A DNA stretch of 64,000 nucleotides from an uncultured bacterium. GTDB lineage: Bacteria > Bipolaricaulota > Bipolaricaulia > UBA7950 > UBA9294. The stretch is from the NCBI GenBank assembly GCA_903857865.1, contig CAIOGO010000015.1, positions 131,035-195,034 of the forward strand, read 5' to 3'. Of the stretch, positions 1 through 64,000 are shown piece by piece. A program made the translations under genes and the position numbers. Each line of letters starts with the position of its first letter. The first letter of the stretch is position 1. The notes beneath the pieces are model-generated. The model saw nothing but the letters and a program-made list of their open reading frames with translations, was not told the origin of the DNA and did not search any database.

Positions 1-864
1 GGGAATCAGCGCGGACAGCCCGAACCCAAGGAGGAATACCTTCCGTCGGCCGATGCGGTCGGCCACCCACCCGAATCCCACGAGCGCCAACACCTGCGTG
101 AGCGTGTTGAGCGAACTCACGGAGCCCATCATGATCGGCGAGATGCGGAGTCCGTCCATGTACACGTAGAGGAGCGCGAACGCTCCGTTCGTTCCGAATT
201 GCCGAAGGATCGTGCCGATGTAGAGCCTTGTCAGTCCCGCCTCGCGTAGCGCTCTCCAGGCGAGTTGGCGCGGGTGTGCGACGGGTTTCGGCTCTCGCGG
301 GAGACGGAGGAGTAGGGTGGCGCCCACCATGGGCAGGAGCGCCATCACGAGGAATCCGTTTCGGTAGCCAAGCTTCTCGAGGAGGACGCCGGCGCCGAGA
401 GCGCCTAGAGCGAAGCCGAGCGACCGCGCGGAGGAGTTGTACGACATGCCTCGTGCTCGGGTGGTGGCGGCGCTGGCCGCCGAAATCATGACCAGGCTCA
501 TCGAGGCGAAGCCGACGTCCATGAACGCGCGAGCGAACGAGGTCGCGACGATCACCCCATTGCCTGGAAGAGGGATCAGCACGGCGATGGCCCCGGCCAC
601 GCCCAAAGCGGTCAGGATGAGGAATCCCCGACGACCGGCGCGATCGGACAGCCTGCCCCAGAAGTAGCTCCCGACGAGCACGCCGACCGACCCCAGGCTC
701 GACGCGACGCTGATGAGGAACGTGGTTGCGCCGCGCTCCTTGAGGAAGAGTTGGACGAGCAGCCCGAGCCCGCCGCTCGCGACGGCGACCAACACGGCCG
801 ACGCAGCAAGAGGCAGAGTGACTCGGCCGGACGCACGAACGGGCACTTCTCCCAGAGCGTTCAC
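1..864 (-). CDS. Major facilitator superfamily transporter, N-terminal part (cut by window edge)
   Basis: The frame is open from a GTG at 864 down to base 1, giving 288 residues; the C-terminal part lies outside the window. The protein is a string of hydrophobic segments. After the second segment comes SDRAGRRGFLI, and near the window edge GWVADRIGRRKVFLLG; these are the two loop 2-3/8-9 signatures typical of MFS permeases, so about eight of twelve helices are present. It is an inner-membrane secondary transporter, probably of the drug/metabolite efflux type, but the substrate cannot be read from sequence. No good Shine-Dalgarno precedes the GTG, and the frame stays open upstream, so the start is uncertain. 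Confidence 0.85.
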   Translation of the reverse strand, partial: MNALGEVPVRASGRVTLPLAASAVLVAVASGGLGLLVQLFLKERGATTFLISVASSLGSVGVLVGSYFWGRLSDRAGRRGFLILTALGVAGAIAVLIPLPGNGVIVATSFARAFMDVGFASMSLVMISAASAATTRARGMSYNSSARSLGFALGALGAGVLLEKLGYRNGFLVMALLPMVGATLLLRLPREPKPVAHPRQLAWRALREAGLTRLYIGTILRQFGTNGAFALLYVYMDGLRISPIMMGSVSSLNTLTQVLALVGFGWVADRIGRRKVFLLGFGLSALIP

Positions 865-1031
865 GGCGCGAGGGTACGCCGTTCCCGCCTCCGTCGCCAG
901 AACGCGGCGATGTCCAGACGCCCGTCGCCTCCGCCCAGCGAAGGTGATGCTCGTTACGTTTCGCACGAAACCGTCTGAAGCTCATAGGTGCTCCCAGAGA
1001 TGGCTCGTCGGAGCCGCCGAGTTGCGGTCGG

Positions 1032-1037
1032 TATACT
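1032..1037 (+). promoter_or_regulatory. -10 box of a probably leaderless transcript
   Basis: TATACT lies exactly six bases before the ATG at 1044, and there is no Shine-Dalgarno in between. Transcription would begin at or next to the start codon. No convincing -35 hexamer is seen at 16-18 bp. The same spacing recurs at other single genes in this window. Confidence 0.45.
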
Positions 1038-1043
1038 CAGCCC

Positions 1044-1737
1044 ATGCCCGCTCGCGTGCTTCTGCTCGACAACACGCTGCACCCTCGCCTCTTTATCCTG
1101 GCGCGACGTTGGGCAAGGCATCTTCAAGGACCCGCCGTCGACACAGTGCGCGTCCCGTCGGCGCGGGCGCTTCCGCGGGTGGAGAGGTATACGCACCTGA
1201 TCCTCACAGGGTCCGAGGCCTCTATGCTCAAGCCGCCGCCGTGGGTCGACGGCGAAGCGGAGCTCGTGCGACGCGCCGCCGCGTCCGGCGTGCGAGTCTT
1301 GGGTTCACGCTTCGGTCATCAGATGCTCGTGCGGGCTCTGTCGGGGCCGGGGTATGTTGAGCGTGCCGTGAACACCGAAGTGGGCTGGACGCCGCTCGAG
1401 TTCGTCGTCGGCAGCGAACTCTTGCGCGGGGTCCCGAACCGTTGGACCTTGTTCTCGTTCCACTTCGGCGAGGTTAGCGGCGCTCCCGCGCCGTGGCCCA
1501 TCTTCGCGCGGTCGCGCGACGCAGATTGGGTACGGCGACCAGCCGATCTGGGGCATTCAGGCGCACTCTGAGATCTCGCGCCGCACAGCGGAGTTGGCGA
1601 CCCGCGCCTACCTCCTCCTCGCCCGCCATCGGGGCGGCGTGCCGCGTGCGACCCCGCGTCGTCCGCCGGCCGACGATCAGGTCTTCTTCGTTCTCGTTGG
1701 CCGCTTCGTGGGCGGCGACGCGTCGTGGAGCGGCTGA
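1044..1737 (+). pseudogene. Class I glutamine amidotransferase-like gene, frameshifted and without the nucleophile Cys
   Basis: The first frame (1044-1571, 175 aa) resembles the glutaminase domain of GMP-synthase-like proteins, with an elbow reading VLGSRFGHQML. In active family members this is GxCxGHQ; here the Cys position is Arg (codon 1308-1310, residue 89). Around 1515-1520 the homology moves to the next frame: YGDQPIWGIQAHSEI, the expected His-x-Glu end of the domain, continues in that frame to a TGA at 1735-1737. So one base appears to be gained or lost, and the nucleophile is missing. The 3' end overlaps the convergent fpg gene by about 60 bp. It could be a decaying gene, or a non-catalytic family member with a sequencing error. 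Confidence 0.7.
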
Positions 1738-2531
1738 CAGGTCGGGCAGACGAAGGTTGCCGTAGTTCCCGTCTTGATCTTCTCGATCGCCGCGCCGCAT
1801 GTCGGACATGGTTTCCCTTCGCGATAGCCGACGAGCAGATCGGCGGCTGCGAACCCGCCGCCCTTGCCGTCGAGGCCGACCTCGTAGAAGGCCGCTCCCT
1901 TGTCGATGCTGCGTTGCAGTTCGGTGTGGATCGCCTGATGAAGCTGCTCGACGTCCTTCTTGGACATGGAGGGTATCGTTCGCAACGGATGGAGTCCTGC
2001 GCGGAACAGGATGTCGTGGATGTAGGCGTTGCCGATGCCGGCGAGACGGGACTGATCGAGGAGGAGCGCCTTGATCCCGCCGCGGCGCCCGGAGAGAAGC
2101 TCCTCGAACTGGGGGAGCGAGACGTCGAGCGCGTCCGGCCCAAGGCTGGCCGACATCTCGTGGTCGGTCAGCTTCCCCGGCGCAGCGTAGTGCGCATAAC
2201 CGAACCACCAGAAGTTCACGGCGAGCGATTGCCCCTTGTCGAGATCGAACCGCACGCGCCACTTCGCCGGCAGTTTGCTCGTCGGTACGAGGAGGATCTC
2301 GCCTCCCATGCCGAGATTGAGGAGTAGGTGGCCGTTTGACGTCTCGACGAAGAGCCACTTGCCGCGATGCGTCACGCCGTGGATCTTCGAGCCCACAAGG
2401 CCGCCCCTGAACTCCTCGACAGAGACGTCCAGGCACTTCGGCTGCAGGACCTCGATCCCGCGGATCGGGCGGCCCGCCAACCGTGCGTTCATCTCGCGCG
2501 CCCGACAGATGATCTCCGGCAACTCAGGCAT
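1677..2531 (-). CDS. mutM: DNA-formamidopyrimidine glycosylase (Fpg/Nei family)
   Basis: This 284-residue protein begins MPELPEI, the Fpg/Nei N-terminus in which Pro2 is the Schiff-base nucleophile and Glu3 assists. The conserved lysine lies in VTHRGKWLFVE, and the helix-two-turn-helix in LAGIGNAYIHDILF. A C-terminal CxxC...CxxC zinc finger follows, then a basic tail. It excises oxidised bases and nicks the abasic site in base-excision repair. One oddity: the finger hairpin reads GTTATFVCPTCQ, where E. coli Fpg has an Arg (Arg258) that contacts the lesion phosphate; here it is Thr. The substrate range may therefore differ from classical 8-oxoG Fpg. The gene stands alone on this strand. Confidence 0.9.
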   Translation of the reverse strand: MPELPEIICRAREMNARLAGRPIRGIEVLQPKCLDVSVEEFRGGLVGSKIHGVTHRGKWLFVETSNGHLLLNLGMGGEILLVPTSKLPAKWRVRFDLDKGQSLAVNFWWFGYAHYAAPGKLTDHEMSASLGPDALDVSLPQFEELLSGRRGGIKALLLDQSRLAGIGNAYIHDILFRAGLHPLRTIPSMSKKDVEQLHQAIHTELQRSIDKGAAFYEVGLDGKGGGFAAADLLVGYREGKPCPTCGAAIEKIKTGTTATFVCPTCQPLHDASPPTKRPTRTKKT

Positions 2532-2661
2532 CGCTGCCCCCTTGGCAAATCGGGATGGGCCATCGTAACACGGCGGCGTTGCGGCTGCGTCTCACGCGGC
2601 GGTTCGTGCGAGAGGCGGTCAGCCCGGGAGGGACGAGGCGTCACAACGGCGCGCCAAGAGT

Positions 2662-2685
2662 CGCCCGGGGCTTCCGCCCCGGGCG
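2662..2685 (-). terminator. GC-rich hairpin downstream of the small membrane-protein gene
   Basis: A perfect 10-bp stem (CGCCCGGGGC/GCCCCGGGCG) closes a TTCC loop, 35 bases past the stop of the gene at 2721-3095. No U tract follows, so it is either a factor-assisted terminator or an mRNA 3'-end stabiliser. Confidence 0.45.
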
Positions 2686-2720
2686 GCGTCGCTGGACGTA
2701 TCAGCTGAGTTCGAACTTCC

Positions 2721-3095
2721 CTACTCCGGTGCTCCCTGCGGCCGCGAGGACGAACGCCAGTTGGCGATTGTGTAGGCGACGATGACCACGCCGATCCCAA
2801 GGAATAGGGTCGGGAAGAAAGGAAGATCGACCGGAGGCATCCCGAACCACTGGCGTAGGATGAAGATCGTGGCTCCACCAGCGGCGGCAATGGAGCCGAG
2901 GACCACAGTGAACCGGTTCACCGGGATCCTCGAAAGGCCGCGTGCCAAGTTAAGCGCCAGGAGAATGGCGCCAATCCCGAACAGATCAGCTCCAGCGGGC
3001 AGGCCGCGAACAAGACTCGCGATCCCGAGCCAGAGAAACAGCGCGCCCCAGCCAAGGGCTTCGTAGAGCCCGCCCCGTCGTTCGATGTCCTTCAT
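2721..3095 (-). CDS. Small multi-pass membrane protein, unknown function
   Basis: This is a 124-residue protein with four predicted membrane segments, starting MKDIERRGGLYEALGWG. The ATG at 3095 is preceded by GGAGG at good spacing, which favours it over the longer upstream frame. No family is recognised. It lies directly downstream of a MarR-type regulator on the same strand. The 88-bp gap between them holds a perfect ACTACAA-CGT-TTGTAGT palindrome, so it is probably the target gene of that regulator. A role in stress or small-molecule resistance is inference from this context only. Confidence 0.7.
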   Translation of the reverse strand: MKDIERRGGLYEALGWGALFLWLGIASLVRGLPAGADLFGIGAILLALNLARGLSRIPVNRFTVVLGSIAAAGGATIFILRQWFGMPPVDLPFFPTLFLGIGVVIVAYTIANWRSSSRPQGAPE

Positions 3096-3126
3096 CGTTC
3101 CTCCTTCGATTCCTTCGTGTTTCGTG

Positions 3127-3143
3127 ACTACAACGTTTGTAGT
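3127..3143. promoter_or_regulatory. Palindromic operator, probably for the adjacent MarR protein
   Basis: ACTACAA and TTGTAGT are perfect 7-bp inverted arms around CGT. The site lies in the short gap between the marR-like gene and the membrane-protein gene, 32 bp upstream of the latter's start. Its size and symmetry fit a MarR dimer. Confidence 0.55.
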
Positions 3144-3183
3144 GCCGAAATACATGCACAGCAGAAGCCACCTTCCGCTCACG

Positions 3184-3684
3184 CTAGGGAGTGCAGCCGG
3201 CGCACCCGCCGGCGTCAAGTGACTCGCGCAGACAGGCGTTCACCAACTCGAGCGCTCCGATCGTCGCGGCCTGCTGTGCCGCGGGGATGTCTGCGAAGGC
3301 GCCGAGAAAGCATGACGCGGTCGCTTGTTCGAGTTCGAGCCGCAAGGCTTGCCCCTTCGGAGTCAGCGCGACGCACACTGCGCGGCGGTCCTCGGGAGTG
3401 GCCTGTCGCCGGACGAGTTGCTTTCGGACAAGCTGGTCGACCATGCGTGTCGCGGTGCTAGGAGCGACGCCGAGCGCTTCGCCGAGCGCACCCATGCCCA
3501 CCTCGCCGTCCCGCGGCAAGATCATGATGGTGTAGCCCTGCGACACGGTGACGTCGAGCTCGGAGAGGCACGTCGCATCCATGCTCTCAAGCAGCCTGCC
3601 GAGCTCGCACACGAGGTCCTGGATTCGCGCGACGCGTGCCGCGGAGCTCGCACTGGGGCCTTGGGTCGACGATGTCTTTGTCAT
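3184..3684 (-). CDS. MarR-family transcriptional regulator
   Basis: This is a 166-residue winged-helix protein. The recognition segment MGALGEALGVAPSTATRMVDQLVRKQLVRR and the wing TPEDRRAVCVALTPKG are characteristic of MarR repressors. Unusual points are several cysteines and a C-terminal GGCAGCTP, which could make it redox- or metal-sensing; this is inference. The ATG at 3684 is preferred; a TTG at 3693 in the same frame is possible. A promoter lies only 13 bases upstream of the ATG. It probably controls the downstream membrane-protein gene through the palindrome at 3127-3143. Confidence 0.85.
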   Translation of the reverse strand: MTKTSSTQGPSASSAARVARIQDLVCELGRLLESMDATCLSELDVTVSQGYTIMILPRDGEVGMGALGEALGVAPSTATRMVDQLVRKQLVRRQATPEDRRAVCVALTPKGQALRLELEQATASCFLGAFADIPAAQQAATIGALELVNACLRESLDAGGCAGCTP

Positions 3685-3697
3685 GGGCAACAATTGC

Positions 3698-3727
3698 AGA
3701 ATACAACAACACGTCCACCTCTGTCAA
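3698..3727 (-). promoter_or_regulatory. Promoter of the marR-like gene
   Basis: A perfect -35 TTGACA (3722-3727) is followed after 18 bp by TATTCT (3698-3703). The predicted start of transcription leaves a 5' UTR of only 5-7 nt before the ATG at 3684, with no Shine-Dalgarno. Confidence 0.6.
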
Positions 3728-3794
3728 GCTCTAGTCGTGGGCCGGGTGCTGCAGACGACAAGACACTGTCGGAGGCCACGCGCGTCGCGTCTTG

Positions 3795-4577
3795 CTAGGT
3801 CGGACCGTCGTTCACCGAAGTCCGTGGATCCTGGCGATAGTAGCGGGCGAGTTCGTCGAACAAGGCGGGCAGGTGCTGCTGCATGTGATGCGGACACTGG
3901 AAGAAGCACTCGGTGGCGACGGCGAAGAACTCGGCCGGGCTCGTTGCGGCGTAGGGATCGAGGTCGGTCGGCAGTTCGTCGCGCAGGCGGCCGCGCAGCG
4001 TGGCGTACTCGTCTCCCAGCACACGCGACCACGCGCTGTACATCGAGCGCAGAGGAAGAAGCGGAGCGCCGTCGAAGCCGCCGGACTCTGCGTCGAGTTG
4101 GTGCGCGAACTCGTGGAACACCACGTTGCGGCAGCTGTCGGGATCGCCGGCTCCGCGAAGCGCGGCGTCCCAAGACAGGACGAGCGCGCCTCGCGCTCCC
4201 GTCTCGCCGAGACGAACCTGGCGACCCTCGCTGACCAGACCGATCTCGTTGCGCGCGGCGTGGCGCGCGACATACTCGGACGGATAGACGATGATCGAGA
4301 TGAGCCCTGGGTAGACGTCGGTCTCGCGGTGGAGAAGGAGGAGACACGCCTGGGCGGCGATCGTTACGCGGATCTCGTCCGAGATGTTGAGCCCCGCCGC
4401 GCCCTCGAAGCGCTTCTCGGCGAGGAAGACCTGGATGTGTCCCTTGAGTTCGTCTTGGTCGGCCGCGCCCAGCTTCGCGAACCGTGGGGAGGTGCGGAGA
4501 AGGATGTCCAACCACTCTCGCGAGAAGGGACGTCTCCGGATCCGCTCTCGCCGCCACGTCTTCCATGCGCCAGCCAT
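3795..4577 (-). CDS. mtfA: MtfA-like zinc metallopeptidase
   Basis: The protein has 260 residues from the ATG at 4577 (a GTG at 4598 is the alternative), matching E. coli MtfA (265 aa) in length. The zinc site VVFHEFAHQLD gives HExxH, and a third ligand is likely in SPAEFFAVATECFF. The QDP near the C-terminus is also an MtfA feature. In E. coli MtfA is a cytosolic aminopeptidase that binds the Mlc repressor and releases the glucose PTS genes. No PTS or mlc gene is near, so the partner here is unknown. It stands alone, in the same direction as the upstream flavin-reductase gene. Confidence 0.85.
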   Translation of the reverse strand: MAGAWKTWRRERIRRRPFSREWLDILLRTSPRFAKLGAADQDELKGHIQVFLAEKRFEGAAGLNISDEIRVTIAAQACLLLLHRETDVYPGLISIIVYPSEYVARHAARNEIGLVSEGRQVRLGETGARGALVLSWDAALRGAGDPDSCRNVVFHEFAHQLDAESGGFDGAPLLPLRSMYSAWSRVLGDEYATLRGRLRDELPTDLDPYAATSPAEFFAVATECFFQCPHHMQQHLPALFDELARYYRQDPRTSVNDGPT

Positions 4578-4639
4578 GCGGGAAAGGTAGCGGAACACAG
4601 CGGCCCCGCCAAGCGCGTCTGCAAACCAAGAGCGGGCTG

Positions 4640-5230
4640 CTAGGCGCCGGCCAGACGAGCTGCAAGCGCGCGACCGGACTCGTAGCCGGTTCCGATCCGC
4701 TTGCCGACTCCGTAGTAGCCGTTGTCGAGCGCGTACAGAATGGGGTGCAACTCGGTCAGCGGGGCGACGCTCGGCTTGTCGTCTTCCGTCGTGACGAAGC
4801 GCTCGTCGACGTGCGTTTGGACCACGTCGGCAATGAAGATGCGGCGGTGCTCTACTTCAGTGACCGAGCGGACGCGGCACTCGAGATTGATAGGGCAGTC
4901 GACGGCCAGCGGCGCGCCCGTCAACTCGCCCGGCACGGACGGGAGGAGGGCCGCCTTGTCGTGGTCTTTGCCGGAGAGGATTCCGAAGCAGTCGACGAGT
5001 GGCAGCATCGACTCCGTAGGAACGTTGATGCTGAACGCGCCGCGCGCGAGGACGCCCCGCGTCGTGTGGTGCGCGGCGCTGAGCGAGACGACGACCAGCG
5101 CCGGACGAAGGCCGAGCACCGCGCAGTCGCCAACGGTGGCGAAATTGGGGCGGCCGTCGACGTCGGCGCCGACCAGCACGATGGGAATCGGGACGAGGTA
5201 GGGAATGGGGCCAATCGTCACCTTGTTCAC
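4640..5230 (-). CDS. Flavin-reductase-like FMN-binding split-barrel protein
   Basis: This 196-residue protein begins at a GTG (5230) with AGAGAGGTG just upstream; an ATG at 5266 is also in frame. It has the flavin reductase/flavoredoxin layout: a VGADVDGRPNFATVGDCAVLG flavin-binding strand-loop near the N-terminus, and a later GAPLAVDCPINLECRV with an INLECR core. Such proteins bind FMN and pass electrons, or act as the reductase half of two-component flavin enzymes. No monooxygenase partner is adjacent. A second family member lies at 52279-52809. Confidence 0.8.
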   Translation of the reverse strand: MNKVTIGPIPYLVPIPIVLVGADVDGRPNFATVGDCAVLGLRPALVVVSLSAAHHTTRGVLARGAFSINVPTESMLPLVDCFGILSGKDHDKAALLPSVPGELTGAPLAVDCPINLECRVRSVTEVEHRRIFIADVVQTHVDERFVTTEDDKPSVAPLTELHPILYALDNGYYGVGKRIGTGYESGRALAARLAGA

Positions 5231-5374
5231 TCGGCACCTCTCTATGTCAAAGCACGCGGAGCGCATCGTCGTTCGTCTCCGTCTCTTCTTCGTCGCGTCC
5301 TAGGCATCGACGGGATCGCGCGGTAGACTCTCGCCCTGTGCCCATCCGAAGCGACGGGCAAGCATCCATCGATC

Positions 5375-5417
5375 AGGAGGTCGGTGCCATGGGGCAGTAG
5401 AAGGCAGTCGCGACAGT
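5375..5417 (+). promoter_or_regulatory. glnS leader: strong ribosome site serving a three-codon ORF (Met-Gly-Gln-stop)
   Basis: AGGAGG at 5375-5380 is ideally spaced for the ATG at 5389, but that frame reads ATG GGG CAG TAG and ends at once. The clear glnS homology is in another frame, starting at GTG 5418, which has only a weak AGAAGG 13 nt upstream. Either this is a regulatory mini-ORF ending on a glutamine codon, or one base is missing near the GGGG run at 5391-5394; one extra base would fuse ATG 5389 in frame to glnS. Confidence 0.5.
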
Positions 5418-7109
5418 GTGAGTTCGGACTTCATCCGCGAGATGATCGCTGCGGACGTTGCGGTTGGGAAGAACGGCGGCCGAGTGCACACGCGTTTCCC
5501 GCCGGAGCCGAACGGATACATCCACATCGGCCATGCGAAGGCGTTCCTGTTGAGTTATGGCGTCGCCCAGGAGCATGGGGGTCGGTTCAACCTTCGGTTC
5601 GACGACACGAACCCAACGAAGGAGGAACAGGAATTCGTCGACGGGATCATCGAGGACATGCGATGGCTCGGCGTCGATTGGGAGGATCGCCTTTTCTTCG
5701 CTTCCGACTACTTCGAGCAGCTCTATGAATGGGCCGAGGTTCTGATCCGCGCGGGGAAGGCCTACGTCTGCGATCTCTCGGCGGACGAGATCAGCGCGTA
5801 CCGCGGGACGGCGGTCGAGCGAGGCGGCCAGGTCGTGACGCCTCCAGGCATGGACAGCCCGTATCGCAAGCGGCCGGTCGCCGAGAGCCTTGACCTCTTC
5901 CGCCGCATGCGCGAGGGTGAGTTCCCAGACGGCTCGCGGACGTTGCGCGCGAAGATCGACATGGCGCATCCGAACTTGAACATGCGTGACCCGGTGATGT
6001 ACCGGATTCTCCGCGCGACCCATCATCGGAGCGGCGACGCGTGGTGCATCTACCCGACCTACGACTGGACCCATGGTCAGTCCGACGCGATCGAAGGGAT
6101 CACGCACTCCCTGTGCGATCTCTCGTTCGAGAACCATCGACCTCTCTACGATTGGTTCCTCGACAACCTTCCGGTGCCGTATCGGCCACGCCAGATCGAA
6201 TTCAGTCGCCTCAACATCACGCACATGGTGATGAGTAAGCGGAAGCTGCGCCGACTCGTCGAGGAAGGTCACGTGCGCGGATGGGACGATCCGCGGATGC
6301 CGACTCTGCGAGGGCTACGGCGGCGGGGCTACACGCCGGAAGCGCTGCGGGCGTTCGTCCGAGGCGTTGGGGTGACGAAGTCCGAAGGCATGGTCGATCT
6401 TGCGTACCTCGAGCACTGTCTACGCCAGGACCAGAATGTGCGAGCGCCTCGGGTCATGGCCGTCCTCGATCCGGTTCGTGTCGTCATCACCAACTACCCC
6501 GAGGGCGAGGTGGAGTGGCTCGATGCGGTGAACAACCCGGAGGACCCTGCGGCCGGAACGCGCGTGGTTCCCTTCTCGCGGGAGCTGTGGATCGAGCGGG
6601 AGGACTTCATGGAAGACCCACCGAGCAAGTTCTTCCGCCTGGCTCCTGGACGCGAAGTGCGATTGCGCTACGCGTACTACGTTCGCTGTGAGGGCGTGGT
6701 GAAGGATGCGAATGGCGATGTGGTCGAAGTTCACTGCACGTACGATTCGGCGACTCGAGGCGGAGACGCGGCGGACGGGCGCAAGGTGAAGGCCACGCTG
6801 CACTGGGTGTCCGCGCCGCATGCGCTGGACGCCGAAGCCCGCCTCTACGACGTCCTGTTCAGACGCGAGCGGCCGGAGGCGGTCGACGAAGGCGACGATT
6901 GGCTGTCGGGGCTCAATCCAGACTCGCTCGTGACGGCAGCTGGATGCAAGCTCGAGCCATCGCTTGCCGCGGCCAACCCGGGCGAGCGTTTCCAGTTCGA
7001 GCGGAAGGGGTACTTTGCCTGCGACCCGGACTCGAGGCTCGGGCGGCTCGTGTTCAATCGGACGGCAACTCTCCGCGATACCTGGGCCAAGGTTCGGGCG
7101 GGTGAGTAG
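5418..7109 (+). CDS. glnS: Glutaminyl-tRNA synthetase
   Basis: The 563-residue protein matches GlnRS length (E. coli 554). The class I signatures are present: [14 protein letters not shown] (HIGH motif, about residue 30) and HMVMSKRKL (KMSKS equivalent). [18 protein letters not shown] is typical of the GlnRS/GluRS family, and [25 protein letters not shown] places it with the non-discriminating-acceptor side of GlnRS. It charges tRNA-Gln directly with glutamine. GlnRS is patchy in bacteria outside Proteobacteria and a few phyla, so lateral origin is likely. The start is uncertain; see the leader entry. Confidence 0.95.
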
Positions 7110-7284
7110 AAGGGACGCGACAGTCTGTGGGGGCCGCGCTCGCGTGGCCCCTCGAGGACTCGATGCGCGCGGCCTCGGCGGGCGCCGAGTTGGCGACCAG
7201 GACGCCGACCGACGTTGACCGGGTTCACCGGCGCGTGCCGCGTTCGGTCATCCGCCCGGAGCTTCTCGAGGAGGGCAAGTCACA

Positions 7285-7848
7285 TTGACGATGCACGGGA
7301 TTCTGTCGGATCGGGAGATTGCGACCCTATGCGAGATGGAGCATCCCATGCTTTCGCCATTTGTCTCCCGGCAAGAGGGGAAGCCTTCGTATGGATTGGG
7401 CAGCTTCGGATACGACCTGCAACTGGGGCGGCGCATCCTCGTTCCGCTCGGAGGCGTGGACGTCGTACTTGATCCGGTCCAGTTCCCGAAGGGGTACTTC
7501 CGTACCCTGGACGTGGAGGGCACCTTTGACCTGCCTCCGAACTCCCAGGTTCTCGCCGAGTCCGTCGAGCGATTCCAGATGCCGGATGACGTGTGCGGCG
7601 TCTGCTGGGGCAAGAGTTCGTATGCCCGCTGCGGTCTGCTCGTCAACGTGACGCCCATCGAGCCGGGGTGGCGCGGCATCCTGACGATCGCGCTCGCCAA
7701 CGTCTCGCCGCATCCGATCCGGCTCCACATCGGCCAGGGCATCGCTCAAGTCGTCTTCTTCCGCGGAGCGCGTCCCCGGCGCACCTACGGGGAGAAAGAG
7801 GCGGGCGGCGGCTACCAAGACCAGCCCGGGGTCATGCTGCCTCGATAG
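7285..7848 (+). CDS. dCTP-deaminase-like protein lacking the catalytic glutamate
   Basis: This 187-residue protein (TTG at 7285, or ATG at 7291) aligns along its length with the Dcd subfamily typified by GKSTYARCGIIVNVTPLEP: here GKSSYARCGLLVNVTPIEP. The next core strand, normally TLExxN with the catalytic Glu (Glu138 in E. coli), reads LTIALANVS, so Glu is replaced by Ala (codon GCG 7690-7692). The trimeric beta-barrel and the C-terminal nucleotide lid (GGGYQDQPGVMLPR) look intact. Active Dcd makes dUMP precursors from dCTP. This copy probably binds nucleotide without deaminating it. A GAGGAGG precedes it; it stands alone. Confidence 0.85.
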   Translation: MTMHGILSDREIATLCEMEHPMLSPFVSRQEGKPSYGLGSFGYDLQLGRRILVPLGGVDVVLDPVQFPKGYFRTLDVEGTFDLPPNSQVLAESVERFQMPDDVCGVCWGKSSYARCGLLVNVTPIEPGWRGILTIALANVSPHPIRLHIGQGIAQVVFFRGARPRRTYGEKEAGGGYQDQPGVMLPR

Positions 7849-7995
7849 TGACGGGACTCACGCCGGCGCTGGCGGGCGCGGATCTTGAGGCACGCGCGCG
7901 TTGCGAGCAAGGGCAGCGAGCGGGTCGTATACTCTGGCGTCTTGTTCGCACGCTCTTCAGGTCTGTCCGTGAGTACGGACGGAGAAGGGGGAACC

Positions 7996-8985
7996 ATGCC
8001 TCGCCACAAGCTGATCGTGGCCCTCGCCGTGGGGCTCTTTGTCTTCTCGTCTTTCCTCGGGTGCGCGGCGGGAATGAGCACTCGCTACCTGGACGTCGGC
8101 ATCGAAGTCTTTCACTCTCTCGGCTTTCTTGGGATGGGATGGTACGAGCCGCTCGACGTGCGCTTCCTCTCGATGGACATCGAGAAGCTGTCCGCGGACG
8201 ACGCGGCGAGCGTGACCCGCGCGACCGCTGGGTGTGTTGGGACGGCTTCGATTCCTGCCGAGTGCGTCGCGCTGTCTGGGGTGGACTACGTCTTCGCGCG
8301 CCGATTCACGGCGGAGCCGGTTCTTGGCGCGGCGTATCGTGTCGTGTTGACGAACAAGACCGACGCGCCGCTCGGGGTGGTCCTCGTGATCGACGGGTTG
8401 AACACCAACGGTGGGCTGGCTGCCCTGGGGACGGCCGAGGATCGCAAGTGGGTTCTGTCGCCGCGTCAGACGGTGCGGATCTCGGGGTGGCAGGTGAGTA
8501 CGGACGAAGCGCTCGCGTTCCGCTTCGAGACGCCCAGCCACTCTCAGGCTGCGGATGCAGCGGAACGAGGGACGATCCGCGCCGACGTGTACCTGCCAGA
8601 CGCCGTGTCGGCAGCCTCGTCTCGCGGCACCGGCGCCGGGAGCGTGATCGGCCAGCCGACCGTTCTCGTCCCGTTCGCCTCGGTGACGAGTCTTCCGCTT
8701 GACATCGTCGACGTCAACTACGCGCGGACGTCGGTCTCGCTCGGCATCCTGTGCGGTGAAACCGGGGGAGTCGGCGTTCGCATCACCCAGGTCGTCGTAG
8801 GGACGGTTGCCGAGCTGCGAGGTCTGCGGGCGGGAGACGTGATCACCTACATCAACGCTGTGCCGGTGAACACGTGCGCGGAGCTGGCGGCCTACCTTGC
8901 AACGAGGAAGCCGGGCGACCGCGTCGTGGTCAAGGTGCACCGCGAGGATCGCGACTTCCTCCTGACGCTGGAGATCGAGGAGTAG
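7996..8985 (+). CDS. Exported PDZ-domain protein
   Basis: The protein has 329 residues from the ATG at 7996, which follows a GGAGAAGGGGG ribosome site. The N-terminus is an export signal with a Cys at the end (SSFLGCAAG), possibly a non-standard lipobox. Residues about 30-230 form a beta-rich domain of no recognised family. The last ~90 residues are a PDZ fold: GVGVRITQVVVGTVAELRG, then LRAGDVITYINAVPVNT. PDZ domains bind C-terminal peptides, but no protease domain is attached, so this may be an extracytoplasmic scaffold or adaptor. A -10-like TATACT lies near 7927. It converges on the gene at 9073. Confidence 0.75.
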   Translation: MPRHKLIVALAVGLFVFSSFLGCAAGMSTRYLDVGIEVFHSLGFLGMGWYEPLDVRFLSMDIEKLSADDAASVTRATAGCVGTASIPAECVALSGVDYVFARRFTAEPVLGAAYRVVLTNKTDAPLGVVLVIDGLNTNGGLAALGTAEDRKWVLSPRQTVRISGWQVSTDEALAFRFETPSHSQAADAAERGTIRADVYLPDAVSAASSRGTGAGSVIGQPTVLVPFASVTSLPLDIVDVNYARTSVSLGILCGETGGVGVRITQVVVGTVAELRGLRAGDVITYINAVPVNTCAELAAYLATRKPGDRVVVKVHREDRDFLLTLEIEE

Positions 8986-8992
8986 GTGGCCA

Positions 8993-9016
8993 TCATGCTC
9001 CGCTACCGGAGCATGA
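8993..9016. terminator. Bidirectional hairpin between convergent genes
   Basis: TCATGCTCCG and CGGAGCATGA form a perfect 10-bp stem around CTAC, eight bases after one stop codon and 57 bases from the opposing one. There is no U tract, but the position between convergent genes fits a shared transcript end. Confidence 0.5.
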
Positions 9017-9072
9017 CGGCTAGGGGCGAGCGTGTCAGAGAGGTTGGCTCGCCTGGCGGCTCACGGAGCCGG

Positions 9073-12000
9073 CTAGTCGGACGGCAGGGGCCGCAAGGCG
9101 CTTCCCACGGTGGGGGCGCCACCTTGAACCAGCCGGCACGCAGCGAGGCCGCTCTCGATGAGCTCGACCACCTCGAGTTGTGTTGAGACCGCGTCGGGCG
9201 ACGGCTCTGCGGGAACCTCGAACCGATCGCCCGGACCCACCCCGTTCTCGCGGCCGAGGGAGATCACGATCCTGTCAGACGGCGCGTCCACGACGACGAT
9301 GGTGCCCGGCGGCCCGACGAGAACCGTGTGCACTACCGACCCTGCGGTTCCCGATCGGTCAGTCACGCGAAGCTCGGCCGAGTACTCGCCGGGCTTTTCA
9401 TAGGTGTGCACGGGTGCCAGCTCGTCGGACGTCGTCCCGTCGCCGAAGGCCCACCGCCAAGAGCGCAGGGCGCGATCCCCGGTGGACTGATCGGAGAACG
9501 TCACCGGGCCGCCGGCGTACGCGGATCCTGGACGGTAGCCGAAGTCGGCGGTTGGGGGTCGCCCTGCTTCGGCAAGGAGGACGCGGACCTCGCCCTCTCC
9601 CAACAACTGCGGTTGCTGCAGTGCGTTCCGCTCGAGCTTCGCACGCTCGGGCACGGCGCGCGCGACGTACTCGTAGAGTTCCCACGCTGTGACGCGGCCA
9701 TCCCCGGTGGCGTCGGCGGCGCCGCGCAGACCTTCCAAGAGGTAGTAGCTGAAGATGCCGTGCTTGAGCTCGTCGGATTCGAACGCGTCTTGCGATTCCG
9801 AAGAAGCGGAGAAGACGAGGCGACCCTCGACGGAGAAATCGGAGAACAGATCTTGCTTGTCGGCAACGGGGCGGGCCGAGGACGGGAGGCTGCGGGACAG
9901 TCCCCCGGAGTAGCATCCGTCGAAGAACACGACGACGTGTTGAGACTCGATGCGATCGAGAGCCTCCCCGAACTCGTCGTCGCGCAGAGCGGTGTCCTCT
10001 TTGGCCGCCTCGACCGTGTCCCAGAGGACGAAGAACTCGTCGACGCCGTCGCGCTCGTCGCCGTCGTCGTCGGCTCCCTGGAATCCGTGACCGGAAAAGT
10101 GGATCAGCACAAGATCGTCGGGCCTGGCAACGCGCCGTAGCCACCCGAGAGCTTCGCGCACGTTGACCAAAGTGGCGCGGCGTGCGGCGAGCCCGCCGAG
10201 GTCGTCTTGGGGACCGTCGCGGTCGAGGAGAAGTCGGATGTGGTCTGGTTCGACGCCGGCGTCAAGCAGCCAGCGCGCCATGGCCGACGCGTCCGCCGCG
10301 GCATACTGCAGATCCTTCACCTCGGCGTAGTCGGAGATGCCGATCAGAACAGCCCAGACGTCGCCTACATCCACGATCTGTGGGACAGCGGAAACGTCGA
10401 GGGGCTGCGTCGTGGTGGACGCCAGTCCGGCGTCGTCCACGACGCGCAGCGCAACGTTGTAGCGTCCGACGCGTTCATAGCGATGGATAGGGCTTTGCTC
10501 GTGACTTGTCGCGCCGTCTCCGAAGTCCCATTCCCACAATCGGATCACGCCATCTGTGTCCGTCGAGCGGTCGGTGAAGTAGACGGGATCGCGGACCGCC
10601 GGCGTGGGCGGTGCGTATGCATACGCGGCCCTTGGAGGCTCGCTCTTGTCGACGACGACGACGTGCATCACGGCGTCTGCGCGGCCCGAGTTGTCGATGA
10701 CGCGAAGCGTGACGGGGTGAGATCCTGGGGCGAAAGGGCCGACGGTCGCCGTGGGCTCGGCAGACGTGACGTCGAACGATCCGTCCGCCCCCACATCCCA
10801 CGCGAACTCGACGACGGTACCGTCCGGGTCGGACGCATCGCCGGCATCCAGGCGCACGAGGTCCCCCTCGCGGAGCGGACGAGGCAGCCTCACGCCGCTC
10901 GCGGAGACGGGATAGGCCGAGAACGCGGCGACCGGGGTGGTGTCGGGGGGCCAGATCCGGAGACTGGATGTCAACGCCGAGATGGCGCCGTCGTCATCCG
11001 ACACCGTCAGGACGACGGCGTAGGTTCCTGGATTTGCGTACACGTGGTCCGTCACGCGGCCCTCGGCGGCCGAGCCATCGCCGAAATCCCACCAGATCTC
11101 GCGGATCTCCCCATCGGGGTCCGAGGACTCGTCGGCGAGGAAGCGCAGCGGCTTGCCCGCCTCGGGGTCCGGAGGCGTCGTGCGGAACGCGGGGATCGGC
11201 GGTTCGTTCGGTGCACGTCGGAAGAGGCTGTTGAGAGTCAGTTCGAGGCCGAGGCGGAACCGGGCTCCTCCCGAGTCCAGCGCAAGCCCGGCTCGAACGC
11301 GTGCAGCCGTTCCACCGAACGTGACGGAGAGGTCGCCGTCCATCAGCGCCGCCGCCACAAGCCGCGCGCGAACCTCAACGCGTGCCGCTGCGTCGCCCAC
11401 GGAGACGACGAGCGCCCACGCGTCGGTCTCGGGTTCGAATGCCAGATGGGCCTGCCACTTCTCAGCATCTTTCGTCCATTGGGTCTCGAGTGTTGCCTCC
11501 ACGTCGGGCAAGAGCGCGATCGTCCCCTCGATGGACAGGTTCCCGCCGGCGAGCGCGGCCTGCGTCGACACCTTGGCGAGGAGAGAGCGAAGAGAGAGGT
11601 TGGCCGTACCGGCCGAGACGCTAACAACGAATGGGCCGCTCAGGCCCGCTGTCAGATCGGCCGTCCAATTTCCGCCGGGCCATGCGAAAGAGACGCGACC
11701 GCCGGCGACGAGCCCGGAGCCTCCGATCTGTCCTTCGGCCCACGCGGAGGCCCAGGATCTCGAGCCGTCGAGCGTGCCATCCGCGCCGTAGGCGAGCGAG
11801 GCTCGGTCCTTGCCGGACTCCGCATCCAGCCAACTCAGGCTTCCCTCCGCGTGAGCTGTGGCCTGCATTCCCCAGGTCCCGAGGAGGGATGCTGTCAGAT
11901 CGAGGCGTGCCGAGTCGTCGAGCCAGCGGCAGCCGAAAGCCAGGCTCTGCAGCTCAGCGGGAAAGGCCCCCACGCGCACGCTCGATGTCCACGTCGCGCC

Positions 12001-13389
12001 GAGCCAGCCGTCCGACACCTCCGGGGCCAGCTCAACGGAGAAGGTGGTCAGAGAGGTGGCGTCTGCGCCCGCGCCGATGCTCGTCCATGCAGGTCCGGCG
12101 CCGAGGCACGGGGAATCCGGGAGGAGAGCGAGGTTGTCGCGGGCCAGGTTGGCGAACTGGGGCGACTCGGCGATGTCGGTCGGCGGTCGCAGGGTTCCGA
12201 CGTAGTCCTTCCCGTTGTCCCACACGGCGTTGTAGCCAAGATCGGCGCCCGCGGGCGGGCTCTGGGACGCATCGACGCGCACGCCGGCGCCCTGATTGTA
12301 GGCGAGGATCGTCTGCCGGACACTGGGATGGCCGGAGCGCACGAAGACGCCATCTTCGCCGTTCTCGACGAGCGTCGACAGCAGCAAGCTTGCCGTGCCG
12401 GACGTGTCGAACAGGACGCCGTTCTGGCCTGCGGCGATCACCTCGGCGTGGTCCGCTGTCAGGGTGGCCGCTTCGGAGAGCGCGAGGCCGTCCCCGTTGA
12501 CGTCGACGACTCGCAACTCCGTGGCCCCGAGGCGTGCGCTGCCCGACGCGTCGACGCCCACTCCCCCGTTGCGGACGAGAACCCGCGTGAGGCTGGCGCC
12601 GGTGGTCCCCGCTATCCGCAGGCCGCCGGCGTGGTTGTCGCGAAGTTCGACGTCGACGAGAAGAATCCGGGCCTCACCGAGGGCGAGGACTCCCCACTCC
12701 GACTGGGGGCCGATCGTGGAGTGGTCGACGTCAAGGTCAGCGTCACCCTCGACCGTCACGCCGCAGCGCCCGTTGTCGGCCACCAAAGTCCCGGAGACGC
12801 GCGCGGCGGACGAAGCTCCGAGGACGAGGCCGGAGCCGCTGTTCGCATCAATGACGCAGTCTGTCAGGAGGACTCGCGCGGCGTCGTGGACGAACACCCC
12901 GTGACCGACGTTTCCCGTGACTTGCACGCGTTCGAGCGTCAGCGTTGAGGTCGAGTCGGCAACCTCCACGCCCGAGCCCTGCCCTCCCGTGAGGGTGCAG
13001 TCGATCAGCGCGGCGGCGGCCGAGTCGGCCAGCACCACCGGGCCGGGGAGCACCGATGCGAGGCGTTCCACGGTGACCTTCTCCAGCGATCCACTGCTCA
13101 TCTGGTGCGCGCGCACGACTTCGTCGAAGCCATAGGCGTAGCGGATGATCGTGCTGGACGCGCCGGCTCCAACGACGCGGACTCCGTCCTTCAGGGTGAC
13201 GTGCTCTTCGTAGACGCCGGACGAAACGTAGATCACGTCACCGTAGCTCGACGCATTGATGGCGCCCTGAATCGAGCGGAAGCCGCCTGTGCCATCCTGA
13301 GCGACAACCCACTGAGCCGCCGCGGCGGCGGACGCACAGACCCCGAGGAGGATCCATCCAAGAACACCGCATCGCCAGGCCTTCCGCAT
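9073..13389 (-). CDS. Exported multidomain caspase-like protein with beta-helix and PKD domains
   Basis: The protein has 1,438 residues from the ATG at 13389. It starts with a signal peptide ending near ASAAAAAQ. Residues about 25-430 are a parallel beta-helix of pectate-lyase type (DGTGGFRSIQGAINAS, then repeated short GVxV/LxxC rungs). About 270 residues of alternating beta strands follow. Three PKD domains (about 730-1000) carry WWDFGDGS or WEWDFGDGA cores. A peptidase C14 caspase-like domain (about 1005-1260) starts AVLIGISDY and has the dyad His1101 (IHFSGHG) and Cys1159 (FFDGCYSGG). A fourth PKD (about 1280-1350) and a short C-terminal beta domain end it. It is probably a surface or secreted Arg/Lys- or Asp-type cysteine peptidase. 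Confidence 0.85.
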   Translation of the reverse strand: MRKAWRCGVLGWILLGVCASAAAAAQWVVAQDGTGGFRSIQGAINASSYGDVIYVSSGVYEEHVTLKDGVRVVGAGASSTIIRYAYGFDEVVRAHQMSSGSLEKVTVERLASVLPGPVVLADSAAAALIDCTLTGGQGSGVEVADSTSTLTLERVQVTGNVGHGVFVHDAARVLLTDCVIDANSGSGLVLGASSAARVSGTLVADNGRCGVTVEGDADLDVDHSTIGPQSEWGVLALGEARILLVDVELRDNHAGGLRIAGTTGASLTRVLVRNGGVGVDASGSARLGATELRVVDVNGDGLALSEAATLTADHAEVIAAGQNGVLFDTSGTASLLLSTLVENGEDGVFVRSGHPSVRQTILAYNQGAGVRVDASQSPPAGADLGYNAVWDNGKDYVGTLRPPTDIAESPQFANLARDNLALLPDSPCLGAGPAWTSIGAGADATSLTTFSVELAPEVSDGWLGATWTSSVRVGAFPAELQSLAFGCRWLDDSARLDLTASLLGTWGMQATAHAEGSLSWLDAESGKDRASLAYGADGTLDGSRSWASAWAEGQIGGSGLVAGGRVSFAWPGGNWTADLTAGLSGPFVVSVSAGTANLSLRSLLAKVSTQAALAGGNLSIEGTIALLPDVEATLETQWTKDAEKWQAHLAFEPETDAWALVVSVGDAAARVEVRARLVAAALMDGDLSVTFGGTAARVRAGLALDSGGARFRLGLELTLNSLFRRAPNEPPIPAFRTTPPDPEAGKPLRFLADESSDPDGEIREIWWDFGDGSAAEGRVTDHVYANPGTYAVVLTVSDDDGAISALTSSLRIWPPDTTPVAAFSAYPVSASGVRLPRPLREGDLVRLDAGDASDPDGTVVEFAWDVGADGSFDVTSAEPTATVGPFAPGSHPVTLRVIDNSGRADAVMHVVVVDKSEPPRAAYAYAPPTPAVRDPVYFTDRSTDTDGVIRLWEWDFGDGATSHEQSPIHRYERVGRYNVALRVVDDAGLASTTTQPLDVSAVPQIVDVGDVWAVLIGISDYAEVKDLQYAAADASAMARWLLDAGVEPDHIRLLLDRDGPQDDLGGLAARRATLVNVREALGWLRRVARPDDLVLIHFSGHGFQGADDDGDERDGVDEFFVLWDTVEAAKEDTALRDDEFGEALDRIESQHVVVFFDGCYSGGLSRSLPSSARPVADKQDLFSDFSVEGRLVFSASSESQDAFESDELKHGIFSYYLLEGLRGAADATGDGRVTAWELYEYVARAVPERAKLERNALQQPQLLGEGEVRVLLAEAGRPPTADFGYRPGSAYAGGPVTFSDQSTGDRALRSWRWAFGDGTTSDELAPVHTYEKPGEYSAELRVTDRSGTAGSVVHTVLVGPPGTIVVVDAPSDRIVISLGRENGVGPGDRFEVPAEPSPDAVSTQLEVVELIESGLAACRLVQGGAPTVGSALRPLPSD

Positions 13390-13395
13390 GCGGGG

Positions 13396-13424
13396 ATTGT
13401 AGTGGCGCCTCCGCCGACCACCAA
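13396..13424 (-). promoter_or_regulatory. Promoter of the caspase-like gene; leaderless geometry
   Basis: TTGGTG (13419-13424) and TACAAT (13396-13401) are spaced by 17 bp. The -10 box ends six bases before the ATG at 13389, with no ribosome site between. This supports the ATG at 13389 over the upstream start at 13428. Confidence 0.6.
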
Positions 13425-13475
13425 CCACGACCCGTCGGCTCCCGGCGCGTGCTATGATCGGGGCAAGGAGGAATC

Positions 13476-14045
13476 ATGCGAGCCTTCTTCTGTTTGCCGC
13501 TTGACGCGGACGTGCGCGCCGGCATCGCGCGCACGGCGGAGCGGATCCGCCGCGAGGCCAGAATGTCCGCATCGTGGGTCGAGCCGGACAACTACCACAT
13601 CACGCTGCGATTCCTTGGAGACATCGATCCCTCCTCGACGGTCCGGCTCAAGCGCCTTGCGACGGAAGCCGCCGGGGAGTGCGGCGCGTTCTCGATTGCG
13701 CTCCGCGAGGTTGGGGCGTTCCCATCGATCGATCGGGCGCGGGTGCTGTGGGTGGGCGGCCAGGCGCCGGAGGGGTTTCGCGCTCTGGTAGAGTCACTCA
13801 ACAAGAGCCTTGCCGACCTCGGATTCCCGGACGAGCCAAAGCCCGCGGCGGCTCATGCGACGATCGCGCGGCTCAAAGGGGCGCCTGACCGCGGACTCGT
13901 CCGGATTGTCGAGGCGATGGGCGCTCTTGCGCTGCGGGACTCTACGCCGGACCACGTCCTGCTCATGCAGAGCGAACTGACGCCGCGCGGCGCCCGGTAC
14001 ACGCCTCTCTTCTCGGTGCAGATCCCGGGGCAGACGGAGGCCTGA
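13476..14045 (+). CDS. thpR: RNA 2',3'-cyclic phosphodiesterase (LigT/ThpR family)
   Basis: This 189-residue protein has the two HxTx motifs of the 2H phosphoesterase superfamily, HITLRFLG and HATIARLK, about 80 residues apart. Family members open 2',3'-cyclic phosphates at RNA 3' ends to 2'-phosphates, and can join tRNA halves by a 2'-5' bond in vitro. AAGGAGG sits seven bases before the ATG, and TATGAT at 13453-13458 is a likely -10. It is the first gene of a three-gene RNA-repair operon; archease starts four bases after its stop. Confidence 0.92.
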   Translation: MRAFFCLPLDADVRAGIARTAERIRREARMSASWVEPDNYHITLRFLGDIDPSSTVRLKRLATEAAGECGAFSIALREVGAFPSIDRARVLWVGGQAPEGFRALVESLNKSLADLGFPDEPKPAAAHATIARLKGAPDRGLVRIVEAMGALALRDSTPDHVLLMQSELTPRGARYTPLFSVQIPGQTEA

Positions 14046-14048
14046 GGG

Positions 14049-14471
14049 ATGGGATTCACGTATCTTGACCACACGGCCGACATCGCCGTTCGCGCGTGGG
14101 GAGGAACGGTCGGCGAGGCGTTCGCCGAGGCCGCCCGCGCTCTGATCGGCGCGATGGTCAGCCTCGAATGGGTTCGGCCCATGACGTCGCGAGCGTTCGC
14201 GCTTCGGGGAAGCTCGCTCGAGCTCCTGTTGGTGGACTGGCTGGCCGCTTTGGTGGCCGAGAAGGATGTCTCCGGACTTGTCTTTGCGCGCTTCGACGTC
14301 GACATTGTGGAGGACGGCCCCGAGGTGGCGCTGCGGGCCAGCGCTTGGGGTGAGCCTCTCGATCCCGCCCGCCACGAGCCGAGGTTGGAGGTGAAGGGGA
14401 TCAGTCTCCTTGGCCTTCGCGTCCGAGTCGATGGCGAGACGTGGTTCGCTGAGTACGTGGCCGATGTCTGA
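14049..14471 (+). CDS. Archease, RtcB cofactor
   Basis: This 140-residue protein begins MGFTYLDHTADIAVRAWG, the standard archease start with the DHTAD metal-binding motif. LLVDWLAALVAEKD and the C-terminal WFAEYVADV, with the terminal Asp, are also typical. Archease speeds guanylylation of RtcB and lets it turn over many times. It lies three bases after thpR and nine before rtcB, on the same strand, so all three are almost certainly one transcript. Confidence 0.95.
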   Translation: MGFTYLDHTADIAVRAWGGTVGEAFAEAARALIGAMVSLEWVRPMTSRAFALRGSSLELLLVDWLAALVAEKDVSGLVFARFDVDIVEDGPEVALRASAWGEPLDPARHEPRLEVKGISLLGLRVRVDGETWFAEYVADV

Positions 14472-14480
14472 GGTGAGCGC

Positions 14481-15941
14481 ATGGACGAATTCGATCGACT
14501 GGAGCAGGTGGGCGAAGTCGAGTGGGTGCTTGCGCCGTACGATTGCATGATCGTGCCGGGAAGGATCTACGCGGACCGGGAGACGATCGAGCAACTGCGC
14601 CGGGAGGAGGGCGACGGAGCCCAATGGAGCGCGATCCGACAGGTCAAGCACGTCGCATCCATGCCAGGGATTGTATCCGCGGCGCTGGCCTTGCCGGACG
14701 TGCATCCGGGGTACGGCTTCCCGATCGGTGGGGTGGGAGCGTTTGGCATCGACGACGGAGTCGCCGTGGTCGGAGGGGTGGGGTTTGACATCAACTGCGG
14801 CGTGCGCCTGCTGCGCACTCCGTTGCAGCGGAGCGAAGTCGCTTCGGACATCGATCGTATCGGCGAAGACCTCTTCCGTACCGTCCCCGCGGGCCTGGGA
14901 GCAGGCGGCAGTCTGCGCCTCTCGATCCGGGAGATCGACCGTGTCCTCGAGGAGGGGGCGACCTACGTCGTGCGGGAGGGGTTCGGCGTGGCCGACGACC
15001 TCCAGTTCACCGAAGAAGGCGGGCGCATGAGCGGCGCGGACCCCGACGCAGTGAGTTCGCTCGCCAAGCAGCGGGAGTTCCAGCAGGTCGGGACGCTGGG
15101 CTCGGGCAACCACTACCTCGAGCTGCAGTACGTGGAACACGTGCTCGATGCGGCGGCGGCCGCCGCCTACGGGCTGAGCGAAGGCCAGGTCGTCGTCGCC
15201 GTCCACACGGGGTCGCGCGCCCTGGGCCACCAGATTGGCCAGGACTACCTGAAGGAGCTCGGTGCTGCGTGCACGAGATACGCGATAGCGATTCCGGATC
15301 AGGAGATGGTGTGCGCGCCGATCAAGAGCCCGGAAGGCCGGCGGTACCTTGCTGCCATCGCCGGCGGCGCGAATGGCGCCTTTGCCAACCGACAGATGAT
15401 TACCCACCTTGTGCGGGTCTCGCTCGCCCGCACCTGCGGCCTGGATCCTAGCGCGGTCAGCACGGTCTACGACATCGGACACAACAACGCGAAGGTCGAG
15501 GAGCACGAGATCGATGGGGAGGTGCGCCAGGTCCTCGTCCACCGGAAGGGGGCCACTCGCGCGTTTGGCCCGGGCCGGCCGGAGACACCGGCGGCGTATC
15601 GCAGCGTGGGGCATCCGATCTTCGTCGGGGGGACGATGGGCACGGCCTCGTACGTGATGCGCGGAACCGAACTAGGGATGAAGAAGACGTTTGGGAGCGG
15701 CATCCACGGCGCGGGTCGTGCGTTGTCGCGGAAGAAGGCGGCGAAGAAGTTCTGGGGAGAAGACGTGGTCTCGGCGTTGCGGAAGGCGGGGATTCGCATC
15801 TTCGCGCACGATCCGCGCGGCGTCGCCGAGGAAGCGCCGGGCGCATACAAGGACGTTGAGCGCGTCGTGGGCGCAGCGCAGGCTGCGGGACTGAACCACG
15901 CTGTCGTTCGCCTGCGACCGATGGCCGTGATCAAGGGCTAG
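14481..15941 (+). CDS. rtcB: RNA-splicing ligase RtcB
   Basis: This is a 486-residue RtcB. Metal ligands are in VGFDINCGVRLL (Cys106) and GSGNHYLELQ. The histidine that is guanylylated is His409 in GSGIHGAGRALSRKKA. RtcB joins 2',3'-cyclic phosphate or 3'-phosphate ends to 5'-OH ends using GTP and Mn2+. Together with archease and a cyclic phosphodiesterase it forms an RNA break-repair unit, for instance for tRNAs cut by toxin endonucleases. No intron-containing tRNA or rtcR regulator is seen here. Its end lies five bases from the convergent yvcK stop. Confidence 0.96.
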   Translation: MDEFDRLEQVGEVEWVLAPYDCMIVPGRIYADRETIEQLRREEGDGAQWSAIRQVKHVASMPGIVSAALALPDVHPGYGFPIGGVGAFGIDDGVAVVGGVGFDINCGVRLLRTPLQRSEVASDIDRIGEDLFRTVPAGLGAGGSLRLSIREIDRVLEEGATYVVREGFGVADDLQFTEEGGRMSGADPDAVSSLAKQREFQQVGTLGSGNHYLELQYVEHVLDAAAAAAYGLSEGQVVVAVHTGSRALGHQIGQDYLKELGAACTRYAIAIPDQEMVCAPIKSPEGRRYLAAIAGGANGAFANRQMITHLVRVSLARTCGLDPSAVSTVYDIGHNNAKVEEHEIDGEVRQVLVHRKGATRAFGPGRPETPAAYRSVGHPIFVGGTMGTASYVMRGTELGMKKTFGSGIHGAGRALSRKKAAKKFWGEDVVSALRKAGIRIFAHDPRGVAEEAPGAYKDVERVVGAAQAAGLNHAVVRLRPMAVIKG

Positions 15942-15946
15942 CGTTC

Positions 15947-17269
15947 CTAGTCGTCGCCCGGCTCTTCGACTCCGAAGCGGCGGACGAACGTCCGCGTGTG
16001 GCGAACCAGGGCTCGCGTCAGCTTGTCCGGATCGTGCTTGACGGTCGTCTTCCCCGCTAGATCGGCGATCCCGATCAGATCCTCTCGAACGACGGTCAGG
16101 CCGTAGTCGTTGGGCGTCGGTAGGTCGTCCGCGACGGGCTCCGCGGCCTCGCTGCGATACCCGGCGAGAAGAGGCTCTGCGGGCTCTGCGCAGTTGACAA
16201 AGAGCAGGTCGAATCCGCCCACGTGGATGTAGTCGTTGAGGGCGCGCAGATGATCAGAGAGTGTGAACCCCTGCGTCTCGCCCGGTTGCGTCATCAGGTT
16301 GGCGACAAGTGCTTTCTCCGCACTCGCCTTCTCGATCGCCTCGGCGATGGAGTCGACGAGCAGGTTGGGAACAAGGCTTGTGAATAGGCTGCCGGGTCCG
16401 AGAACGATCAGATCCGCCTCGGCGATCGCCTCGAGGACACGCTCGTACGCCGGGACGGGCGAGGTGGAGAGCGACACTCGCGCAATCCGCCGTCCGGCCT
16501 GCACGATGCGAGTCTCGCCCTCGACCACTTCGCCGTCCGCGAACCGGGCGACGAGGTGCGTCTTGGTCAATGTAGCCGGCAACACGCGGCCACGAACGTT
16601 GAGGAAGTGACTCATGGCCTCGATCGCTCGATCGAACCCGCCGGTCGCTTGCTCGAGCCCAACGAGGACAAGGTTGCCGAGGGAATGGCCGGCCAACTCC
16701 GGCGGCGACTGGAAGCGATGCTGGAAGTAGTCGGAGAGCCGAGACTCGTCCTCGGCCAGGGCGAGTAGGCAATTGCGCACGTCGCCGGGCGGCAGGACAT
16801 CGAACTCGTCGCGCAGCCGTCCCGAGCTCCCTCCGTCGTCGGTTACCGTCACGATGGCAGTGATGTTCGCGGTGACCTGCTTGAGACCGCGCAGCAGAGT
16901 GGACAGCCCCGTTCCGCCGCCGATCGCCACGACGCGAGGCGCGCGTTCGAGCACGCGCGTGCGATAGACGGCGGCCGCCATCTTCTCGTGCGAGGCCGGG
17001 GCGACGCCGCGGGCGACGGAACGCACGAGGCGCAGGATGGCGTAGAGAAAGGCGGCGACGCTGGTGAGAAGAGCGCCTGTCGCCAATCCATAGCGGGTCG
17101 TCTGCGTCAGAGGGAAGGAACGGTAGAGAAACCTCATCAGGTCGATGCCGAAGGCGTATAGGACGGCGAGCGTGAGGACACCCATCGAGAGGAAGGCGAG
17201 CGCCAGCCACCGTTTGACGCGCATTCCCGGGTACAACCAGCGAAGCGTGCCGCGCGGTCGCCACGTCAT
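15947..17269 (-). CDS. yvcK: YvcK/CofD-like gluconeogenesis and cell-morphology factor
   Basis: The protein has 440 residues from the ATG at 17269. That ATG overlaps the dnaE stop as ATGA, which fixes the start within a longer open frame. Two or three N-terminal membrane helices (about residues 15-85) precede a CofD-like Rossmann domain with IGGGTGLSTLLRGLK, VTVTDDGGSSGRLRDEF and VLGPGSLFTSLVPNLLV. In Bacillus, YvcK binds UDP-sugars and is needed for peptidoglycan assembly on gluconeogenic carbon. The membrane-anchored version is less usual than the soluble Bacillus form. Last gene of the eno operon. Confidence 0.93.
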   Translation of the reverse strand: MTWRPRGTLRWLYPGMRVKRWLALAFLSMGVLTLAVLYAFGIDLMRFLYRSFPLTQTTRYGLATGALLTSVAAFLYAILRLVRSVARGVAPASHEKMAAAVYRTRVLERAPRVVAIGGGTGLSTLLRGLKQVTANITAIVTVTDDGGSSGRLRDEFDVLPPGDVRNCLLALAEDESRLSDYFQHRFQSPPELAGHSLGNLVLVGLEQATGGFDRAIEAMSHFLNVRGRVLPATLTKTHLVARFADGEVVEGETRIVQAGRRIARVSLSTSPVPAYERVLEAIAEADLIVLGPGSLFTSLVPNLLVDSIAEAIEKASAEKALVANLMTQPGETQGFTLSDHLRALNDYIHVGGFDLLFVNCAEPAEPLLAGYRSEAAEPVADDLPTPNDYGLTVVREDLIGIADLAGKTTVKHDPDKLTRALVRHTRTFVRRFGVEEPGDD

Positions 17270-20200
17270 CGGTCGTCCCTGTCCGTGAGCGCGACCTCCA
17301 TCACTCCCGCGAGGGCGCCGAGGGAGGCTCGGAGACCGGGATTCGGGGCCACGGTGAACCCGGCGCCTGCCGACACGATGACGGCGCCGGCGCCGGCCGG
17401 GTCGGAGAGGCACAGGCGGACCGGAGTCGGTCCCGGGTGGCGCTGAAGAAGGGCGACGAGTTGTTCGAGTGCGAGGGAGTCGAGGGTATCGCTGTTGAGA
17501 ACAAGCGTCATGCAGACCGAACTGCGGCGTGCCGCCTCCTCGAGGGGGAACACCTCCTCCAGGACCACGTTCGCCTCTCCGTTCCTTCTCCCTACCTGAA
17601 CGCGCGCTGCGATCAAGCTGTCCTCGCAGAGGAGCGCCGCCGCGGACTCGAGAGTCCGCGGGAAGACGGTGGCTTCGATCTGGCTCGCGCCGTCCTCGAG
17701 GACGAGGAAGGCCATCTGGCCGCCCCGGCGCGTATCGATGCGTCGCAACGACTTTACACGCCCTCCGACGAGGGCGAACTCTCCCTCGGCCAACTCCGCC
17801 AGCCGGCGGAGAGGAACGCAGTAGGTGGCGAGGGTTTCTGCATGCTCGTCGAGCGGGTGCGCCGTGATGTATAGGCCGAGCAACTCCTTCTCGAATGCGA
17901 GAAGGTCGGGCCGGGCGAACTCGTCTTCGCGCACGGCGGGGTCGGGGTCCGCGTCGGAGAGGTCGGCGAACATCGAACGCTGACCGGTCAGGCGCTCGCG
18001 CCGCGACAGTTGCATGAGTTCCATGCCCTCGGGCAGATGACGCAAGAGACCACGGCGAGAGGCTCCGAATCGATCGAAGGCTCCGACCTTGACGAGAGCC
18101 TCAAGCGCCTCGCGGTCTAGCCCTTCGTGCTCGACGCGTCGGCACATGTCGAAGAACGAAGCGAACGATCCGGAGGTACGCGCGGACAGGACCGCCTGGA
18201 TGGCGTTGGCCCCAACGTACTTGATCGCCCCGAGCCCGAAGCGGACGACGCCCTCGCGCACGGGAGCGAAGGCGCTGGAACTCTCGTTGATATCGGGAGG
18301 GAGCACCGCGATGCCTAGTTCACGGCACTCGCCGATGTACTCTGCAACCTTGTCGGTGTCTTCCTGGACGCTCGTGAGCAGGCTGGCCATGAAGTGGGTT
18401 GGGAAGTGCGTCTTGAGGTACGCGGTCCAGTACGAGACGAAGGCGTAGGCCGTTGAGTGGGACTGGTTGAAGCCGTAGCGCGAGAACTTCTCCATGTCGT
18501 CGAACGTCGTCACGGCGAGGTCCTTGGTGAGTCCGTTGGCCACGCAGCCTTGAGTGAATTTCTCCCGCAGGCTTGCCATGATGTCCTTGTTCTTCTTCCC
18601 CATCGCCTTTCGCATCGTGTCGGCTTCCGCGAGCGTAAAGCCGGCGAGCTTCTGTGTCATCAGCATGAGCTGGTCTTGGTAGATGGGGAGGCCGAATGTG
18701 CCCTCGAGAACCTCGCGGATGCTCGGATGGGCGTACGCAACGGTGCGGCGGCCGTGGCGACGCTCGACGTACTCGTCCGTCATGCCGCTCTCGAGGGGGC
18801 CGGGTCGGTAGAGCGCGAGGAGGGCGATGAGATCCTCGAAGCGATTGGGCTGGACGCGGCGGATCAGCCCCGTCATTCCCGAGCCCTCGAGCTGGAAGAT
18901 CCCGCCCGTCTTGCCCGCCCGCAACAGGGCGAACGTCGCGTCGTCATCCAGGGGAATGGACTCCGTCTTCAGGTCCACGTGGGCATGCGTCGACAACAAC
19001 GCCAGGGTGTCCTCGATCAGCGTCAGGTTGCGCAACCCGAGGAAATCGATCTTGAGAAGGCCGATGGCTTCCACGTCCGTCATGTCGAACTGCGTGACGA
19101 ACTCCCCCTCGCCGACGCGGAGGAGGGGAACATGCTCGGCCAGGGCGTCGGGCGCGATGACGACGCCGGCGGCGTGGGTGGAGATGTTGCGCGTGAGGTC
19201 CTCGAGGCGCAGGCCGATGTCGACGATCCGCCGCACGTCGGGGTTCTCCTCGACCAGCGTCCGTAGTTCGGCCACGCTGTCGACGGCCGCCTTGAGTTTC
19301 GACCCGAACGGGATGAGCTTGGCGATCCGATCGGTCTCGCCGTAAGGGAGACCGAGCACGCGTCCGACGTCGCGCACGACACTGCGGGCGGCCATTCGAT
19401 CGTACGTCGCGATCTGCGCGATGCGCTCCCACCATCGCTCGCCGCCGTACTTCGAGCGGACGTAGTCGATGACGCGTTCGCGTCCGCGGATGCAGAAGTC
19501 GATGTCGAAGTCCGGCATGCTGACGCGGTCCGGGTTGAGGAAGCGCTCGAAGATGAGGTGGTAGCGGAGCGGGTCGACGGCCGTGATCTCGAGCGCGTAC
19601 GAGACGAGGCTGCCCGCCGCCGACCCTCGCCCCGGCCCCACGGCAATCCCGCTCTCGTGCGCATAGCGCACGAAGTCCCACACGATGAGGAAGTAGGTGC
19701 TGTAGACCATCTTGGCGATGACGGCGAGCTCGTAGTCGAGACGCTCCTTGACCTCTGGAGTGATCTCCCCATAGCGCTTGGCCGCGCCCGCGGTGGCTAG
19801 CTCCCGCAGGTACTCGTCCGAGCTGGTAATGCCCGGCGGAAGCGGGAACGGAGGGATGAGGATTCGATCGAAATCCAACGCCACCTGACAACGCTCGGCA
19901 ATAGCACGCGTGTTGTCAATCGCGTCCGGGGTGTCCGCGAACAGAGCCTCCATCTCCTCACCGGTCCGGAAGTGGTAGCCGTCGCCGTCGAAGGAGCGGT
20001 GTTCGGGGTCCGCTAGGGTGCGATTGGCGCGGATGTTGATCAGCACTTCGTGGGCCAGCTTGTCGTCCGGATCGAGGTAGTGGACGTCGCTCGTGGCGAC
20101 GAGCGGAAGGCTCAGTTTGCGGGCCAGCGCAACCAGCCGACGGCGCAGTTGCGCGTCGCGTTCTGTGCCGTGGTGTTGGATCTCGATGAAGAACCGGTCA

Positions 20201-20706
20201 GGGCCGAACATCCTGGAGAACTGGCCGGCGACGCGCTCGGCCTCCGCGTCCCGTCCGGCCTGCAACAGGCGCGGGATCTCGCCGGATTCGCAGGCGGAAA
20301 GGGCGATCAACCCCTCGGAGCAGCGCGCCAGGAGCTCCTTGTCCGCGCGCGGACGATAATAGAAGCCCTCCGTGTGGGCCGCGCTCACAACCTGGAGGAG
20401 GTTTCGGTATCCAGCTTCGTTCTCGGCGAGGAGGACAAGGTGGTAGTACCGGTTTCCTTCGCTTGCAGAACGATCGCGTCGGTCCCCCGGAGCGACGTAG
20501 ATCTCGCAGCCGAGGATGGGATGGACGCCGCGGCTCTGCGCCTCGCGGTAGAACTTAACGATGCCGCTCATCACCCCGTGGTCGGTCAGTGCGAGGGAAG
20601 TCATCCCGCAGCGCGCCGCGCGATCCAGGAGGTCGGGAAGGCGACACGACGAGTCGAGGATGCTGTACTCCGAATGGACGTGGAGGTGAACGAAACGCGC
20701 GGTCAC
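17266..20706 (-). CDS. dnaE: DNA polymerase III alpha subunit, DnaE1 type
   Basis: The protein has 1,146 residues from a GTG at 20706, close to the family norm of 1,160. The start follows GGAGGAG and overlaps the previous stop as GTGA. The N-terminal PHP domain keeps its metal motif (LHVHSEYSILDSS and ALTDHGVMSG), so it may be an active proofreading site. The polymerase active site MPDFDIDFC lies near residue 400, as in E. coli, where Asp401 and Asp403 are catalytic. GPGRGSAAGSLVSYAL and a C-terminal OB-fold region follow. It is the replicative polymerase; coupling with eno and yvcK is a local arrangement. Confidence 0.97.
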   Translation of the reverse strand: MTARFVHLHVHSEYSILDSSCRLPDLLDRAARCGMTSLALTDHGVMSGIVKFYREAQSRGVHPILGCEIYVAPGDRRDRSASEGNRYYHLVLLAENEAGYRNLLQVVSAAHTEGFYYRPRADKELLARCSEGLIALSACESGEIPRLLQAGRDAEAERVAGQFSRMFGPDRFFIEIQHHGTERDAQLRRRLVALARKLSLPLVATSDVHYLDPDDKLAHEVLINIRANRTLADPEHRSFDGDGYHFRTGEEMEALFADTPDAIDNTRAIAERCQVALDFDRILIPPFPLPPGITSSDEYLRELATAGAAKRYGEITPEVKERLDYELAVIAKMVYSTYFLIVWDFVRYAHESGIAVGPGRGSAAGSLVSYALEITAVDPLRYHLIFERFLNPDRVSMPDFDIDFCIRGRERVIDYVRSKYGGERWWERIAQIATYDRMAARSVVRDVGRVLGLPYGETDRIAKLIPFGSKLKAAVDSVAELRTLVEENPDVRRIVDIGLRLEDLTRNISTHAAGVVIAPDALAEHVPLLRVGEGEFVTQFDMTDVEAIGLLKIDFLGLRNLTLIEDTLALLSTHAHVDLKTESIPLDDDATFALLRAGKTGGIFQLEGSGMTGLIRRVQPNRFEDLIALLALYRPGPLESGMTDEYVERRHGRRTVAYAHPSIREVLEGTFGLPIYQDQLMLMTQKLAGFTLAEADTMRKAMGKKNKDIMASLREKFTQGCVANGLTKDLAVTTFDDMEKFSRYGFNQSHSTAYAFVSYWTAYLKTHFPTHFMASLLTSVQEDTDKVAEYIGECRELGIAVLPPDINESSSAFAPVREGVVRFGLGAIKYVGANAIQAVLSARTSGSFASFFDMCRRVEHEGLDREALEALVKVGAFDRFGASRRGLLRHLPEGMELMQLSRRERLTGQRSMFADLSDADPDPAVREDEFARPDLLAFEKELLGLYITAHPLDEHAETLATYCVPLRRLAELAEGEFALVGGRVKSLRRIDTRRGGQMAFLVLEDGASQIEATVFPRTLESAAALLCEDSLIAARVQVGRRNGEANVVLEEVFPLEEAARRSSVCMTLVLNSDTLDSLALEQLVALLQRHPGPTPVRLCLSDPAGAGAVIVSAGAGFTVAPNPGLRASLGALAGVMEVALTDRDDR

Positions 20707-21035
20707 GGCGAGTTCTCCTCCACGAAGAAAACCTTCTCCTCTCCCGATCTTATGAGCCCGAGGCGTCTCCGAGCTTCGTCCTCCAGTGTCTTGGGATCGG
20801 ATGTCGATGCAACGTCGACGCGCAGCTCCTTCTGACGTGCCGCAGCTTGCCCCTGCTGGGCCTGGAGGCTGGCGAGCTCGCGGCGTAGGCCGCCGATGGC
20901 CAGCTGTCGGCTCAGGAAGACCGCGGCGATCGTCAGCAACACGAGGACGATCGATCCCCCCACGACCAGTCGGCGGCGACGATCCGTTGCGATACGCTGG
21001 AGCAGGCTCTTCGCCTTCACCCATCCCCTCATCTT
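20703..21035 (-). CDS. FtsB/DivIC-like septum protein
   Basis: This 110-residue protein starts at ATG 21035, seven bases after GGAGG. It has a basic N-terminus, one membrane helix (about residues 23-42), then a coiled coil (LRRELASLQAQQGQAAARQKEL), ending with KTLEDEARRRLGLIRSGEEKVFFV. The last segment, ExARxxLGLxxxGE, is the septum-formation initiator signature. FtsB bridges FtsL and FtsQ at the division site. Its place right after eno matches the common eno-ftsB linkage in other bacteria. dnaE overlaps its stop. Confidence 0.85.
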   Translation of the reverse strand, partial: KMRGWVKAKSLLQRIATDRRRRLVVGGSIVLVLLTIAAVFLSRQLAIGGLRRELASLQAQQGQAAARQKELRVDVASTSDPKTLEDEARRRLGLIRSGEEKVFFVEENSP

Positions 21036-21067
21036 GGCCTCCGCCGGCCATTCCCCGAAACCGGCGT

Positions 21068-25085
<4,018 letters not shown>

Positions 25086-25113
25086 AGTGACGCGCGACGC
25101 CCTGAGTCGGGTC

Positions 25114-26265
25114 CTAGGACGACAAGAGAACCGGCATGCAGACGTAGAGGAAGCCCTGGTCCGCTGGCGCGATCGGATCGGCCGCCGGCTCAATCAGTCC
25201 GGCCTTACGGCCGTCGGCGAGCCAGATGGTGACGGTGTCCGAGGCGAGGCGCTTGAGGACGTCGATGACGTACTCGGCGCGGAACGAGATCTCGATCGGC
25301 TTCGTTGGCGCCTTCTTCAGACGGACGCGCTCTTCGGCCTCGCCCTTGTCCTTGGACGAGGAACGGATCCGAACCGCCGTCTCGTCCGTGCCGCCAAGAA
25401 TCGTGATCGCACCGGAATCCTCGGCCGCCGTGATCTGGATGCGCTGCAAGGCCTCAAGCAGCGCGCGGCGCTCGAACGTCAGGGCGATCGGGTTGTCTCG
25501 TGGGATGACCCGTTCGAAGTCGGGGAATTCCTCGCCGATCGTCCGCGCCATGAACGTGACGGCGCCGGCGTGGAAGAAGAGCTGCCCTTCGCCGCGGCGG
25601 ATGTCGAGGGTCGGAGAGTCGACCTGGGCGAGAACGCGGTCCAAATCGATGAGGACGCCTGCCTCAATCAGGTACTCCCCCTCTTCCTGGCACTCCGTGA
25701 CGTCGATCGTCTTCACGGCGAGGCGATACCCATTCGTCGCCACCATGCGCAACTGGTTCGCCTTCAGAACGAGGTCGACGCCGGTCAGGCTCATTCGCGT
25801 CGTTTCGCCGGCCTTCAGCGCGGCGAAGGCCGTGTGCTCAAGCCCATGGTGGAAGTCGGCCACGTTGATCGTGGCGATCTTCGCGGAGGGGAGCGCCGCG
25901 ATCTCCGGGTAGTCCTCGACCGGCAGGGTCGGCAAGTCGAACGACGTTTCGCCGCAGCGCAGGGCCACTGTAGTGCCGCTCGCCTCGTCGGTACGGAAGG
26001 TAATCCTGTCATCCGCCGGGAGGTGCGACGCAATCTGGTTCAGGATGGCACCATTCAGTACGGCGGCCTCGTCGCCTCCCTTGTTCTCGATCGGGATCTC
26101 GCAACGGACGGCGCGCTCGAGGTCGGTCGCCTGCAGAGACAGATGCGACCCGGTGATCTCCATCTTGAGGCCCGCTAGAATGGGCATGCTGCTTCGCGTG
26201 CCGAGGGCGACACTCGCGAGTTTCACCCCAAACACCAAGTCACTCTTCGCGCAGACAAAGTCCAT
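25114..26265 (-). CDS. dnaN: DNA polymerase III sliding clamp (beta subunit)
   Basis: This 383-residue protein has the three-domain beta-clamp layout. It begins MDFVCAKSDLVFGVKLAS, and later has RCGETSFDLPTLPVEDYPEI and LRMVATNGYRLAVKT; it ends FLYVCMPVLLSS, matching the usual P-(V/M)R/xL clamp C-terminus in position. The dimeric ring tethers DnaE to DNA. GGGAGG precedes the ATG. It is the last gene of lspA-tmk-dnaN, 68 bp after tmk. No dnaA or origin repeats are seen nearby, so this is not the usual oriC cluster. Confidence 0.95.
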   Translation of the reverse strand: MDFVCAKSDLVFGVKLASVALGTRSSMPILAGLKMEITGSHLSLQATDLERAVRCEIPIENKGGDEAAVLNGAILNQIASHLPADDRITFRTDEASGTTVALRCGETSFDLPTLPVEDYPEIAALPSAKIATINVADFHHGLEHTAFAALKAGETTRMSLTGVDLVLKANQLRMVATNGYRLAVKTIDVTECQEEGEYLIEAGVLIDLDRVLAQVDSPTLDIRRGEGQLFFHAGAVTFMARTIGEEFPDFERVIPRDNPIALTFERRALLEALQRIQITAAEDSGAITILGGTDETAVRIRSSSKDKGEAEERVRLKKAPTKPIEISFRAEYVIDVLKRLASDTVTIWLADGRKAGLIEPAADPIAPADQGFLYVCMPVLLSS

Positions 26266-26333
26266 CCGCGACCTCCCTTGTCGTTTGCCGACTCGACGGC
26301 ATGATACTCGATCGATTTGGATGGGGGCAAAAG

Positions 26334-26945
26334 CTAGAGGCTGAGTCTGTGCGCTACGTCATCGGCCATCGCTTCGACGGGCAGCGTGCCGTCGAGGCGA
26401 TGGACCCGCGGATCCCCGTCGGTAAGCTCGAGGAACCCATGCCGCACGCGCTCGTAGAAGTCGATCGTCTCGGCCTCGATGCGGTCGCCGCGCCCGCGCT
26501 TGCGGCCGAGGACAATGGCCACCGGGGCATCGATCAGGAACGTGACATCCGCCTGTCGCCCGCGCGTCGAGTCGTCGTTCAGCCGCCGGATGAGATCGAG
26601 ATCGAGTCCTCTCCCGTACCCCTGGTAGGCAAGGCTCGACAGGCGATAGCGGCTCGACACGACAGTCTTTCCGGCCTCGAGCGACGGGAGGAGAACCTCC
26701 CGGACGTGCTGGGCGCGGCTCGTCATGAAGAGCAGAAGCTCGGACAGCGGCGTCAGGGTCTCGCGGTAGTTGGGCGAAAGCAGTATGCGCCGAATGCTCA
26801 TCCCAATTTCGGTCCCACCAGGTTCGCCGGTCAGGAGAACATCGCGACCGGCTCGTCGCAATCGGTCCCCGAGCAGCTTCACCTGGGTCGACTTCCCCGT
26901 GAAGTCGAGGCCCTCAAAGACAATCAGCTTTCCGGAGAGGTCGAT
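26334..26945 (-). CDS. tmk: Thymidylate kinase, apparently starting at an ATC codon
   Basis: The protein has 203 residues if translation starts at ATC 26945. LIVFEGLDFTGKSTQ is the P-loop, GEPGGTEIG the DR/P region and RYRLSSLAYQGYGRG the TMP-binding motif. It makes dTDP from dTMP. No ATG or GTG exists between the lspA overlap and the P-loop in this frame; only a TTG 25 codons upstream is available, which would add an unlike tail. GGGAGGTG stands 7-8 bases before the ATC, and starting there gives the normal family length. The gene overlaps the lspA end by 22 bp. Confidence 0.9.
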   Translation of the reverse strand: MDLSGKLIVFEGLDFTGKSTQVKLLGDRLRRAGRDVLLTGEPGGTEIGMSIRRILLSPNYRETLTPLSELLLFMTSRAQHVREVLLPSLEAGKTVVSSRYRLSSLAYQGYGRGLDLDLIRRLNDDSTRGRQADVTFLIDAPVAIVLGRKRGRGDRIEAETIDFYERVRHGFLELTDGDPRVHRLDGTLPVEAMADDVAHRLSL

Positions 26946-27391
26946 GGGCGTCCACCTCCCACGAGGGCGTAGAGGACAATCAGGATCGCGCCAACCGTGA
27001 CGCAAGAATCGGCGACGTTGAACACCGGGAACCCGACGATCTCGAAGAAGTCGACCACGTAGCCGACGCTGAGACGGTCGATGAGGTTCCCCACGGCGCC
27101 GACGAAGACAAGGACGAGCGCGAGGCGCAGAACAGGGCGGCGGCCACGCAACACGATGAAGGCGACGACGGCGGCGACCGCGATAGCGAACGACACGATG
27201 ACGAAGATGAGGGGATTCCCCGCGAGGACCCCGAAGGCTCCGCCGGTGTTGTGTACGCGCGTCAAGCGGATCGCGTTGCCGATCAGGGGGTGCGGGTCGC
27301 CGAGCACGAGCGTGCGCGCGGCCCACGCCTTGGTGATGCGATCCAGCACAAGGAGGACTCCTGCGAGAGCGACGAATGCGACACCAAGCAT
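26924..27391 (-). CDS. lspA: Lipoprotein signal peptidase II
   Basis: This 155-residue, four-helix membrane protein has both catalytic-Asp motifs: GNLIDRLSVGYVVDF (Asp in VVDF) and FPVFNVADSC. NTGGAFGVL is also conserved. It cleaves the signal peptide of diacylated prolipoproteins in the inner membrane. It leads the lspA-tmk-dnaN group and shares coding sequence with the tmk start. Lipoprotein substrates in this window include the proteins at 41088 and 58798. Confidence 0.95.
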   Translation of the reverse strand: MLGVAFVALAGVLLVLDRITKAWAARTLVLGDPHPLIGNAIRLTRVHNTGGAFGVLAGNPLIFVIVSFAIAVAAVVAFIVLRGRRPVLRLALVLVFVGAVGNLIDRLSVGYVVDFFEIVGFPVFNVADSCVTVGAILIVLYALVGGGRPSTSPES

Positions 27392-27499
27392 GGTCCGGCG
27401 AGCGTATCCCAGGGGAGAGCGTGCGTCAAGACAGGATCAGCGTCGCGCGTTGACGGGCCGCCGCCGGGCGAGTACGGTTGGAGCCGTCGAGGAGGACGC

Positions 27500-28225
27500 A
27501 TGAGACGGGTGAGATTCCGACTGCCGGGCAGGGACGAAGTGCGAGAAGGGATTCTGGAGCGCGACGTGGTGCGGTCAGGCGGGCAGCGCTACTCACTCGA
27601 GTCGATCAGGCTGGCGGCGCCGTGCACGCCATCGAAGCTCGTCTGCGTAGGACGCAACTACGCCGCGCACGCCGCCGAGCTGGGCAACGAAGTGCCGGAG
27701 CGTCCGCTCCTCTTTTTCAAACCCTCCTCAGCGGTCATCGGCCCCGACGAGCCGATCGTCCTGCCGGCGAGTGACGACGTGCACTACGAGGCGGAGCTGG
27801 CCGTCATCATCGGCCGGCACTGTCGGAGCGTTCCGGCGGCGCGCGCGAACGACGTCATCCTTGGCTACACCTGCCTCAACGACGTATCGGACCGGGTCGC
27901 GCAGAAGTGGGAGAAGAACTGGGTGCGCGCGAAGGGGTTCGACACGTCGGCTCCTCTCGGTCCGATCCTTGTGACGCCGGACGAAGTGGAGGAACCGTTC
28001 CACGTCCAGTTGCGATTGAATGGGGACGTGAAGCAGGACGGGTGGACGAGCGCGTTCATCTTCTCGATCCCCTGCCTCATCGAGGAGATCACGTCCTTCA
28101 TGACGCTCGAGCCGGGCGACGTCATCGCTACCGGCACGCCCGCGGGGGTCGGGCGGCTGTCACGTGGCGACGTCGTCGAGGTCGTCATCGATGGCATTGG
28201 CACATTGCGCAACCCTGTTCGATAG
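27500..28225 (+). CDS. Fumarylacetoacetate hydrolase-family enzyme
   Basis: The protein has 241 residues from the ATG at 27500, after GAGGAGG. The fold signature is clear: LVCVGRNYAAHAAELGNEVP, PLLFFKPSSAVIGP, VHYEAELAVIIGRHC (metal-binding Glu residues) and MTLEPGDVIATGTPAGVG. This group includes 2-hydroxyhepta-2,4-diene-1,7-dioate isomerases, acylpyruvases and oxaloacetate decarboxylases/tautomerases that bind Mg2+. No aromatic-degradation genes are near, so a housekeeping acylpyruvase or oxaloacetate role is more likely than catabolism. Single gene. Confidence 0.9.
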   Translation: MRRVRFRLPGRDEVREGILERDVVRSGGQRYSLESIRLAAPCTPSKLVCVGRNYAAHAAELGNEVPERPLLFFKPSSAVIGPDEPIVLPASDDVHYEAELAVIIGRHCRSVPAARANDVILGYTCLNDVSDRVAQKWEKNWVRAKGFDTSAPLGPILVTPDEVEEPFHVQLRLNGDVKQDGWTSAFIFSIPCLIEEITSFMTLEPGDVIATGTPAGVGRLSRGDVVEVVIDGIGTLRNPVR

Positions 28226-28333
28226 TCGAAGCGGAGCTGTGACTGCGTCTTCGCCGACTTGGCGCGTCGCCGTACCCCGTGTATGGTAGGAGGAGAGATG
28301 TCTCCGCTACTCGGCGGAGGAGGTGGCTGCCAC

Positions 28334-29734
28334 ATGAAACGCAAGACGCAAGTGCTCCTGGTATCGGTGTTTCTTGTGATGGCGCTTGTTGCGACGAGCG
28401 AGTGGCTTGCGCAGAGAAGCGCCGTGGAGACGGAAGTCGCGTGGAGCCCACTCTACGAGCGACGGGTGTCGGATGCGTTGGTTCCCATGACGTCGCAGAT
28501 CGTCTACGCCGGGCTACAGTCGGCGGCCGCGCCGTGTCCTACTGCGGCCAACTGCAACGAGACGTGGGACTGTACTGCGACTCGGGATTGCCAGCCGACG
28601 GCCGATTGCGAGGACACCTTCGACTGCGAGCCAACCTCCGCCGATACGTGCCGAGGCACGTGGACGTGCGAGGGGTGGCCGACGTGCGCCGGGGCTTCCA
28701 CCTGCAACGAACCCGACTGCACGCCAAGCACGCTGGACAGCGGGATCTGCGAGGGACCGACCGTGGACGGACCCACCTGCGTCGGGCCTCGAACGTGCGA
28801 CGTCGTGATCTGCGACTGGCCGACGTACGACGGGCGCACGTGCACACGGCCAACGTGCGACGGTCCAACCTGTGCGGGCGATACGTGCGATGGGCCAACG
28901 TGCTTCTTGACGCAGTGCGACGCTCTTGACTACGGGGACGCCCCCGAAATCCCAGGGACCGTTCTCCAATACGCGACAAGAAGAGAGTCGGACGGGGCAC
29001 GACACGTGATCGATGGCATCTTCTACCTCGGCGGGAGGCTCGATGCTGAACCGGACGGCCAACCGACGGAGCTCGCCGTCGGCGACGACGAGAAGGTCTA
29101 CAGTTCAGAGGACGATGAAGATGGGATTTGGTTTCCCACGACTTTCAACGCTGGCCGTCCGGCCGTCGTAGTGGCTAGTGCCTCGAAGGCGGGAAAGCTA
29201 TTCGCGTGGATGGACTACGACATGAGCGGAACCTGGCGGGAGAAGGGAGATGCAGTCTTCCCCGACGGCGCGCCCCTCGCACCAGGCTATAACTGGGTCG
29301 TAGTCGCGGTTCCAGACAGTGCCACAACGGCTGGCTTCACCTTCGCGCGGTTTCGGTTCGTCGAGTCGGGGATTCTCTCACCCATCGGGGAAGCGCAGAA
29401 CGGCGAAGTGGAGGACTACCGCGTGCCACTCTGCGCGACGCTCCGTGCGTGGGTGATGACGGACGAGGTGCTGTGCGCCCCCGGGGATCCCCTGGAGATC
29501 AGTTTCTACGTCAACGAGACATCTCAGGTCACGTTGGTTCGTCATCGCTCGGACGGAACGGCCGACGTCCTCTGGGCGAGCACAGTCGAGGTCGGGCGGC
29601 ACCACTACCCGGACGTTGGCGGGGTTCTCACGGCCGCGCTCCCGGAGGGCACGAGCACGGTGGAGATGATCGTGACCTCACTGCAATCTGGAAACACGGT
29701 GTGGCTGACGACGCCGTACCAGGTGTCGCGGTAG
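28334..29734 (+). CDS. Exported cysteine-ladder protein with GEVED domain
   Basis: The protein has 466 residues from the ATG at 28334, which follows GGAGGAGG; an upstream ATG at 28298 is possible. An N-terminal signal or anchor (about residues 5-22) is followed from residue 68 to about 195 by 21 cysteines at near-regular spacing: mostly C-x5-C early, then C-x4-C or C-x9-C, with units like DGPTC and AGDTC. This looks like a disulfide-stapled repeat. From residue 199, DYGDAP opens a GEVED-type module ending GEAQNGEVEDYRVP, known from large surface proteins. A beta-sandwich of about 85 residues ends it. It is probably a cell-surface protein; it precedes the gene at 29767 by 32 bp. Confidence 0.75.
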   Translation: MKRKTQVLLVSVFLVMALVATSEWLAQRSAVETEVAWSPLYERRVSDALVPMTSQIVYAGLQSAAAPCPTAANCNETWDCTATRDCQPTADCEDTFDCEPTSADTCRGTWTCEGWPTCAGASTCNEPDCTPSTLDSGICEGPTVDGPTCVGPRTCDVVICDWPTYDGRTCTRPTCDGPTCAGDTCDGPTCFLTQCDALDYGDAPEIPGTVLQYATRRESDGARHVIDGIFYLGGRLDAEPDGQPTELAVGDDEKVYSSEDDEDGIWFPTTFNAGRPAVVVASASKAGKLFAWMDYDMSGTWREKGDAVFPDGAPLAPGYNWVVVAVPDSATTAGFTFARFRFVESGILSPIGEAQNGEVEDYRVPLCATLRAWVMTDEVLCAPGDPLEISFYVNETSQVTLVRHRSDGTADVLWASTVEVGRHHYPDVGGVLTAALPEGTSTVEMIVTSLQSGNTVWLTTPYQVSR

Positions 29735-29766
29735 GCGGTGGGAGCCTGAGCTGTCTGGCCCAACCC

Positions 29767-32121
29767 ATGACCCGTGCGAACGAGAGAGCGAACCATCGAC
29801 AGTTCCTCGTTTCGTTTCTCGCCCTCGTGGCTGTCGGGTTCCTGTCGCGCGACATCGTCCCGCTCCCGTCGGAGATCTCGCGATTTGCGATCGCGGCGTG
29901 GATCGCAGCGCTTGCGATCGCCTGGGCACCGCACCGACACTGGACGCAACGCTCGGCGTGTGGCGTTGCTCTCGCCGCGGCCGGCGTGATCGGGGTCATC
30001 GCGAGTCCGTGGTTGGCGCTTCGCCTCACCAGCCTCGGGCTGTGGGTCGCCGGGGTGGGGTTGGAGCTTCAGGATGACGAGGAGCGACGGTCGCTCGCTG
30101 GCCCGATGTGCGCGACCCTAGTGCTCGCGATCCTCGATCTCGCGCCGACGGCCCGACTCGTCCTTGCGAACGCGTCGAGCTGGCTGTCCGGTGAGCTCCT
30201 GGCTCCCTTCGGGGGCGGAAGCTTCAGTGGACCGTCAGGGGGACTCGTCGCGTTCCTTGTCCTTCTGACCTGCCTTGGCGGAACGTCGCGGCGCGCCGCG
30301 AGTCTCGGGCAGAAGCTGGCCGTCGCCCTGGCGCTCGTTGTCCTCTTCCTCGGACACCTGGGAGTGGAAAGGCACCTCGTCGCGGGCGGCGTTCGCGCCG
30401 CGTGGAGCGGCGCTACGTTCCTCCTTGGCGCTCTTGTCGTGGCCGCCTACCTTGCGCTTCCCGCCAGGGGTAGCCCAGCGGGGGAGCCAGGCCGCGGAGG
30501 CGGCGCGCTCCTCGCCGGGCTGGCCGCCGCATGTATCCTTCTACCCGTCTCGCTTGCGACCGTCGACGGCCTACGTGACGCGGCGCAACCCTCGAAGCGC
30601 ATTCTCCTGGTGGACGTCGCCATGCTCGCTGACTACCGAACCCCGGCCGACAAGCCCCCTGGGCAGGCGTTCACAGGGGCGTCGTTCGGGCTCTTGCCGC
30701 TCTACCTTCGCGCGTACGGACACGATTGCACCCTTGCCGCAGGGTTTGACGTTGACCTTTGGACAAAAGCCGATGTTGTGATCGTGATCAACCCCGGGCG
30801 CGCGTTCACGTCCGAGGAACGGGAGATCCTCCTCGACTTCGTCCGCAAGGGAGGAGGATTCCTCGCCCTTGCCGACCACACCGACATCGGCGGGATCATG
30901 GAGTCGTTCAATGGTCTCTTGGCATCAACCGGGCTGAGGGTGCATTTCGATTCCGCGGTCTCCGCGCGCCACGAGTGGCGCGGCTCGCTCATCCTCCCGT
31001 ACCCGGAATCCGTGATCTTCAGCGACGCGGACGTCCCGGTGAGCATCGGCGCATCCGTGTCGGGGAGCCCGTGGGCCGCGGTTCGCCCCCTCCTACTCGG
31101 AACGGACGCCTTCTCCGACCCGGGAGATCGTTCGAACGAGGAAGGACTCCTCGGCAACCTGGAGTTTGACCCGGGGGAGGATTACGGCGACATCCTCCTG
31201 GGCGTCGAGCGGGACCTCGGTCGGGGGCGAATCGCCTTGCTTGGCGATACGTCGGTCTTCCAAAACCTCGCGCTCGCGTCGTCATCCGGCTATGTGGATC
31301 GACTTGTCCGGCACCTCGGAAGCGGGGCACGGACTCCCCCAGCGCTCGCTCTCGCGTCGGCGATCCTCGGGGTCGCCCTGCTTCTCGCGACCGCACGCCG
31401 GTCCCGCACGGCATACGGCCTCCTTCTCGTAGCTGTCTGCGTCGCAGCGGGGTTGGCGGCGGCGGACCTTCTCCTCTTGCGTGCCGGCGACGTGGAGTTG
31501 CCGCGCGGAGGACCGATCGGCGTGATCGACGTCGCGCACGCCAACCTGATCGATCGCCAGGCGCTCAGTCCTGAAGGGATCGACGCTCTCGCCGTGGCCG
31601 TCGCGCGATCCGGAATCCTGCCGATCGTATGGGATCGTGCGCCGGCGTCCCCCTCCTTGGGGGAGGGAGAGACTTGGATCAGCGTCGCGGCAACGAGGCG
31701 ATACTCGTCGAAAGAGGTCGAGGGGTTGCACGAGGCGGTCGAGCGAGGTGCGACGATCGTCATCGGAACTCGTTGGCCGTACTCGGCCGCCGCCGCGCCG
31801 TTCCTCGCCTCCCTTGGGCTCGCGGTTTCGAACGTACCCCTCGGTGCGGTGCGCCCGGAAGTCGACGGGCTCTCGGATGCGCCCGAGTTCTCCTCCGCGT
31901 GGGCCCTCAGGGTGGGCGACGCGTGGACAACTCTCGGCCGCGCCGATCTCGGCGACGAGTCGTTCGTCGTCGCAGTGGAGCGCGGGTTCGGCTTGGGGAG
32001 AATCGCCGTCGTCGCAGATACCCGCGTCTTCACGACCGAAGCACTCGAGGGAAGAGGGTACGCATTCGTCGAGAACCTGCGGTTCCTCGAGCGGTTGCTC
32101 AGCGGGGAGGCGACCCCGTGA
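29767..32121 (+). CDS. Large membrane protein with extracytoplasmic GATase/DUF4350-like domains (paralog A)
   Basis: The protein has 784 residues from the ATG at 29767. About eight hydrophobic helices (residues 10-270) are followed by a soluble alpha/beta region: KRILLVDVAMLADYRTPADK, then KADVVIVINPGRAFTSEEREILLDF and VRKGGGFLALADHTD. This resembles DUF4350/ThuA-like glutamine-amidotransferase folds that lack a catalytic Cys. Two more helices (about 520-570) and a second such domain follow. The first helical block has a loose exosortase-like layout (GPSGG where active enzymes have a Cys), which is weak. Its stop overlaps the start of the paralogous gene as GTGA, so the two are co-translated and may form a complex. 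Confidence 0.65.
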   Translation: MTRANERANHRQFLVSFLALVAVGFLSRDIVPLPSEISRFAIAAWIAALAIAWAPHRHWTQRSACGVALAAAGVIGVIASPWLALRLTSLGLWVAGVGLELQDDEERRSLAGPMCATLVLAILDLAPTARLVLANASSWLSGELLAPFGGGSFSGPSGGLVAFLVLLTCLGGTSRRAASLGQKLAVALALVVLFLGHLGVERHLVAGGVRAAWSGATFLLGALVVAAYLALPARGSPAGEPGRGGGALLAGLAAACILLPVSLATVDGLRDAAQPSKRILLVDVAMLADYRTPADKPPGQAFTGASFGLLPLYLRAYGHDCTLAAGFDVDLWTKADVVIVINPGRAFTSEEREILLDFVRKGGGFLALADHTDIGGIMESFNGLLASTGLRVHFDSAVSARHEWRGSLILPYPESVIFSDADVPVSIGASVSGSPWAAVRPLLLGTDAFSDPGDRSNEEGLLGNLEFDPGEDYGDILLGVERDLGRGRIALLGDTSVFQNLALASSSGYVDRLVRHLGSGARTPPALALASAILGVALLLATARRSRTAYGLLLVAVCVAAGLAAADLLLLRAGDVELPRGGPIGVIDVAHANLIDRQALSPEGIDALAVAVARSGILPIVWDRAPASPSLGEGETWISVAATRRYSSKEVEGLHEAVERGATIVIGTRWPYSAAAAPFLASLGLAVSNVPLGAVRPEVDGLSDAPEFSSAWALRVGDAWTTLGRADLGDESFVVAVERGFGLGRIAVVADTRVFTTEALEGRGYAFVENLRFLERLLSGEATP

Positions 32122-34580
32122 GACTTCGAGCCGCTTTGTGGTGGGCGAGTCTGGCGTTCGGCGTGGCCGGCGCCTGTCTATGGGTGCGGTTGTACGCGGA
32201 GATCCCCTTCCTGGCAGGGGCCTTCTGCGTCGCCGTTGCAGGCGCGCTCGCCGGATGGGGATCGTCGATGTCAGGCACTGCTGAAGCGTCGGCGAGCCGG
32301 TGGCGGCTCGGCGGTGTCGCGGTCGCCTGCATCGCCTGCCTTCCGTTTATCTCGGCGGAGTTGCGGATCGCCGCCGGCGTCGTGGCGATCGGAGCGGCGA
32401 TCGCGATGCTCCGGGCGAAGGGGGCACGGAGGATCGGGGGCGGGATCGCCGCCTCTGGACTCCTGTCGCTGCTCCTCGTCGGAGCCACTGGCCTCTTCGT
32501 GCGGTTCGCGGCTTCGGCCCACGAAGCGGCGCCGCTCCGAATCCTCGAAACCTGGATGGCGAAACTGCTCGGGATGGGAACGGCGACCGTCGGAAGGGAG
32601 ATCATCCTGCCCGCGGGATCGAGGTTCGTTCCGGCCGTGCCGAGTTGGGATCAGTTCGGGCTCCTCTACGGCGTCCTGATCGTCGTCAGCGTCGTCGGCT
32701 TCGCGGCGTTGACGCAAGGGTCCCGCGGTCTCGCTCGCGTCGCCGTTCGGTCGATCGCGCTCACGATCGCCTACCTCGGGGCGCGGCACTTCGTGCTCCT
32801 TCTCGTCGCTCTTGAAATGGCGCGCCCAAGCGTCTTTTGGGTTCCTTCGGTCGTGCTCCCCACGCTTGTGCCCCTCTTCCTCCTTCTTGTGCGAGTCGCA
32901 GGCGTCCGCGCGGAGTGGAACGCGACGCCACTTCTTCAAGGCGGCGACCTCTCGCCGCGGCGCGCCGCCGTGGCGACGACCGCGGTGGTTGTCGGGACGT
33001 TGCTCGTCTCGCTCGCCTTCCTCCTCGCCCCGGCTGGCGCGCGCTCGGACGGACGCGTACTGTTCGACGAGGCGCATGGAGAGTGGGAAAGCACGTCTCG
33101 CGCGATGGACACAGAATGGTACGGACTGGCCTCGACGTACAACTACGACTCACTCTACCGATGGCTCGACGACTACTACGAGGTCGGACGCGTGACGGGG
33201 CGCATCGACTGTGCTGACTTGCAGCGCGGCGACACTCTCATCCTCAAGACTCCGTCCATCCCGTACACGCCCAACGAAGTGGACGCAATCACCGCTCACG
33301 TACGGCGGGGAGGAGGGCTCCTCGTCATCGGCGACCACACCAACGTGTTCGGCACGACGAGCGTCCTCAACCCGGTCTTGGCGCCGTTTGGCCTCCGGTT
33401 GGGGTACGACGCGACGTACCGTCTTCGTGATGGTGGGTTCACCGTCTACGAGTCCCGCGGAACCGCCGACCCGATTCTCCAACACATCGCACAATTCGAC
33501 TTCCTGACATCGTGCTCGCTGTACGGGGGGGCATTCACCCTTCCCGTCATCTACGATGCTCGAATTCTCGCCAACGTGGCCGACTACTCGACCCCCAACT
33601 TCTTCCCGGAGAGCCGCGTCGCCTTGACCTCGACTTTTGGAGCCTTCCTCCAGGCTGGGGCAGTCGAAGCGGGTCGCGGCCGCGTCGTCGCGTTCACCGA
33701 CAGCACGTGCTTCTCCAACTTCAGCCTGCACATGGACGGATACACGGGGTTCCTGCTGGGTACGATCGAGTACCTGCGCCGCGAGAACCCGCTCCCGGGC
33801 TGGCGGCCGATGGCCACCGCACTGGGGGGCATTGCCGCCGCAGGCGGTCTTGCCATCTGGGCGGCAAGTAGGCGGCGCTCGGCCGTGATTGTCGGGCTCG
33901 TCAGCGTCCTTGTCGGATGCGGAGCGGCGGCGGGTGTGACCGCGGCGCTGCACCGCGCCGCGTATCCGGTCCCGTCCCCGCGGAAGGATGTCCCGTACGT
34001 GTACTTCGACCTCTCGGAGAGCCGCGCTAGAATCGAGGCGCAGCCCTCGGTCACGGGTCCGCTGAGCTCGCGAGCGGCGTTCAATACGTTCTTCACGTGG
34101 ACGCAGCGGGCCGGCCTCGTCCCCACGCTCGTGAAAGGAGAAGCGAGGGCTCTCGCTGAAGGGAGGCCGTATGTGATCCTCAACCCGACCGGGCCGCCGG
34201 GCTCGTCGCGGGAGCGACTTGTGGACTACGTGCGAAACAAGGGCGGCAGCCTCGTTCTCATGGGGGATCCCGTCCGGGACGAGGAAGCGCTTGAAGGGTA
34301 TTGCGCGCTGTTCGGTCTCACGCTCGTGCCGAATCAGAGCCAGAGCCTCATCCTTTCCACGGGCGAAGTCTCCAGCAGCAAGATCAGCCCAGCGCAGACG
34401 GTCTATACGTCCGTCGCTCGGATCGGCGCTGGGCGGGTCGTCGTCGTGTCGGACTCGGTGGCGTTCTCCGACCTCTCACTGGGCGGAGGGTTCACCGTCC
34501 CCTCCACGGTTCAGCGGCGGTTGTACGACCTCGAGTTCTGGCTCTTTGGCACCCTCTTGGCGAGTGAGCGGCGCGACTGA
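32118..34580 (+). CDS. Large membrane protein with extracytoplasmic GATase/DUF4350-like domains (paralog B)
   Basis: The protein has 820 residues from the GTG at 32118, overlapping the previous stop. It has the same plan as its neighbour: an N-terminal block of about nine helices, a soluble domain starting RVLFDEAHGEWESTS with LILKTPSIPYTPNEVDAITA and VRRGGGLLVIGDHTNVFG, two more helices, then a second soluble domain (VPYVYFDLSESRARIEA, GGSLVLMGDPVRDEEAL). HTN/HTD motifs after GD are shared by both paralogs. They probably arose by tandem duplication. The function is unknown; a role in building or processing the cell surface with the exported protein at 28334 is inference. Confidence 0.65.
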   Translation: MRLRAALWWASLAFGVAGACLWVRLYAEIPFLAGAFCVAVAGALAGWGSSMSGTAEASASRWRLGGVAVACIACLPFISAELRIAAGVVAIGAAIAMLRAKGARRIGGGIAASGLLSLLLVGATGLFVRFAASAHEAAPLRILETWMAKLLGMGTATVGREIILPAGSRFVPAVPSWDQFGLLYGVLIVVSVVGFAALTQGSRGLARVAVRSIALTIAYLGARHFVLLLVALEMARPSVFWVPSVVLPTLVPLFLLLVRVAGVRAEWNATPLLQGGDLSPRRAAVATTAVVVGTLLVSLAFLLAPAGARSDGRVLFDEAHGEWESTSRAMDTEWYGLASTYNYDSLYRWLDDYYEVGRVTGRIDCADLQRGDTLILKTPSIPYTPNEVDAITAHVRRGGGLLVIGDHTNVFGTTSVLNPVLAPFGLRLGYDATYRLRDGGFTVYESRGTADPILQHIAQFDFLTSCSLYGGAFTLPVIYDARILANVADYSTPNFFPESRVALTSTFGAFLQAGAVEAGRGRVVAFTDSTCFSNFSLHMDGYTGFLLGTIEYLRRENPLPGWRPMATALGGIAAAGGLAIWAASRRRSAVIVGLVSVLVGCGAAAGVTAALHRAAYPVPSPRKDVPYVYFDLSESRARIEAQPSVTGPLSSRAAFNTFFTWTQRAGLVPTLVKGEARALAEGRPYVILNPTGPPGSSRERLVDYVRNKGGSLVLMGDPVRDEEALEGYCALFGLTLVPNQSQSLILSTGEVSSSKISPAQTVYTSVARIGAGRVVVVSDSVAFSDLSLGGGFTVPSTVQRRLYDLEFWLFGTLLASERRD

Positions 34581-34770
34581 ACAGGTGAGACTCGTCAGGA
34601 CATCGGCCTCGGCTTCACCGCTCCGGTGTCGCAGATGCCATCCCGCTTTTGCACCGGATCGGTTGTGCGGCGAACGTTGTGCAGCGCTGGGGAAGCTGCT
34701 GAGAGTGCACGATTGACTCGGGGCGCAGAAGCCTCGCAGGGATCGTCGGCTTGCGCTGGGACAGCAACTC

Positions 34771-35568
34771 CTAGTGCCCTGAAGCGTCCTCGGCCGGCGC
34801 GACGCGGCCCGTGCCATCGATTCGTTGACGGACGCACGGGTCTCCAACGAACTCAATCCTTCCAAAGCCATCGATGCGAGCTTCGAGGGACTCCTCCGCC
34901 CACGTCGTGACCTTGCCGACACCGTCGATCGAAACGTCGGCGACGCGCGCCTGCATCTTGTGGGCATCGACGGTGCCAGCTCCGTCGATCTCGATCGAGA
35001 GAGAGTCCGTGGTGCCTTTGGCGACGACTCTCCCTTGCCCATCGATGGAGACTTGCGTCTCGTGGCACACGAGACGGTCCACCTCGATTGTCCCGGCTCC
35101 GTCGATCTCGAATCGGGCGTCGTGCGCCGCCGCGGAGGCGATCGACAAGCGGCCGCTGCCGTCGATTTCGAGACCGAGATGCTGCACGTCGACTACACCG
35201 ATGTCGATGTGCCCCGCGCCGTCGATGCTGGCGTCGAGAGACTCCGACTTCACGTGCGGCGCGTCGATCGACCCGGTCCCGTCGATCGCCAGGCCGCAGA
35301 TCTTGGGCATCGTGATCTCGTAGCGGATCGATCGGTCTTGGAGATGGATCGGGAACACCCGCTCCTGCAGGCGAAGCGTGAGAGTTCGCTCCTCGACGCG
35401 CGTCTCGATCTTGCTCTGGAGATCCTCAGGTGCCTCCACCACGAGGCGTTCCACGTTACCCTGCGTTACGTCCACGTGGCCGATTCCGTCGAGGATGACT
35501 CGCTCAAACGGCTCGACCGAGCGTTCCTCGCGGACACAGGTTCCCAGGTCACTCGTCTCGACAACCAT
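34771..35568 (-). CDS. GIN-domain (DUF2807) beta-solenoid protein without a signal peptide
   Basis: This 265-residue protein starts behind GGGAGGAG. After FERVILDGIGHVDVTQG, the typical DUF2807 opening, the chain repeats a ~20-residue unit with core SIDGxGxI or EIDGAGTI about seven times, a right-handed beta-solenoid. Most family members are exported or anchored (putative adhesin heads or anti-sigma partners). Here no signal peptide or membrane helix is visible from this start, so the protein may be cytosolic, or use an unannotated upstream start. A second solenoid protein of the related DUF4097 type is at 41088. Confidence 0.8.
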   Translation of the reverse strand: MVVETSDLGTCVREERSVEPFERVILDGIGHVDVTQGNVERLVVEAPEDLQSKIETRVEERTLTLRLQERVFPIHLQDRSIRYEITMPKICGLAIDGTGSIDAPHVKSESLDASIDGAGHIDIGVVDVQHLGLEIDGSGRLSIASAAAHDARFEIDGAGTIEVDRLVCHETQVSIDGQGRVVAKGTTDSLSIEIDGAGTVDAHKMQARVADVSIDGVGKVTTWAEESLEARIDGFGRIEFVGDPCVRQRIDGTGRVAPAEDASGH

Positions 35569-35831
35569 GACTCCTCCCTTTCATCGGGCGCCGGTCCAGG
35601 GCTTTCCCCGGTCGCCCCGCCACCGAACCTTTGCTTGACTATGAGTAGCCGTCTCAATGCGATCCGGTTCAAGGCGCCGCGCTCGCTTGGGACACGGGAG
35701 GCGCTGGATTGGCCAAGGGCAACTCCGCTACGGGATCACGCGTCTCCGCCTGGTGTAGGCAGGTGAGCTCCGCGCCACGCGCACGCTGCGGTTGAGGCCG
35801 GGCCGATGTGCGGATACCGTGCTTCCTGACG

Positions 35832-36506
35832 ATGATGACTCATACCGAGCCAAGGATTCTCTTGATCTTCGACCTCGACGGTACCCTCTATCGAACAGAC
35901 TCCTCATTCTTGCGCACCATGCGCCGCGTCTACGAGGAGTCCTCCGTGTCCTATCCGGGCGACGCTCCGATTCTCGGGATGGTGGGAGAGACGTTCGACG
36001 TGTTCCTCACCTGGCTGGTTGCGCAGGGCTTTCCCGACGACTGCGACGCCTTGAGCGCCCTCATTGGGCGGTACGAACTCGATGCCATCCGCGAGCACGG
36101 CGTTCTCTTCGACGGCGTGGCCGAGACACTGCGCTCTCTGGCCGCCTGCGGCTGCGTCATCACCCTCTGCACGAACGGAGACCTCCGCTATGCGACCGCG
36201 GTGCTCGATGCGTGCGGGATCCGCTCCCTGTTCGCGCGCCTCCAGACACTGGACGACGGCCGAACGAAGACCTCGATGATCGCCGAACTGCTCGCCGCCT
36301 ATCCTCGTCTGCGCCCGATCGTCGTGGGTGATCGTCGCCACGATCTGGAGGCTGCGAGGGCAAACCGATGTCTGATGGTTGGCGCCGCCTACGGCTACGC
36401 GCGAGACGGAGAACTGGATTCGGCTGACGTCATCATCCGGTCATTCCCCGAACTGCTCGACGTCGTGGCGTCGCGTTGCCGGGGATCGAAGCCTGCGTCA
36501 GGCTAG
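35832..36506 (+). CDS. HAD-superfamily phosphatase, Gph/PGP-like
   Basis: The protein has 224 residues from ATG 35832 (GTG 35808 is in frame; neither has a Shine-Dalgarno). Motif I is LLIFDLDGTLYRTDSSF with the nucleophile Asp and the acid Asp two residues on. Motif II is TLCTNGD, motif III includes the Lys in GRTKTSM, and motif IV is IVVGDRRHDLEAARAN. An alpha-helical C1 cap lies between I and II. Such enzymes remove phosphate from small metabolites such as 2-phosphoglycolate, but the substrate is not readable. Single gene. Confidence 0.88.
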   Translation: MMTHTEPRILLIFDLDGTLYRTDSSFLRTMRRVYEESSVSYPGDAPILGMVGETFDVFLTWLVAQGFPDDCDALSALIGRYELDAIREHGVLFDGVAETLRSLAACGCVITLCTNGDLRYATAVLDACGIRSLFARLQTLDDGRTKTSMIAELLAAYPRLRPIVVGDRRHDLEAARANRCLMVGAAYGYARDGELDSADVIIRSFPELLDVVASRCRGSKPASG

Positions 36507-36518
36507 GCCTGCGTCGGG

Positions 36519-37079
36519 CTAGATGTCCGAGGGTTTGCAGAGGATCTCTCGAATGCGCAGGTCGAAGAACCGATTCATGTGCGCCGGCCGCAGGACGACG
36601 GCCGTGTCAGCGCCGTGGCCGGTGCCCGCGACGCAGATGATGTCACGATCCGTTGGGATGAGCCCCGCGTCGGCCGCCATCACTGCGATTTCGACGCAGA
36701 CCTTCATTCCCTGGCCGAAGAGGCGCAGCGTGTGCGCGATGAGCTCGACCGGCGTCGTGCCTCCGAACTGAGCCGAGATCGACCGACCGATGCCCGAGAG
36801 AGCGTGCGTAGCGATAAGAATCGGGACGTCGGCAGCCCGCAGAGCCGCTTCGTATTCCGGCACGAGGTCGAGTTCGTCGCCGTTGCCGAACCCCGCGTGG
36901 TGGGTGACGCAGACGAGCTTGACGTTTCGGCCGGCGAGCGCATCGAGGAAACGTACGCCGGTCTCGCCGGTGCTCGTCGCAACCACGACGCAGTGGATTC
37001 CGCCCAGAGGAAGGCGGCGCTGCACGACGTCGATCACAAGGGCCATTGCGTCACCGCGATTTAATCCTGACGTGGCCAT
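36519..37079 (-). CDS. Stand-alone pyruvate-kinase C-terminal-domain protein
   Basis: The protein has 186 residues from the ATG at 37079, after AGGAGG. It matches the family of proteins made only of the pyruvate kinase alpha/beta (C-terminal) domain: VVVATSTGETGVRFLDAL, VTHHAGFGNGDE, IATHALSGIGRSI, and AVMAADAGLIPTDRDIICVAGTGHGADTAVVLRP. The pyruvate kinase catalytic barrel is absent. In pyruvate kinase this domain binds allosteric effectors. The stand-alone family has no assigned reaction. It lies 36 bp downstream of the amino acid transporter genes in the same direction and may be part of that transcript. Confidence 0.85.
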   Translation of the reverse strand: MATSGLNRGDAMALVIDVVQRRLPLGGIHCVVVATSTGETGVRFLDALAGRNVKLVCVTHHAGFGNGDELDLVPEYEAALRAADVPILIATHALSGIGRSISAQFGGTTPVELIAHTLRLFGQGMKVCVEIAVMAADAGLIPTDRDIICVAGTGHGADTAVVLRPAHMNRFFDLRIREILCKPSDI

Positions 37080-37115
37080 GCCGCCTCCTTGTTTCACGGG
37101 GTGACATCCGCGTCG

Positions 37116-37808
37116 CTACCGACCGCGCTCCTCGATCGAGAGGCCAGGAATCCTCAACCTCATTTCGGCGTAGGCAAGCATCCGCGACAACAGGATGACC
37201 ATGACCAGGTACATGACGCCGGCGATGATGTAGGACTCGAATACCCGCCCGGTCTTGGAGGCCACCTTCATGCTCGCGTACGACAGTTCCTCCAGGCCGA
37301 TGAAGTAGACGGTCGAGGAGTAGAGAAGCGTATAGATGAGTTCGTTCGACCACGACGGGAGGACGATGCGCAACGCCTGTGGGAGGATAACAGAACGGAC
37401 GGCTTGCATCTTCGTCATCCCCATCGAGCGAGCCGCCTGCATTTGTCCTGAGCTGATCGCCTGGATTGCACCGCGGATGTACTCGGCTTGGTAGGCGGCG
37501 CTGTTCAGAGCCATCGCGAGACAACCCGCCGCCAACGAACTCAGCGGCTTCAGGCCCATGGCTTTGAAGTACGGCGGAAGGCCGAAGTAGATGACGAGCA
37601 CCTGGATGACGAGCGGCGTGCCGCGCATGAACTGGATGTAGACATTGGCAATGCCGCTCAAGACTCGGTTCGCGTAGACCCGCGTCAACGCTAGGAAGAG
37701 GCCCAGGACGAGCCCGGCGCCGATGCCAACGGCCGTGAGTTCGAGCGTGACGCCAACGGCTCCGAGGAAGCGCGGCATCACCGTCCCGGTGAACTCAAAG
37801 AAGCTCAT
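37116..37808 (-). CDS. Polar amino acid ABC transporter permease (second)
   Basis: The protein has 230 residues from the ATG at 37808, which overlaps the ATPase stop as ATGA. It is a HisM/GlnP-type permease with about five helices. The EAA loop, where the ATPase docks, is present: [43 protein letters not shown] is a family signature. With the permease at 38590 it would form the membrane heterodimer of an importer for glutamine, arginine or a similar amino acid. Confidence 0.92.
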
Positions 37809-38590
37809 TGCCCGTCCGTCTCCCCATACAGCTCGGTGATCTTGCGCAGGAACTGTCCCGTGCGTTCGCAACGGGGGCAGGTGAACAACTCAGCCGGCGT
37901 TCCCTCTTCCAGGATGCCGCCACCCTCCATGAAGATGATCCTGTCGGCAACGGCGCGGGCGAATCCCATCTCATGCGACACGACGATCATCGTCATGCCG
38001 CCACGAGCCAACTGGATCATGACTTCCAGCACCTCGCCAATCAGTTCCGGGTCGAGCGCTGAGGTCGGCTCATCGAACAGGATGAGCTTCGGATCCATCG
38101 CCAGGGCTCGGGCGATGGAGACACGTTGCTTCTGTCCACCGGAGAGTTCCGCCGGATACGAACACGCCTTTTCGGCAAGGCCGACGCGCGCCAGTTCCTC
38201 GCTTGCGCGTGCCAGAGCGGCTTCCTTCGGCATCTTCCTGACCTTGATGAGCCCGAGACTGACGTTCTGAAGCGCGTTGAGGTGGCTAAACAAGTTGAAG
38301 TCCTGGAACACGAAGCCAATCTGCGCCCGAACGTGGTTGATGTTCGTTCGGGCGTGAGTAATCTCGACATCCTCCAGCCACACACGGCCCTTGTCCGGCA
38401 CAGAGAGCTGGTTGATGCAACGGAGGAGCGTGCTCTTGCCTGTTCCCGACGGGCCGATGACGACCTTCGTCTCCCCGCGGCGAAGCTCGAACGAGACGCC
38501 CTTGAGGACTTCATCCTTTCCATATCGCTTGTGTAGGTCCTCGACGCGAAGAACGACGTCGCCGAGGCGGGATTCACTCTCTGCGGGCAT
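37805..38590 (-). CDS. Polar amino acid ABC transporter ATPase
   Basis: This 261-residue GlnQ-like ATPase has Walker [11 protein letters not shown]-loop [12 protein letters not shown], signature [15 protein letters not shown], Walker [15 protein letters not shown] and the switch His in [14 protein letters not shown]. Near the C-terminus the usual NPxxERT stretch reads [11 protein letters not shown], with an unusual CxxC. It drives import through the two flanking permeases. Its ATG overlaps the previous permease stop as TGATG and its stop overlaps the next ATG, so the three are translationally coupled. Confidence 0.95.
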
Positions 38591-39300
38591 CAGCGTTCCA
38601 CCTTTCCTTTCATCTCGAACCCCGGGATGCTCAGCCGGCGCTCGAGCAGCGCGAGCAGTCCGTTTCCCCCGTAGGTGAGCGCCAGGTAGAAGAGCCCGAG
38701 GATGATGAGGTACGGAAGGATCAGTTGGGTTCCGATAGGACGGCGCATGGAGAGGGGCGCCAACTTCATCAGCGCCTGACGCGTCAGGTCGATGAGCCCG
38801 CCGATGACGCAGATGAACGCCGTATCCTTGACCACACTCGAGTACTCATTCGCCCACGGCGGAATCGCCAGGCGGAACGCTTGAGGAACGATGACGCTGC
38901 GAATGGCTTGGATTCTGCTCATTCCAAGCGAGCGCGCAGCCATCATCTGCCCGGGTGGCACGGCCTGGATGGCGCCGCGGAAGATCTGCGATTGGTACGC
39001 GGCCGACCGCATCCCAAGAGCCAACGCCGCGACAACAATGCCCGGCACAGGCACGCCGAGCGCCGGGGTGATGCCGTTCCAGAAGAGGAGGATGACGACG
39101 AGGGGAGGAATGCCCCGGAACAACTGCTCATATCCGACACAGAGAGCGCGGAGCGGACGCCGTCCGTACGCCTGCGCGAACGCGAGGACAGTACCCAACG
39201 TCAATCCCACAATGAGCAAGAGACCGAGGACCTCGAGCGTAACCGGCAGCGCATCGAAAAGCGGTCGCACATTCTGCCAGAGAATCTCAGTGGCGGTCAA
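38590..39300 (-). CDS. Polar amino acid ABC transporter permease (first)
   Basis: The protein has 236 residues starting at a TTG (39300) with GGGGGAGGGTG just upstream. It has the HisM-type fold with FRGIPPLVVILLFWNG and the EAA loop AARSLGMSRIQAIRSVIVPQAFRLAIPP. It pairs with the permease at 37116. It is separated from the binding-protein gene by a strong hairpin at 39333-39362 that probably limits how much of the transcript reaches it. Confidence 0.92.
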   Translation of the reverse strand: MTATEILWQNVRPLFDALPVTLEVLGLLLIVGLTLGTVLAFAQAYGRRPLRALCVGYEQLFRGIPPLVVILLFWNGITPALGVPVPGIVVAALALGMRSAAYQSQIFRGAIQAVPPGQMMAARSLGMSRIQAIRSVIVPQAFRLAIPPWANEYSSVVKDTAFICVIGGLIDLTRQALMKLAPLSMRRPIGTQLILPYLIILGLFYLALTYGGNGLLALLERRLSIPGFEMKGKVER

Positions 39301-39332
39301 CGCACCCTCCCCCTGCGAGGGATTGCCTCAGA

Positions 39333-39362
39333 GAGGGCACGAGGCATGCGCCTCGTGCCCTC
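39333..39362 (-). terminator. Intercistronic hairpin between the binding protein and permease genes
   Basis: GAGGGCACGAGGC and GCCTCGTGCCCTC form a perfect 13-bp stem with an ATGC loop. It lies in the 86-bp gap after the solute-binding-protein gene and has no U tract. In ABC operons such stems protect the upstream mRNA or attenuate read-through, so that binding protein exceeds permease. Confidence 0.6.
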
Positions 39363-39386
39363 CTCAGACTTCCGACTAGAAGTGCT

Positions 39387-40244
39387 CTACGGGGCTGTTG
39401 CGCCGGCGGCCAAAGCGTGTGCGAAGCCGGTAACGTCCTTCGCCGCCAGGAATGGAGCTGCAGCGACCCATGCCGCCTCGATCTTCGTCAACTCCGCGCC
39501 GCCCATATAGGCGGTGATCAGATCGGCCCACGCGGTCGACGCTTTGAGCTGTTGGAGCCCGGCGTTGATCTTCGGGAGGAGTCTGTTCGGATCGCCATTC
39601 GTGACGAAGAACCCAAACTGCTCGCCGGTTTCGATGACTCCGACGATGGAGAGCCGAGCGTCCGCGGCCACGCTGGCGCGAGACGCGGGTTCATCCTGAA
39701 CCACAGCGTCCACGTTCCCGTTGACAAGGTCGAGCACGGCAAGCGGATAGAGCGTGTACTCGACGAGCTTGACGTTCACGCCTTTGTCGATGAGCTGTTC
39801 CTGCACCCACTTTGCTCCCGTGGTCCCGACTTGGGCGCCGATCTTCATCCCGGCGCTGAGTGCGCTGGCGATGTTCAAGTCGGAGTCCGCCATTACGATG
39901 ACGGCCTGGTTCGACGTCCAGTAGGGCGCCGAGAAGTCCACTACCGCCTCGCGCTCCGCTGTGATCGTGGCTCCAGACGCACCGATGTCTACGCGCCCGT
40001 TCCCGACATCGATGAAGATGATGTCCCAGCTGTAGCTGACAATCTCGACATCGTACCCCTCGAGAATAGCGATGAGCCGCATCACATCGAGGTCGAATCC
40101 GATGAGCTGTCCGCCGCCCGCCTGCCACTCGAACGGAGGCCACGTCGTGTCCGACGCCACCTTATACGTCGCGGCGGCCGCGGACACCATGCAAAGCCCG
40201 ACGACAGCCAACAGACACCCTAGTACCAGGAGATTTTTCTTCAT
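39387..40244 (-). CDS. Periplasmic amino acid-binding protein (family 3)
   Basis: The protein has 285 residues from the ATG at 40244, after AAGGAGGTG. The signal peptide is MKKNLLVLGCLLAVVGLCMV followed by SAAAA; the internal Cys is not in a lipobox. The mature part starts YKVASDTTWPPFEWQ, with GFDLDVMRLIA and a VDIGASGATITAERE loop, all typical of glutamine/arginine-type family 3 binding proteins. It captures the substrate outside the membrane and delivers it to the permeases. First gene of the transporter operon. Confidence 0.93.
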   Translation of the reverse strand: MKKNLLVLGCLLAVVGLCMVSAAAATYKVASDTTWPPFEWQAGGGQLIGFDLDVMRLIAILEGYDVEIVSYSWDIIFIDVGNGRVDIGASGATITAEREAVVDFSAPYWTSNQAVIVMADSDLNIASALSAGMKIGAQVGTTGAKWVQEQLIDKGVNVKLVEYTLYPLAVLDLVNGNVDAVVQDEPASRASVAADARLSIVGVIETGEQFGFFVTNGDPNRLLPKINAGLQQLKASTAWADLITAYMGGAELTKIEAAWVAAAPFLAAKDVTGFAHALAAGATAP

Positions 40245-40376
40245 CCTGCTACACCTCCTTGCTGGAACAACGTAACGGGAAAGCGCCGCGCGAGTCAATG
40301 GGGTGCGAGCTGCGGAACTCGGAGAGAGAAGACCTGACGGCTGGATTCAGTTCGGATGGCGATGGCTAGTGAGTCC

Positions 40377-40946
40377 TCAACGCGAGCGGGCGCCGGCGAG
40401 CCACCGTGCGGTCTCGCGCGGGCAGCGGAGCCGGACGACGACGAGGTGCTTGTTCTCCGGACGCGCGAGGAGTTCGGAGTACTCGCGATGTCGGCGGCGA
40501 TGGGTCTTGATCGCCCAAAGGAGAATGGATTCCCGCGACAGGAGGGACATGCGCAGGCTCTCCCGGTTCCCGTGCCAAAGCTCCTCACGCGTGAAGGCAC
40601 GGCGCAGCGTGCGCCGCACGAGGCGCGTGAAGACGCGCGGGAATGAGTAGTCGAGCCAGACGACGGTGTCCGCACGAGCCCAGACAATGTCGCGTGTCTT
40701 ACTGTAGTTGCCGTCGATCACCCAGCGTTCCCTGGCGGCCGCGTTCGCGACGTCGGCGCGGAAGACGTCGTCGGGCCGCATCGTCCAGTCCGGCCCCCAC
40801 GACAGCGCGTCAAGCTCGACATCGACGAATCCCAGGCGCTCGGCCAAGGCTCGCGCGACGGTCGTCTTCCCCGCTCCGCACGTGCCGACGACGTTGATCC
40901 GACTTCCGACTTCCTTCGGCGCCCGCTCCGCATCCACTGATCCCAC
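40377..40946 (-). CDS. P-loop kinase of the adenylate kinase/FlaR-like group
   Basis: This 189-residue protein has P-loop INVVGTCGAGKTTVARALAERL near residue 20, then FVDVELDALSWGPDW. This ELD-xxxW motif is typical of the group once called DNA topology modulation (FlaR-like) proteins. WVIDGNYSKTRDIVWARADTVVWLDYS is also family-typical, and an Arg-rich lid follows (RLVRRTLRRAF). Members resemble small-nucleotide kinases, but the true substrate is not established. It is a single gene between the transporter operon and the lipoprotein operon. Confidence 0.85.
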   Translation of the reverse strand: MGSVDAERAPKEVGSRINVVGTCGAGKTTVARALAERLGFVDVELDALSWGPDWTMRPDDVFRADVANAAARERWVIDGNYSKTRDIVWARADTVVWLDYSFPRVFTRLVRRTLRRAFTREELWHGNRESLRMSLLSRESILLWAIKTHRRRHREYSELLARPENKHLVVVRLRCPRETARWLAGARSR

Positions 40947-40970
40947 CTCGAGGCGTTCCCCGAAAACGAT

Positions 40971-41003
40971 GCGGCCGCGTCTCGAAATCCGCGGCCGCGT
41001 CTC
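40971..41003. repeat. Short direct repeat
   Basis: GCGGCCGCGTCTC occurs twice (40971-40983 and 40991-41003) with a 7-bp spacer, in the non-coding gap between the P-loop kinase and the DUF4097 gene. A small hairpin (CCTCTTTTCAGAGG) follows. No function is assigned. Confidence 0.4.
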
Positions 41004-41087
41004 CTCTTTTCAGAGGCTAACCAGCGCCCCCATTCTGCCGGATCCTAGGGATTCCGTCTGTAACGGAAGTCACCTCCGCCCTCCGGA

Positions 41088-41996
41088 TTAGGGTTGCCCC
41101 GCGATGTGGACGGCGCCGTTGCTCGTTCGGATCATAACCTTCGCCGTGGCCGGCGGATTGAGCGCAGCAAGCCACTCCTTGCCCTGCGTGTCGCCGACGA
41201 GCGGCAAGGTGGACGAGATCGTGCCGGCCGACGTCTCGGCTTGGAACTCGATCGACGCGTTCACCGAGACTGCGATGTCGATGCGGCCGTTGCTCGTATG
41301 CAGGCTGTTGGCATCGCCGACCGCTGTTCCGCTGAAGCCGATGCGCCCGTTCGAGGTCGAGGCGTCAAAGGCGGCGCTGACGTCGACCATGCTGATCTCG
41401 CCGTTCGACGTCTCGAGATCAAGGACGCCCTGGACCCGTTCCACCGAGATGCGGCCGTTGCTCGTTCCCGCGCGAAGCTCGCCGACAACGTCCGCGATGG
41501 CGATCTCGCCGTTCGAGGTCTCGAGATCGAATCGCCCTTGGACGGAGGAAACCGAGACGGCGCCGTTGCTCGTTTGGGCGCCGACGTCGACGATGGCCGG
41601 CGTAGTCACGTCGAACGCGACGCCGGCATAGCGGCGTACGTCGGGCGCCTGCTCGCTCGCGCGGTAGGCGAGGACAATTCGTGAGCCTTGCTGTTCCATG
41701 TGAATCGTCATGGCGGCGACGCGCGCGTTCGCCTCGGTCTGGTTGCCGCCGCGGGCGCGGAGCGTGGCAGTGACGCGCACGTCCGTCTGTCCCGGAACGC
41801 CGCGGACGCTGACGGCTCCGTTCGAGCTCGCAACCTCGAGCATCGGAATGCTCGACGCTGGGAATGCGGCCGTCTCCGCCCTCGTCGCCTCGAAGCGCGC
41901 GCTCACGACATCTTCAAGATCGCAGGCCGAGGCGCCAACCAGCGCGGCGCCGAGAACGACCAAGACAACGAATCGTATGCCGGCCCTTCCTCCCAT
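41088..41996 (-). CDS. DUF4097 beta-repeat lipoprotein
   Basis: The protein has 302 residues from the ATG at 41996 (GGAGG eight bases upstream); an ATG at 42038 overlapping the previous stop as TGATG is also open. It has a signal peptide with lipobox VGASAC. The rest is a DUF4097 solenoid: SNGAVSVRGV, then seven turns such as TSNGAVSVSSV, TSNGEIAIADV and TSNGRISVERV, period about 18-19 residues. DUF4097 proteins often accompany ABC-2 exporters and GntR or sigma/anti-sigma systems that sense envelope stress. It is the last gene of the gntR-ABC operon. Confidence 0.88.
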   Translation of the reverse strand: MGGRAGIRFVVLVVLGAALVGASACDLEDVVSARFEATRAETAAFPASSIPMLEVASSNGAVSVRGVPGQTDVRVTATLRARGGNQTEANARVAAMTIHMEQQGSRIVLAYRASEQAPDVRRYAGVAFDVTTPAIVDVGAQTSNGAVSVSSVQGRFDLETSNGEIAIADVVGELRAGTSNGRISVERVQGVLDLETSNGEISMVDVSAAFDASTSNGRIGFSGTAVGDANSLHTSNGRIDIAVSVNASIEFQAETSAGTISSTLPLVGDTQGKEWLAALNPPATAKVMIRTSNGAVHIAGQP

Positions 41997-42037
41997 CTTC
42001 CCAACCTCCGGTTCTCTTCCCAAAGAACTCCTCTCCA

Positions 42038-42199
42038 TCAGAGAGTGCCCCCGACGACTTGCCAGACGAGCACAGCCGAGAAGAATACCCCGACGCCGCG
42101 TGACGTCCAGCTTGTTGTCCCCGTCCACAAGCGAAATGCCCAGAACCCGACGAGGGCGAGGAACACGATCCGGACGACGATCAAGAATGCTTGCGTCAT
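42038..42199 (-). CDS. Small two-helix membrane protein
   Basis: This 53-residue protein starts MTQAFLIVVRIVFLALVGFW, with GGGAGG upstream. Two hydrophobic stretches are separated by a short polar turn. Its ATG overlaps the permease stop as ATGA, and its own stop overlaps a possible downstream start as TGATG, so it is a true operon member. No family is recognised; it may be a small subunit or stabiliser of the adjacent ABC exporter. Confidence 0.7.
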   Translation of the reverse strand: MTQAFLIVVRIVFLALVGFWAFRLWTGTTSWTSRGVGVFFSAVLVWQVVGGTL

Positions 42200-42963
42200 G
42201 CTTCCACCTCCCGCCAGATGCGGCTGGCGATGACGAGCAGGACAAGGGTCAGCGCTAGCATGATCCACAGCGGCTCTTGCGGCAAGGTGGCCACTGGCTC
42301 GAGCTGCGCCTCCACTGTCGTCTGCAGCACTGCCGTTTGGACGCCTTCCAGTAGCCGCCAACCCGGGAGCGTGTAGGACACACGCACGATCCCTTCGATC
42401 AGCCAGCGAAGCACGAACAGCGTCCCGAGGATCATGACGGTGCCCGGGACCCAGCCTGGTCCCGACACCCGGTAGGCGCTGGTGAACACCATGAGCAAGA
42501 GGGTCCACGCCAAGAGCGGCAACACAGTGACGCCGAGGACGTAGAGGGGGATCGCCAGGGTCAGCTGCGCGATGCTCCCCGCATCGAGTGGAACGGCGGA
42601 CATCCACAGGGTCCAGCAGGCGAGTCCGCCGATCATCACGTAGTACAAGACGGCCGTCGCAAGGGCGAACGTGTACCGCGCCGCGATATGAGCATGGCCT
42701 GACGGCGGCGACAAGAGGAGAACCTGGTACTGCCCGCCCCTTGTCTCACCGCGGAGGCGGCCGATCATGAGCGCAAGGACGACCGCGCCGCCGACGGCGG
42801 CCATCGCCACAAGCATGCCGCGAATGCCTAGTTGTTCTGCCAGCTCGATGCGACGAACCTGGAATAGCCCCCAGGCCCAAAACGCAAGCGATCCGATGAG
42901 CGCAATGGCCCAGGCCCCGCTGCGACGGTACTCCAGCCAGAAGAGTGTCCTGAATCCCTTCAC
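42196..42963 (-). CDS. ABC-2 type exporter permease
   Basis: The protein has 255 residues from the GTG at 42963, overlapping the ATPase stop as GTGA. It has six predicted helices, starting with GFRTLFWLEYRRSGAWAIALI, the usual layout of small ABC-2 permeases. The cytosolic loop RGETRGGQYQVLLLSPPSG corresponds to the coupling region. With the ATPase at 42960-43640 it would form an exporter for a lipid, peptide antibiotic or cell-wall intermediate, as in YtrBCDEF-like systems. Confidence 0.85.
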   Translation of the reverse strand: MKGFRTLFWLEYRRSGAWAIALIGSLAFWAWGLFQVRRIELAEQLGIRGMLVAMAAVGGAVVLALMIGRLRGETRGGQYQVLLLSPPSGHAHIAARYTFALATAVLYYVMIGGLACWTLWMSAVPLDAGSIAQLTLAIPLYVLGVTVLPLLAWTLLLMVFTSAYRVSGPGWVPGTVMILGTLFVLRWLIEGIVRVSYTLPGWRLLEGVQTAVLQTTVEAQLEPVATLPQEPLWIMLALTLVLLVIASRIWREVEA

Positions 42964-43640
42964 CCGAGCACCTCCCGGAACGCCTGCACGACACTGCGTC
43001 CCTGATTCCGAAGCTCCTCCGCCCGCGCATCGAGAGCGAGACGGCCCTCGCGCAAGTAGAGGACGCGTTCGAACAACCCCTCCGCTTCGGCGACCTCGTG
43101 AGTCGAGAGGAGGATCGTCTCGTCCGTATGCCACTCCCGGACGATGGACTGCAGGATCTTCTCACGCGACAGAAGGTCGATCCCGGCGAGCGGCTCATCG
43201 AGCAGGTAGAGCTTCGCGTCGCGCGCGAGCGCCATCGCGAGACGGAGCCGGCCTCGCTCGCCCTTCGACATGGCCTTCGTCTTTCGCTTGGGCACGGCGA
43301 GGCTGTCGAGAAGGGCGCGGTAACGGCCGACGTCGAAGTCGTCGTACAGGCCCTGCATGAAAGTCTCCGCGTCGGCGGGCGTCATCCACGTCCATAAGGA
43401 GTCATTCTCGCCAAGGTACACGAGCTTCGCGCGCTTCTCTCGTGGCGGCCCGTCGAACAGCGTCACCTTCCCCGCAGTCGGGAAGAGGAGGCCGGCGAGA
43501 AGCTTCAGAAGGGTTGACTTCCCGGACCCATTCAGCCCCAGGACGCCGACGACCTGCCCGGCGGGGAAGTCGATCGTGACGTTACTCAGGCCGTCCGTTC
43601 GGCCGTATCGTTTCGTCACATCGCTAAGACTCGCCAGCAT
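42960..43640 (-). CDS. ABC exporter ATPase, degenerate signature
   Basis: This 226-residue BcrA/YtrB-type ATPase has Walker A GLNGSGKSTLLKLL, Walker B LYLLDEPLAGIDLLSRE and the switch His in LLSTHEVAEAE. The Q-loop lacks Gln (YLGENDSLW), and the signature reads MSKGERGRLRLAMAL rather than LSGGQ. Both changes are seen in the YtrB/BcrA branch. Its ATG lies 17 bp inside the end of gntR, and its stop overlaps the permease start, so expression follows the regulator. Confidence 0.92.
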   Translation of the reverse strand: MLASLSDVTKRYGRTDGLSNVTIDFPAGQVVGVLGLNGSGKSTLLKLLAGLLFPTAGKVTLFDGPPREKRAKLVYLGENDSLWTWMTPADAETFMQGLYDDFDVGRYRALLDSLAVPKRKTKAMSKGERGRLRLAMALARDAKLYLLDEPLAGIDLLSREKILQSIVREWHTDETILLSTHEVAEAEGLFERVLYLREGRLALDARAEELRNQGRSVVQAFREVLG

Positions 43641-44007
43641 CCAGCACCTCCTTCAAGACCCCGAGCGCCTCGCCCTTCGAGATGCCGAGAGCCGTGACCT
43701 CGGCGGAGAACGCGGTCGCCGCCGCTCGCAACAGGTCGTGGCGCAGCGCAGCCACAGGCGCATCCTTGCGCACGAATGTCCCAAGTCCCCGTTTGGTTTC
43801 GATCACTGCCATCCTTTCCAGCTCAGCGAACGCGTGCACGATCGTGTTGGGGTTGACGCCCAACTCCGCGGCCAGGTCGCGCGCGCTGGGGAGTCTTTGC
43901 CCTGGGGCAAGATCCCCTCGCGCAAGCATTCGGCGCACGCCGGAAGCGATCTGGACGAAGATCGGCCCCGCGTTCATGTCGAGCTGCCAAGCGCTCTTGG
44001 TTGTCAT
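43624..44007 (-). CDS. GntR-family repressor, YtrA subgroup
   Basis: The protein has 127 residues from the ATG at 44007. The short C-terminal tail after the winged helix, with no large effector domain, identifies the YtrA type. The DNA-binding part reads GPIFVQIASGVRRMLARGDL, then LPSARDLAAELGVNPNTIVHAFAELERMAV and TKRGLGTFV. YtrA repressors control adjacent ABC exporters and respond to cell-wall antibiotics. A 28-bp palindrome covers its own promoter, so it represses itself and the whole operon. Transcription appears to start within two bases of the ATG. Confidence 0.93.
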   Translation of the reverse strand: MTTKSAWQLDMNAGPIFVQIASGVRRMLARGDLAPGQRLPSARDLAAELGVNPNTIVHAFAELERMAVIETKRGLGTFVRKDAPVAALRHDLLRAAATAFSAEVTALGISKGEALGVLKEVLDAGES

Positions 44008-44009
44008 AG

Positions 44010-44043
44010 TGTCGGAGTATACTAGTACACACCGACAAGTCAA
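44010..44043 (-). promoter_or_regulatory. Promoter and palindromic operator of the gntR-ABC operon
   Basis: TTGACT (44038-44043) and TATACT (44016-44021) are 16 bp apart. A 28-bp imperfect palindrome (44010-44037) spans the spacer, the -10 and the start site: outer arms TGTCGG/CCGACA and centre TACTAGTA, with 24 of 28 positions symmetric. It ends two bases from the ATG at 44007, so the mRNA is practically leaderless. Confidence 0.75.
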
Positions 44044-44176
44044 GGCATCGGCGCTTAGCGAGGTAAGTTAGGTGCTGTCGCGCAAGGCTGAGCGAGATTG
44101 GAATGGCGACAGGGTCTACTGGGGAAACCCAGTTCGTGTTCCCGTGAAGCGATACGGCGGTATCATCACTAGAGAG

Positions 44177-44857
44177 ATGTCGATCATCCGTGCAGGGTAC
44201 TCGGGCGACCATCGTGATGTTGCCATCATTTCTGATCGTCATGGTCAGCCGAACACTGCTGGCACACTGCATGGCTTAGGTCCTAATGAAGACCTCTACA
44301 AGACGCTTCGCCTTGGGCCTGAGGTTGCCGTTGGGATGGCAGGAGATGGTCGTCTGTGCAACCTCATTCTGGCAGCCGCGCTGGGCCTCCCAGAATCACA
44401 GGAACCAAGTTTCCTCTCTTCACTCGTAGCTGGCGAGGAACGACTATCCTCGTCGTTTCTTGATGTTGTTCATGCGTTCGAGTGTGCTGCGCCAGCAGTG
44501 ATAGCCGAGAGACGTCCGCCTTTCCAGATAGACGCAACGATGATAATCGTTGGGAGGCTAGAGGGTCGTCCGGTCATTGGTGAACTGAACAGGCGCACCA
44601 GGTGGCGTGTCCTCTACGCATCGGAGCGATCGTCATACTGCATTCCAGAAGAGATGTCCGATGATGACCTGCTGTTCTACGAGAGCTATGTGACGAGACC
44701 CGGCCTGAACTACATTGCGTCGTTGAAAGCAGCTGTCGGGTTCTGTGCAGACCGCTATGAGTCTGTCAATCATCGCTACGTGCTTCGGCGTCTGAAGAAT
44801 GGATTCCGACGCGAGGAAGGCGACGTACGACAAGACGCTTCTCTGGCCAGCAACTAG
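44177..44857 (+). CDS. Unknown protein, possibly Ntn-hydrolase-like
   Basis: The protein has 226 residues from the ATG at 44177; a GTG at 44072 is also in frame. TATCAT at 44161-44166 may be the -10. No family is certain. The opening SIIRAGYSGDHRDVAIISDRHG, followed by DLYKTLRLGPEVAVGMAGDG, looks like the paired strands and the K-x(n)-AVGxAGD step of proteasome/HslV-type Ntn hydrolases, but no N-terminal Thr, Ser or Cys is exposed. The base composition is visibly less GC-rich than the flanks, marking the start of an accessory island. Confidence 0.6.
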   Translation: MSIIRAGYSGDHRDVAIISDRHGQPNTAGTLHGLGPNEDLYKTLRLGPEVAVGMAGDGRLCNLILAAALGLPESQEPSFLSSLVAGEERLSSSFLDVVHAFECAAPAVIAERRPPFQIDATMIIVGRLEGRPVIGELNRRTRWRVLYASERSSYCIPEEMSDDDLLFYESYVTRPGLNYIASLKAAVGFCADRYESVNHRYVLRRLKNGFRREEGDVRQDASLASN

Positions 44858-44906
44858 CTAGTACCAGATCCATTGCTTGCCGATGATAGGGTAGTGTAGC
44901 GCCGGA

Positions 44907-45752
44907 ATGCTCCTTGCTTCAATTCGGCGAACTCGCCTCCACCTCCGGGGTTTTGCGTTCCGTCGGCGACTGATGGCAGAATTGCCCACCATGAAACTGT
45001 CGAACGTCATCTACTGCGGCGATAACCTTGAGTGGATGCGCAAGATGCCAGACGAGTTCGTTGACCTCGTCTATGCAGACCCTCCGTTCTTCTCGAACAA
45101 GCACTACGAGGTCATCTGGCACGATGGAGCAGAGATCAGGTCGTTCGAGGATCGGTGGCAGGGCGGCGTCCACCACTACATCGAGTGGATGCGGATGCGG
45201 TGCGAGTTGATGCACCGTCTGTTGAAGCCGCATGGCGTTCTGTACCTGCATTGCGACTGGCACGCAAGCCACTACCTCAAAGTCATGCTCGATGATCTCT
45301 TTGGCCAGAGCAGTTTCCTGAACGAGATCGTCTGGTGGTACGAGAACAAGCCGCAGGATGCGAGGAAGAAGATCCTGCCGAGAGACTACGACACGATTCT
45401 TGTCTACGCCAAGACTTACGGAGGCCAATTCTACGCGCCGCAGTATGTTCCGACGGTTCGGCCCAGAAAGCAGAACAAGGTCATCAAAGTGGACGGGCGG
45501 AGGGTGTCGGCACGTGACGAGAACGGGAACGTTATCTATGAGTTCCGCGACAAGAAGATGCTAGGGAGCGTTTGGCCCATACCGTACTTGAATCCCGTTG
45601 CGAAGGAGCGGCTTGGTTACCCAACACAGAAGCCGCGTGCCTTACTTCGCCGGATAATTGAGACGAGCAGCGCAAAGGGCGCGCTTGTTCTTGATCCATT
45701 CTGCGGTTGTGGCACGTCAATCATTGCTGCGCAGGAACTCGGCAGGGAGTGA
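44907..45752 (+). CDS. Adenine- or cytosine-N4-specific DNA methyltransferase, beta class, ended by a premature TGA
   Basis: This 281-residue open frame starts MLLASIRRTRL; the conserved part begins about residue 29 with MKLSNVIYCGDNLEWM. Motif IV VYADPPFF (about residue 58) precedes the SAM-binding motif I VLDPFCGCGTSIIAAQELG, the beta-class order found in N6-adenine or N4-cytosine enzymes. The frame stops at TGA 45750-45752, directly after QELGRE, where the family normally continues with W-I-G-I-D. The next codons in the same frame read IGIDVSPTACKLM, so a Trp codon (TGG) seems to have become TGA. It is probably the methylation half of a restriction-modification fusion. Confidence 0.85.
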   Translation: MLLASIRRTRLHLRGFAFRRRLMAELPTMKLSNVIYCGDNLEWMRKMPDEFVDLVYADPPFFSNKHYEVIWHDGAEIRSFEDRWQGGVHHYIEWMRMRCELMHRLLKPHGVLYLHCDWHASHYLKVMLDDLFGQSSFLNEIVWWYENKPQDARKKILPRDYDTILVYAKTYGGQFYAPQYVPTVRPRKQNKVIKVDGRRVSARDENGNVIYEFRDKKMLGSVWPIPYLNPVAKERLGYPTQKPRALLRRIIETSSAKGALVLDPFCGCGTSIIAAQELGRE

Positions 45753-46235
45753 ATCGGCATTGACGTATCGCCGACGGCCTGCAAACTGATGAAACGCGAG
45801 GTGGAAAAGATCGGCGCGAAGGGTGTGCGGATGGATGGACTGCCGATGAGCCTTGATGAGCTAAAGAAGCTAACGCCGATTGAGTTCCAGAATTGGATTC
45901 TCGGGGCGATGGACGGGACCGTCAGCAAGAAGCCGGTTCACGATATGGGGATTGATGGACTCACGTTCATGGAGCGCGTCCCCGTTCAGGTCAAACAGCA
46001 AGAGCACGTTGGGCGTCCTCGGGTGGATGACTTCGAGACGGCCGTTAGGCGCTACTACTCAGACGCGCTCAAGGCATCAGTGGAGCGCGGCGAGGAGTCC
46101 TTCGTCATGCGCGGTATCATCGTCGCATTCAGCTTCTCCAGTGGCGCATATGAAGAGGTCGCTCGCGTCAAGTCGGAAGGGATCGAAATCGAGCTGCTCA
46201 AGGTCGAGGATGTCGTAAGCCACCTCTCCGGCTAA
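45753..46235 (+). pseudogene. C-terminal restriction-endonuclease half of the methyltransferase fusion
   Basis: Reading on in the same frame after the TGA gives IGIDVSPTACKLMKRE, the end of the methyltransferase fold, then a separate domain of about 130 residues: PIEFQNWILGAMDG, then KKPVHDMGIDGLTFMERVPVQVKQQ. This is the Mrr-like PD-(D/E)xK pattern (Asp, then QxK about a dozen residues on). An ATG at 45789 could restart translation and yield the endonuclease half alone. An active nuclease without its methylase would be harmful, so either read-through, reversion or loss of function is expected. Confidence 0.75.
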
Positions 46236-46259
46236 CTCCCCGAGCATCCGGCCAACACA

Positions 46260-46287
46260 AGATCCATCATCCGCCCCTTCTCTCGGC
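46260..46287 (-). mobile_element. Remnant of an IS1595-type 3' end
   Basis: These 28 bp match 47764-47791 at 27 positions. On the minus strand they encode the same last transposase codons (Ala-Glu-Arg-Arg-Gly-Gly-stop versus Ala-Glu-Arg-Arg-Asp-Gly-stop). The rest of the element is gone. The two copies have the same orientation and bracket the zinc-ribbon and NYN genes. Confidence 0.6.
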
Positions 46288-46363
46288 AGTGCGGGTTGTT
46301 GACTACTTCAGCGGTTCTGTGTCGAGAAGAGGGGAGGTCGGGTACATGAAAGCGCGTAGTCGT

Positions 46364-46714
46364 CTACTGTGGCGTCTGTGGAAACTCTTCCATCGTCACG
46401 AAGTAGTCGGAATACGAGTAGAGATACAGCCTGCCACAGTGCGGGCACTGCTGAAATGCTGGTACGAGGTTGACCGACGGCGATGCAGGGGCCTTGGCTC
46501 CGTGGAGAGCAGCGATAGCACCTAGTATGACCGACATCTTGCTCGTCATGGCATCAACTGCGTGCACGGCTGTCTCCTCCGAGATCCCGGCTGGCAACTC
46601 CGTGAGAAGAGCCTTTCCTTCGCTGCTGGCGAGGAAGTCTCTGTTGCAGTCACGGTTACGACACCGTAGTCCGACCCATACGTGCTTGGCAGTCCCGATC
46701 TTCCGTTGACCCAT
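46364..46714 (-). CDS. Small zinc-ribbon-like protein, unknown function
   Basis: This 116-residue protein starts MGQRKIGTAKHVWVGLRC behind AGGAGGTA. Two cysteine pairs, LRCRNRDCNRDF near the N-terminus and QQCPHCGRLYLYSY near the C-terminus, could bind one zinc. The middle is helical. No family is recognised. It lies between two IS remnants, divergent from the NYN RNase gene, and has its own promoter at 46735-46764. Confidence 0.65.
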   Translation of the reverse strand: MGQRKIGTAKHVWVGLRCRNRDCNRDFLASSEGKALLTELPAGISEETAVHAVDAMTSKMSVILGAIAALHGAKAPASPSVNLVPAFQQCPHCGRLYLYSYSDYFVTMEEFPQTPQ

Positions 46715-46734
46715 GATGTACCTCCTGAATGCGG

Positions 46735-46764
46735 AGGATAGCGGAGAAGTGACGCTGTTGGCAA
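46735..46764 (-). promoter_or_regulatory. Promoter of the zinc-ribbon gene
   Basis: TTGCCA (46759-46764) and TATCCT (46735-46740) are 18 bp apart on the minus strand, 20 bp before the ATG, with AGGAGGTA in between. Confidence 0.55.
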
Positions 46765-46938
46765 TCGCGGCGGGAGGGGTGAGTTAAGATGATGACACGA
46801 ACGCCTCCCTCGATAATCGCCGCTGTAGTCACGGCGCCCGAGAGCGTGGCAGTAGATTGATGTGAGCCGCGGTTCACCGTAGTCGCTGCATTGTGGATTG
46901 CAGTGCCGTAGTTCTGCTGGCTTTAGGACATCCGCTAC

Positions 46939-46966
46939 TTGACAGGTACCGGGATTGTGCTACACT
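46939..46966 (+). promoter_or_regulatory. Strong promoter of the NYN gene
   Basis: A perfect TTGACA (46939-46944) and TACACT (46961-46966) are 16 bp apart. The predicted start is near 46973, giving a long 5' leader of about 110 nt, unlike the short leaders elsewhere in this window. Confidence 0.7.
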
Positions 46967-46972
46967 TCGACC

Positions 46973-47081
46973 ATTGAAGCCCTCGGGCGGTATGCCCTAT
47001 GCCCCGGGTGAGAGCCGCCTGAAATGATAGTCCCAGGGGGGCCTCCCAAGGCCCCCCTGAATGTCTTGACCGGAGGTCGGC
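46973..47081 (+). ncRNA. Structured 5' leader of the NYN RNase mRNA
   Basis: The leader contains a perfect 10-bp stem, CAGGGGGGCC/GGCCCCCCTG with a TCCCAA loop (47034-47059), just 12 bases before the GGAGG of the gene. A GC-rich segment before it (46980-47020) can also fold, with GGGCGG facing CCGCCT. No known riboswitch class is recognised. Since the gene product is an RNase-type protein, cleavage of its own leader is a possible control; this is inference. Confidence 0.5.
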
Positions 47082-47717
47082 GTGACAGAGACTCCTGTAG
47101 TTCAGACTCAGCGCCTCCGGGTGTTTCTCGACTACTGGAACTTCCAACTCACCTTGAACGAGCGATCGGCCGCACAGTTGCGGCTCGATTGGATCGTTCT
47201 ACCAGTCTGGATCGCGAACCGTGCTGACGAAGTGATTGTGGCGACCGGGGAATCTCCGGGCAGGTACGTGGGCGGCATTGTGTATGCCTCGTATGATTCC
47301 TGGAACCCAAGAGACGGGAGCCTGAAGTCCTGGCTTGAGAATGTCGTGTCCCGCGCGCCGGGGATGAAAGTTGTAACGAAAGAACGCAAGCCCAAGAGCC
47401 CGCCAAGATGCCCTGCTTGCCATGCAGAAATCGCTGTATGCCCACACTGCGCGGAACCGATACGGCGAATGGGAGAGAAAGGCATCGACACGGGACTTGT
47501 CACAGACCTCTTAAGGCACGCATGGGAAGACACATATGACACGGCGGTCCTGGTGTCGGCCGATGCGGACTTCATCCCCGCGGTTGAATTCGTCCAGGAG
47601 AAAGGCAAACGTGTCATCCACGCTGGTTTCCCGCCAGATGGCATGGAGCTACGCAAGGCGTGTTGGGCGTCTGTGGATCTCGGATCTCTGATCGACAAGA
47701 TGCCGCTTAGACCGTGA
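47082..47717 (+). CDS. NYN-domain ribonuclease-like protein with inserted zinc ribbon
   Basis: The protein has 211 residues from the GTG at 47082 behind GGAGG. It has the NYN/PIN-like fold of the LabA/DUF88 group: LRVFLDYWNFQLTL (first acidic residue and Asn), EKGIDTGLVTDLLRHA and VLVSADADFIPAVEF supply the acidic metal-binding site. Between strands sits an unusual zinc ribbon, RCPACHAEIAVCPHCAEP, about residues 108-125. NYN proteins cut RNA and are known in defence and RNA turnover. It lies in a low-GC island between IS remnants, so recent transfer is likely. Confidence 0.85.
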   Translation: MTETPVVQTQRLRVFLDYWNFQLTLNERSAAQLRLDWIVLPVWIANRADEVIVATGESPGRYVGGIVYASYDSWNPRDGSLKSWLENVVSRAPGMKVVTKERKPKSPPRCPACHAEIAVCPHCAEPIRRMGEKGIDTGLVTDLLRHAWEDTYDTAVLVSADADFIPAVEFVQEKGKRVIHAGFPPDGMELRKACWASVDLGSLIDKMPLRP

Positions 47718-47719
47718 GC

Positions 47720-47755
47720 CTGGATGTCTAGGTTCATAGTTGACCTAGCATCCAG
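47720..47755 (+). terminator. Hairpin after the NYN gene
   Basis: CTGGATG(T)CTAGGT pairs with ACCTAGCATCCAG: 13 bp with a single bulged T and a 9-nt loop. It begins three bases past the stop codon. There is no long U run. The adjacent IS remnant begins nine bases later. Confidence 0.5.
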
Positions 47756-47770
47756 CAAGAACTAGATCCA

Positions 47771-48022
47771 TCATCCGTCCCTTCTCTCGGCGATGGGAGT
47801 ATCGGACGCAAACTCGTCCAAGTAGTCCTGTAGCAGCTTCGCGCTGACATGATGGTACATCCCGGTGAGGCCGCGCTTGAAAGGACTCCAGGCGTTCTCG
47901 ACGTAGTTCGTGTTGACGTCCCCGTCGGTGTACTCGCGCGCGTGGACGACCTGGAACTGCGCCCCATACCTCCACAGGCGGTTGAAGGACCACGAGGCAT
48001 CCGTGTAGATCCTACGCACCGT
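47771..48022 (-). mobile_element. IS1595-family transposase, C-terminal fragment
   Basis: About 80 residues match the end of IS1595/ISXO2-type DDE transposases: RIYTDASWSFNRLWRYG, REYTDGDVNTNYVENAWS, FKRGLTGMYHHVSAKLLQDY. The Asp of YTDAS and the Glu of VENAW are catalytic-triad residues. No upstream two-thirds of the gene, no zinc ribbon and no left terminal repeat are present, and homology stops near 48022 inside unrelated sequence. It is a dead remnant. Confidence 0.85.
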
Positions 48023-48179
48023 TCCGAAGTTGGCTCGGCATACGCGAAGCGCCGGGCGCCCCCCACGCGTCCGGGATGCCGTGGCTGTGCGTCGCCTCAC
48101 GACGGGAGGGCTTCCATGGGTTGCTCGTTCCCTCCATGGCGGCGAACATGGACGGCACCGAATCACGAAAGGACGATCC

Positions 48180-48728
48180 ATGACCACCCCTTCTTTCGAG
48201 ACCGAGCGACTCCGCCTGCGGCCGTTCCGCGACGAGGACGCCGTCGCGTTGCACCGCATCGTGAGTGCAGAGGGCATGTTGAAGTACTTCCCCGGGCCGC
48301 CGATCCCGTCTCTCGAGAAAAGTGAGCGACTCGTTCGCCATCAGATCGAGCAGTGGACCACGGTGGGCTACGCCTGGTGGGCGGTCGAACTCAAGGCGAC
48401 CGGGCAGCTCGTCGGGTGGAACGGCCTGCAGTTCCTCCCGGACACGAAGGAGACCGAGATCGGTTTCCTGACCGACAAAGCGCTCTGGGGGCAGGGCCTG
48501 ACCACAGAGGGCGGGCGCATCGGACTCCGGTATGGGTTCCGCGGACTGGGCCTGTCCGAGATCATCGCACTCGCTCATCCCGAGAACGGCGCCTCGCGCC
48601 GCGTCATCGAGAAGCTCGGAATGCAGTTCGATCGGGTGACGGAGTACTTCGGAATGCAGCTGGCTCGCTACACGCTGAGCGCCGCCGGGCATGAGCGCGG
48701 GGCGGCGGAGACATCCCGTCGAGCATAG
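48180..48728 (+). CDS. GNAT-family N-acetyltransferase, RimJ/RimL type
   Basis: The protein has 182 residues from the ATG at 48180. ETERLRLRPFRDEDAVALH is the standard opening of RimJ/RimL-like acetyltransferases. TEIGFLTDKALWGQGLTTEGGR contains the acetyl-CoA pyrophosphate-binding turn (WGQGLTTE), and IIALAHPENGASRRVIEKLGM the following helix. Such enzymes acetylate protein N-termini, antibiotics or small amines; the target cannot be inferred here. Single gene just after the IS remnant. Confidence 0.9.
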   Translation: MTTPSFETERLRLRPFRDEDAVALHRIVSAEGMLKYFPGPPIPSLEKSERLVRHQIEQWTTVGYAWWAVELKATGQLVGWNGLQFLPDTKETEIGFLTDKALWGQGLTTEGGRIGLRYGFRGLGLSEIIALAHPENGASRRVIEKLGMQFDRVTEYFGMQLARYTLSAAGHERGAAETSRRA

Positions 48729-48793
48729 GGTGGAAGCCGAAGGGATCTCATGTACGGTCGTACCGGATTCCCTAGTCGCTGTCTGGCTCGGCG

Positions 48794-48841
48794 TTGACAA
48801 ACGCTTTGTTCATGCATAGACTGTGTTCACGTAACGTGAAC
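48794..48841 (+). promoter_or_regulatory. Promoter and perfect palindromic operator of the AbiEi-like gene
   Basis: TTGACA (48794-48799) and TAGACT (48817-48822) are 17 bp apart. Directly after the -10, GTTCACGTAACGTGAAC (48825-48841) is a perfect palindrome of 8-bp arms around one A, covering the predicted start site and ending eight bases before the ATG at 48850. A repressor here would block initiation fully. Confidence 0.75.
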
Positions 48842-48849
48842 GGCACACC

Positions 48850-49920
48850 ATGGTGAACATCGACAGGCACGACGACCTTCTGAACGAGAGCATGGCGCTC
48901 CTCCGAGGCCTCCTCGGGAGAGGAGTCTCGCTCGGCAAATTGAAGAAGAAGCTTGGCGCCGGGGGACCGGACGCCGTGTATCGCCTTACGCTCCCCGATC
49001 GCCGGGAGGTCGAGTTCTTCGTCTCCGCGTGGCCGACCCTTCGGCCTTCTCTTCTGGCCACGATCGAGAGCGAAATCGAGCGCTGGAAGTCGGAGCACGA
49101 TTGCGGGACTGTGCTGATTGCATCGTCCTACGTTTCCGAGTCTCTTGCCCTCAAGCTCCGGAAGCGACGCGTGTGGTTCGCAGACTCGGCCGGGAACGCC
49201 TACGTCGAGGTGCCCGGAGCGCTGTTCGTCTACTCGGTTGGCAAGAAGCCCGTCGCGGTGCGCGCCGCGAAAGCGCACTGGATGAGCGAACAGGGCGCCA
49301 AGGTGCTCTACGAGCTGCTCGCGTGCGGCCCGCTCGTCGAGGCGACGTATCGTGACGTCGAAGAGAGCACGGGGGTCTCGCTCGGAATGATCTCGAAGCT
49401 CGTGTCCGAGTGGGTCAAAGACGGAATCCTCGAACGACGGGGACGGGGAACCTACGAGATCGTCCACGGGGCTCGCCTGCTCGATATGTGGGTCAGGGCG
49501 TACGCCGACACGCTGCAGCCGAAGATCACCCTTGGTCGGTATCGAGCCGCAGGGCGATCGAGCTTCGCCGCCATGATCGAAGCGGCCGAAGAGGAGATGG
49601 ACCTCGGCCACATTACGGTGGGCGGGGAGTACGCGGCAGATCTCCTGACCGGCGCGGCGAAGGCGCAGTCCATGCGCTTGTACGTCCCCGAGGAGGAGCG
49701 GGGCCGCGTCCAGCGTGCGTTCCAGCTCGCGCCGTCTCCTGATGGAAACGTGGAGATGTGTGAGGCGTTTGCCGGCGATATCGGCCGCCCGGCCGGCGGA
49801 ATGGAACTCCGCGTTGCCCATCCGGCGCTTGTCGTCGCCGAACTCCTCGCGAGCAACGATGCGCGGCTGGGGAAGACGGCGGCCGAGATCCGACGAAGGC
49901 ACCTCGCGTGGGTTCGCTAG
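48850..49920 (+). CDS. AbiEi-type antitoxin/transcriptional regulator (type IV toxin-antitoxin), no adjacent toxin
   Basis: This 356-residue protein has the COG5340/AbiEi pattern. An N-terminal part with RRVWFADSAGNAYVEVPG is followed by a winged helix about residues 150-205 (EESTGVSLGMISKLVSEWVKDGILERRG). The C-terminal antitoxin-like domain ends VAHPALVVAELLASNDARLGKTAAEI. AbiEi proteins repress their own operon by binding inverted repeats and neutralise the nucleotidyltransferase toxin AbiEii. No AbiEii gene is adjacent; the next gene is a DUF3795 protein. It may be an orphan regulator or pair with a toxin elsewhere. Confidence 0.75.
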   Translation: MVNIDRHDDLLNESMALLRGLLGRGVSLGKLKKKLGAGGPDAVYRLTLPDRREVEFFVSAWPTLRPSLLATIESEIERWKSEHDCGTVLIASSYVSESLALKLRKRRVWFADSAGNAYVEVPGALFVYSVGKKPVAVRAAKAHWMSEQGAKVLYELLACGPLVEATYRDVEESTGVSLGMISKLVSEWVKDGILERRGRGTYEIVHGARLLDMWVRAYADTLQPKITLGRYRAAGRSSFAAMIEAAEEEMDLGHITVGGEYAADLLTGAAKAQSMRLYVPEEERGRVQRAFQLAPSPDGNVEMCEAFAGDIGRPAGGMELRVAHPALVVAELLASNDARLGKTAAEIRRRHLAWVR

Positions 49921-50020
49921 TTCACTCCAGCCTTCTCAGGGCCTGACTTTGCGCCCGGGCGATGCCTTCGGCGGTCCAAGCCAAACGCAGGCTGCGCTCG
50001 AGGGACTGTCGGCATTCTGG

Positions 50021-50049
50021 TTGACGTGCGTAGCCTGTGCCCCTACTCT
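50021..50049 (+). promoter_or_regulatory. Promoter of the DUF3795 gene
   Basis: TTGACG (50021-50026) and TACTCT (50044-50049) are 17 bp apart, 38 bp upstream of the ATG at 50088. Confidence 0.5.
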
Positions 50050-50087
50050 CGGACCTTCATCTCATGAGGGATTGGAATGAGGAGACC

Positions 50088-50465
50088 ATGGACGAGCGGA
50101 TCGTCGCGACCTGCGGGATCGTCTGTTCGGAGTGCGACGCGTACAAGGCGACGCAGTCGAACGATCGAGAGGCGCTGGAGAAGATGGCCGTGGAGGCGGG
50201 CAAGCAACTTGGCGTCGAGATGACGGCCGACGACACGATGTGCGACGGCTGTCTCGGCTCCTCCGGGCGTCAGATAAGCTACTGCGCGGTGTGCGCGATC
50301 CGCGCTTGCGGGATCGAGAACCTCGTCGAGAACTGCGCTCACTGCGAGGACTACGCCTGCGAGAGGATCGAAGCGTTCGCCAAGCCCGGGTCGGCGCATC
50401 GCCGGACGCTCGACGCCATCCGAGCCGAACTGGAGTGTGGCGAGGTGGAGCCGCCTCAGAGCTGA
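50088..50465 (+). CDS. DUF3795 cysteine-rich protein
   Basis: The protein has 125 residues from the ATG at 50088 behind GAGGAGA. Cysteines are grouped as TCGIVCSECDAY, MCDGCLGSSG, YCAVCAIRAC and NCAHCEDYAC, the DUF3795 pattern. It probably binds zinc or an iron-sulfur cluster. The family is widespread in anaerobes and has no known reaction. It is a single gene here. Confidence 0.88.
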   Translation: MDERIVATCGIVCSECDAYKATQSNDREALEKMAVEAGKQLGVEMTADDTMCDGCLGSSGRQISYCAVCAIRACGIENLVENCAHCEDYACERIEAFAKPGSAHRRTLDAIRAELECGEVEPPQS

Positions 50466-50692
50466 GGCGGCTCGCAAGCCCAAGCAGTACGTGCATCTTC
50501 CCTGGAAGCCTACGTGGCCTGTGTCCTCATGGGGCCACGGCGGCAGGTCGATCTCTCAGTGCCGTGATTCCCGTCGCTGCGAGGCATCGGGCCGGACCGA
50601 CTTGCGGGTGTCCGGTTGACCGGCCGTCGCTCTTGGCGCGATGATCCCGGCGGACGAACCGCATGGGGCGGAGTCCTCGGAGAGGAGCGCGC

Positions 50693-52282
50693 ATGAACTG
50701 GAAGCCCGTGCTTGTCGGAATCGTCGTCGCCGCCTTGCTGTGGAGCGCGGGGCTATGGGCTCCGGAGGAACCACGGCTGGAGCTGACCCTCCTCCACACG
50801 AACGACATTCACAGCCACTATGGGTCTTTCGCACGAAGCAACCAGCCAAGCCAGGGCGGCGCTCCGCGGCTGGCCACACTCATCCGGGACGCGCGAAAGG
50901 ATGCCGAGCACAGCCTGCTTCTCGACGCCGGCGACCAGTTCCAGGGCAGTCTCCTATTCACGGTGGGCGGTGTGGAGGTTGTGGCCGAGGTCATGAACGC
51001 GCTCGGCTACGACGCGATGGCGATTGGCAACCACGAGTTCGATCTTGGCCCCGCGGCACTGGCGAGGTTCATTGATGCCGCGACGTTCCCCGTCGTCTCG
51101 GCAAACGTTGACGCCTCGAATGATCTAGACCTGGACGGCAGGATCCGCCCGTTCGACGTCTTCCTCTTCGGCGGCGAGATCGTCGGCGTCTTCGGACTGA
51201 CGACCGAGACGACGGCGACAGCGTCGAGTCCAGGCGAGGCGGTTGCGTTCGAGCCGGCCGTTCGCCGCGCTCGCTCGATCGTGGCGATGCTCGAACGGCA
51301 AGGAGTGAACAAGATCGTTGCCGTCACGCACCTTGGCTTCGCGCGCGATCTCGAACTGGCAGCGGCCGTCGATGGCATTGACGTCATCGTTGGTGGACAC
51401 AGCCACACCCAACTCGGCGCCGGCGACCTGCCGTACCCGACGCTCGTCACGTCGTCGGGAGGCGATCCGGTCGTCGTCGTCACGGCCGGAGAGTGGGGCG
51501 AGGCCCTGGGACGCCTCGATGTTGTCTTCGACGCGAGAGGCGTGGTGGTCGAGGCCACGGGGGAACTGATCCCCACCGCGGCCTCGGTCCCGGAGGACGA
51601 GATTGTCGTTGCGCTTCTCGCCCCGTATGCCGCCGAAGCCGAGGCCCTCCTTCGCGACCCGGTCGGGACGAGCGAGGTCGATCTGGATGGAGACCGCGCC
51701 CGCGTGCGCAGCGAGGAGACGAACCTTGGCGATGCAATCGCCGACGCCATGCTGTGGAAGACGTCGTCGCAGGGGGCGCGCGTTGCGTTGCACAACGGCG
51801 GCGGCGTACGCGCATCCGTTCCCCGGGGTCCCGTGACCATGGGCCAGATCCTCGAGGTCCTCCCGTTCGGGAACGAGATCAGCCTCGTCACCCTCACGGG
51901 TCGCCAGCTGCTCGATGCGCTCGAGAATGGCGTGGGCCAGGTGGAGGCTGGCGCCGGCCGCTTCCCGCAGGTCTCAGGCCTTCGATTCTCGTTCGACCCG
52001 GCCGCGACGGCGGGCGCACGAGTCCGACTCGTTGAGGTCTGGGATCCGAAAGCAGGCGCCTACCGCGCGCTCTTGCCCGAGGAGACTCTCATCGTGGCCA
52101 CGAACGACTTTCTCGCCGGAGGTGGCGATGGCTACACGGCCTTCGCCGGGGGGGCGGATCGCTACGACACGGGGTGGCTCTTGTCCGACGCCCTTGCGGA
52201 GTACATTCGAGAGCAATCCCCGTTGCGCGTCGAAGTGGACGGACGAATTCGAGCTGTCGGCTCCGGGCCAGCGGAGGGCTAG
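50693..52282 (+). CDS. Secreted 5'-nucleotidase / 2',3'-cyclic phosphodiesterase family protein
   Basis: The protein has 529 residues from the ATG at 50693, after GGAGAGGAG. It has a signal peptide or N-terminal anchor to about residue 22. The metallophosphatase domain has LLHTNDIHSHYG, LDAGDQFQGS, AIGNHEFDLG, THLGFARD and VGGHSHTQ, which together bind two metals. The C-terminal 5'-nucleotidase domain has ALHNGGGVRASVP and GGDGYTAF, for stacking the base. It frees phosphate and nucleosides from extracellular nucleotides. It ends overlapping the convergent flavin reductase gene by four bases. Confidence 0.92.
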   Translation: MNWKPVLVGIVVAALLWSAGLWAPEEPRLELTLLHTNDIHSHYGSFARSNQPSQGGAPRLATLIRDARKDAEHSLLLDAGDQFQGSLLFTVGGVEVVAEVMNALGYDAMAIGNHEFDLGPAALARFIDAATFPVVSANVDASNDLDLDGRIRPFDVFLFGGEIVGVFGLTTETTATASSPGEAVAFEPAVRRARSIVAMLERQGVNKIVAVTHLGFARDLELAAAVDGIDVIVGGHSHTQLGAGDLPYPTLVTSSGGDPVVVVTAGEWGEALGRLDVVFDARGVVVEATGELIPTAASVPEDEIVVALLAPYAAEAEALLRDPVGTSEVDLDGDRARVRSEETNLGDAIADAMLWKTSSQGARVALHNGGGVRASVPRGPVTMGQILEVLPFGNEISLVTLTGRQLLDALENGVGQVEAGAGRFPQVSGLRFSFDPAATAGARVRLVEVWDPKAGAYRALLPEETLIVATNDFLAGGGDGYTAFAGGADRYDTGWLLSDALAEYIREQSPLRVEVDGRIRAVGSGPAEG

Positions 52283-52809
52283 TCCGCTTGGCCGCGAGTT
52301 GTGTAGGAAGCAAGGATCTCGCCGAAGAACACGCCGTGCGTGCTGCCTTCCTTGTAGGAAAAGCGTTCGACGATGTCGGCGTCAGCGAAGTGCGCAACGG
52401 CCTGCTGGGTGCGCGCTAGGACGCGACACTCGTAGTGCGCGAGGCACTCCCCAACGATGGGAGTCTCTACGTGCTGCGCCGGCGCCGCCGTGAGGCCTGC
52501 GGCGTGGAACTTGTCGAGGCTGCGCCCGGACTTGGTTCCGCAGAGCGCGAGCTCATCCTTCAGGGTTCCGGGCGCCGGAACGCTCACCGTGAAACTCGAT
52601 GCCGCTCGCAGGCACTCATGCGTGTAGCGGCTTTGCCGCACGAGGACTGAGAACACGGGACGACTCCACACGATGCCGATCTGTCCCCATCCGATCGTCA
52701 TCGGGTTCGGCTTCCCGTGCGGGTCCAGCACGACGAGAAACGCACCGCCACTCGACAGGGCGCCCCAAAGAAGGTCCGTTTGATTCCTCCACGCGAAGTC
52801 GTGGCGCAT
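52279..52809 (-). CDS. Flavin-reductase-domain protein
   Basis: This 176-residue protein has a split-barrel FMN-binding fold: GGAFLVVLDPHGKPNPMTIGWGQIGIVWSRPVFSV, then RYTHECLRAASSFTVSVP. These match NADH:FMN reductase-like proteins. It is likely cytosolic and carries FMN. It lies nine bases after the membrane-protein gene at 52819 in the same direction. A distinct family member is at 4640-5230. Confidence 0.85.
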   Translation of the reverse strand: MRHDFAWRNQTDLLWGALSSGGAFLVVLDPHGKPNPMTIGWGQIGIVWSRPVFSVLVRQSRYTHECLRAASSFTVSVPAPGTLKDELALCGTKSGRSLDKFHAAGLTAAPAQHVETPIVGECLAHYECRVLARTQQAVAHFADADIVERFSYKEGSTHGVFFGEILASYTTRGQAD

Positions 52810-52818
52810 AGCTCTCCT

Positions 52819-53172
52819 TCAGACGTACAAGTAGTAGCAGACGTGCCACGCCGTGTTGACGACGAACATGGCTGCAATCGAGATATCGAACGCGGCGGCG
52901 ATGCCCCGTCCCTTGATCAAGATGTAGAACGGGACGACCAGAGCGACGAGGCGCAGGAGGATGAGGAAAGCAAGCTGCATTGCGTCGCTCTGGAACCACG
53001 GCAGGAAGACGAGAGTCTGGATCGCGTGCCCCATGCAGGCCATGACGACGAAGACCCAGGGATTGAGGTTGTGCGCTCGCGCCAGCTCCCACGGGCGTCG
53101 GGCCAAGCGCCAGGCCCACAAGCCATAGTCCGCCGCGCTCCGCGGCACAGCGATGGTCAGTTCACGTCTCAT
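52819..53172 (-). CDS. Small membrane protein, unknown
   Basis: This 117-residue protein has a basic N-terminal third (WRLARRPWELARAHN) and three hydrophobic helices, one rich in aromatic residues at the C-terminus (NTAWHVCYYLYV). No family is recognised. It precedes the flavin-reductase gene by nine bases, so they may be one transcript. Confidence 0.65.
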   Translation of the reverse strand: MRRELTIAVPRSAADYGLWAWRLARRPWELARAHNLNPWVFVVMACMGHAIQTLVFLPWFQSDAMQLAFLILLRLVALVVPFYILIKGRGIAAAFDISIAAMFVVNTAWHVCYYLYV

Positions 53173-53313
53173 GGGAGGCTGAAATCGCCGACTCCTTGAT
53201 TCGAAGAGGATCGTACAACGGTCTCACGCGCGGCCCGAAGACCCATGTCCCGCACGCGCGGCGCAAGAGTACTCGGCCGCTGTGAACAGGGTGTGTGGGC
53301 GAGCAGCGGCGGG

Positions 53314-54600
53314 CTACGGCGCGAATGCGCGGTCCAGGTCTCGCAAGGCACCCGACTCGCCGGCCGCAGACACTCGGCACCAAGTGGGGACGGAGTGGAG
53401 CGCGAAGTCGCGTTTCAGCAAGGCATCTCCGTTTCCCGTGACGTGCAGCAGAGTCGGATCCGCGGGGTGGATCCACGACCGCGCCACGCCTTGGCCAAGG
53501 GCGGCGAGCGCGGCGCCGGACTCCGGCCCGATCGGCACCCCCTCGCACGCCTCAAACAGCCTCTGCGCCGCGTGGACTTCGGCGTTCGTCACCGCGTACG
53601 TGTGGCCCGCGGTTGCCTCAAGCGCGTCGCGCACCCCGCCGCCCACATCATAGGGAGGCGTGCGATTGGCGAGCACCGGCGCCGAGATGGCCGCGATTCT
53701 CTCCAGTTGGCCGGCGACGTTTCGATCGGGCTCGATCGGACGCTGCGACGTCCACGCGTCGTGGATCGGCGTGAACGGGACGTTCTGCGCCAGGTGGAGT
53801 TGGGGCAGCGGGCCCTCGAAACCGCTCGCTCGCAGTCGCATGCCTGCTTCCCACGCGGCGATCCCGCCGGTGCCGCTGCCAACGGCTTGAATGTAGTGGC
53901 GGGGCAGTCGTTGCTGGACACGCGCGTACTCGAGGACGGCCGTTCCCATGCCGTCGCGACGCGCGACGTTCCTCGCGCCGCCTTCCGAGTGGAGGCCGTA
54001 GCGCTCCGCCATGAGGCCCGCGAGTCGGATCGCGGCGGCGTAGTCGCCGCTGTCGGCAAGCACGATCAGCCGGACGGAGTCGGAGGGCGGGATCGGCATC
54101 CACACCGAGGAGGCCGCTGTCTCCGGGACGACGATGGTCGTCGCGAATCCCAGGGTGGTCCCGGCGTAGGCGAAGGCCCGCGCCGTACTTCCCGCCGAGG
54201 CCAAGACGACGCGGTCGCACCCGTGCTCGCGCAAGTAGAGGAGTGTGGGCAGCGCCTCGAAGTCCTTGAATGTCCCCGTGGCGTTGCACGCCCCAATCTC
54301 CGGCGCGTACCCGCTGAATGCGACCGACAGGTCCGCCACGCCGAGGGCGGCAGCCAACCGTTCGCTGCGAAACACCGTGGGGCCGACCGGCGTCGCGGTC
54401 GTTGCCGCGGAAGGAAGCCACGCCGCGAAGCGGAAGATGTCGCCGCGATCCTGAGTGACGAAGCGGCGCTGTGCGTACTCCGTGCGTGGAAGGGCGCTAG
54501 GGCAGTTCGGGCAACGCGGGTCGAGCGGGCGAAGCACCGCGCCGCACGTCGCGCAGACGACGCGAACCCTCGGAACGTTCAGCCCATCGTGTTCGGACAT
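53314..54600 (-). CDS. Cysteate-synthase-like PLP enzyme (threonine synthase relative)
   Basis: The protein has 428 residues from the ATG at 54600. An N-terminal zinc ribbon (VVCATCGAVLRPLDPRCPNC) leads into a type II PLP fold. GPTVFRSERLAAALGVADLSVAFSGY and the PLP Lys in ATGTFKDFEALPT, then VLASAGSTARAFAY, resemble the methanogen cysteate synthase branch rather than true threonine synthases. Cysteate synthase replaces the phosphate of O-phosphoserine with sulfite, toward coenzyme M. It is divergent from a sulfite-oxidase-like gene, so both may deal with sulfite. Threonine-synthase-like function cannot be excluded. Confidence 0.75.
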   Translation of the reverse strand: MSEHDGLNVPRVRVVCATCGAVLRPLDPRCPNCPSALPRTEYAQRRFVTQDRGDIFRFAAWLPSAATTATPVGPTVFRSERLAAALGVADLSVAFSGYAPEIGACNATGTFKDFEALPTLLYLREHGCDRVVLASAGSTARAFAYAGTTLGFATTIVVPETAASSVWMPIPPSDSVRLIVLADSGDYAAAIRLAGLMAERYGLHSEGGARNVARRDGMGTAVLEYARVQQRLPRHYIQAVGSGTGGIAAWEAGMRLRASGFEGPLPQLHLAQNVPFTPIHDAWTSQRPIEPDRNVAGQLERIAAISAPVLANRTPPYDVGGGVRDALEATAGHTYAVTNAEVHAAQRLFEACEGVPIGPESGAALAALGQGVARSWIHPADPTLLHVTGNGDALLKRDFALHSVPTWCRVSAAGESGALRDLDRAFAP

Positions 54601-54649
54601 GGGAAGAGCATCGTCGACACCGCGACGCTTGGCAACGGGCCCCGCGCCG

Positions 54650-54678
54650 TTGGCTCTCCGCCAGCCTGACCGTATCCT
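54650..54678 (+). promoter_or_regulatory. Promoter of the sulfite-oxidase-like gene; leaderless geometry
   Basis: TTGGCT (54650-54655) and TATCCT (54673-54678) are 17 bp apart. The -10 ends seven bases before the ATG at 54686 and no ribosome site lies between. Confidence 0.6.
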
Positions 54679-54685
54679 GTCCATC

Positions 54686-55258
54686 ATGGCGCAGGGAAAG
54701 CTTCCTCCGGGGCAAGAGTGGGTTGAACGTCCGATCGTCTATGACATTGCGGCCGTGCCATCGGTGGATCTGGCGACGTTTCGCCTTCGTCTTTGCGGCG
54801 CCGTCGCGGAGCCGGTGGACCTCTCCTGGGCGGCCATCGCGGCGCTGCCGCTCGAGCGCGTGGTGCGCGACTTCCACTGTGTAACCGCGTGGAGCGTGAG
54901 GTCCGTCGCCTGGGAGGGCGTCCTCACGAGCGAGCTCATCAAGCTCGTTCGGCCCGGTGCGGATGTACGGTGGGTGCTTGCGCGGGGGCGCGACGGCTAC
55001 ACGACGAGCGTTCCGTACGATGGTTTCTCGCGTCCGGATAGTCTGGTGGCGGTGCGCATGAACGGAGAGATCTTGCCACGCGAGCACGGCTTCCCGCTTC
55101 GACTCGTGATTCCCTCGCTGTACGCCTGGAAGAGCGCGAAATACCTCGACGCCATCGAGTTTCGCCGCGACCTCTTACGCGGGTTCTGGGAGAACCGTGG
55201 CTACCACGATCGAGGCGATCCCTGGCTCGAGGAGCGGTTCCACGAGGGCACGTCGTGA
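54686..55258 (+). CDS. Sulfite-oxidase-like molybdopterin oxidoreductase
   Basis: This 190-residue protein has the SUOX/MsrP fold reduced to its molybdenum domain. VRDFHCVTAWSVRSVAWEGV holds the Cys that ligates molybdenum; PLRLVIPSLYAWKSAKYL and GFWENRGYHDRGDPW are typical of the short cytosolic 'sulfite oxidase-like' group. No Tat signal, heme or dimerisation domain is present. It likely oxidises or reduces a sulfur or nitrogen oxide; no electron partner is adjacent. It is divergent from the cysteate-synthase-like gene. Confidence 0.9.
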   Translation: MAQGKLPPGQEWVERPIVYDIAAVPSVDLATFRLRLCGAVAEPVDLSWAAIAALPLERVVRDFHCVTAWSVRSVAWEGVLTSELIKLVRPGADVRWVLARGRDGYTTSVPYDGFSRPDSLVAVRMNGEILPREHGFPLRLVIPSLYAWKSAKYLDAIEFRRDLLRGFWENRGYHDRGDPWLEERFHEGTS

Positions 55259-55324
55259 AGGACGCCTCGGGACAAGCCACGTGGCGAGCACAGGCATCCA
55301 TCCCGTGCCGCCGAATCGGAGCGC

Positions 55325-56179
55325 CTACATCGGGCCGAAGCGTGACACGGGCCAGACTCGAAGGTACGGCACTCCGATGATGTCCTTTTGATCGACAAAT
55401 CCCCAGTACCGCGAGTCGAACGAGTCGCGCGAGTTGTCGCCGAGAACGAAGTAGAAGCCCTCGGGCACGCGCGTCGGCTCGATGGCGAACCGGAAACGGG
55501 TGTCGCTCGAGTAGTAGAAGCGGGCGAATTGCGGCGCGTCGAGTTTCTTCCCGTCGACGTACACCGCGCCGTCGCGAATCTGGACCGTCTGGCCGCCGAC
55601 GGCGATCAGGCGCTTGACGTACCGCATGCGCTGCTCGCGCGTCTCGATCCCGAGGTCGGCGAGGGTCTTGGTCGCGCTCGTCTTCTTGCCGAGGTCGTAG
55701 CGCTTGCCGTCGGCCGTCATGAGGCTGAGCGCTGCACCGTCGGCCCACGTCGCGAGACGGCCGTCGATGTAGGCGGTGGAGTACACGGGCTCAAGGTTGA
55801 GGGACGCGAGGTGCGCTCCCGCAGGAACGGAGGCCTGCGCGGCACGCGAGTCTTCGGCCACCTTCCCAACGAAGACCTGCTCGGTGTGGCGGAAGACGAT
55901 GATGTCGCCGGGCTTGGGGTGGCGGAAGTAGTAGGTGATGCGATCGACGAAGAAGGAGTCCTTCGGGTCGATCGTGGGGATCATCGACCCCGTGGGGACA
56001 TGCATCCGCACCGTGACGAAGGTCATGATGACGGCGGCGAGCGCCGCGGCGACCGCAAGAACCTCAACCCACTCGAGGACCTCACGCATAACGCGCCCCG
56101 GCTGCCATCCGAGGCGTTGAACGAGCCGAACGACGAAGGCTGGCTTCCGTTCCTTCCTCTCTCTCCGTCTCCACGACAT
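55325..56179 (-). CDS. lepB: Signal peptidase I with a long inserted domain
   Basis: The protein has 284 residues from the ATG at 56179, which follows GGGAGGA; a TTG at 56194 is also in frame. One N-terminal membrane helix (about 32-57) is followed by MHVPTGSMIPTI with catalytic Ser65, and by RMRYVKRLIAVGGQTV with catalytic Lys189. GDNSRDSFDSRYWG is the last conserved box. Between the two catalytic boxes lie about 80 extra residues that are not part of the minimal core. It releases exported proteins such as those at 9073 and 28334 from the membrane. Confidence 0.93.
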   Translation of the reverse strand: MSWRRRERKERKPAFVVRLVQRLGWQPGRVMREVLEWVEVLAVAAALAAVIMTFVTVRMHVPTGSMIPTIDPKDSFFVDRITYYFRHPKPGDIIVFRHTEQVFVGKVAEDSRAAQASVPAGAHLASLNLEPVYSTAYIDGRLATWADGAALSLMTADGKRYDLGKKTSATKTLADLGIETREQRMRYVKRLIAVGGQTVQIRDGAVYVDGKKLDAPQFARFYYSSDTRFRFAIEPTRVPEGFYFVLGDNSRDSFDSRYWGFVDQKDIIGVPYLRVWPVSRFGPM

Positions 56180-56252
56180 CAAGTCCTCCCTCAAACGTTT
56201 CGAGCTGTCACGAGCGTAGTGATAACGAATCCTGCTCTTCTCGGCAAGGCAG

Positions 56253-56858
56253 CTAGAGGGACTCCCCCTCGCGCAGGTTGCGGAGAAGCGCCTGCGCTTG
56301 GCGGAGGCGCGCCTGGCTCTCCGGTCGATTCAACCACAGATTCGCGCCGGAAGGATGAGGAAGGGGAACTACGGTCCGGTCGCCAACATGGAACGCTTGG
56401 CCCACGCGCGCGTCGAGGGGACCGGACCCGAGGAATCGTGCGATCGCCGCGCCGCCGACGGCGAGGACCAGTTGCGGCGCAACCAGGTCGAGCTCCCGAT
56501 CGAGGAACGGGGCACACAGCCTGCGTTCTCCCGCGGTCGGGACGCGGTCACCGCGGCCTCCCTTGCCCTTTCCGGGGAAGCACTTCGTGATCGCCGTGAT
56601 GTACTGCGTCGTCCGGAACCCGTCCTCTTGCCATCCCACGTCCGCCAGCCAGCGGAACAGGCGGCGGCCCGAAGGCCCGCAGAACGGGATCCCGGAAGCG
56701 GCCTCCGTAGGCCCGGGCGCTTGGCCGACGAGCATCACGTGCGCTCCCACGGTTCCGGAGAAGACCGCGCCGACGGTCACCGAGTGTCCGGCGTCAAGGC
56801 ATCGCGTACAGCTCCGCATGTCTATCTGGAGCAACTCGAGGTCGTCATGGCGCGACAT
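56253..56858 (-). CDS. Uracil-DNA glycosylase, iron-sulfur type
   Basis: The protein has 201 residues from the ATG at 56858. Four cysteines in the family-4 arrangement, SCTRCLDAG near the N-terminus and TKCFPG...RLCAPFLDREL later, could hold a 4Fe-4S cluster. VGQAPGPTEAASGIPFCGPSGRRL is motif A and VPLPHPSGANLWLN motif B. It removes uracil from DNA formed by cytosine deamination. It is transcribed away from the symporter gene, and TACGAT (56865-56870) ends six bases before the ATG, again leaderless. Confidence 0.9.
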   Translation of the reverse strand: MSRHDDLELLQIDMRSCTRCLDAGHSVTVGAVFSGTVGAHVMLVGQAPGPTEAASGIPFCGPSGRRLFRWLADVGWQEDGFRTTQYITAITKCFPGKGKGGRGDRVPTAGERRLCAPFLDRELDLVAPQLVLAVGGAAIARFLGSGPLDARVGQAFHVGDRTVVPLPHPSGANLWLNRPESQARLRQAQALLRNLREGESL

Positions 56859-56864
56859 GCCCTC

Positions 56865-56870
56865 ATCGTA
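56865..56870 (-). promoter_or_regulatory. -10 box of the uracil-DNA glycosylase gene
   Basis: TACGAT on the minus strand lies six bases before the ATG at 56858. No good -35 is seen at 16-18 bp. It is back to back with the symporter promoter. Confidence 0.4.
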
Positions 56871-56876
56871 CCGCCG

Positions 56877-56905
56877 TTGTCGCCTCCCGCAGTGCCCCCT
56901 ATACT
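56877..56905 (+). promoter_or_regulatory. Promoter of the sodium:solute symporter
   Basis: TTGTCG (56877-56882) and TATACT (56900-56905) are 17 bp apart. The start near 56912 gives a 5' leader of about 150 nt. Confidence 0.65.
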
Positions 56906-56911
56906 CAGGCA

Positions 56912-57057
56912 GAGGAATGTCAGGCGCTGCCCCATCGCGGCGAATGGGCGATGGGGTTGTGATTGGACGCTGCGCCATCTCGCTCAGCGGGTGATGGCGG
57001 CTCGTTCGAGTGATGCGCCATCCAACCTCAGGTTGGGTGGCGTTTCTCTCTTGGAGG
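56912..57057 (+). ncRNA. Three-hairpin leader RNA of the symporter, possible riboswitch/attenuator
   Basis: Stem 1: CCCCATCGC/GCGATGGGG (56930-56956), enclosed by GGCGC/GCGCC. Stem 2: CGCCATC/GATGGCG (56973-56999). Stem 3: CGCCATCCAACC/GGTTGGGTGGCG (57016-57042) with one G-U pair, followed at once by TTTCTCTCTT and then GGAGG. Stem 3 with its U-rich tail looks like an intrinsic terminator set just before the ribosome site. CGCCATC of stem 2 and the 5' arm of stem 3 share the same sequence, so GATGGCG could pair with either. That is the switch geometry of an attenuator. No known class is recognised. Confidence 0.55.
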
Positions 57058-57062
57058 TGCGC

Positions 57063-58733
57063 GTGGCAGTGCGTGTGGCGGTCGTCGTCGTCTACCTCGT
57101 CGCTCTTCTCGGCATTGGCCTCGCGGCGCGCTCGCGCGCTCGCAAGCACCCTGACGACTTCTTCCTCGCCTCGCGGTCCCTGCCAGGATGGGTTCTCTTC
57201 CTGACGATGGCCGCGACGAACTTCAGCGCGTTCACTGTGTTTGGCTTCTCGGGGGCAGGCTGGCGGATGGGCTACGCGTTCTACCCCGTGATGGGCTTCG
57301 GAACAGGGTTCATGGCTCTCGCGTTCTTGCTCATCGGGCGCCCGATCGGACAACTGGGGATGGAGCACGGCCTCGTCACTCCGCCGCAGTTCGTCTTCCA
57401 CCGCACGAAGAGCGCCGGTCTGCGGCTCGCGTTCTTCCTTGTCATGGCGACGTTCACCCTGCCGTACCTCGCACTTCAGCCGCGGGCTGCCGGGTACGCG
57501 CTCGAGTCGATGTTCGGCATTCCGTACTACGTCGGGGCGGCGATCGTGACGGCCGTCATCGTGCTCTACGTCCTCGTCGGCGGTCTGCGTGGCGAGGTCT
57601 GGGCCGACATCTTCCAGGGCGGGATGATGATCGTCTTCATGACTCTCGGGCTCGTGACTGTGGCCGGACACTTCGGGGGAATCGCCGCCGCCAACCGCGC
57701 GGTTGCCGCAGAGTGGCCCGCGCTGTTCGCCAGGCCGGGACTGGGCGGCATCCTCACGCCGGGCGTTTGGTTCGGCTACATGATCCTCTGGTTTCTCTGT
57801 GACCCGATGTTTCCCCAGCTATTTCAGCGATTCTACGCTGCTCGCGGTTCGCGAGCGATCTCCGTCACGGCGACCTTGTACCCGCTCGTGACGGGGTTCC
57901 TCTTCCTCCTGCCCGTCTCCATCGGCGTCATCGGACGTCTCGCCTACCCCGTCCTGCCGGACGGCGCAACGTCCGACCAGATCTTGCCGCTCGTGCTTCA
58001 CTCCTTCGCCTCGCCGCTCGTGGAAACCCTCGTGCTCTCCGCCGGCCTTGCCGCGATCATCTCGACCCTTGATTCGCAGCTTCTCACGCTGTCGTCGATG
58101 TTCACGCACGACGTCTGGGGCCCGGTCGCGTCGCGGCTTCGGCTTCGAAGCGGCGCCCAAGGGCACGCCGCCGAGCCGCCGGCCTGGGTTGGCAGGGCGT
58201 TCGTTGTCCTCCTCGGCCTTGCGGGTCTGGCCCTTGCCTATCGTCCGCCGGCCACGTTCCTCGACATCACGACCGAAGCGTTCACGGGACTTGCCGTCCT
58301 CTTCCCCACAGTCATCGCGGCCATCTACTGGCGGCGACTTGACGCTCGGGCCGCCATCGCGTCGATCGTCGTCGGCGAGGGTCTCGTCGTGGCCTACCAC
58401 CTGAAGGTACTGCCGACGCTGGGCACGCTAACCGTCGTGCCCGTGGTCACCGGAACGACGCTCGTGCTCGTGCTCGGAAGCCTGCTCGTCGGCCGAGGGC
58501 GAGGCATCGTCCCGCTGAAGCTGGGGCGCTCCCTGAGCCGTCGTGCGAGGGTCGCCTGGGTTGGCGTCTTTCTCGCCCTCTTCGCTGCGGCGAACGACGT
58601 CTGGGCGTGGGGCGACGGACGGCTCTCGCTCCTCGGCTTCCCTTGGTGGGTGTGGACGAGCGCGGGCTTGTGCGTGCTTCTCTCTGTCGCGTTCTGGCTC
58701 TTCGGACGCGCGCTGGACCGCGAGGCCGCGTAG
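57063..58733 (+). CDS. Sodium:solute symporter (SSS family)
   Basis: The protein has 556 residues from the GTG at 57063 with GGAGG five bases upstream. It has about 13-14 membrane helices. DDFFLASRSLPGWVLFLTMAATNFSAFTVFG is the typical SSS N-terminal stretch, where the Asn/Ser positions help bind sodium; a GLAAIISTLDSQLLTLSSMF segment marks helix 8 of the LeuT-like core with the second sodium-site Ser residues. The substrate (sugar, carboxylate, amino acid or urea) is not readable. The structured leader suggests its expression responds to a ligand. Confidence 0.92.
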   Translation: MAVRVAVVVVYLVALLGIGLAARSRARKHPDDFFLASRSLPGWVLFLTMAATNFSAFTVFGFSGAGWRMGYAFYPVMGFGTGFMALAFLLIGRPIGQLGMEHGLVTPPQFVFHRTKSAGLRLAFFLVMATFTLPYLALQPRAAGYALESMFGIPYYVGAAIVTAVIVLYVLVGGLRGEVWADIFQGGMMIVFMTLGLVTVAGHFGGIAAANRAVAAEWPALFARPGLGGILTPGVWFGYMILWFLCDPMFPQLFQRFYAARGSRAISVTATLYPLVTGFLFLLPVSIGVIGRLAYPVLPDGATSDQILPLVLHSFASPLVETLVLSAGLAAIISTLDSQLLTLSSMFTHDVWGPVASRLRLRSGAQGHAAEPPAWVGRAFVVLLGLAGLALAYRPPATFLDITTEAFTGLAVLFPTVIAAIYWRRLDARAAIASIVVGEGLVVAYHLKVLPTLGTLTVVPVVTGTTLVLVLGSLLVGRGRGIVPLKLGRSLSRRARVAWVGVFLALFAAANDVWAWGDGRLSLLGFPWWVWTSAGLCVLLSVAFWLFGRALDREAA

Positions 58734-58797
58734 TCTGGTCGCCGGATTCCGCGGAGACGGGCGCCGACACTACACTGCCGCACGAGAAGGAGGTCCC

Positions 58798-59793
58798 ATG
58801 AGACGGAGTTGTGTTCGTGTCCTCTGCGTGGCCTTGGTAGGTATCGCTTGCGCCGCGGGGGCAGCGCTCCTCGTGTCCTGCGCGTTCGTCGAGCCCCCGG
58901 ACCCTGACGTTCCCGCCTTGCGCTTCGGGAGTCTCACATGGAGCGGCGTCGAGCGCACATTCGCGACGTACTCGCCCGCAAGTCTGGCGGAGCCCGCCGT
59001 GGTCGTGTTCCTGCTTCACGGAGGGTTCAGCAACGCGACCTCGATCTGGAACAGCGAACTGGGCCGCTCATGGAAGGCGCTCGCCGACGCGAACGGCTTC
59101 CTTCTCGTTCTGCCCGAGGGGCGACCGGATCCAGGCAATCCCGCGGGCCACCACTGGAACGACTGCCGCGTCGACATCGACAACGCCGACTCCGTGTCGA
59201 CCGAGGACGACGTCGGTTACATCGCTGAACTCATCGATCTCATCGAGACGCGCGTCGACGTCGACCCGTCGCGGATCTACGTCACCGGCGCCTCGAACGG
59301 TGGGATGATGACGTATCGCCTGGCGATGCAGCTCGGCGAGCGGTTCGCTGCTGCCGCAGCCATCATCGCCAACCTGCCCGATCCTTCGGAGTGCGCGTTC
59401 GTCGCGAGTCCCCTTCCCATCCTTATCATGAACGGGACGGAGGACGCGGTCATTCCGTACAACGGCGGCTGCGTCGCCGGATCGGGCTGCGAGCGTGGCA
59501 GTGTGCGTTCGACGGCCGCCACCGTGGCTTTCTGGGTGCTCACGAACGGCGCGTCCGTGACGCCCACTGTGACGGATCTCCCTGACGTCGTGACCTCGGA
59601 CGATTCGACAGTCCGCGTCTTTCGTTTCGACGGCGGCGGCGGGGGAGACGACGTCGTCCTCTATCGGGTCGAGGGCGGCGGCCACTGCCCGCCTGGGCCG
59701 GATTCGCTCCCGGCGACGCAGAAGAACCGGGACATCGACGCCGCAACGGAGGTCTGGCGATTCTTCGAAGAGCACGTGCGAAGCGTGTCATGA
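58798..59793 (+). CDS. Secreted esterase/PHB-depolymerase-family lipoprotein
   Basis: The protein has 331 residues from the ATG at 58798, behind AAGGAGG. The signal peptide ends with LLVSCAF, a lipobox. The alpha/beta-hydrolase core has FLLHGGFSNATSIWN, then the nucleophile Ser in VTGASNGGMMTYRL, Asp in MNGTEDAVIPYNGG and His in GGGHCPPG. This is the LpqC/feruloyl-esterase and poly(3-hydroxybutyrate) depolymerase family. It hydrolyses extracellular esters; the actual substrate is unknown. TACACT at 58771-58776 is a possible -10. Confidence 0.88.
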   Translation: MRRSCVRVLCVALVGIACAAGAALLVSCAFVEPPDPDVPALRFGSLTWSGVERTFATYSPASLAEPAVVVFLLHGGFSNATSIWNSELGRSWKALADANGFLLVLPEGRPDPGNPAGHHWNDCRVDIDNADSVSTEDDVGYIAELIDLIETRVDVDPSRIYVTGASNGGMMTYRLAMQLGERFAAAAAIIANLPDPSECAFVASPLPILIMNGTEDAVIPYNGGCVAGSGCERGSVRSTAATVAFWVLTNGASVTPTVTDLPDVVTSDDSTVRVFRFDGGGGGDDVVLYRVEGGGHCPPGPDSLPATQKNRDIDAATEVWRFFEEHVRSVS

Positions 59794-59982
59794 CATGCGG
59801 TTGATGTCGTCACCGTGCATAGAGTCCTGCGCATCGAAGCGCGGCCAGCCCCCCAGGTGAATCGGCGTGCCGCCCGTCCTCGGTGATAGGGCCCTCGCAT
59901 GCGGCCCGTCGCGCCGCGCCCTGGCCGCAACGCCGCTGCTGTTGGAGCAGAGTCCGATCTCGGTGCCGGCACAGACGAAGAA

Positions 59983-60007
59983 GCGGGGCCGGCTGTGCCG
60001 ACCCCGC
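59983..60007 (-). terminator. Terminator of the peptide-binding-protein gene
   Basis: On the minus strand GCGGGGTCGGC/GCCGGCCCCGC pairs over 11 positions with one mismatch around ACA and is followed by TTCTTCGT. It lies 34 bases past the stop at 60041, a normal position for an intrinsic terminator. Confidence 0.6.
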
Positions 60008-60040
60008 CGACTTTGAGCCCGAATGAGTCCGGCTCTCCTG

Positions 60041-61588
60041 CTACTTGAAGATGTTCCAGATGTCGATGTCCATCGTGACGTCGAGCTTGAGCCCCTGCAC
60101 GCCGGGCAGCCTCGCCGTGACCATTTCATCGGTCATCGACCAGAGCGGAATCCACGGCACGTCTTGGGTGCTGAGAATCTGGATCGCCTTGTACAGGCTC
60201 GCACGCTTGACCGTGTCGACGGTGGCGCGCGCCACGTTCATGATCTCCTTGTAGGCCTGGTAGTTCGGATGGTGATTGAAGTACGTGCCCATCGACTCCG
60301 GGCCATCGGTCGTCCAAGGTCCAAGGAAGTTGGACGTCTCGAGATAGTCCGGGTGCCACCCGAGCAGGTACATGCCGAATGCGCCGGATGCCATCTGGTC
60401 GAGATAGGCGCCCCATTCCAGGACCTCGATGTTGACCTGGATGACTCCCGTCTCCTCCAGACTCGCGGCGATGACCGTCGCGACGTCGGCCTCGAACGTG
60501 CCGTAGTGGGAGGGGGTATATGGGAGGCTGAGCACAAGGGGATTCGCCTCGTCGTAGCCGACCGTTGCCAGAAGCTCCCGCGCCTTGTCCAGATCGCGCT
60601 CCGGGAACGTCGGGAACGCCCCGAAGAACGGGGGATCGACGTTCGGGACCATCGTGTAGATCGGCGCGACGGTTCCGCCGAAGACCTGACTCACGATTGT
60701 GGCTCGATCGACGGCGTAGCAGACCGCTTGCCGAACGAACGGATTGTCGACCGGCGGGTTCGTCACGTTGAACAGCAAGTAACGGATCCCCGGGCTCGGC
60801 GGCCACTGCTCGATAACGACCTGCGGGTTCGTCGCGAGGTCCTTGATGTCCTCCGGGTTCAGCGTGCGGAACGCTACGTCGATCTCGCCTGACTCGATGG
60901 CCGCGCGCAACGATGATGCATCGGAGTAGTGCCGCTCAATCACGTAGCGGGTCTTGGGCTGCTCGCCGTAGTAGTTCGCGAACGCCTCGTACTTGACGTA
61001 CTGGTCGGGGACGTACTCCACCAGCTTGTACGGCCCGCATCCCGCGTATCGTCCTCGGTCGAACTCATCGCCGGGAGCACTCTTCTGGGAGTAAATCATC
61101 GCCGGCGCGATCTGATTGGTCATCGCGAGCAAGAACGTGACGTCCGGCAGGTTGAGCTTGATCTGGACGGTCAGATCGTCGATCACCGTGATCGTATCGA
61201 TCACGTAGATCAGACTGACGGCGCCCTTGGGGCCGTCGAGCCGACGCGTTCGATCCAGCGCCCACTTGACGGCATTTGCGTCACACACCTCGCCATCCGA
61301 GAACGTGACCCCGGGGCGGATGTGGAACGTGTACAGCGTGCCGTCGTCGGAGACTTCCCATGACTGCGCGATGGCGCCTTCCAGTTCGAGAGTGTCGTCG
61401 TTGAGTCTCAAGAGCGCGTCGCACGTCGCACGGAGGACGTGCCAGTCGTACATATCCCAGCTGTTGGCGAACGAGAGCTCATCCAGTGAGTCGATCGTGC
61501 CGATGATCAGGGGCACATCCGCCGCGAACGCGGCCAGTGAGCCGATCAAGAGGCCAGCCAGCACCAGAATGCCTAGAAACTTGGACAT
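60041..61588 (-). CDS. ABC peptide/solute-binding protein (family 5)
   Basis: The protein has 515 residues behind AAGGAGG. A signal peptide ends near SLAAFAADVP. The mature chain has LEGAIAQSWEVSDDGTLYTF and HIRPGVTFSDGE, the hallmark of DppA/OppA-like proteins, and VDNPFVRQAVCYAVDRATIV. It carries di- or oligopeptides, or nickel or sugars in some members, to the OppBC permeases. It is encoded downstream of its permeases rather than first, and separated from oppC by 137 bp, so it probably has its own promoter. Confidence 0.93.
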   Translation of the reverse strand: MSKFLGILVLAGLLIGSLAAFAADVPLIIGTIDSLDELSFANSWDMYDWHVLRATCDALLRLNDDTLELEGAIAQSWEVSDDGTLYTFHIRPGVTFSDGEVCDANAVKWALDRTRRLDGPKGAVSLIYVIDTITVIDDLTVQIKLNLPDVTFLLAMTNQIAPAMIYSQKSAPGDEFDRGRYAGCGPYKLVEYVPDQYVKYEAFANYYGEQPKTRYVIERHYSDASSLRAAIESGEIDVAFRTLNPEDIKDLATNPQVVIEQWPPSPGIRYLLFNVTNPPVDNPFVRQAVCYAVDRATIVSQVFGGTVAPIYTMVPNVDPPFFGAFPTFPERDLDKARELLATVGYDEANPLVLSLPYTPSHYGTFEADVATVIAASLEETGVIQVNIEVLEWGAYLDQMASGAFGMYLLGWHPDYLETSNFLGPWTTDGPESMGTYFNHHPNYQAYKEIMNVARATVDTVKRASLYKAIQILSTQDVPWIPLWSMTDEMVTARLPGVQGLKLDVTMDIDIWNIFK

Positions 61589-61725
61589 CTTCTCTACCTC
61601 CTTGCAGAAAATGTGAAACCATCCGGGAGATCGCTCGTCTTTGACGGTATCACCTCCCCAAGAGGATCGTCGCGACGGAGCGTACGGCTCCCACGCCGCA
61701 CTCTAGCGCCAGACGAATCGGGAAG

Positions 61726-62652
61726 TCAAACGTGCTTCCGCCTCCGTCTTGGATTCAGTAGGTCGCTGATTCCCTCACCGATGAGGCCGAATCCGAGCGA
61801 GAGCGTGATGATCATCAAGCCGGGGAACGTGATCATCCACCACGATCCCGATTGGAGGTACTTCTGGCCATTCTGGATGTCGAACCCCCAGTCCGGGGCC
61901 GGCGGCGGAAGACCAAACCCAAGGAAGGAAAGCGCGGCCACGGTCAAGATGGCATCCGCCAGATTGAACGAGGAAACGGCCATGATGGCGTTCACGGTGT
62001 TCGGCGCCACGTGGCGGAGGATGATTCGCGTCCGTCCGGCACCGACCGCTTTGATCGCCTCGACGTACGTCGTCTCGCGGACCTGCAGCGCCTCGGCGCG
62101 CGTGACGCGGAAGTACGTCGGGATATAGACGAAGCCGACGGCCCAGATCATCGGGCCGATGCCTGAGCCGAACATCGCCACGAGGACGATCGCCAAGATC
62201 ATCGACGGGAAGGAATAGATCGCGTCCATCGTCAACGACAGCCCTCGGTCGAGCCACCCGCCGGTGTAGCCGGAGATCCACCCGAGGACCGAGCCGGCGA
62301 TCATGCTCATGGCGACCGCGGCGAACGCGACGACAAGCGATGCGTAGCCGCCGCCGAGGATGCGGCTGAACACGTCGCGTTGGAGTTGATCGGTCCCCAT
62401 CCAGTGCGTGGTCGTGGGCGGTTCGAGGCGCGTCGCGTCGCGGTACTGCGTTGGGTGGAAGCCGGTGATGGCCGGCCACGCCTGAGTCAGCGCGGTCATG
62501 AGGAGGAACGCGAAGACGATGACTACGCCGACCTTGAGCACGGTCTGTCCGCGCAGCGCGTGCCGCCCGCGCGTGATGCCGCGAATCAGTCGAACCGCGC
62601 CGTCTGCGAGGAGCGAGCGGCGGATCGGCGGGGTCACGTAGCTCTCGCTCAT
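61726..62652 (-). CDS. ABC peptide transporter permease, OppC/DppC type
   Basis: The protein has 308 residues with six helices. THWMGTDQLQRDVFSRILGG is the DppC signature near residue 85, and VRETTYVEAIKAVGAGRTRIILRHVAPN is the EAA-type coupling helix. It pairs with the permease encoded just upstream, whose stop is one base before this ATG. Confidence 0.95.
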   Translation of the reverse strand: MSESYVTPPIRRSLLADGAVRLIRGITRGRHALRGQTVLKVGVVIVFAFLLMTALTQAWPAITGFHPTQYRDATRLEPPTTTHWMGTDQLQRDVFSRILGGGYASLVVAFAAVAMSMIAGSVLGWISGYTGGWLDRGLSLTMDAIYSFPSMILAIVLVAMFGSGIGPMIWAVGFVYIPTYFRVTRAEALQVRETTYVEAIKAVGAGRTRIILRHVAPNTVNAIMAVSSFNLADAILTVAALSFLGFGLPPPAPDWGFDIQNGQKYLQSGSWWMITFPGLMIITLSLGFGLIGEGISDLLNPRRRRKHV

Positions 62653-62653
62653 C

Positions 62654-63673
62654 CTAGTACCTCACTCTCGGATCGATGGTGGAATAGAAGAGGTCGACGA
62701 TCAGGTTGATCAAGGAGATGAACAGCGCGATGAACACGACGCTCCCCTGGATCGCCGGGTAGTCGCGGGCAGAGATCGCCCGCATGAGATAGCTCGCGAT
62801 GCCCGGCCAGGAGAAGACGGTCTCCGTCAGCACCGCGCCCCCCATCAGCGCGGCGAATTGAAGTCCGAAGATGGTGACAATCGGAATCAAGGCGTTGCGC
62901 AGCGCGTGCCGCAGCACGACGATGCGTTCACTAAGCCCCTTGGCGCGTGCCGTCGTGATGTAGTCCTGGTCGAGCACCTCGAGCATGCTTGCCCGGCTGA
63001 CCCGGCCGAGAAGGCCGGTTAGCGCGATGCCCAGCGTGAGCGACGGGAGAGCGAGATGGCGCGCGATGTCGGCCAGCGCCTTTCCATCCCAACGCAGGAT
63101 TGCATCCAGCATGTAGAAACCGGTGATCGGCTCGAAGGAGAATGCCATCTGCCCGCCCAAGCGCCCCGCCACGGGGAGCCACTTGAGTTTCACGGCGAAG
63201 AAGACTTGGAACATCAGGCCCAGCCAGAAGAGGGGCATGGCGAACGAGGCGATGTGGAATATGCGGATCCCGTGATCCACAGGGCGATCGGCCCGCGTTG
63301 CCGCGAGGATCCCCGTCGAGAAGCCGAGAATCCCGGCAACGAGGAGGCCGAACAGCGCCAACTCGATGGTCGCCGGGAATCGCGACAGTAGTTCCTCGAG
63401 CACCGGAGTGCTCGTGCGCGTCGAGCTCCCGAAATCGCCGCGCAAGATCCCACCCAAGTACGTCGCATATTGCACCGGGAGCGACTTATCGAATCCCATC
63501 TTGACGCGGTAGCTCTGGAGAACCTCCGGAGGCACCGGGCGGCCGCCAAGCATGGCGGACACCGGATCTCCAGGCATCACGCGGAGAACGAGGAAGATGA
63601 CGGTCAGCAGGATGAAGACCATTGGGATCGTGAGCAGTAGCCGCTGAAGGGCGTAGCGCATCAAGCCGCTCAC
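62654..63673 (-). CDS. ABC peptide transporter permease, OppB/DppB type
   Basis: The protein has 339 residues from the GTG at 63673, which overlaps the ATPase stop as GTGA; an ATG at 63661 is the alternative. It has six helices. [14 protein letters not shown] near residue 30 and [29 protein letters not shown], the coupling loop, mark DppB. It forms the translocation pore with the OppC-type protein. Confidence 0.95.
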
Positions 63674-64000
63674 GAAGGCCCTCCCGCAGACGGGTCTGCG
63701 TGCGCGTCGCGAATTGGCTGGAGGTTCAATTCGTCGGCGCGGTGACAGGCGACGAAGTGCTCGCCACCGAGGTCGCGATACAGCGGCGCGTCGGTCTTGC
63801 AGACGTCGGCTGCGTAGCGGCACCGCGGATGGAAGTGACAGCCCGACGGCGGGTTCACCGGGCTCGGCACGTCCCCCTCGAGGATGATGCGCTCCACGGT
63901 GTAGTCCGGCTCGGGCACGGGCACGGCAGACACCAGGGCCTCTGTGTAGGGGTGCTTCGGCTCCGCGAACAGTCGCTCCGTGGAGGCGAGCTCGACGATC
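63670..64000 (-). CDS. ABC peptide transporter ATPase, C-terminal part (cut by window edge)
   Basis: The last 109 residues of an OppD/DppF-type ATPase are visible. [17 protein letters not shown] is the oligopeptide-HPY domain start, and [14 protein letters not shown] with a later C-HR holds the iron-sulfur/zinc cysteines typical of these subunits. The nucleotide-binding core is outside the window. A single ATPase or a pair cannot be decided here. Confidence 0.92.

Follow-up and report, generated by a model that had tools for sequence, protein, structure and literature searches.

A gene of a Bipolaricaulota MAG, contained in the 64,000-nucleotide stretch of DNA analysed here (the window), encodes a 1,438-residue chain in which a signal peptide, a beta-helix, an orphan beta region and PKD domains are combined with a metacaspase-like C14 peptidase domain, a layout that is conserved and new. 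Taken as a whole, the protein is rather likely to be a metacaspase-type endopeptidase that is exported, stays attached to the cell envelope and has specificity for Arg/Lys. Caspase relatives have mostly been discussed as intracellular proteases of cell death and immunity. The C14 proteins of Bipolaricaulota, on which a literature search found no paper, form a set of exported enzymes, here mounted on a giant conserved scaffold, and a role of metacaspases outside the cell is thus open to direct study.

Gene, domain order and export

The gene lies on the minus strand (13389..9073), with the ATG at 13389 and the stop at 9073. Its start codon is fixed by a -10 element, TACAAT (13396..13401, minus strand), which is found exactly 6 bases 5' of the ATG in the window and in nine orthologues, with identical spacing in 10/10 sequences, and to which a -35-like TTGGTG (13419-13424, minus strand) belongs. 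Among ORFs of 100+ codons, it is the only TA[CT]AAT of the window at 3-39 bases before an ATG. As predicted from sequence, a leaderless-type promoter precedes every orthologue, which is a new point.

The chain, all parts of which are encoded on the minus strand, begins with a type I-like signal peptide without lipobox (MRKAWRCGVLGWILLGVCASAAAAA, residues 1-25, 13315..13389), followed by the beta-helix, the orphan beta region, three PKD domains, the C14 domain, a fourth PKD and a small C-terminal domain. The first-pass annotation had made its reading depend on close relatives having this order, and it is kept in nine further orthologues at 38-59% identity, eight of which are full-length while one stops after the C14 domain; the layout is therefore not due to chance. 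The proposed export is also borne out, as the N-terminus is hydrophobic in every orthologue with a readable start, none of which has a lipobox; this call was made by inspection, from hydropathy and start context and not with a dedicated predictor. The chain would be secreted by Sec.

It does not hold that export is exceptional for a bacterial C14 protein, as had been assumed. Of 34 distinct C14 proteins of Bipolaricaulota whose start can be read, about 32 carry an export signal, a signal peptide or a lipobox, and secreted caspase relatives are the rule in this phylum. Beyond it, a 2012 survey had already counted, among prokaryotic metacaspases, 30 with extracellular-type domains and 98 of a membrane class, a signal peptide being likely in most (PMC3501461). 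For the first closed genome of Bipolaricaulota, fermentation of peptides and amino acids was deduced, with a simple outer membrane considered possible (PMC6092417), and in such a peptide-fermenting lineage the protease may serve in processing or scavenging extracellular protein. Glycoproteins or neighbouring cells, the targets suggested earlier for a surface protease, are possible substrates.

The scaffold and its proposed attachment

The beta-helix (residues about 26-430, 12100..13314) is right-handed and parallel, matches Beta_helix PF13229 (77.9 bits, 8.5e-22) and is modelled by AF2 as a coil with pLDDT 70-96 over about residues 55-305, for which Foldseek returns AlgE4, GH87 and tailspikes. 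The match concerns the fold only, and of the "pectate-lyase-type" beta-helix that had been described, the beta-helix stands and nothing implies a lyase. It may bind a ligand, probably a glycan.

The following stretch of alternating strands had also been noticed before, and its extent can now be refined to about residues 431-727 (11209..12099), an amphipathic region of about 300 residues; none of its 12 members matches a Pfam family better than chance. An HMM of this region finds it in 12 of 100 genomes of the phylum, all of one family, in a single copy each and always inside the caspase ORF, which is a further new point. It would keep the protein at the envelope or within it. The suggestion that it forms an outer-membrane barrel gains from the period-2 strand alternation, which is the strongest in the chain (z 4.6 vs 1.8 for the C-terminus of an Omp85 protein), but the chain has no Pfam barrel match, and AF2 gives no confident fold (pLDDT below 50) from an alignment of two sequences, the window sequence and its orthologue L053 only. 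An Omp85 protein is encoded in the source genome. If the region were a barrel, the protein would be self-anchored in an autotransporter-like way, with the beta-helix as an arm at one end and the PKD-mounted metacaspase at the other, displayed on the surface and perhaps freed by a cut near residues 724-725, where the junction is mostly basic; the PKD arm would then be comparable to the Ig-like one found in inverse autotransporters. We consider this reading as a whole unlikely.

PKD1-PKD3 (residues 728-1003, 10381..11208) belong to PF18911, which matches four stretches of the chain above the cut-off (E 5e-64, 212.9 bits), and the third superimposes on a PKD of ColG with an rmsd of 0.9 (Z 15.5, 38% identity). 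PKD4 (residues 1275-1364, 9298..9567), assigned from the fourth PF18911 stretch and the alignment, is absent in one orthologue (G017). The string of PKDs would serve as a spacer for presenting the C14 domain. The C-terminal domain (residues 1365-1438, 9076..9297) is weakly FlgT_C-like, with an E of 0.27 only for PF16538, and has a conserved core GD/LEVxEL.

The C14 domain and competing explanations

The C14 domain (residues 1004-1262, 9604..10380) matches PF00656 over residues 1012-1261 with 60 bits against a cut-off of 21.4. The intact dyad noted in the first-pass annotation is confirmed: His1101 (10087..10089) within IHFSGHG (1096-1102) and Cys1159 (9913..9915) within FFDGCYSGG (1155-1163) align with H220 and C276 of Yca1 and are invariant across the orthologues covering these positions. 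The model puts both residues where the expected strands end, but the pLDDT of the active-site loops is only about 29-55 (two-sequence alignment), and the expected juxtaposition of His and Cys therefore rests on homology. In sequence searches, metacaspases are the best matches of the domain and the only named peptidases found (Yca1, E 2.5e-13). A Foldseek search with the full C-terminal model was swamped by Ig/PKD chains, and metacaspases became visible only through VIA-align, in which the C14 model matches them with Z 12-16 (AtMCA4 best with 15.6 over 207 residues, Yca1 13.6, TbMCA2 12.5). In this alignment, about 80 residues past the p20-p10 linker align with the p10 part of metacaspases, a subdomain whose absence defines the orthocaspases, the pLDDT being low there. 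As judged from sequence and model, the domain is metacaspase-like.

The S1 pocket of TbMCA2 consists of Cys92, Asp95, Ser156 and Asp211 (PMC4357240); mapped through Yca1, these correspond to A1030, D1033, S1099 and D1157, so that three of four are kept and Cys92 is replaced by Ala. Three of the four aspartates of the metacaspase Ca2+ site (PMC9622860) are kept as well (D1117, D1137 and D1138), the fourth being Ser/Arg. A metacaspase-like domain with these residues is predicted to cleave after Arg or Lys, which is probably the case here. Cleavage after Arg (or Lys) would use the dyad and the pocket formed by D1033, S1099 and D1157, and the protease might be kept in check as a single chain until it is switched on by metal, bound by the three aspartates, and/or by self-cleavage. 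Characterised orthocaspases do not require calcium (PMC5756287). The best candidate for a self-cleavage site would be Arg1173 in the p20-p10 linker, which is identical in 11/11 sequences that reach the linker. Cleavage after Arg/Lys, a Ca2+ effect and a cut at Arg1173 are clear predictions that follow from this protein.

That the protein has a non-catalytic function in binding or as a scaffold, with C14 for recognition only, finds a precedent in the pseudo-orthocaspases common in bacteria, 16% lacking the dyad (PMC3501461), but is very improbable: neither the dyad nor the S1 aspartates vary, and conservation is highest in C14 (mean pairwise identity 68%, versus 41% for the beta-helix and 28% for residues 431-727), as selection on catalysis would predict. 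A peptidase for maturation or sorting, which like PorU, GPI8 or the legumain-type ligases would trim the cell's own PKD-rich surface proteins or attach them by transpeptidation, belongs to the same clan CD, and the structural matches do include GPI transamidase (8imy_K, Z 14.0) and asparaginyl ligases (Z 13-14), and genomes of this family encode many PKD proteins. Fold likeness is, however, common to the whole clan, metacaspases match equally well or better and are the sole named peptidases by sequence, and the S1 residues are metacaspase-like, which makes this role improbable.

An exported protease that harms neighbouring cells or acts in phage defence would be in line with the frequency of C14 domains in conflict systems (PMC7159879) and with a match to the PADLOC 'caspase' model (65 bits), but is very improbable considering that the NCBIfam EACC1-associated model NF047832 reaches 85.1 against a cut-off of 140, that the gene resides in a stable housekeeping locus (gltX, thpR-archease-rtcB, cofD, dnaE) where no immunity-like gene or variable tip was seen, and that its distribution is mostly vertical. 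On score and locus context, membership in a defence system was rejected. A functional link to thpR-archease-rtcB was also rejected, as this block persists in genomes without the caspase gene. Scans of viral sequences with the C14 and beta-helix alignments gave no match, and matches of a plasmid tblastn were limited to caspase-family proteins (about 31%). In a scan of genome contigs with the full alignment, 79 of 80 loci encode PKD proteins without a matching C14 and L053 is the sole orthologue; the patterns fell in the PKD repeats, and the scan is therefore silent on absence outside the phylum.

The constant convergent neighbour of the gene is a new point: an exported PDZ protein (PF13180; 7996..8985, plus strand) is encoded next to it in every assembly that joins both, this co-occurrence representing few independent events (one clade and G011). 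A lipoprotein assignment of the PDZ protein was rejected, as the lipobox-like FLGC of the window is absent from most orthologues. As a putative partner of the endopeptidase, it might bind the protease, its products or substrate tails. Besides the protease, the locus offers a gene for a candidate partner, and the unclassified beta region is a target for structural studies.

Relation to known systems

Type I metacaspases (Yca1 4F6O, T. brucei MCA2 4AF8, C. glabrata MCA-I 7QP0) share with this protein the C14 fold, the dyad, two S1 aspartates and the Ser, as well as the GDExDGxDE motif and the DDE metal residues. They work inside cells and have no beta-helix/PKD scaffold, whereas the protein described here lacks the fourth Ca2+ aspartate and the S1 Cys. 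Prokaryotic orthocaspases (e.g. MaOC1) and the exported metacaspases of the 2012 survey are likewise bacterial C14 proteins with the dyad, several of those surveyed having a likely signal peptide or extracellular-type domains, but the domain order seen here does not occur in the sections of the survey that were covered (PMC3501461); the present protein has, in addition, a beta-helix, the orphan beta region and four PKDs. The lipoprotein-PKD-C14 proteins of Bipolaricaulota (e.g. L001 in the source genome) are also exported and have a PKD beside a C14 with intact dyad, but comprise only about 400 residues with a lipobox anchor, one PKD and neither beta-helix nor 431-727 region. Clostripain and gingipain R are secreted His/Cys peptidases of clan CD with Arg preference and calcium (PMC4357240). 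They belong to families C11 and C25 and have another domain layout, so that the likeness is one of role and not of membership. The collagenases ColG and ColH are likewise secreted proteases with PKD domains, but catalyse through a zinc metalloprotease domain.

Domain layout and gene start

The caspase gene, on the minus strand, has its ATG at 13389 and its stop at 9073, giving a protein of 1,438 residues, and lies in a MAG of 2.24 Mb in 22 contigs that belongs to the phylum Bipolaricaulota and to the same family as genome G015. The phylum was read from orthologue L053, which is on the same contig as that of G015 and comes from Candidatus Bipolaricaulota. Pfam recognizes four PKD stretches, a beta-helix and Peptidase_C14 (1012-1261), all well above the curated cut-offs, and the His/Cys dyad motifs read in the first-pass annotation are present in the ORF. 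The layout is real, as nine further orthologues from genomes of the same family (L004, L006, L007 and L009-L014; 38-59% identity) cover the chain completely or almost so; two partial ones (L005, L008) lie at contig ends, and that of genome G017 stops after C14. His1101 and Cys1159 are unchanged across all orthologues compared, and mean pairwise identity is 68% in C14, 53-59% in PKD1-3, 41% in the beta-helix, 38% in PKD4 and 28% in region 431-727. Among the genomes searched, non-exhaustively beyond the phylum, this layout appears to be limited to one Bipolaricaulota family.

The gene is preceded by a conserved promoter of the leaderless type (13390-13424, minus strand), consisting of a -10 TACAAT and a -35-like element. 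TACAAT lies exactly 6 bases ahead of the ATG in all ten sequences compared (window and orthologues), which fixes the start codon, and a TTG-rich -35-like element is found about 17 bases further upstream in most of them. Within the window, the caspase gene is the only ORF of at least 100 codons with such a site 3-39 bases before its ATG, and the arrangement suggests a leaderless transcript.

A metacaspase-like peptidase domain

Membership in the C14 family is secure on the features tested; within it, the domain may be of the orthocaspase or of the type I class. Among solved proteins, the sequence matches of the domain are metacaspases (Yca1, E 2.5e-13) and one uncharacterised bacterial structure, GSU0716; the EACC1-associated caspase family was excluded by score. 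An AlphaFold model built from two sequences resembles AtMCA4 (Z 15.6 over 207 residues), Yca1 (13.6) and TbMCA2 (12.5), as well as legumain and GPI8 of the same clan (both Z about 14). The active-site loops are modelled with low confidence, which is why the juxtaposition of His1101 and Cys1159 is expected from homology.

In the metacaspase TbMCA2, the S1 pocket is formed by Cys92, Asp95, Ser156 and Asp211 (PMC4357240); the published calcium aspartates are 173, 189, 190 and 220 (PMC9622860). Mapped via the Yca1 alignment, three of the S1 residues are retained (Asp95 as D1033, Ser156 as S1099, Asp211 as D1157) and Cys92 becomes A1030; the first three calcium aspartates match D1117, D1137 and D1138, and Asp220 is replaced by Ser/Arg. 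Cleavage after Arg/Lys can thus be predicted fairly strongly, an effect of calcium more weakly. The likeliest candidate for self-cleavage would be Arg1173, which all 11 sequences share between p20 and p10; a basic residue near the 431-727/PKD1 junction (724-725 in the window protein) is found in 11 of 12.

N-terminal regions, PDZ neighbour and proposed role

The first two thirds of the beta-helix are modelled well and resemble the helices of AlgE4, GH87 and tailspikes, suggesting that it may bind a glycan or a surface. Region 431-727 matched no Pfam family in any of its 12 members; of 100 Bipolaricaulota genomes searched with its HMM, 12 have the region, each as a single copy; all 12 are of one family, and the copy is always inside the caspase ORF. 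Its strands have the strongest hydrophobic/polar alternation of the chain: the mean z against shuffles is 4.6, other parts give -0.4 to 1.6, and the same genome's Omp85 gives 1.8 at its C-terminus. Such alternation would suit a large amphipathic sheet as well as a barrel, and the model, with pLDDT under 50 here, favours neither. An outer membrane is plausible in this lineage, because its genome encodes this Omp85 protein and a possible simple diderm envelope has been reported (PMC6092417).

Orthologue loci read, as far as contigs extend, gltX - PDZ protein - caspase gene - thpR - archease - rtcB - cofD - dnaE. The convergent PDZ protein (7996-8985, plus strand), exported by inspection, carries its PDZ domain at the C-terminal end and is unclassified in its N-terminal part. 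It occurs in 14 of 33 family genomes and only where the caspase gene does: in all 14, that gene or its C-terminal end is adjacent or, in G023, stands at the end of a different contig. In G003, the only other genome with the caspase gene, the locus is cut by a contig end. In a phylogeny built on rtcB, cofD and dnaE, the carriers fall into a single clade (11 sampled genomes; modest support, 0.60) plus G011. In G011 the pair stands together, and a different contig bears the thpR-rtcB block, where the 4.5 kb upstream of thpR are free of a caspase gene. As the tree offers few independent events, the PDZ-caspase link is suggestive only. The RNA-repair block thpR-archease-rtcB, followed by cofD and dnaE (13476-21159), is conserved across the family and also kept in genomes without the pair, and is therefore an incidental neighbour.

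We consider it rather probable that the protein is a metacaspase-type endopeptidase held at the cell envelope, where it would cut after Arg/Lys, with the PKD domains as spacers, the beta-helix binding a ligand, activation by metal and/or self-cleavage, and the PDZ protein as partner. Of this picture, the layout, the dyad, the fold, the pocket residues and the adjacency of the PDZ gene are shown; activity, activation, attachment and use are inferred. The strongest rival, a peptidase that matures or sorts surface proteins of its own cell, seems rather unlikely; a use in conflict and a non-catalytic role, the latter facing an invariant dyad, are less likely still.

Exported C14 proteins in the phylum

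The phylum yielded 39 distinct C14 proteins; in five of them the start lies beyond the contig or cannot be read, and these were left out. By a simple hydropathy rule, 32 of the remaining 34 have a hydrophobic export signal, and two (L023, L024) look cytosolic. A second group of about 400 residues has the order lipobox - PKD - C14 and includes one member in the window's genome (L001, G000:C14:46202-46825; one PKD, intact dyad), which has relatives in several genera. In another exported group (L048, L031, L037, L042, L049, L028), the peptidase domain directly follows the signal peptide. The first-pass annotation had set the protein against mostly cytosolic bacterial homologues, but this contrast holds poorly here, since C14 proteins of the phylum are mostly exported, and among the 671 prokaryotic metacaspases surveyed in 2012 likely signal peptides had already been noted, along with 30 proteins of extracellular type (PMC3501461).
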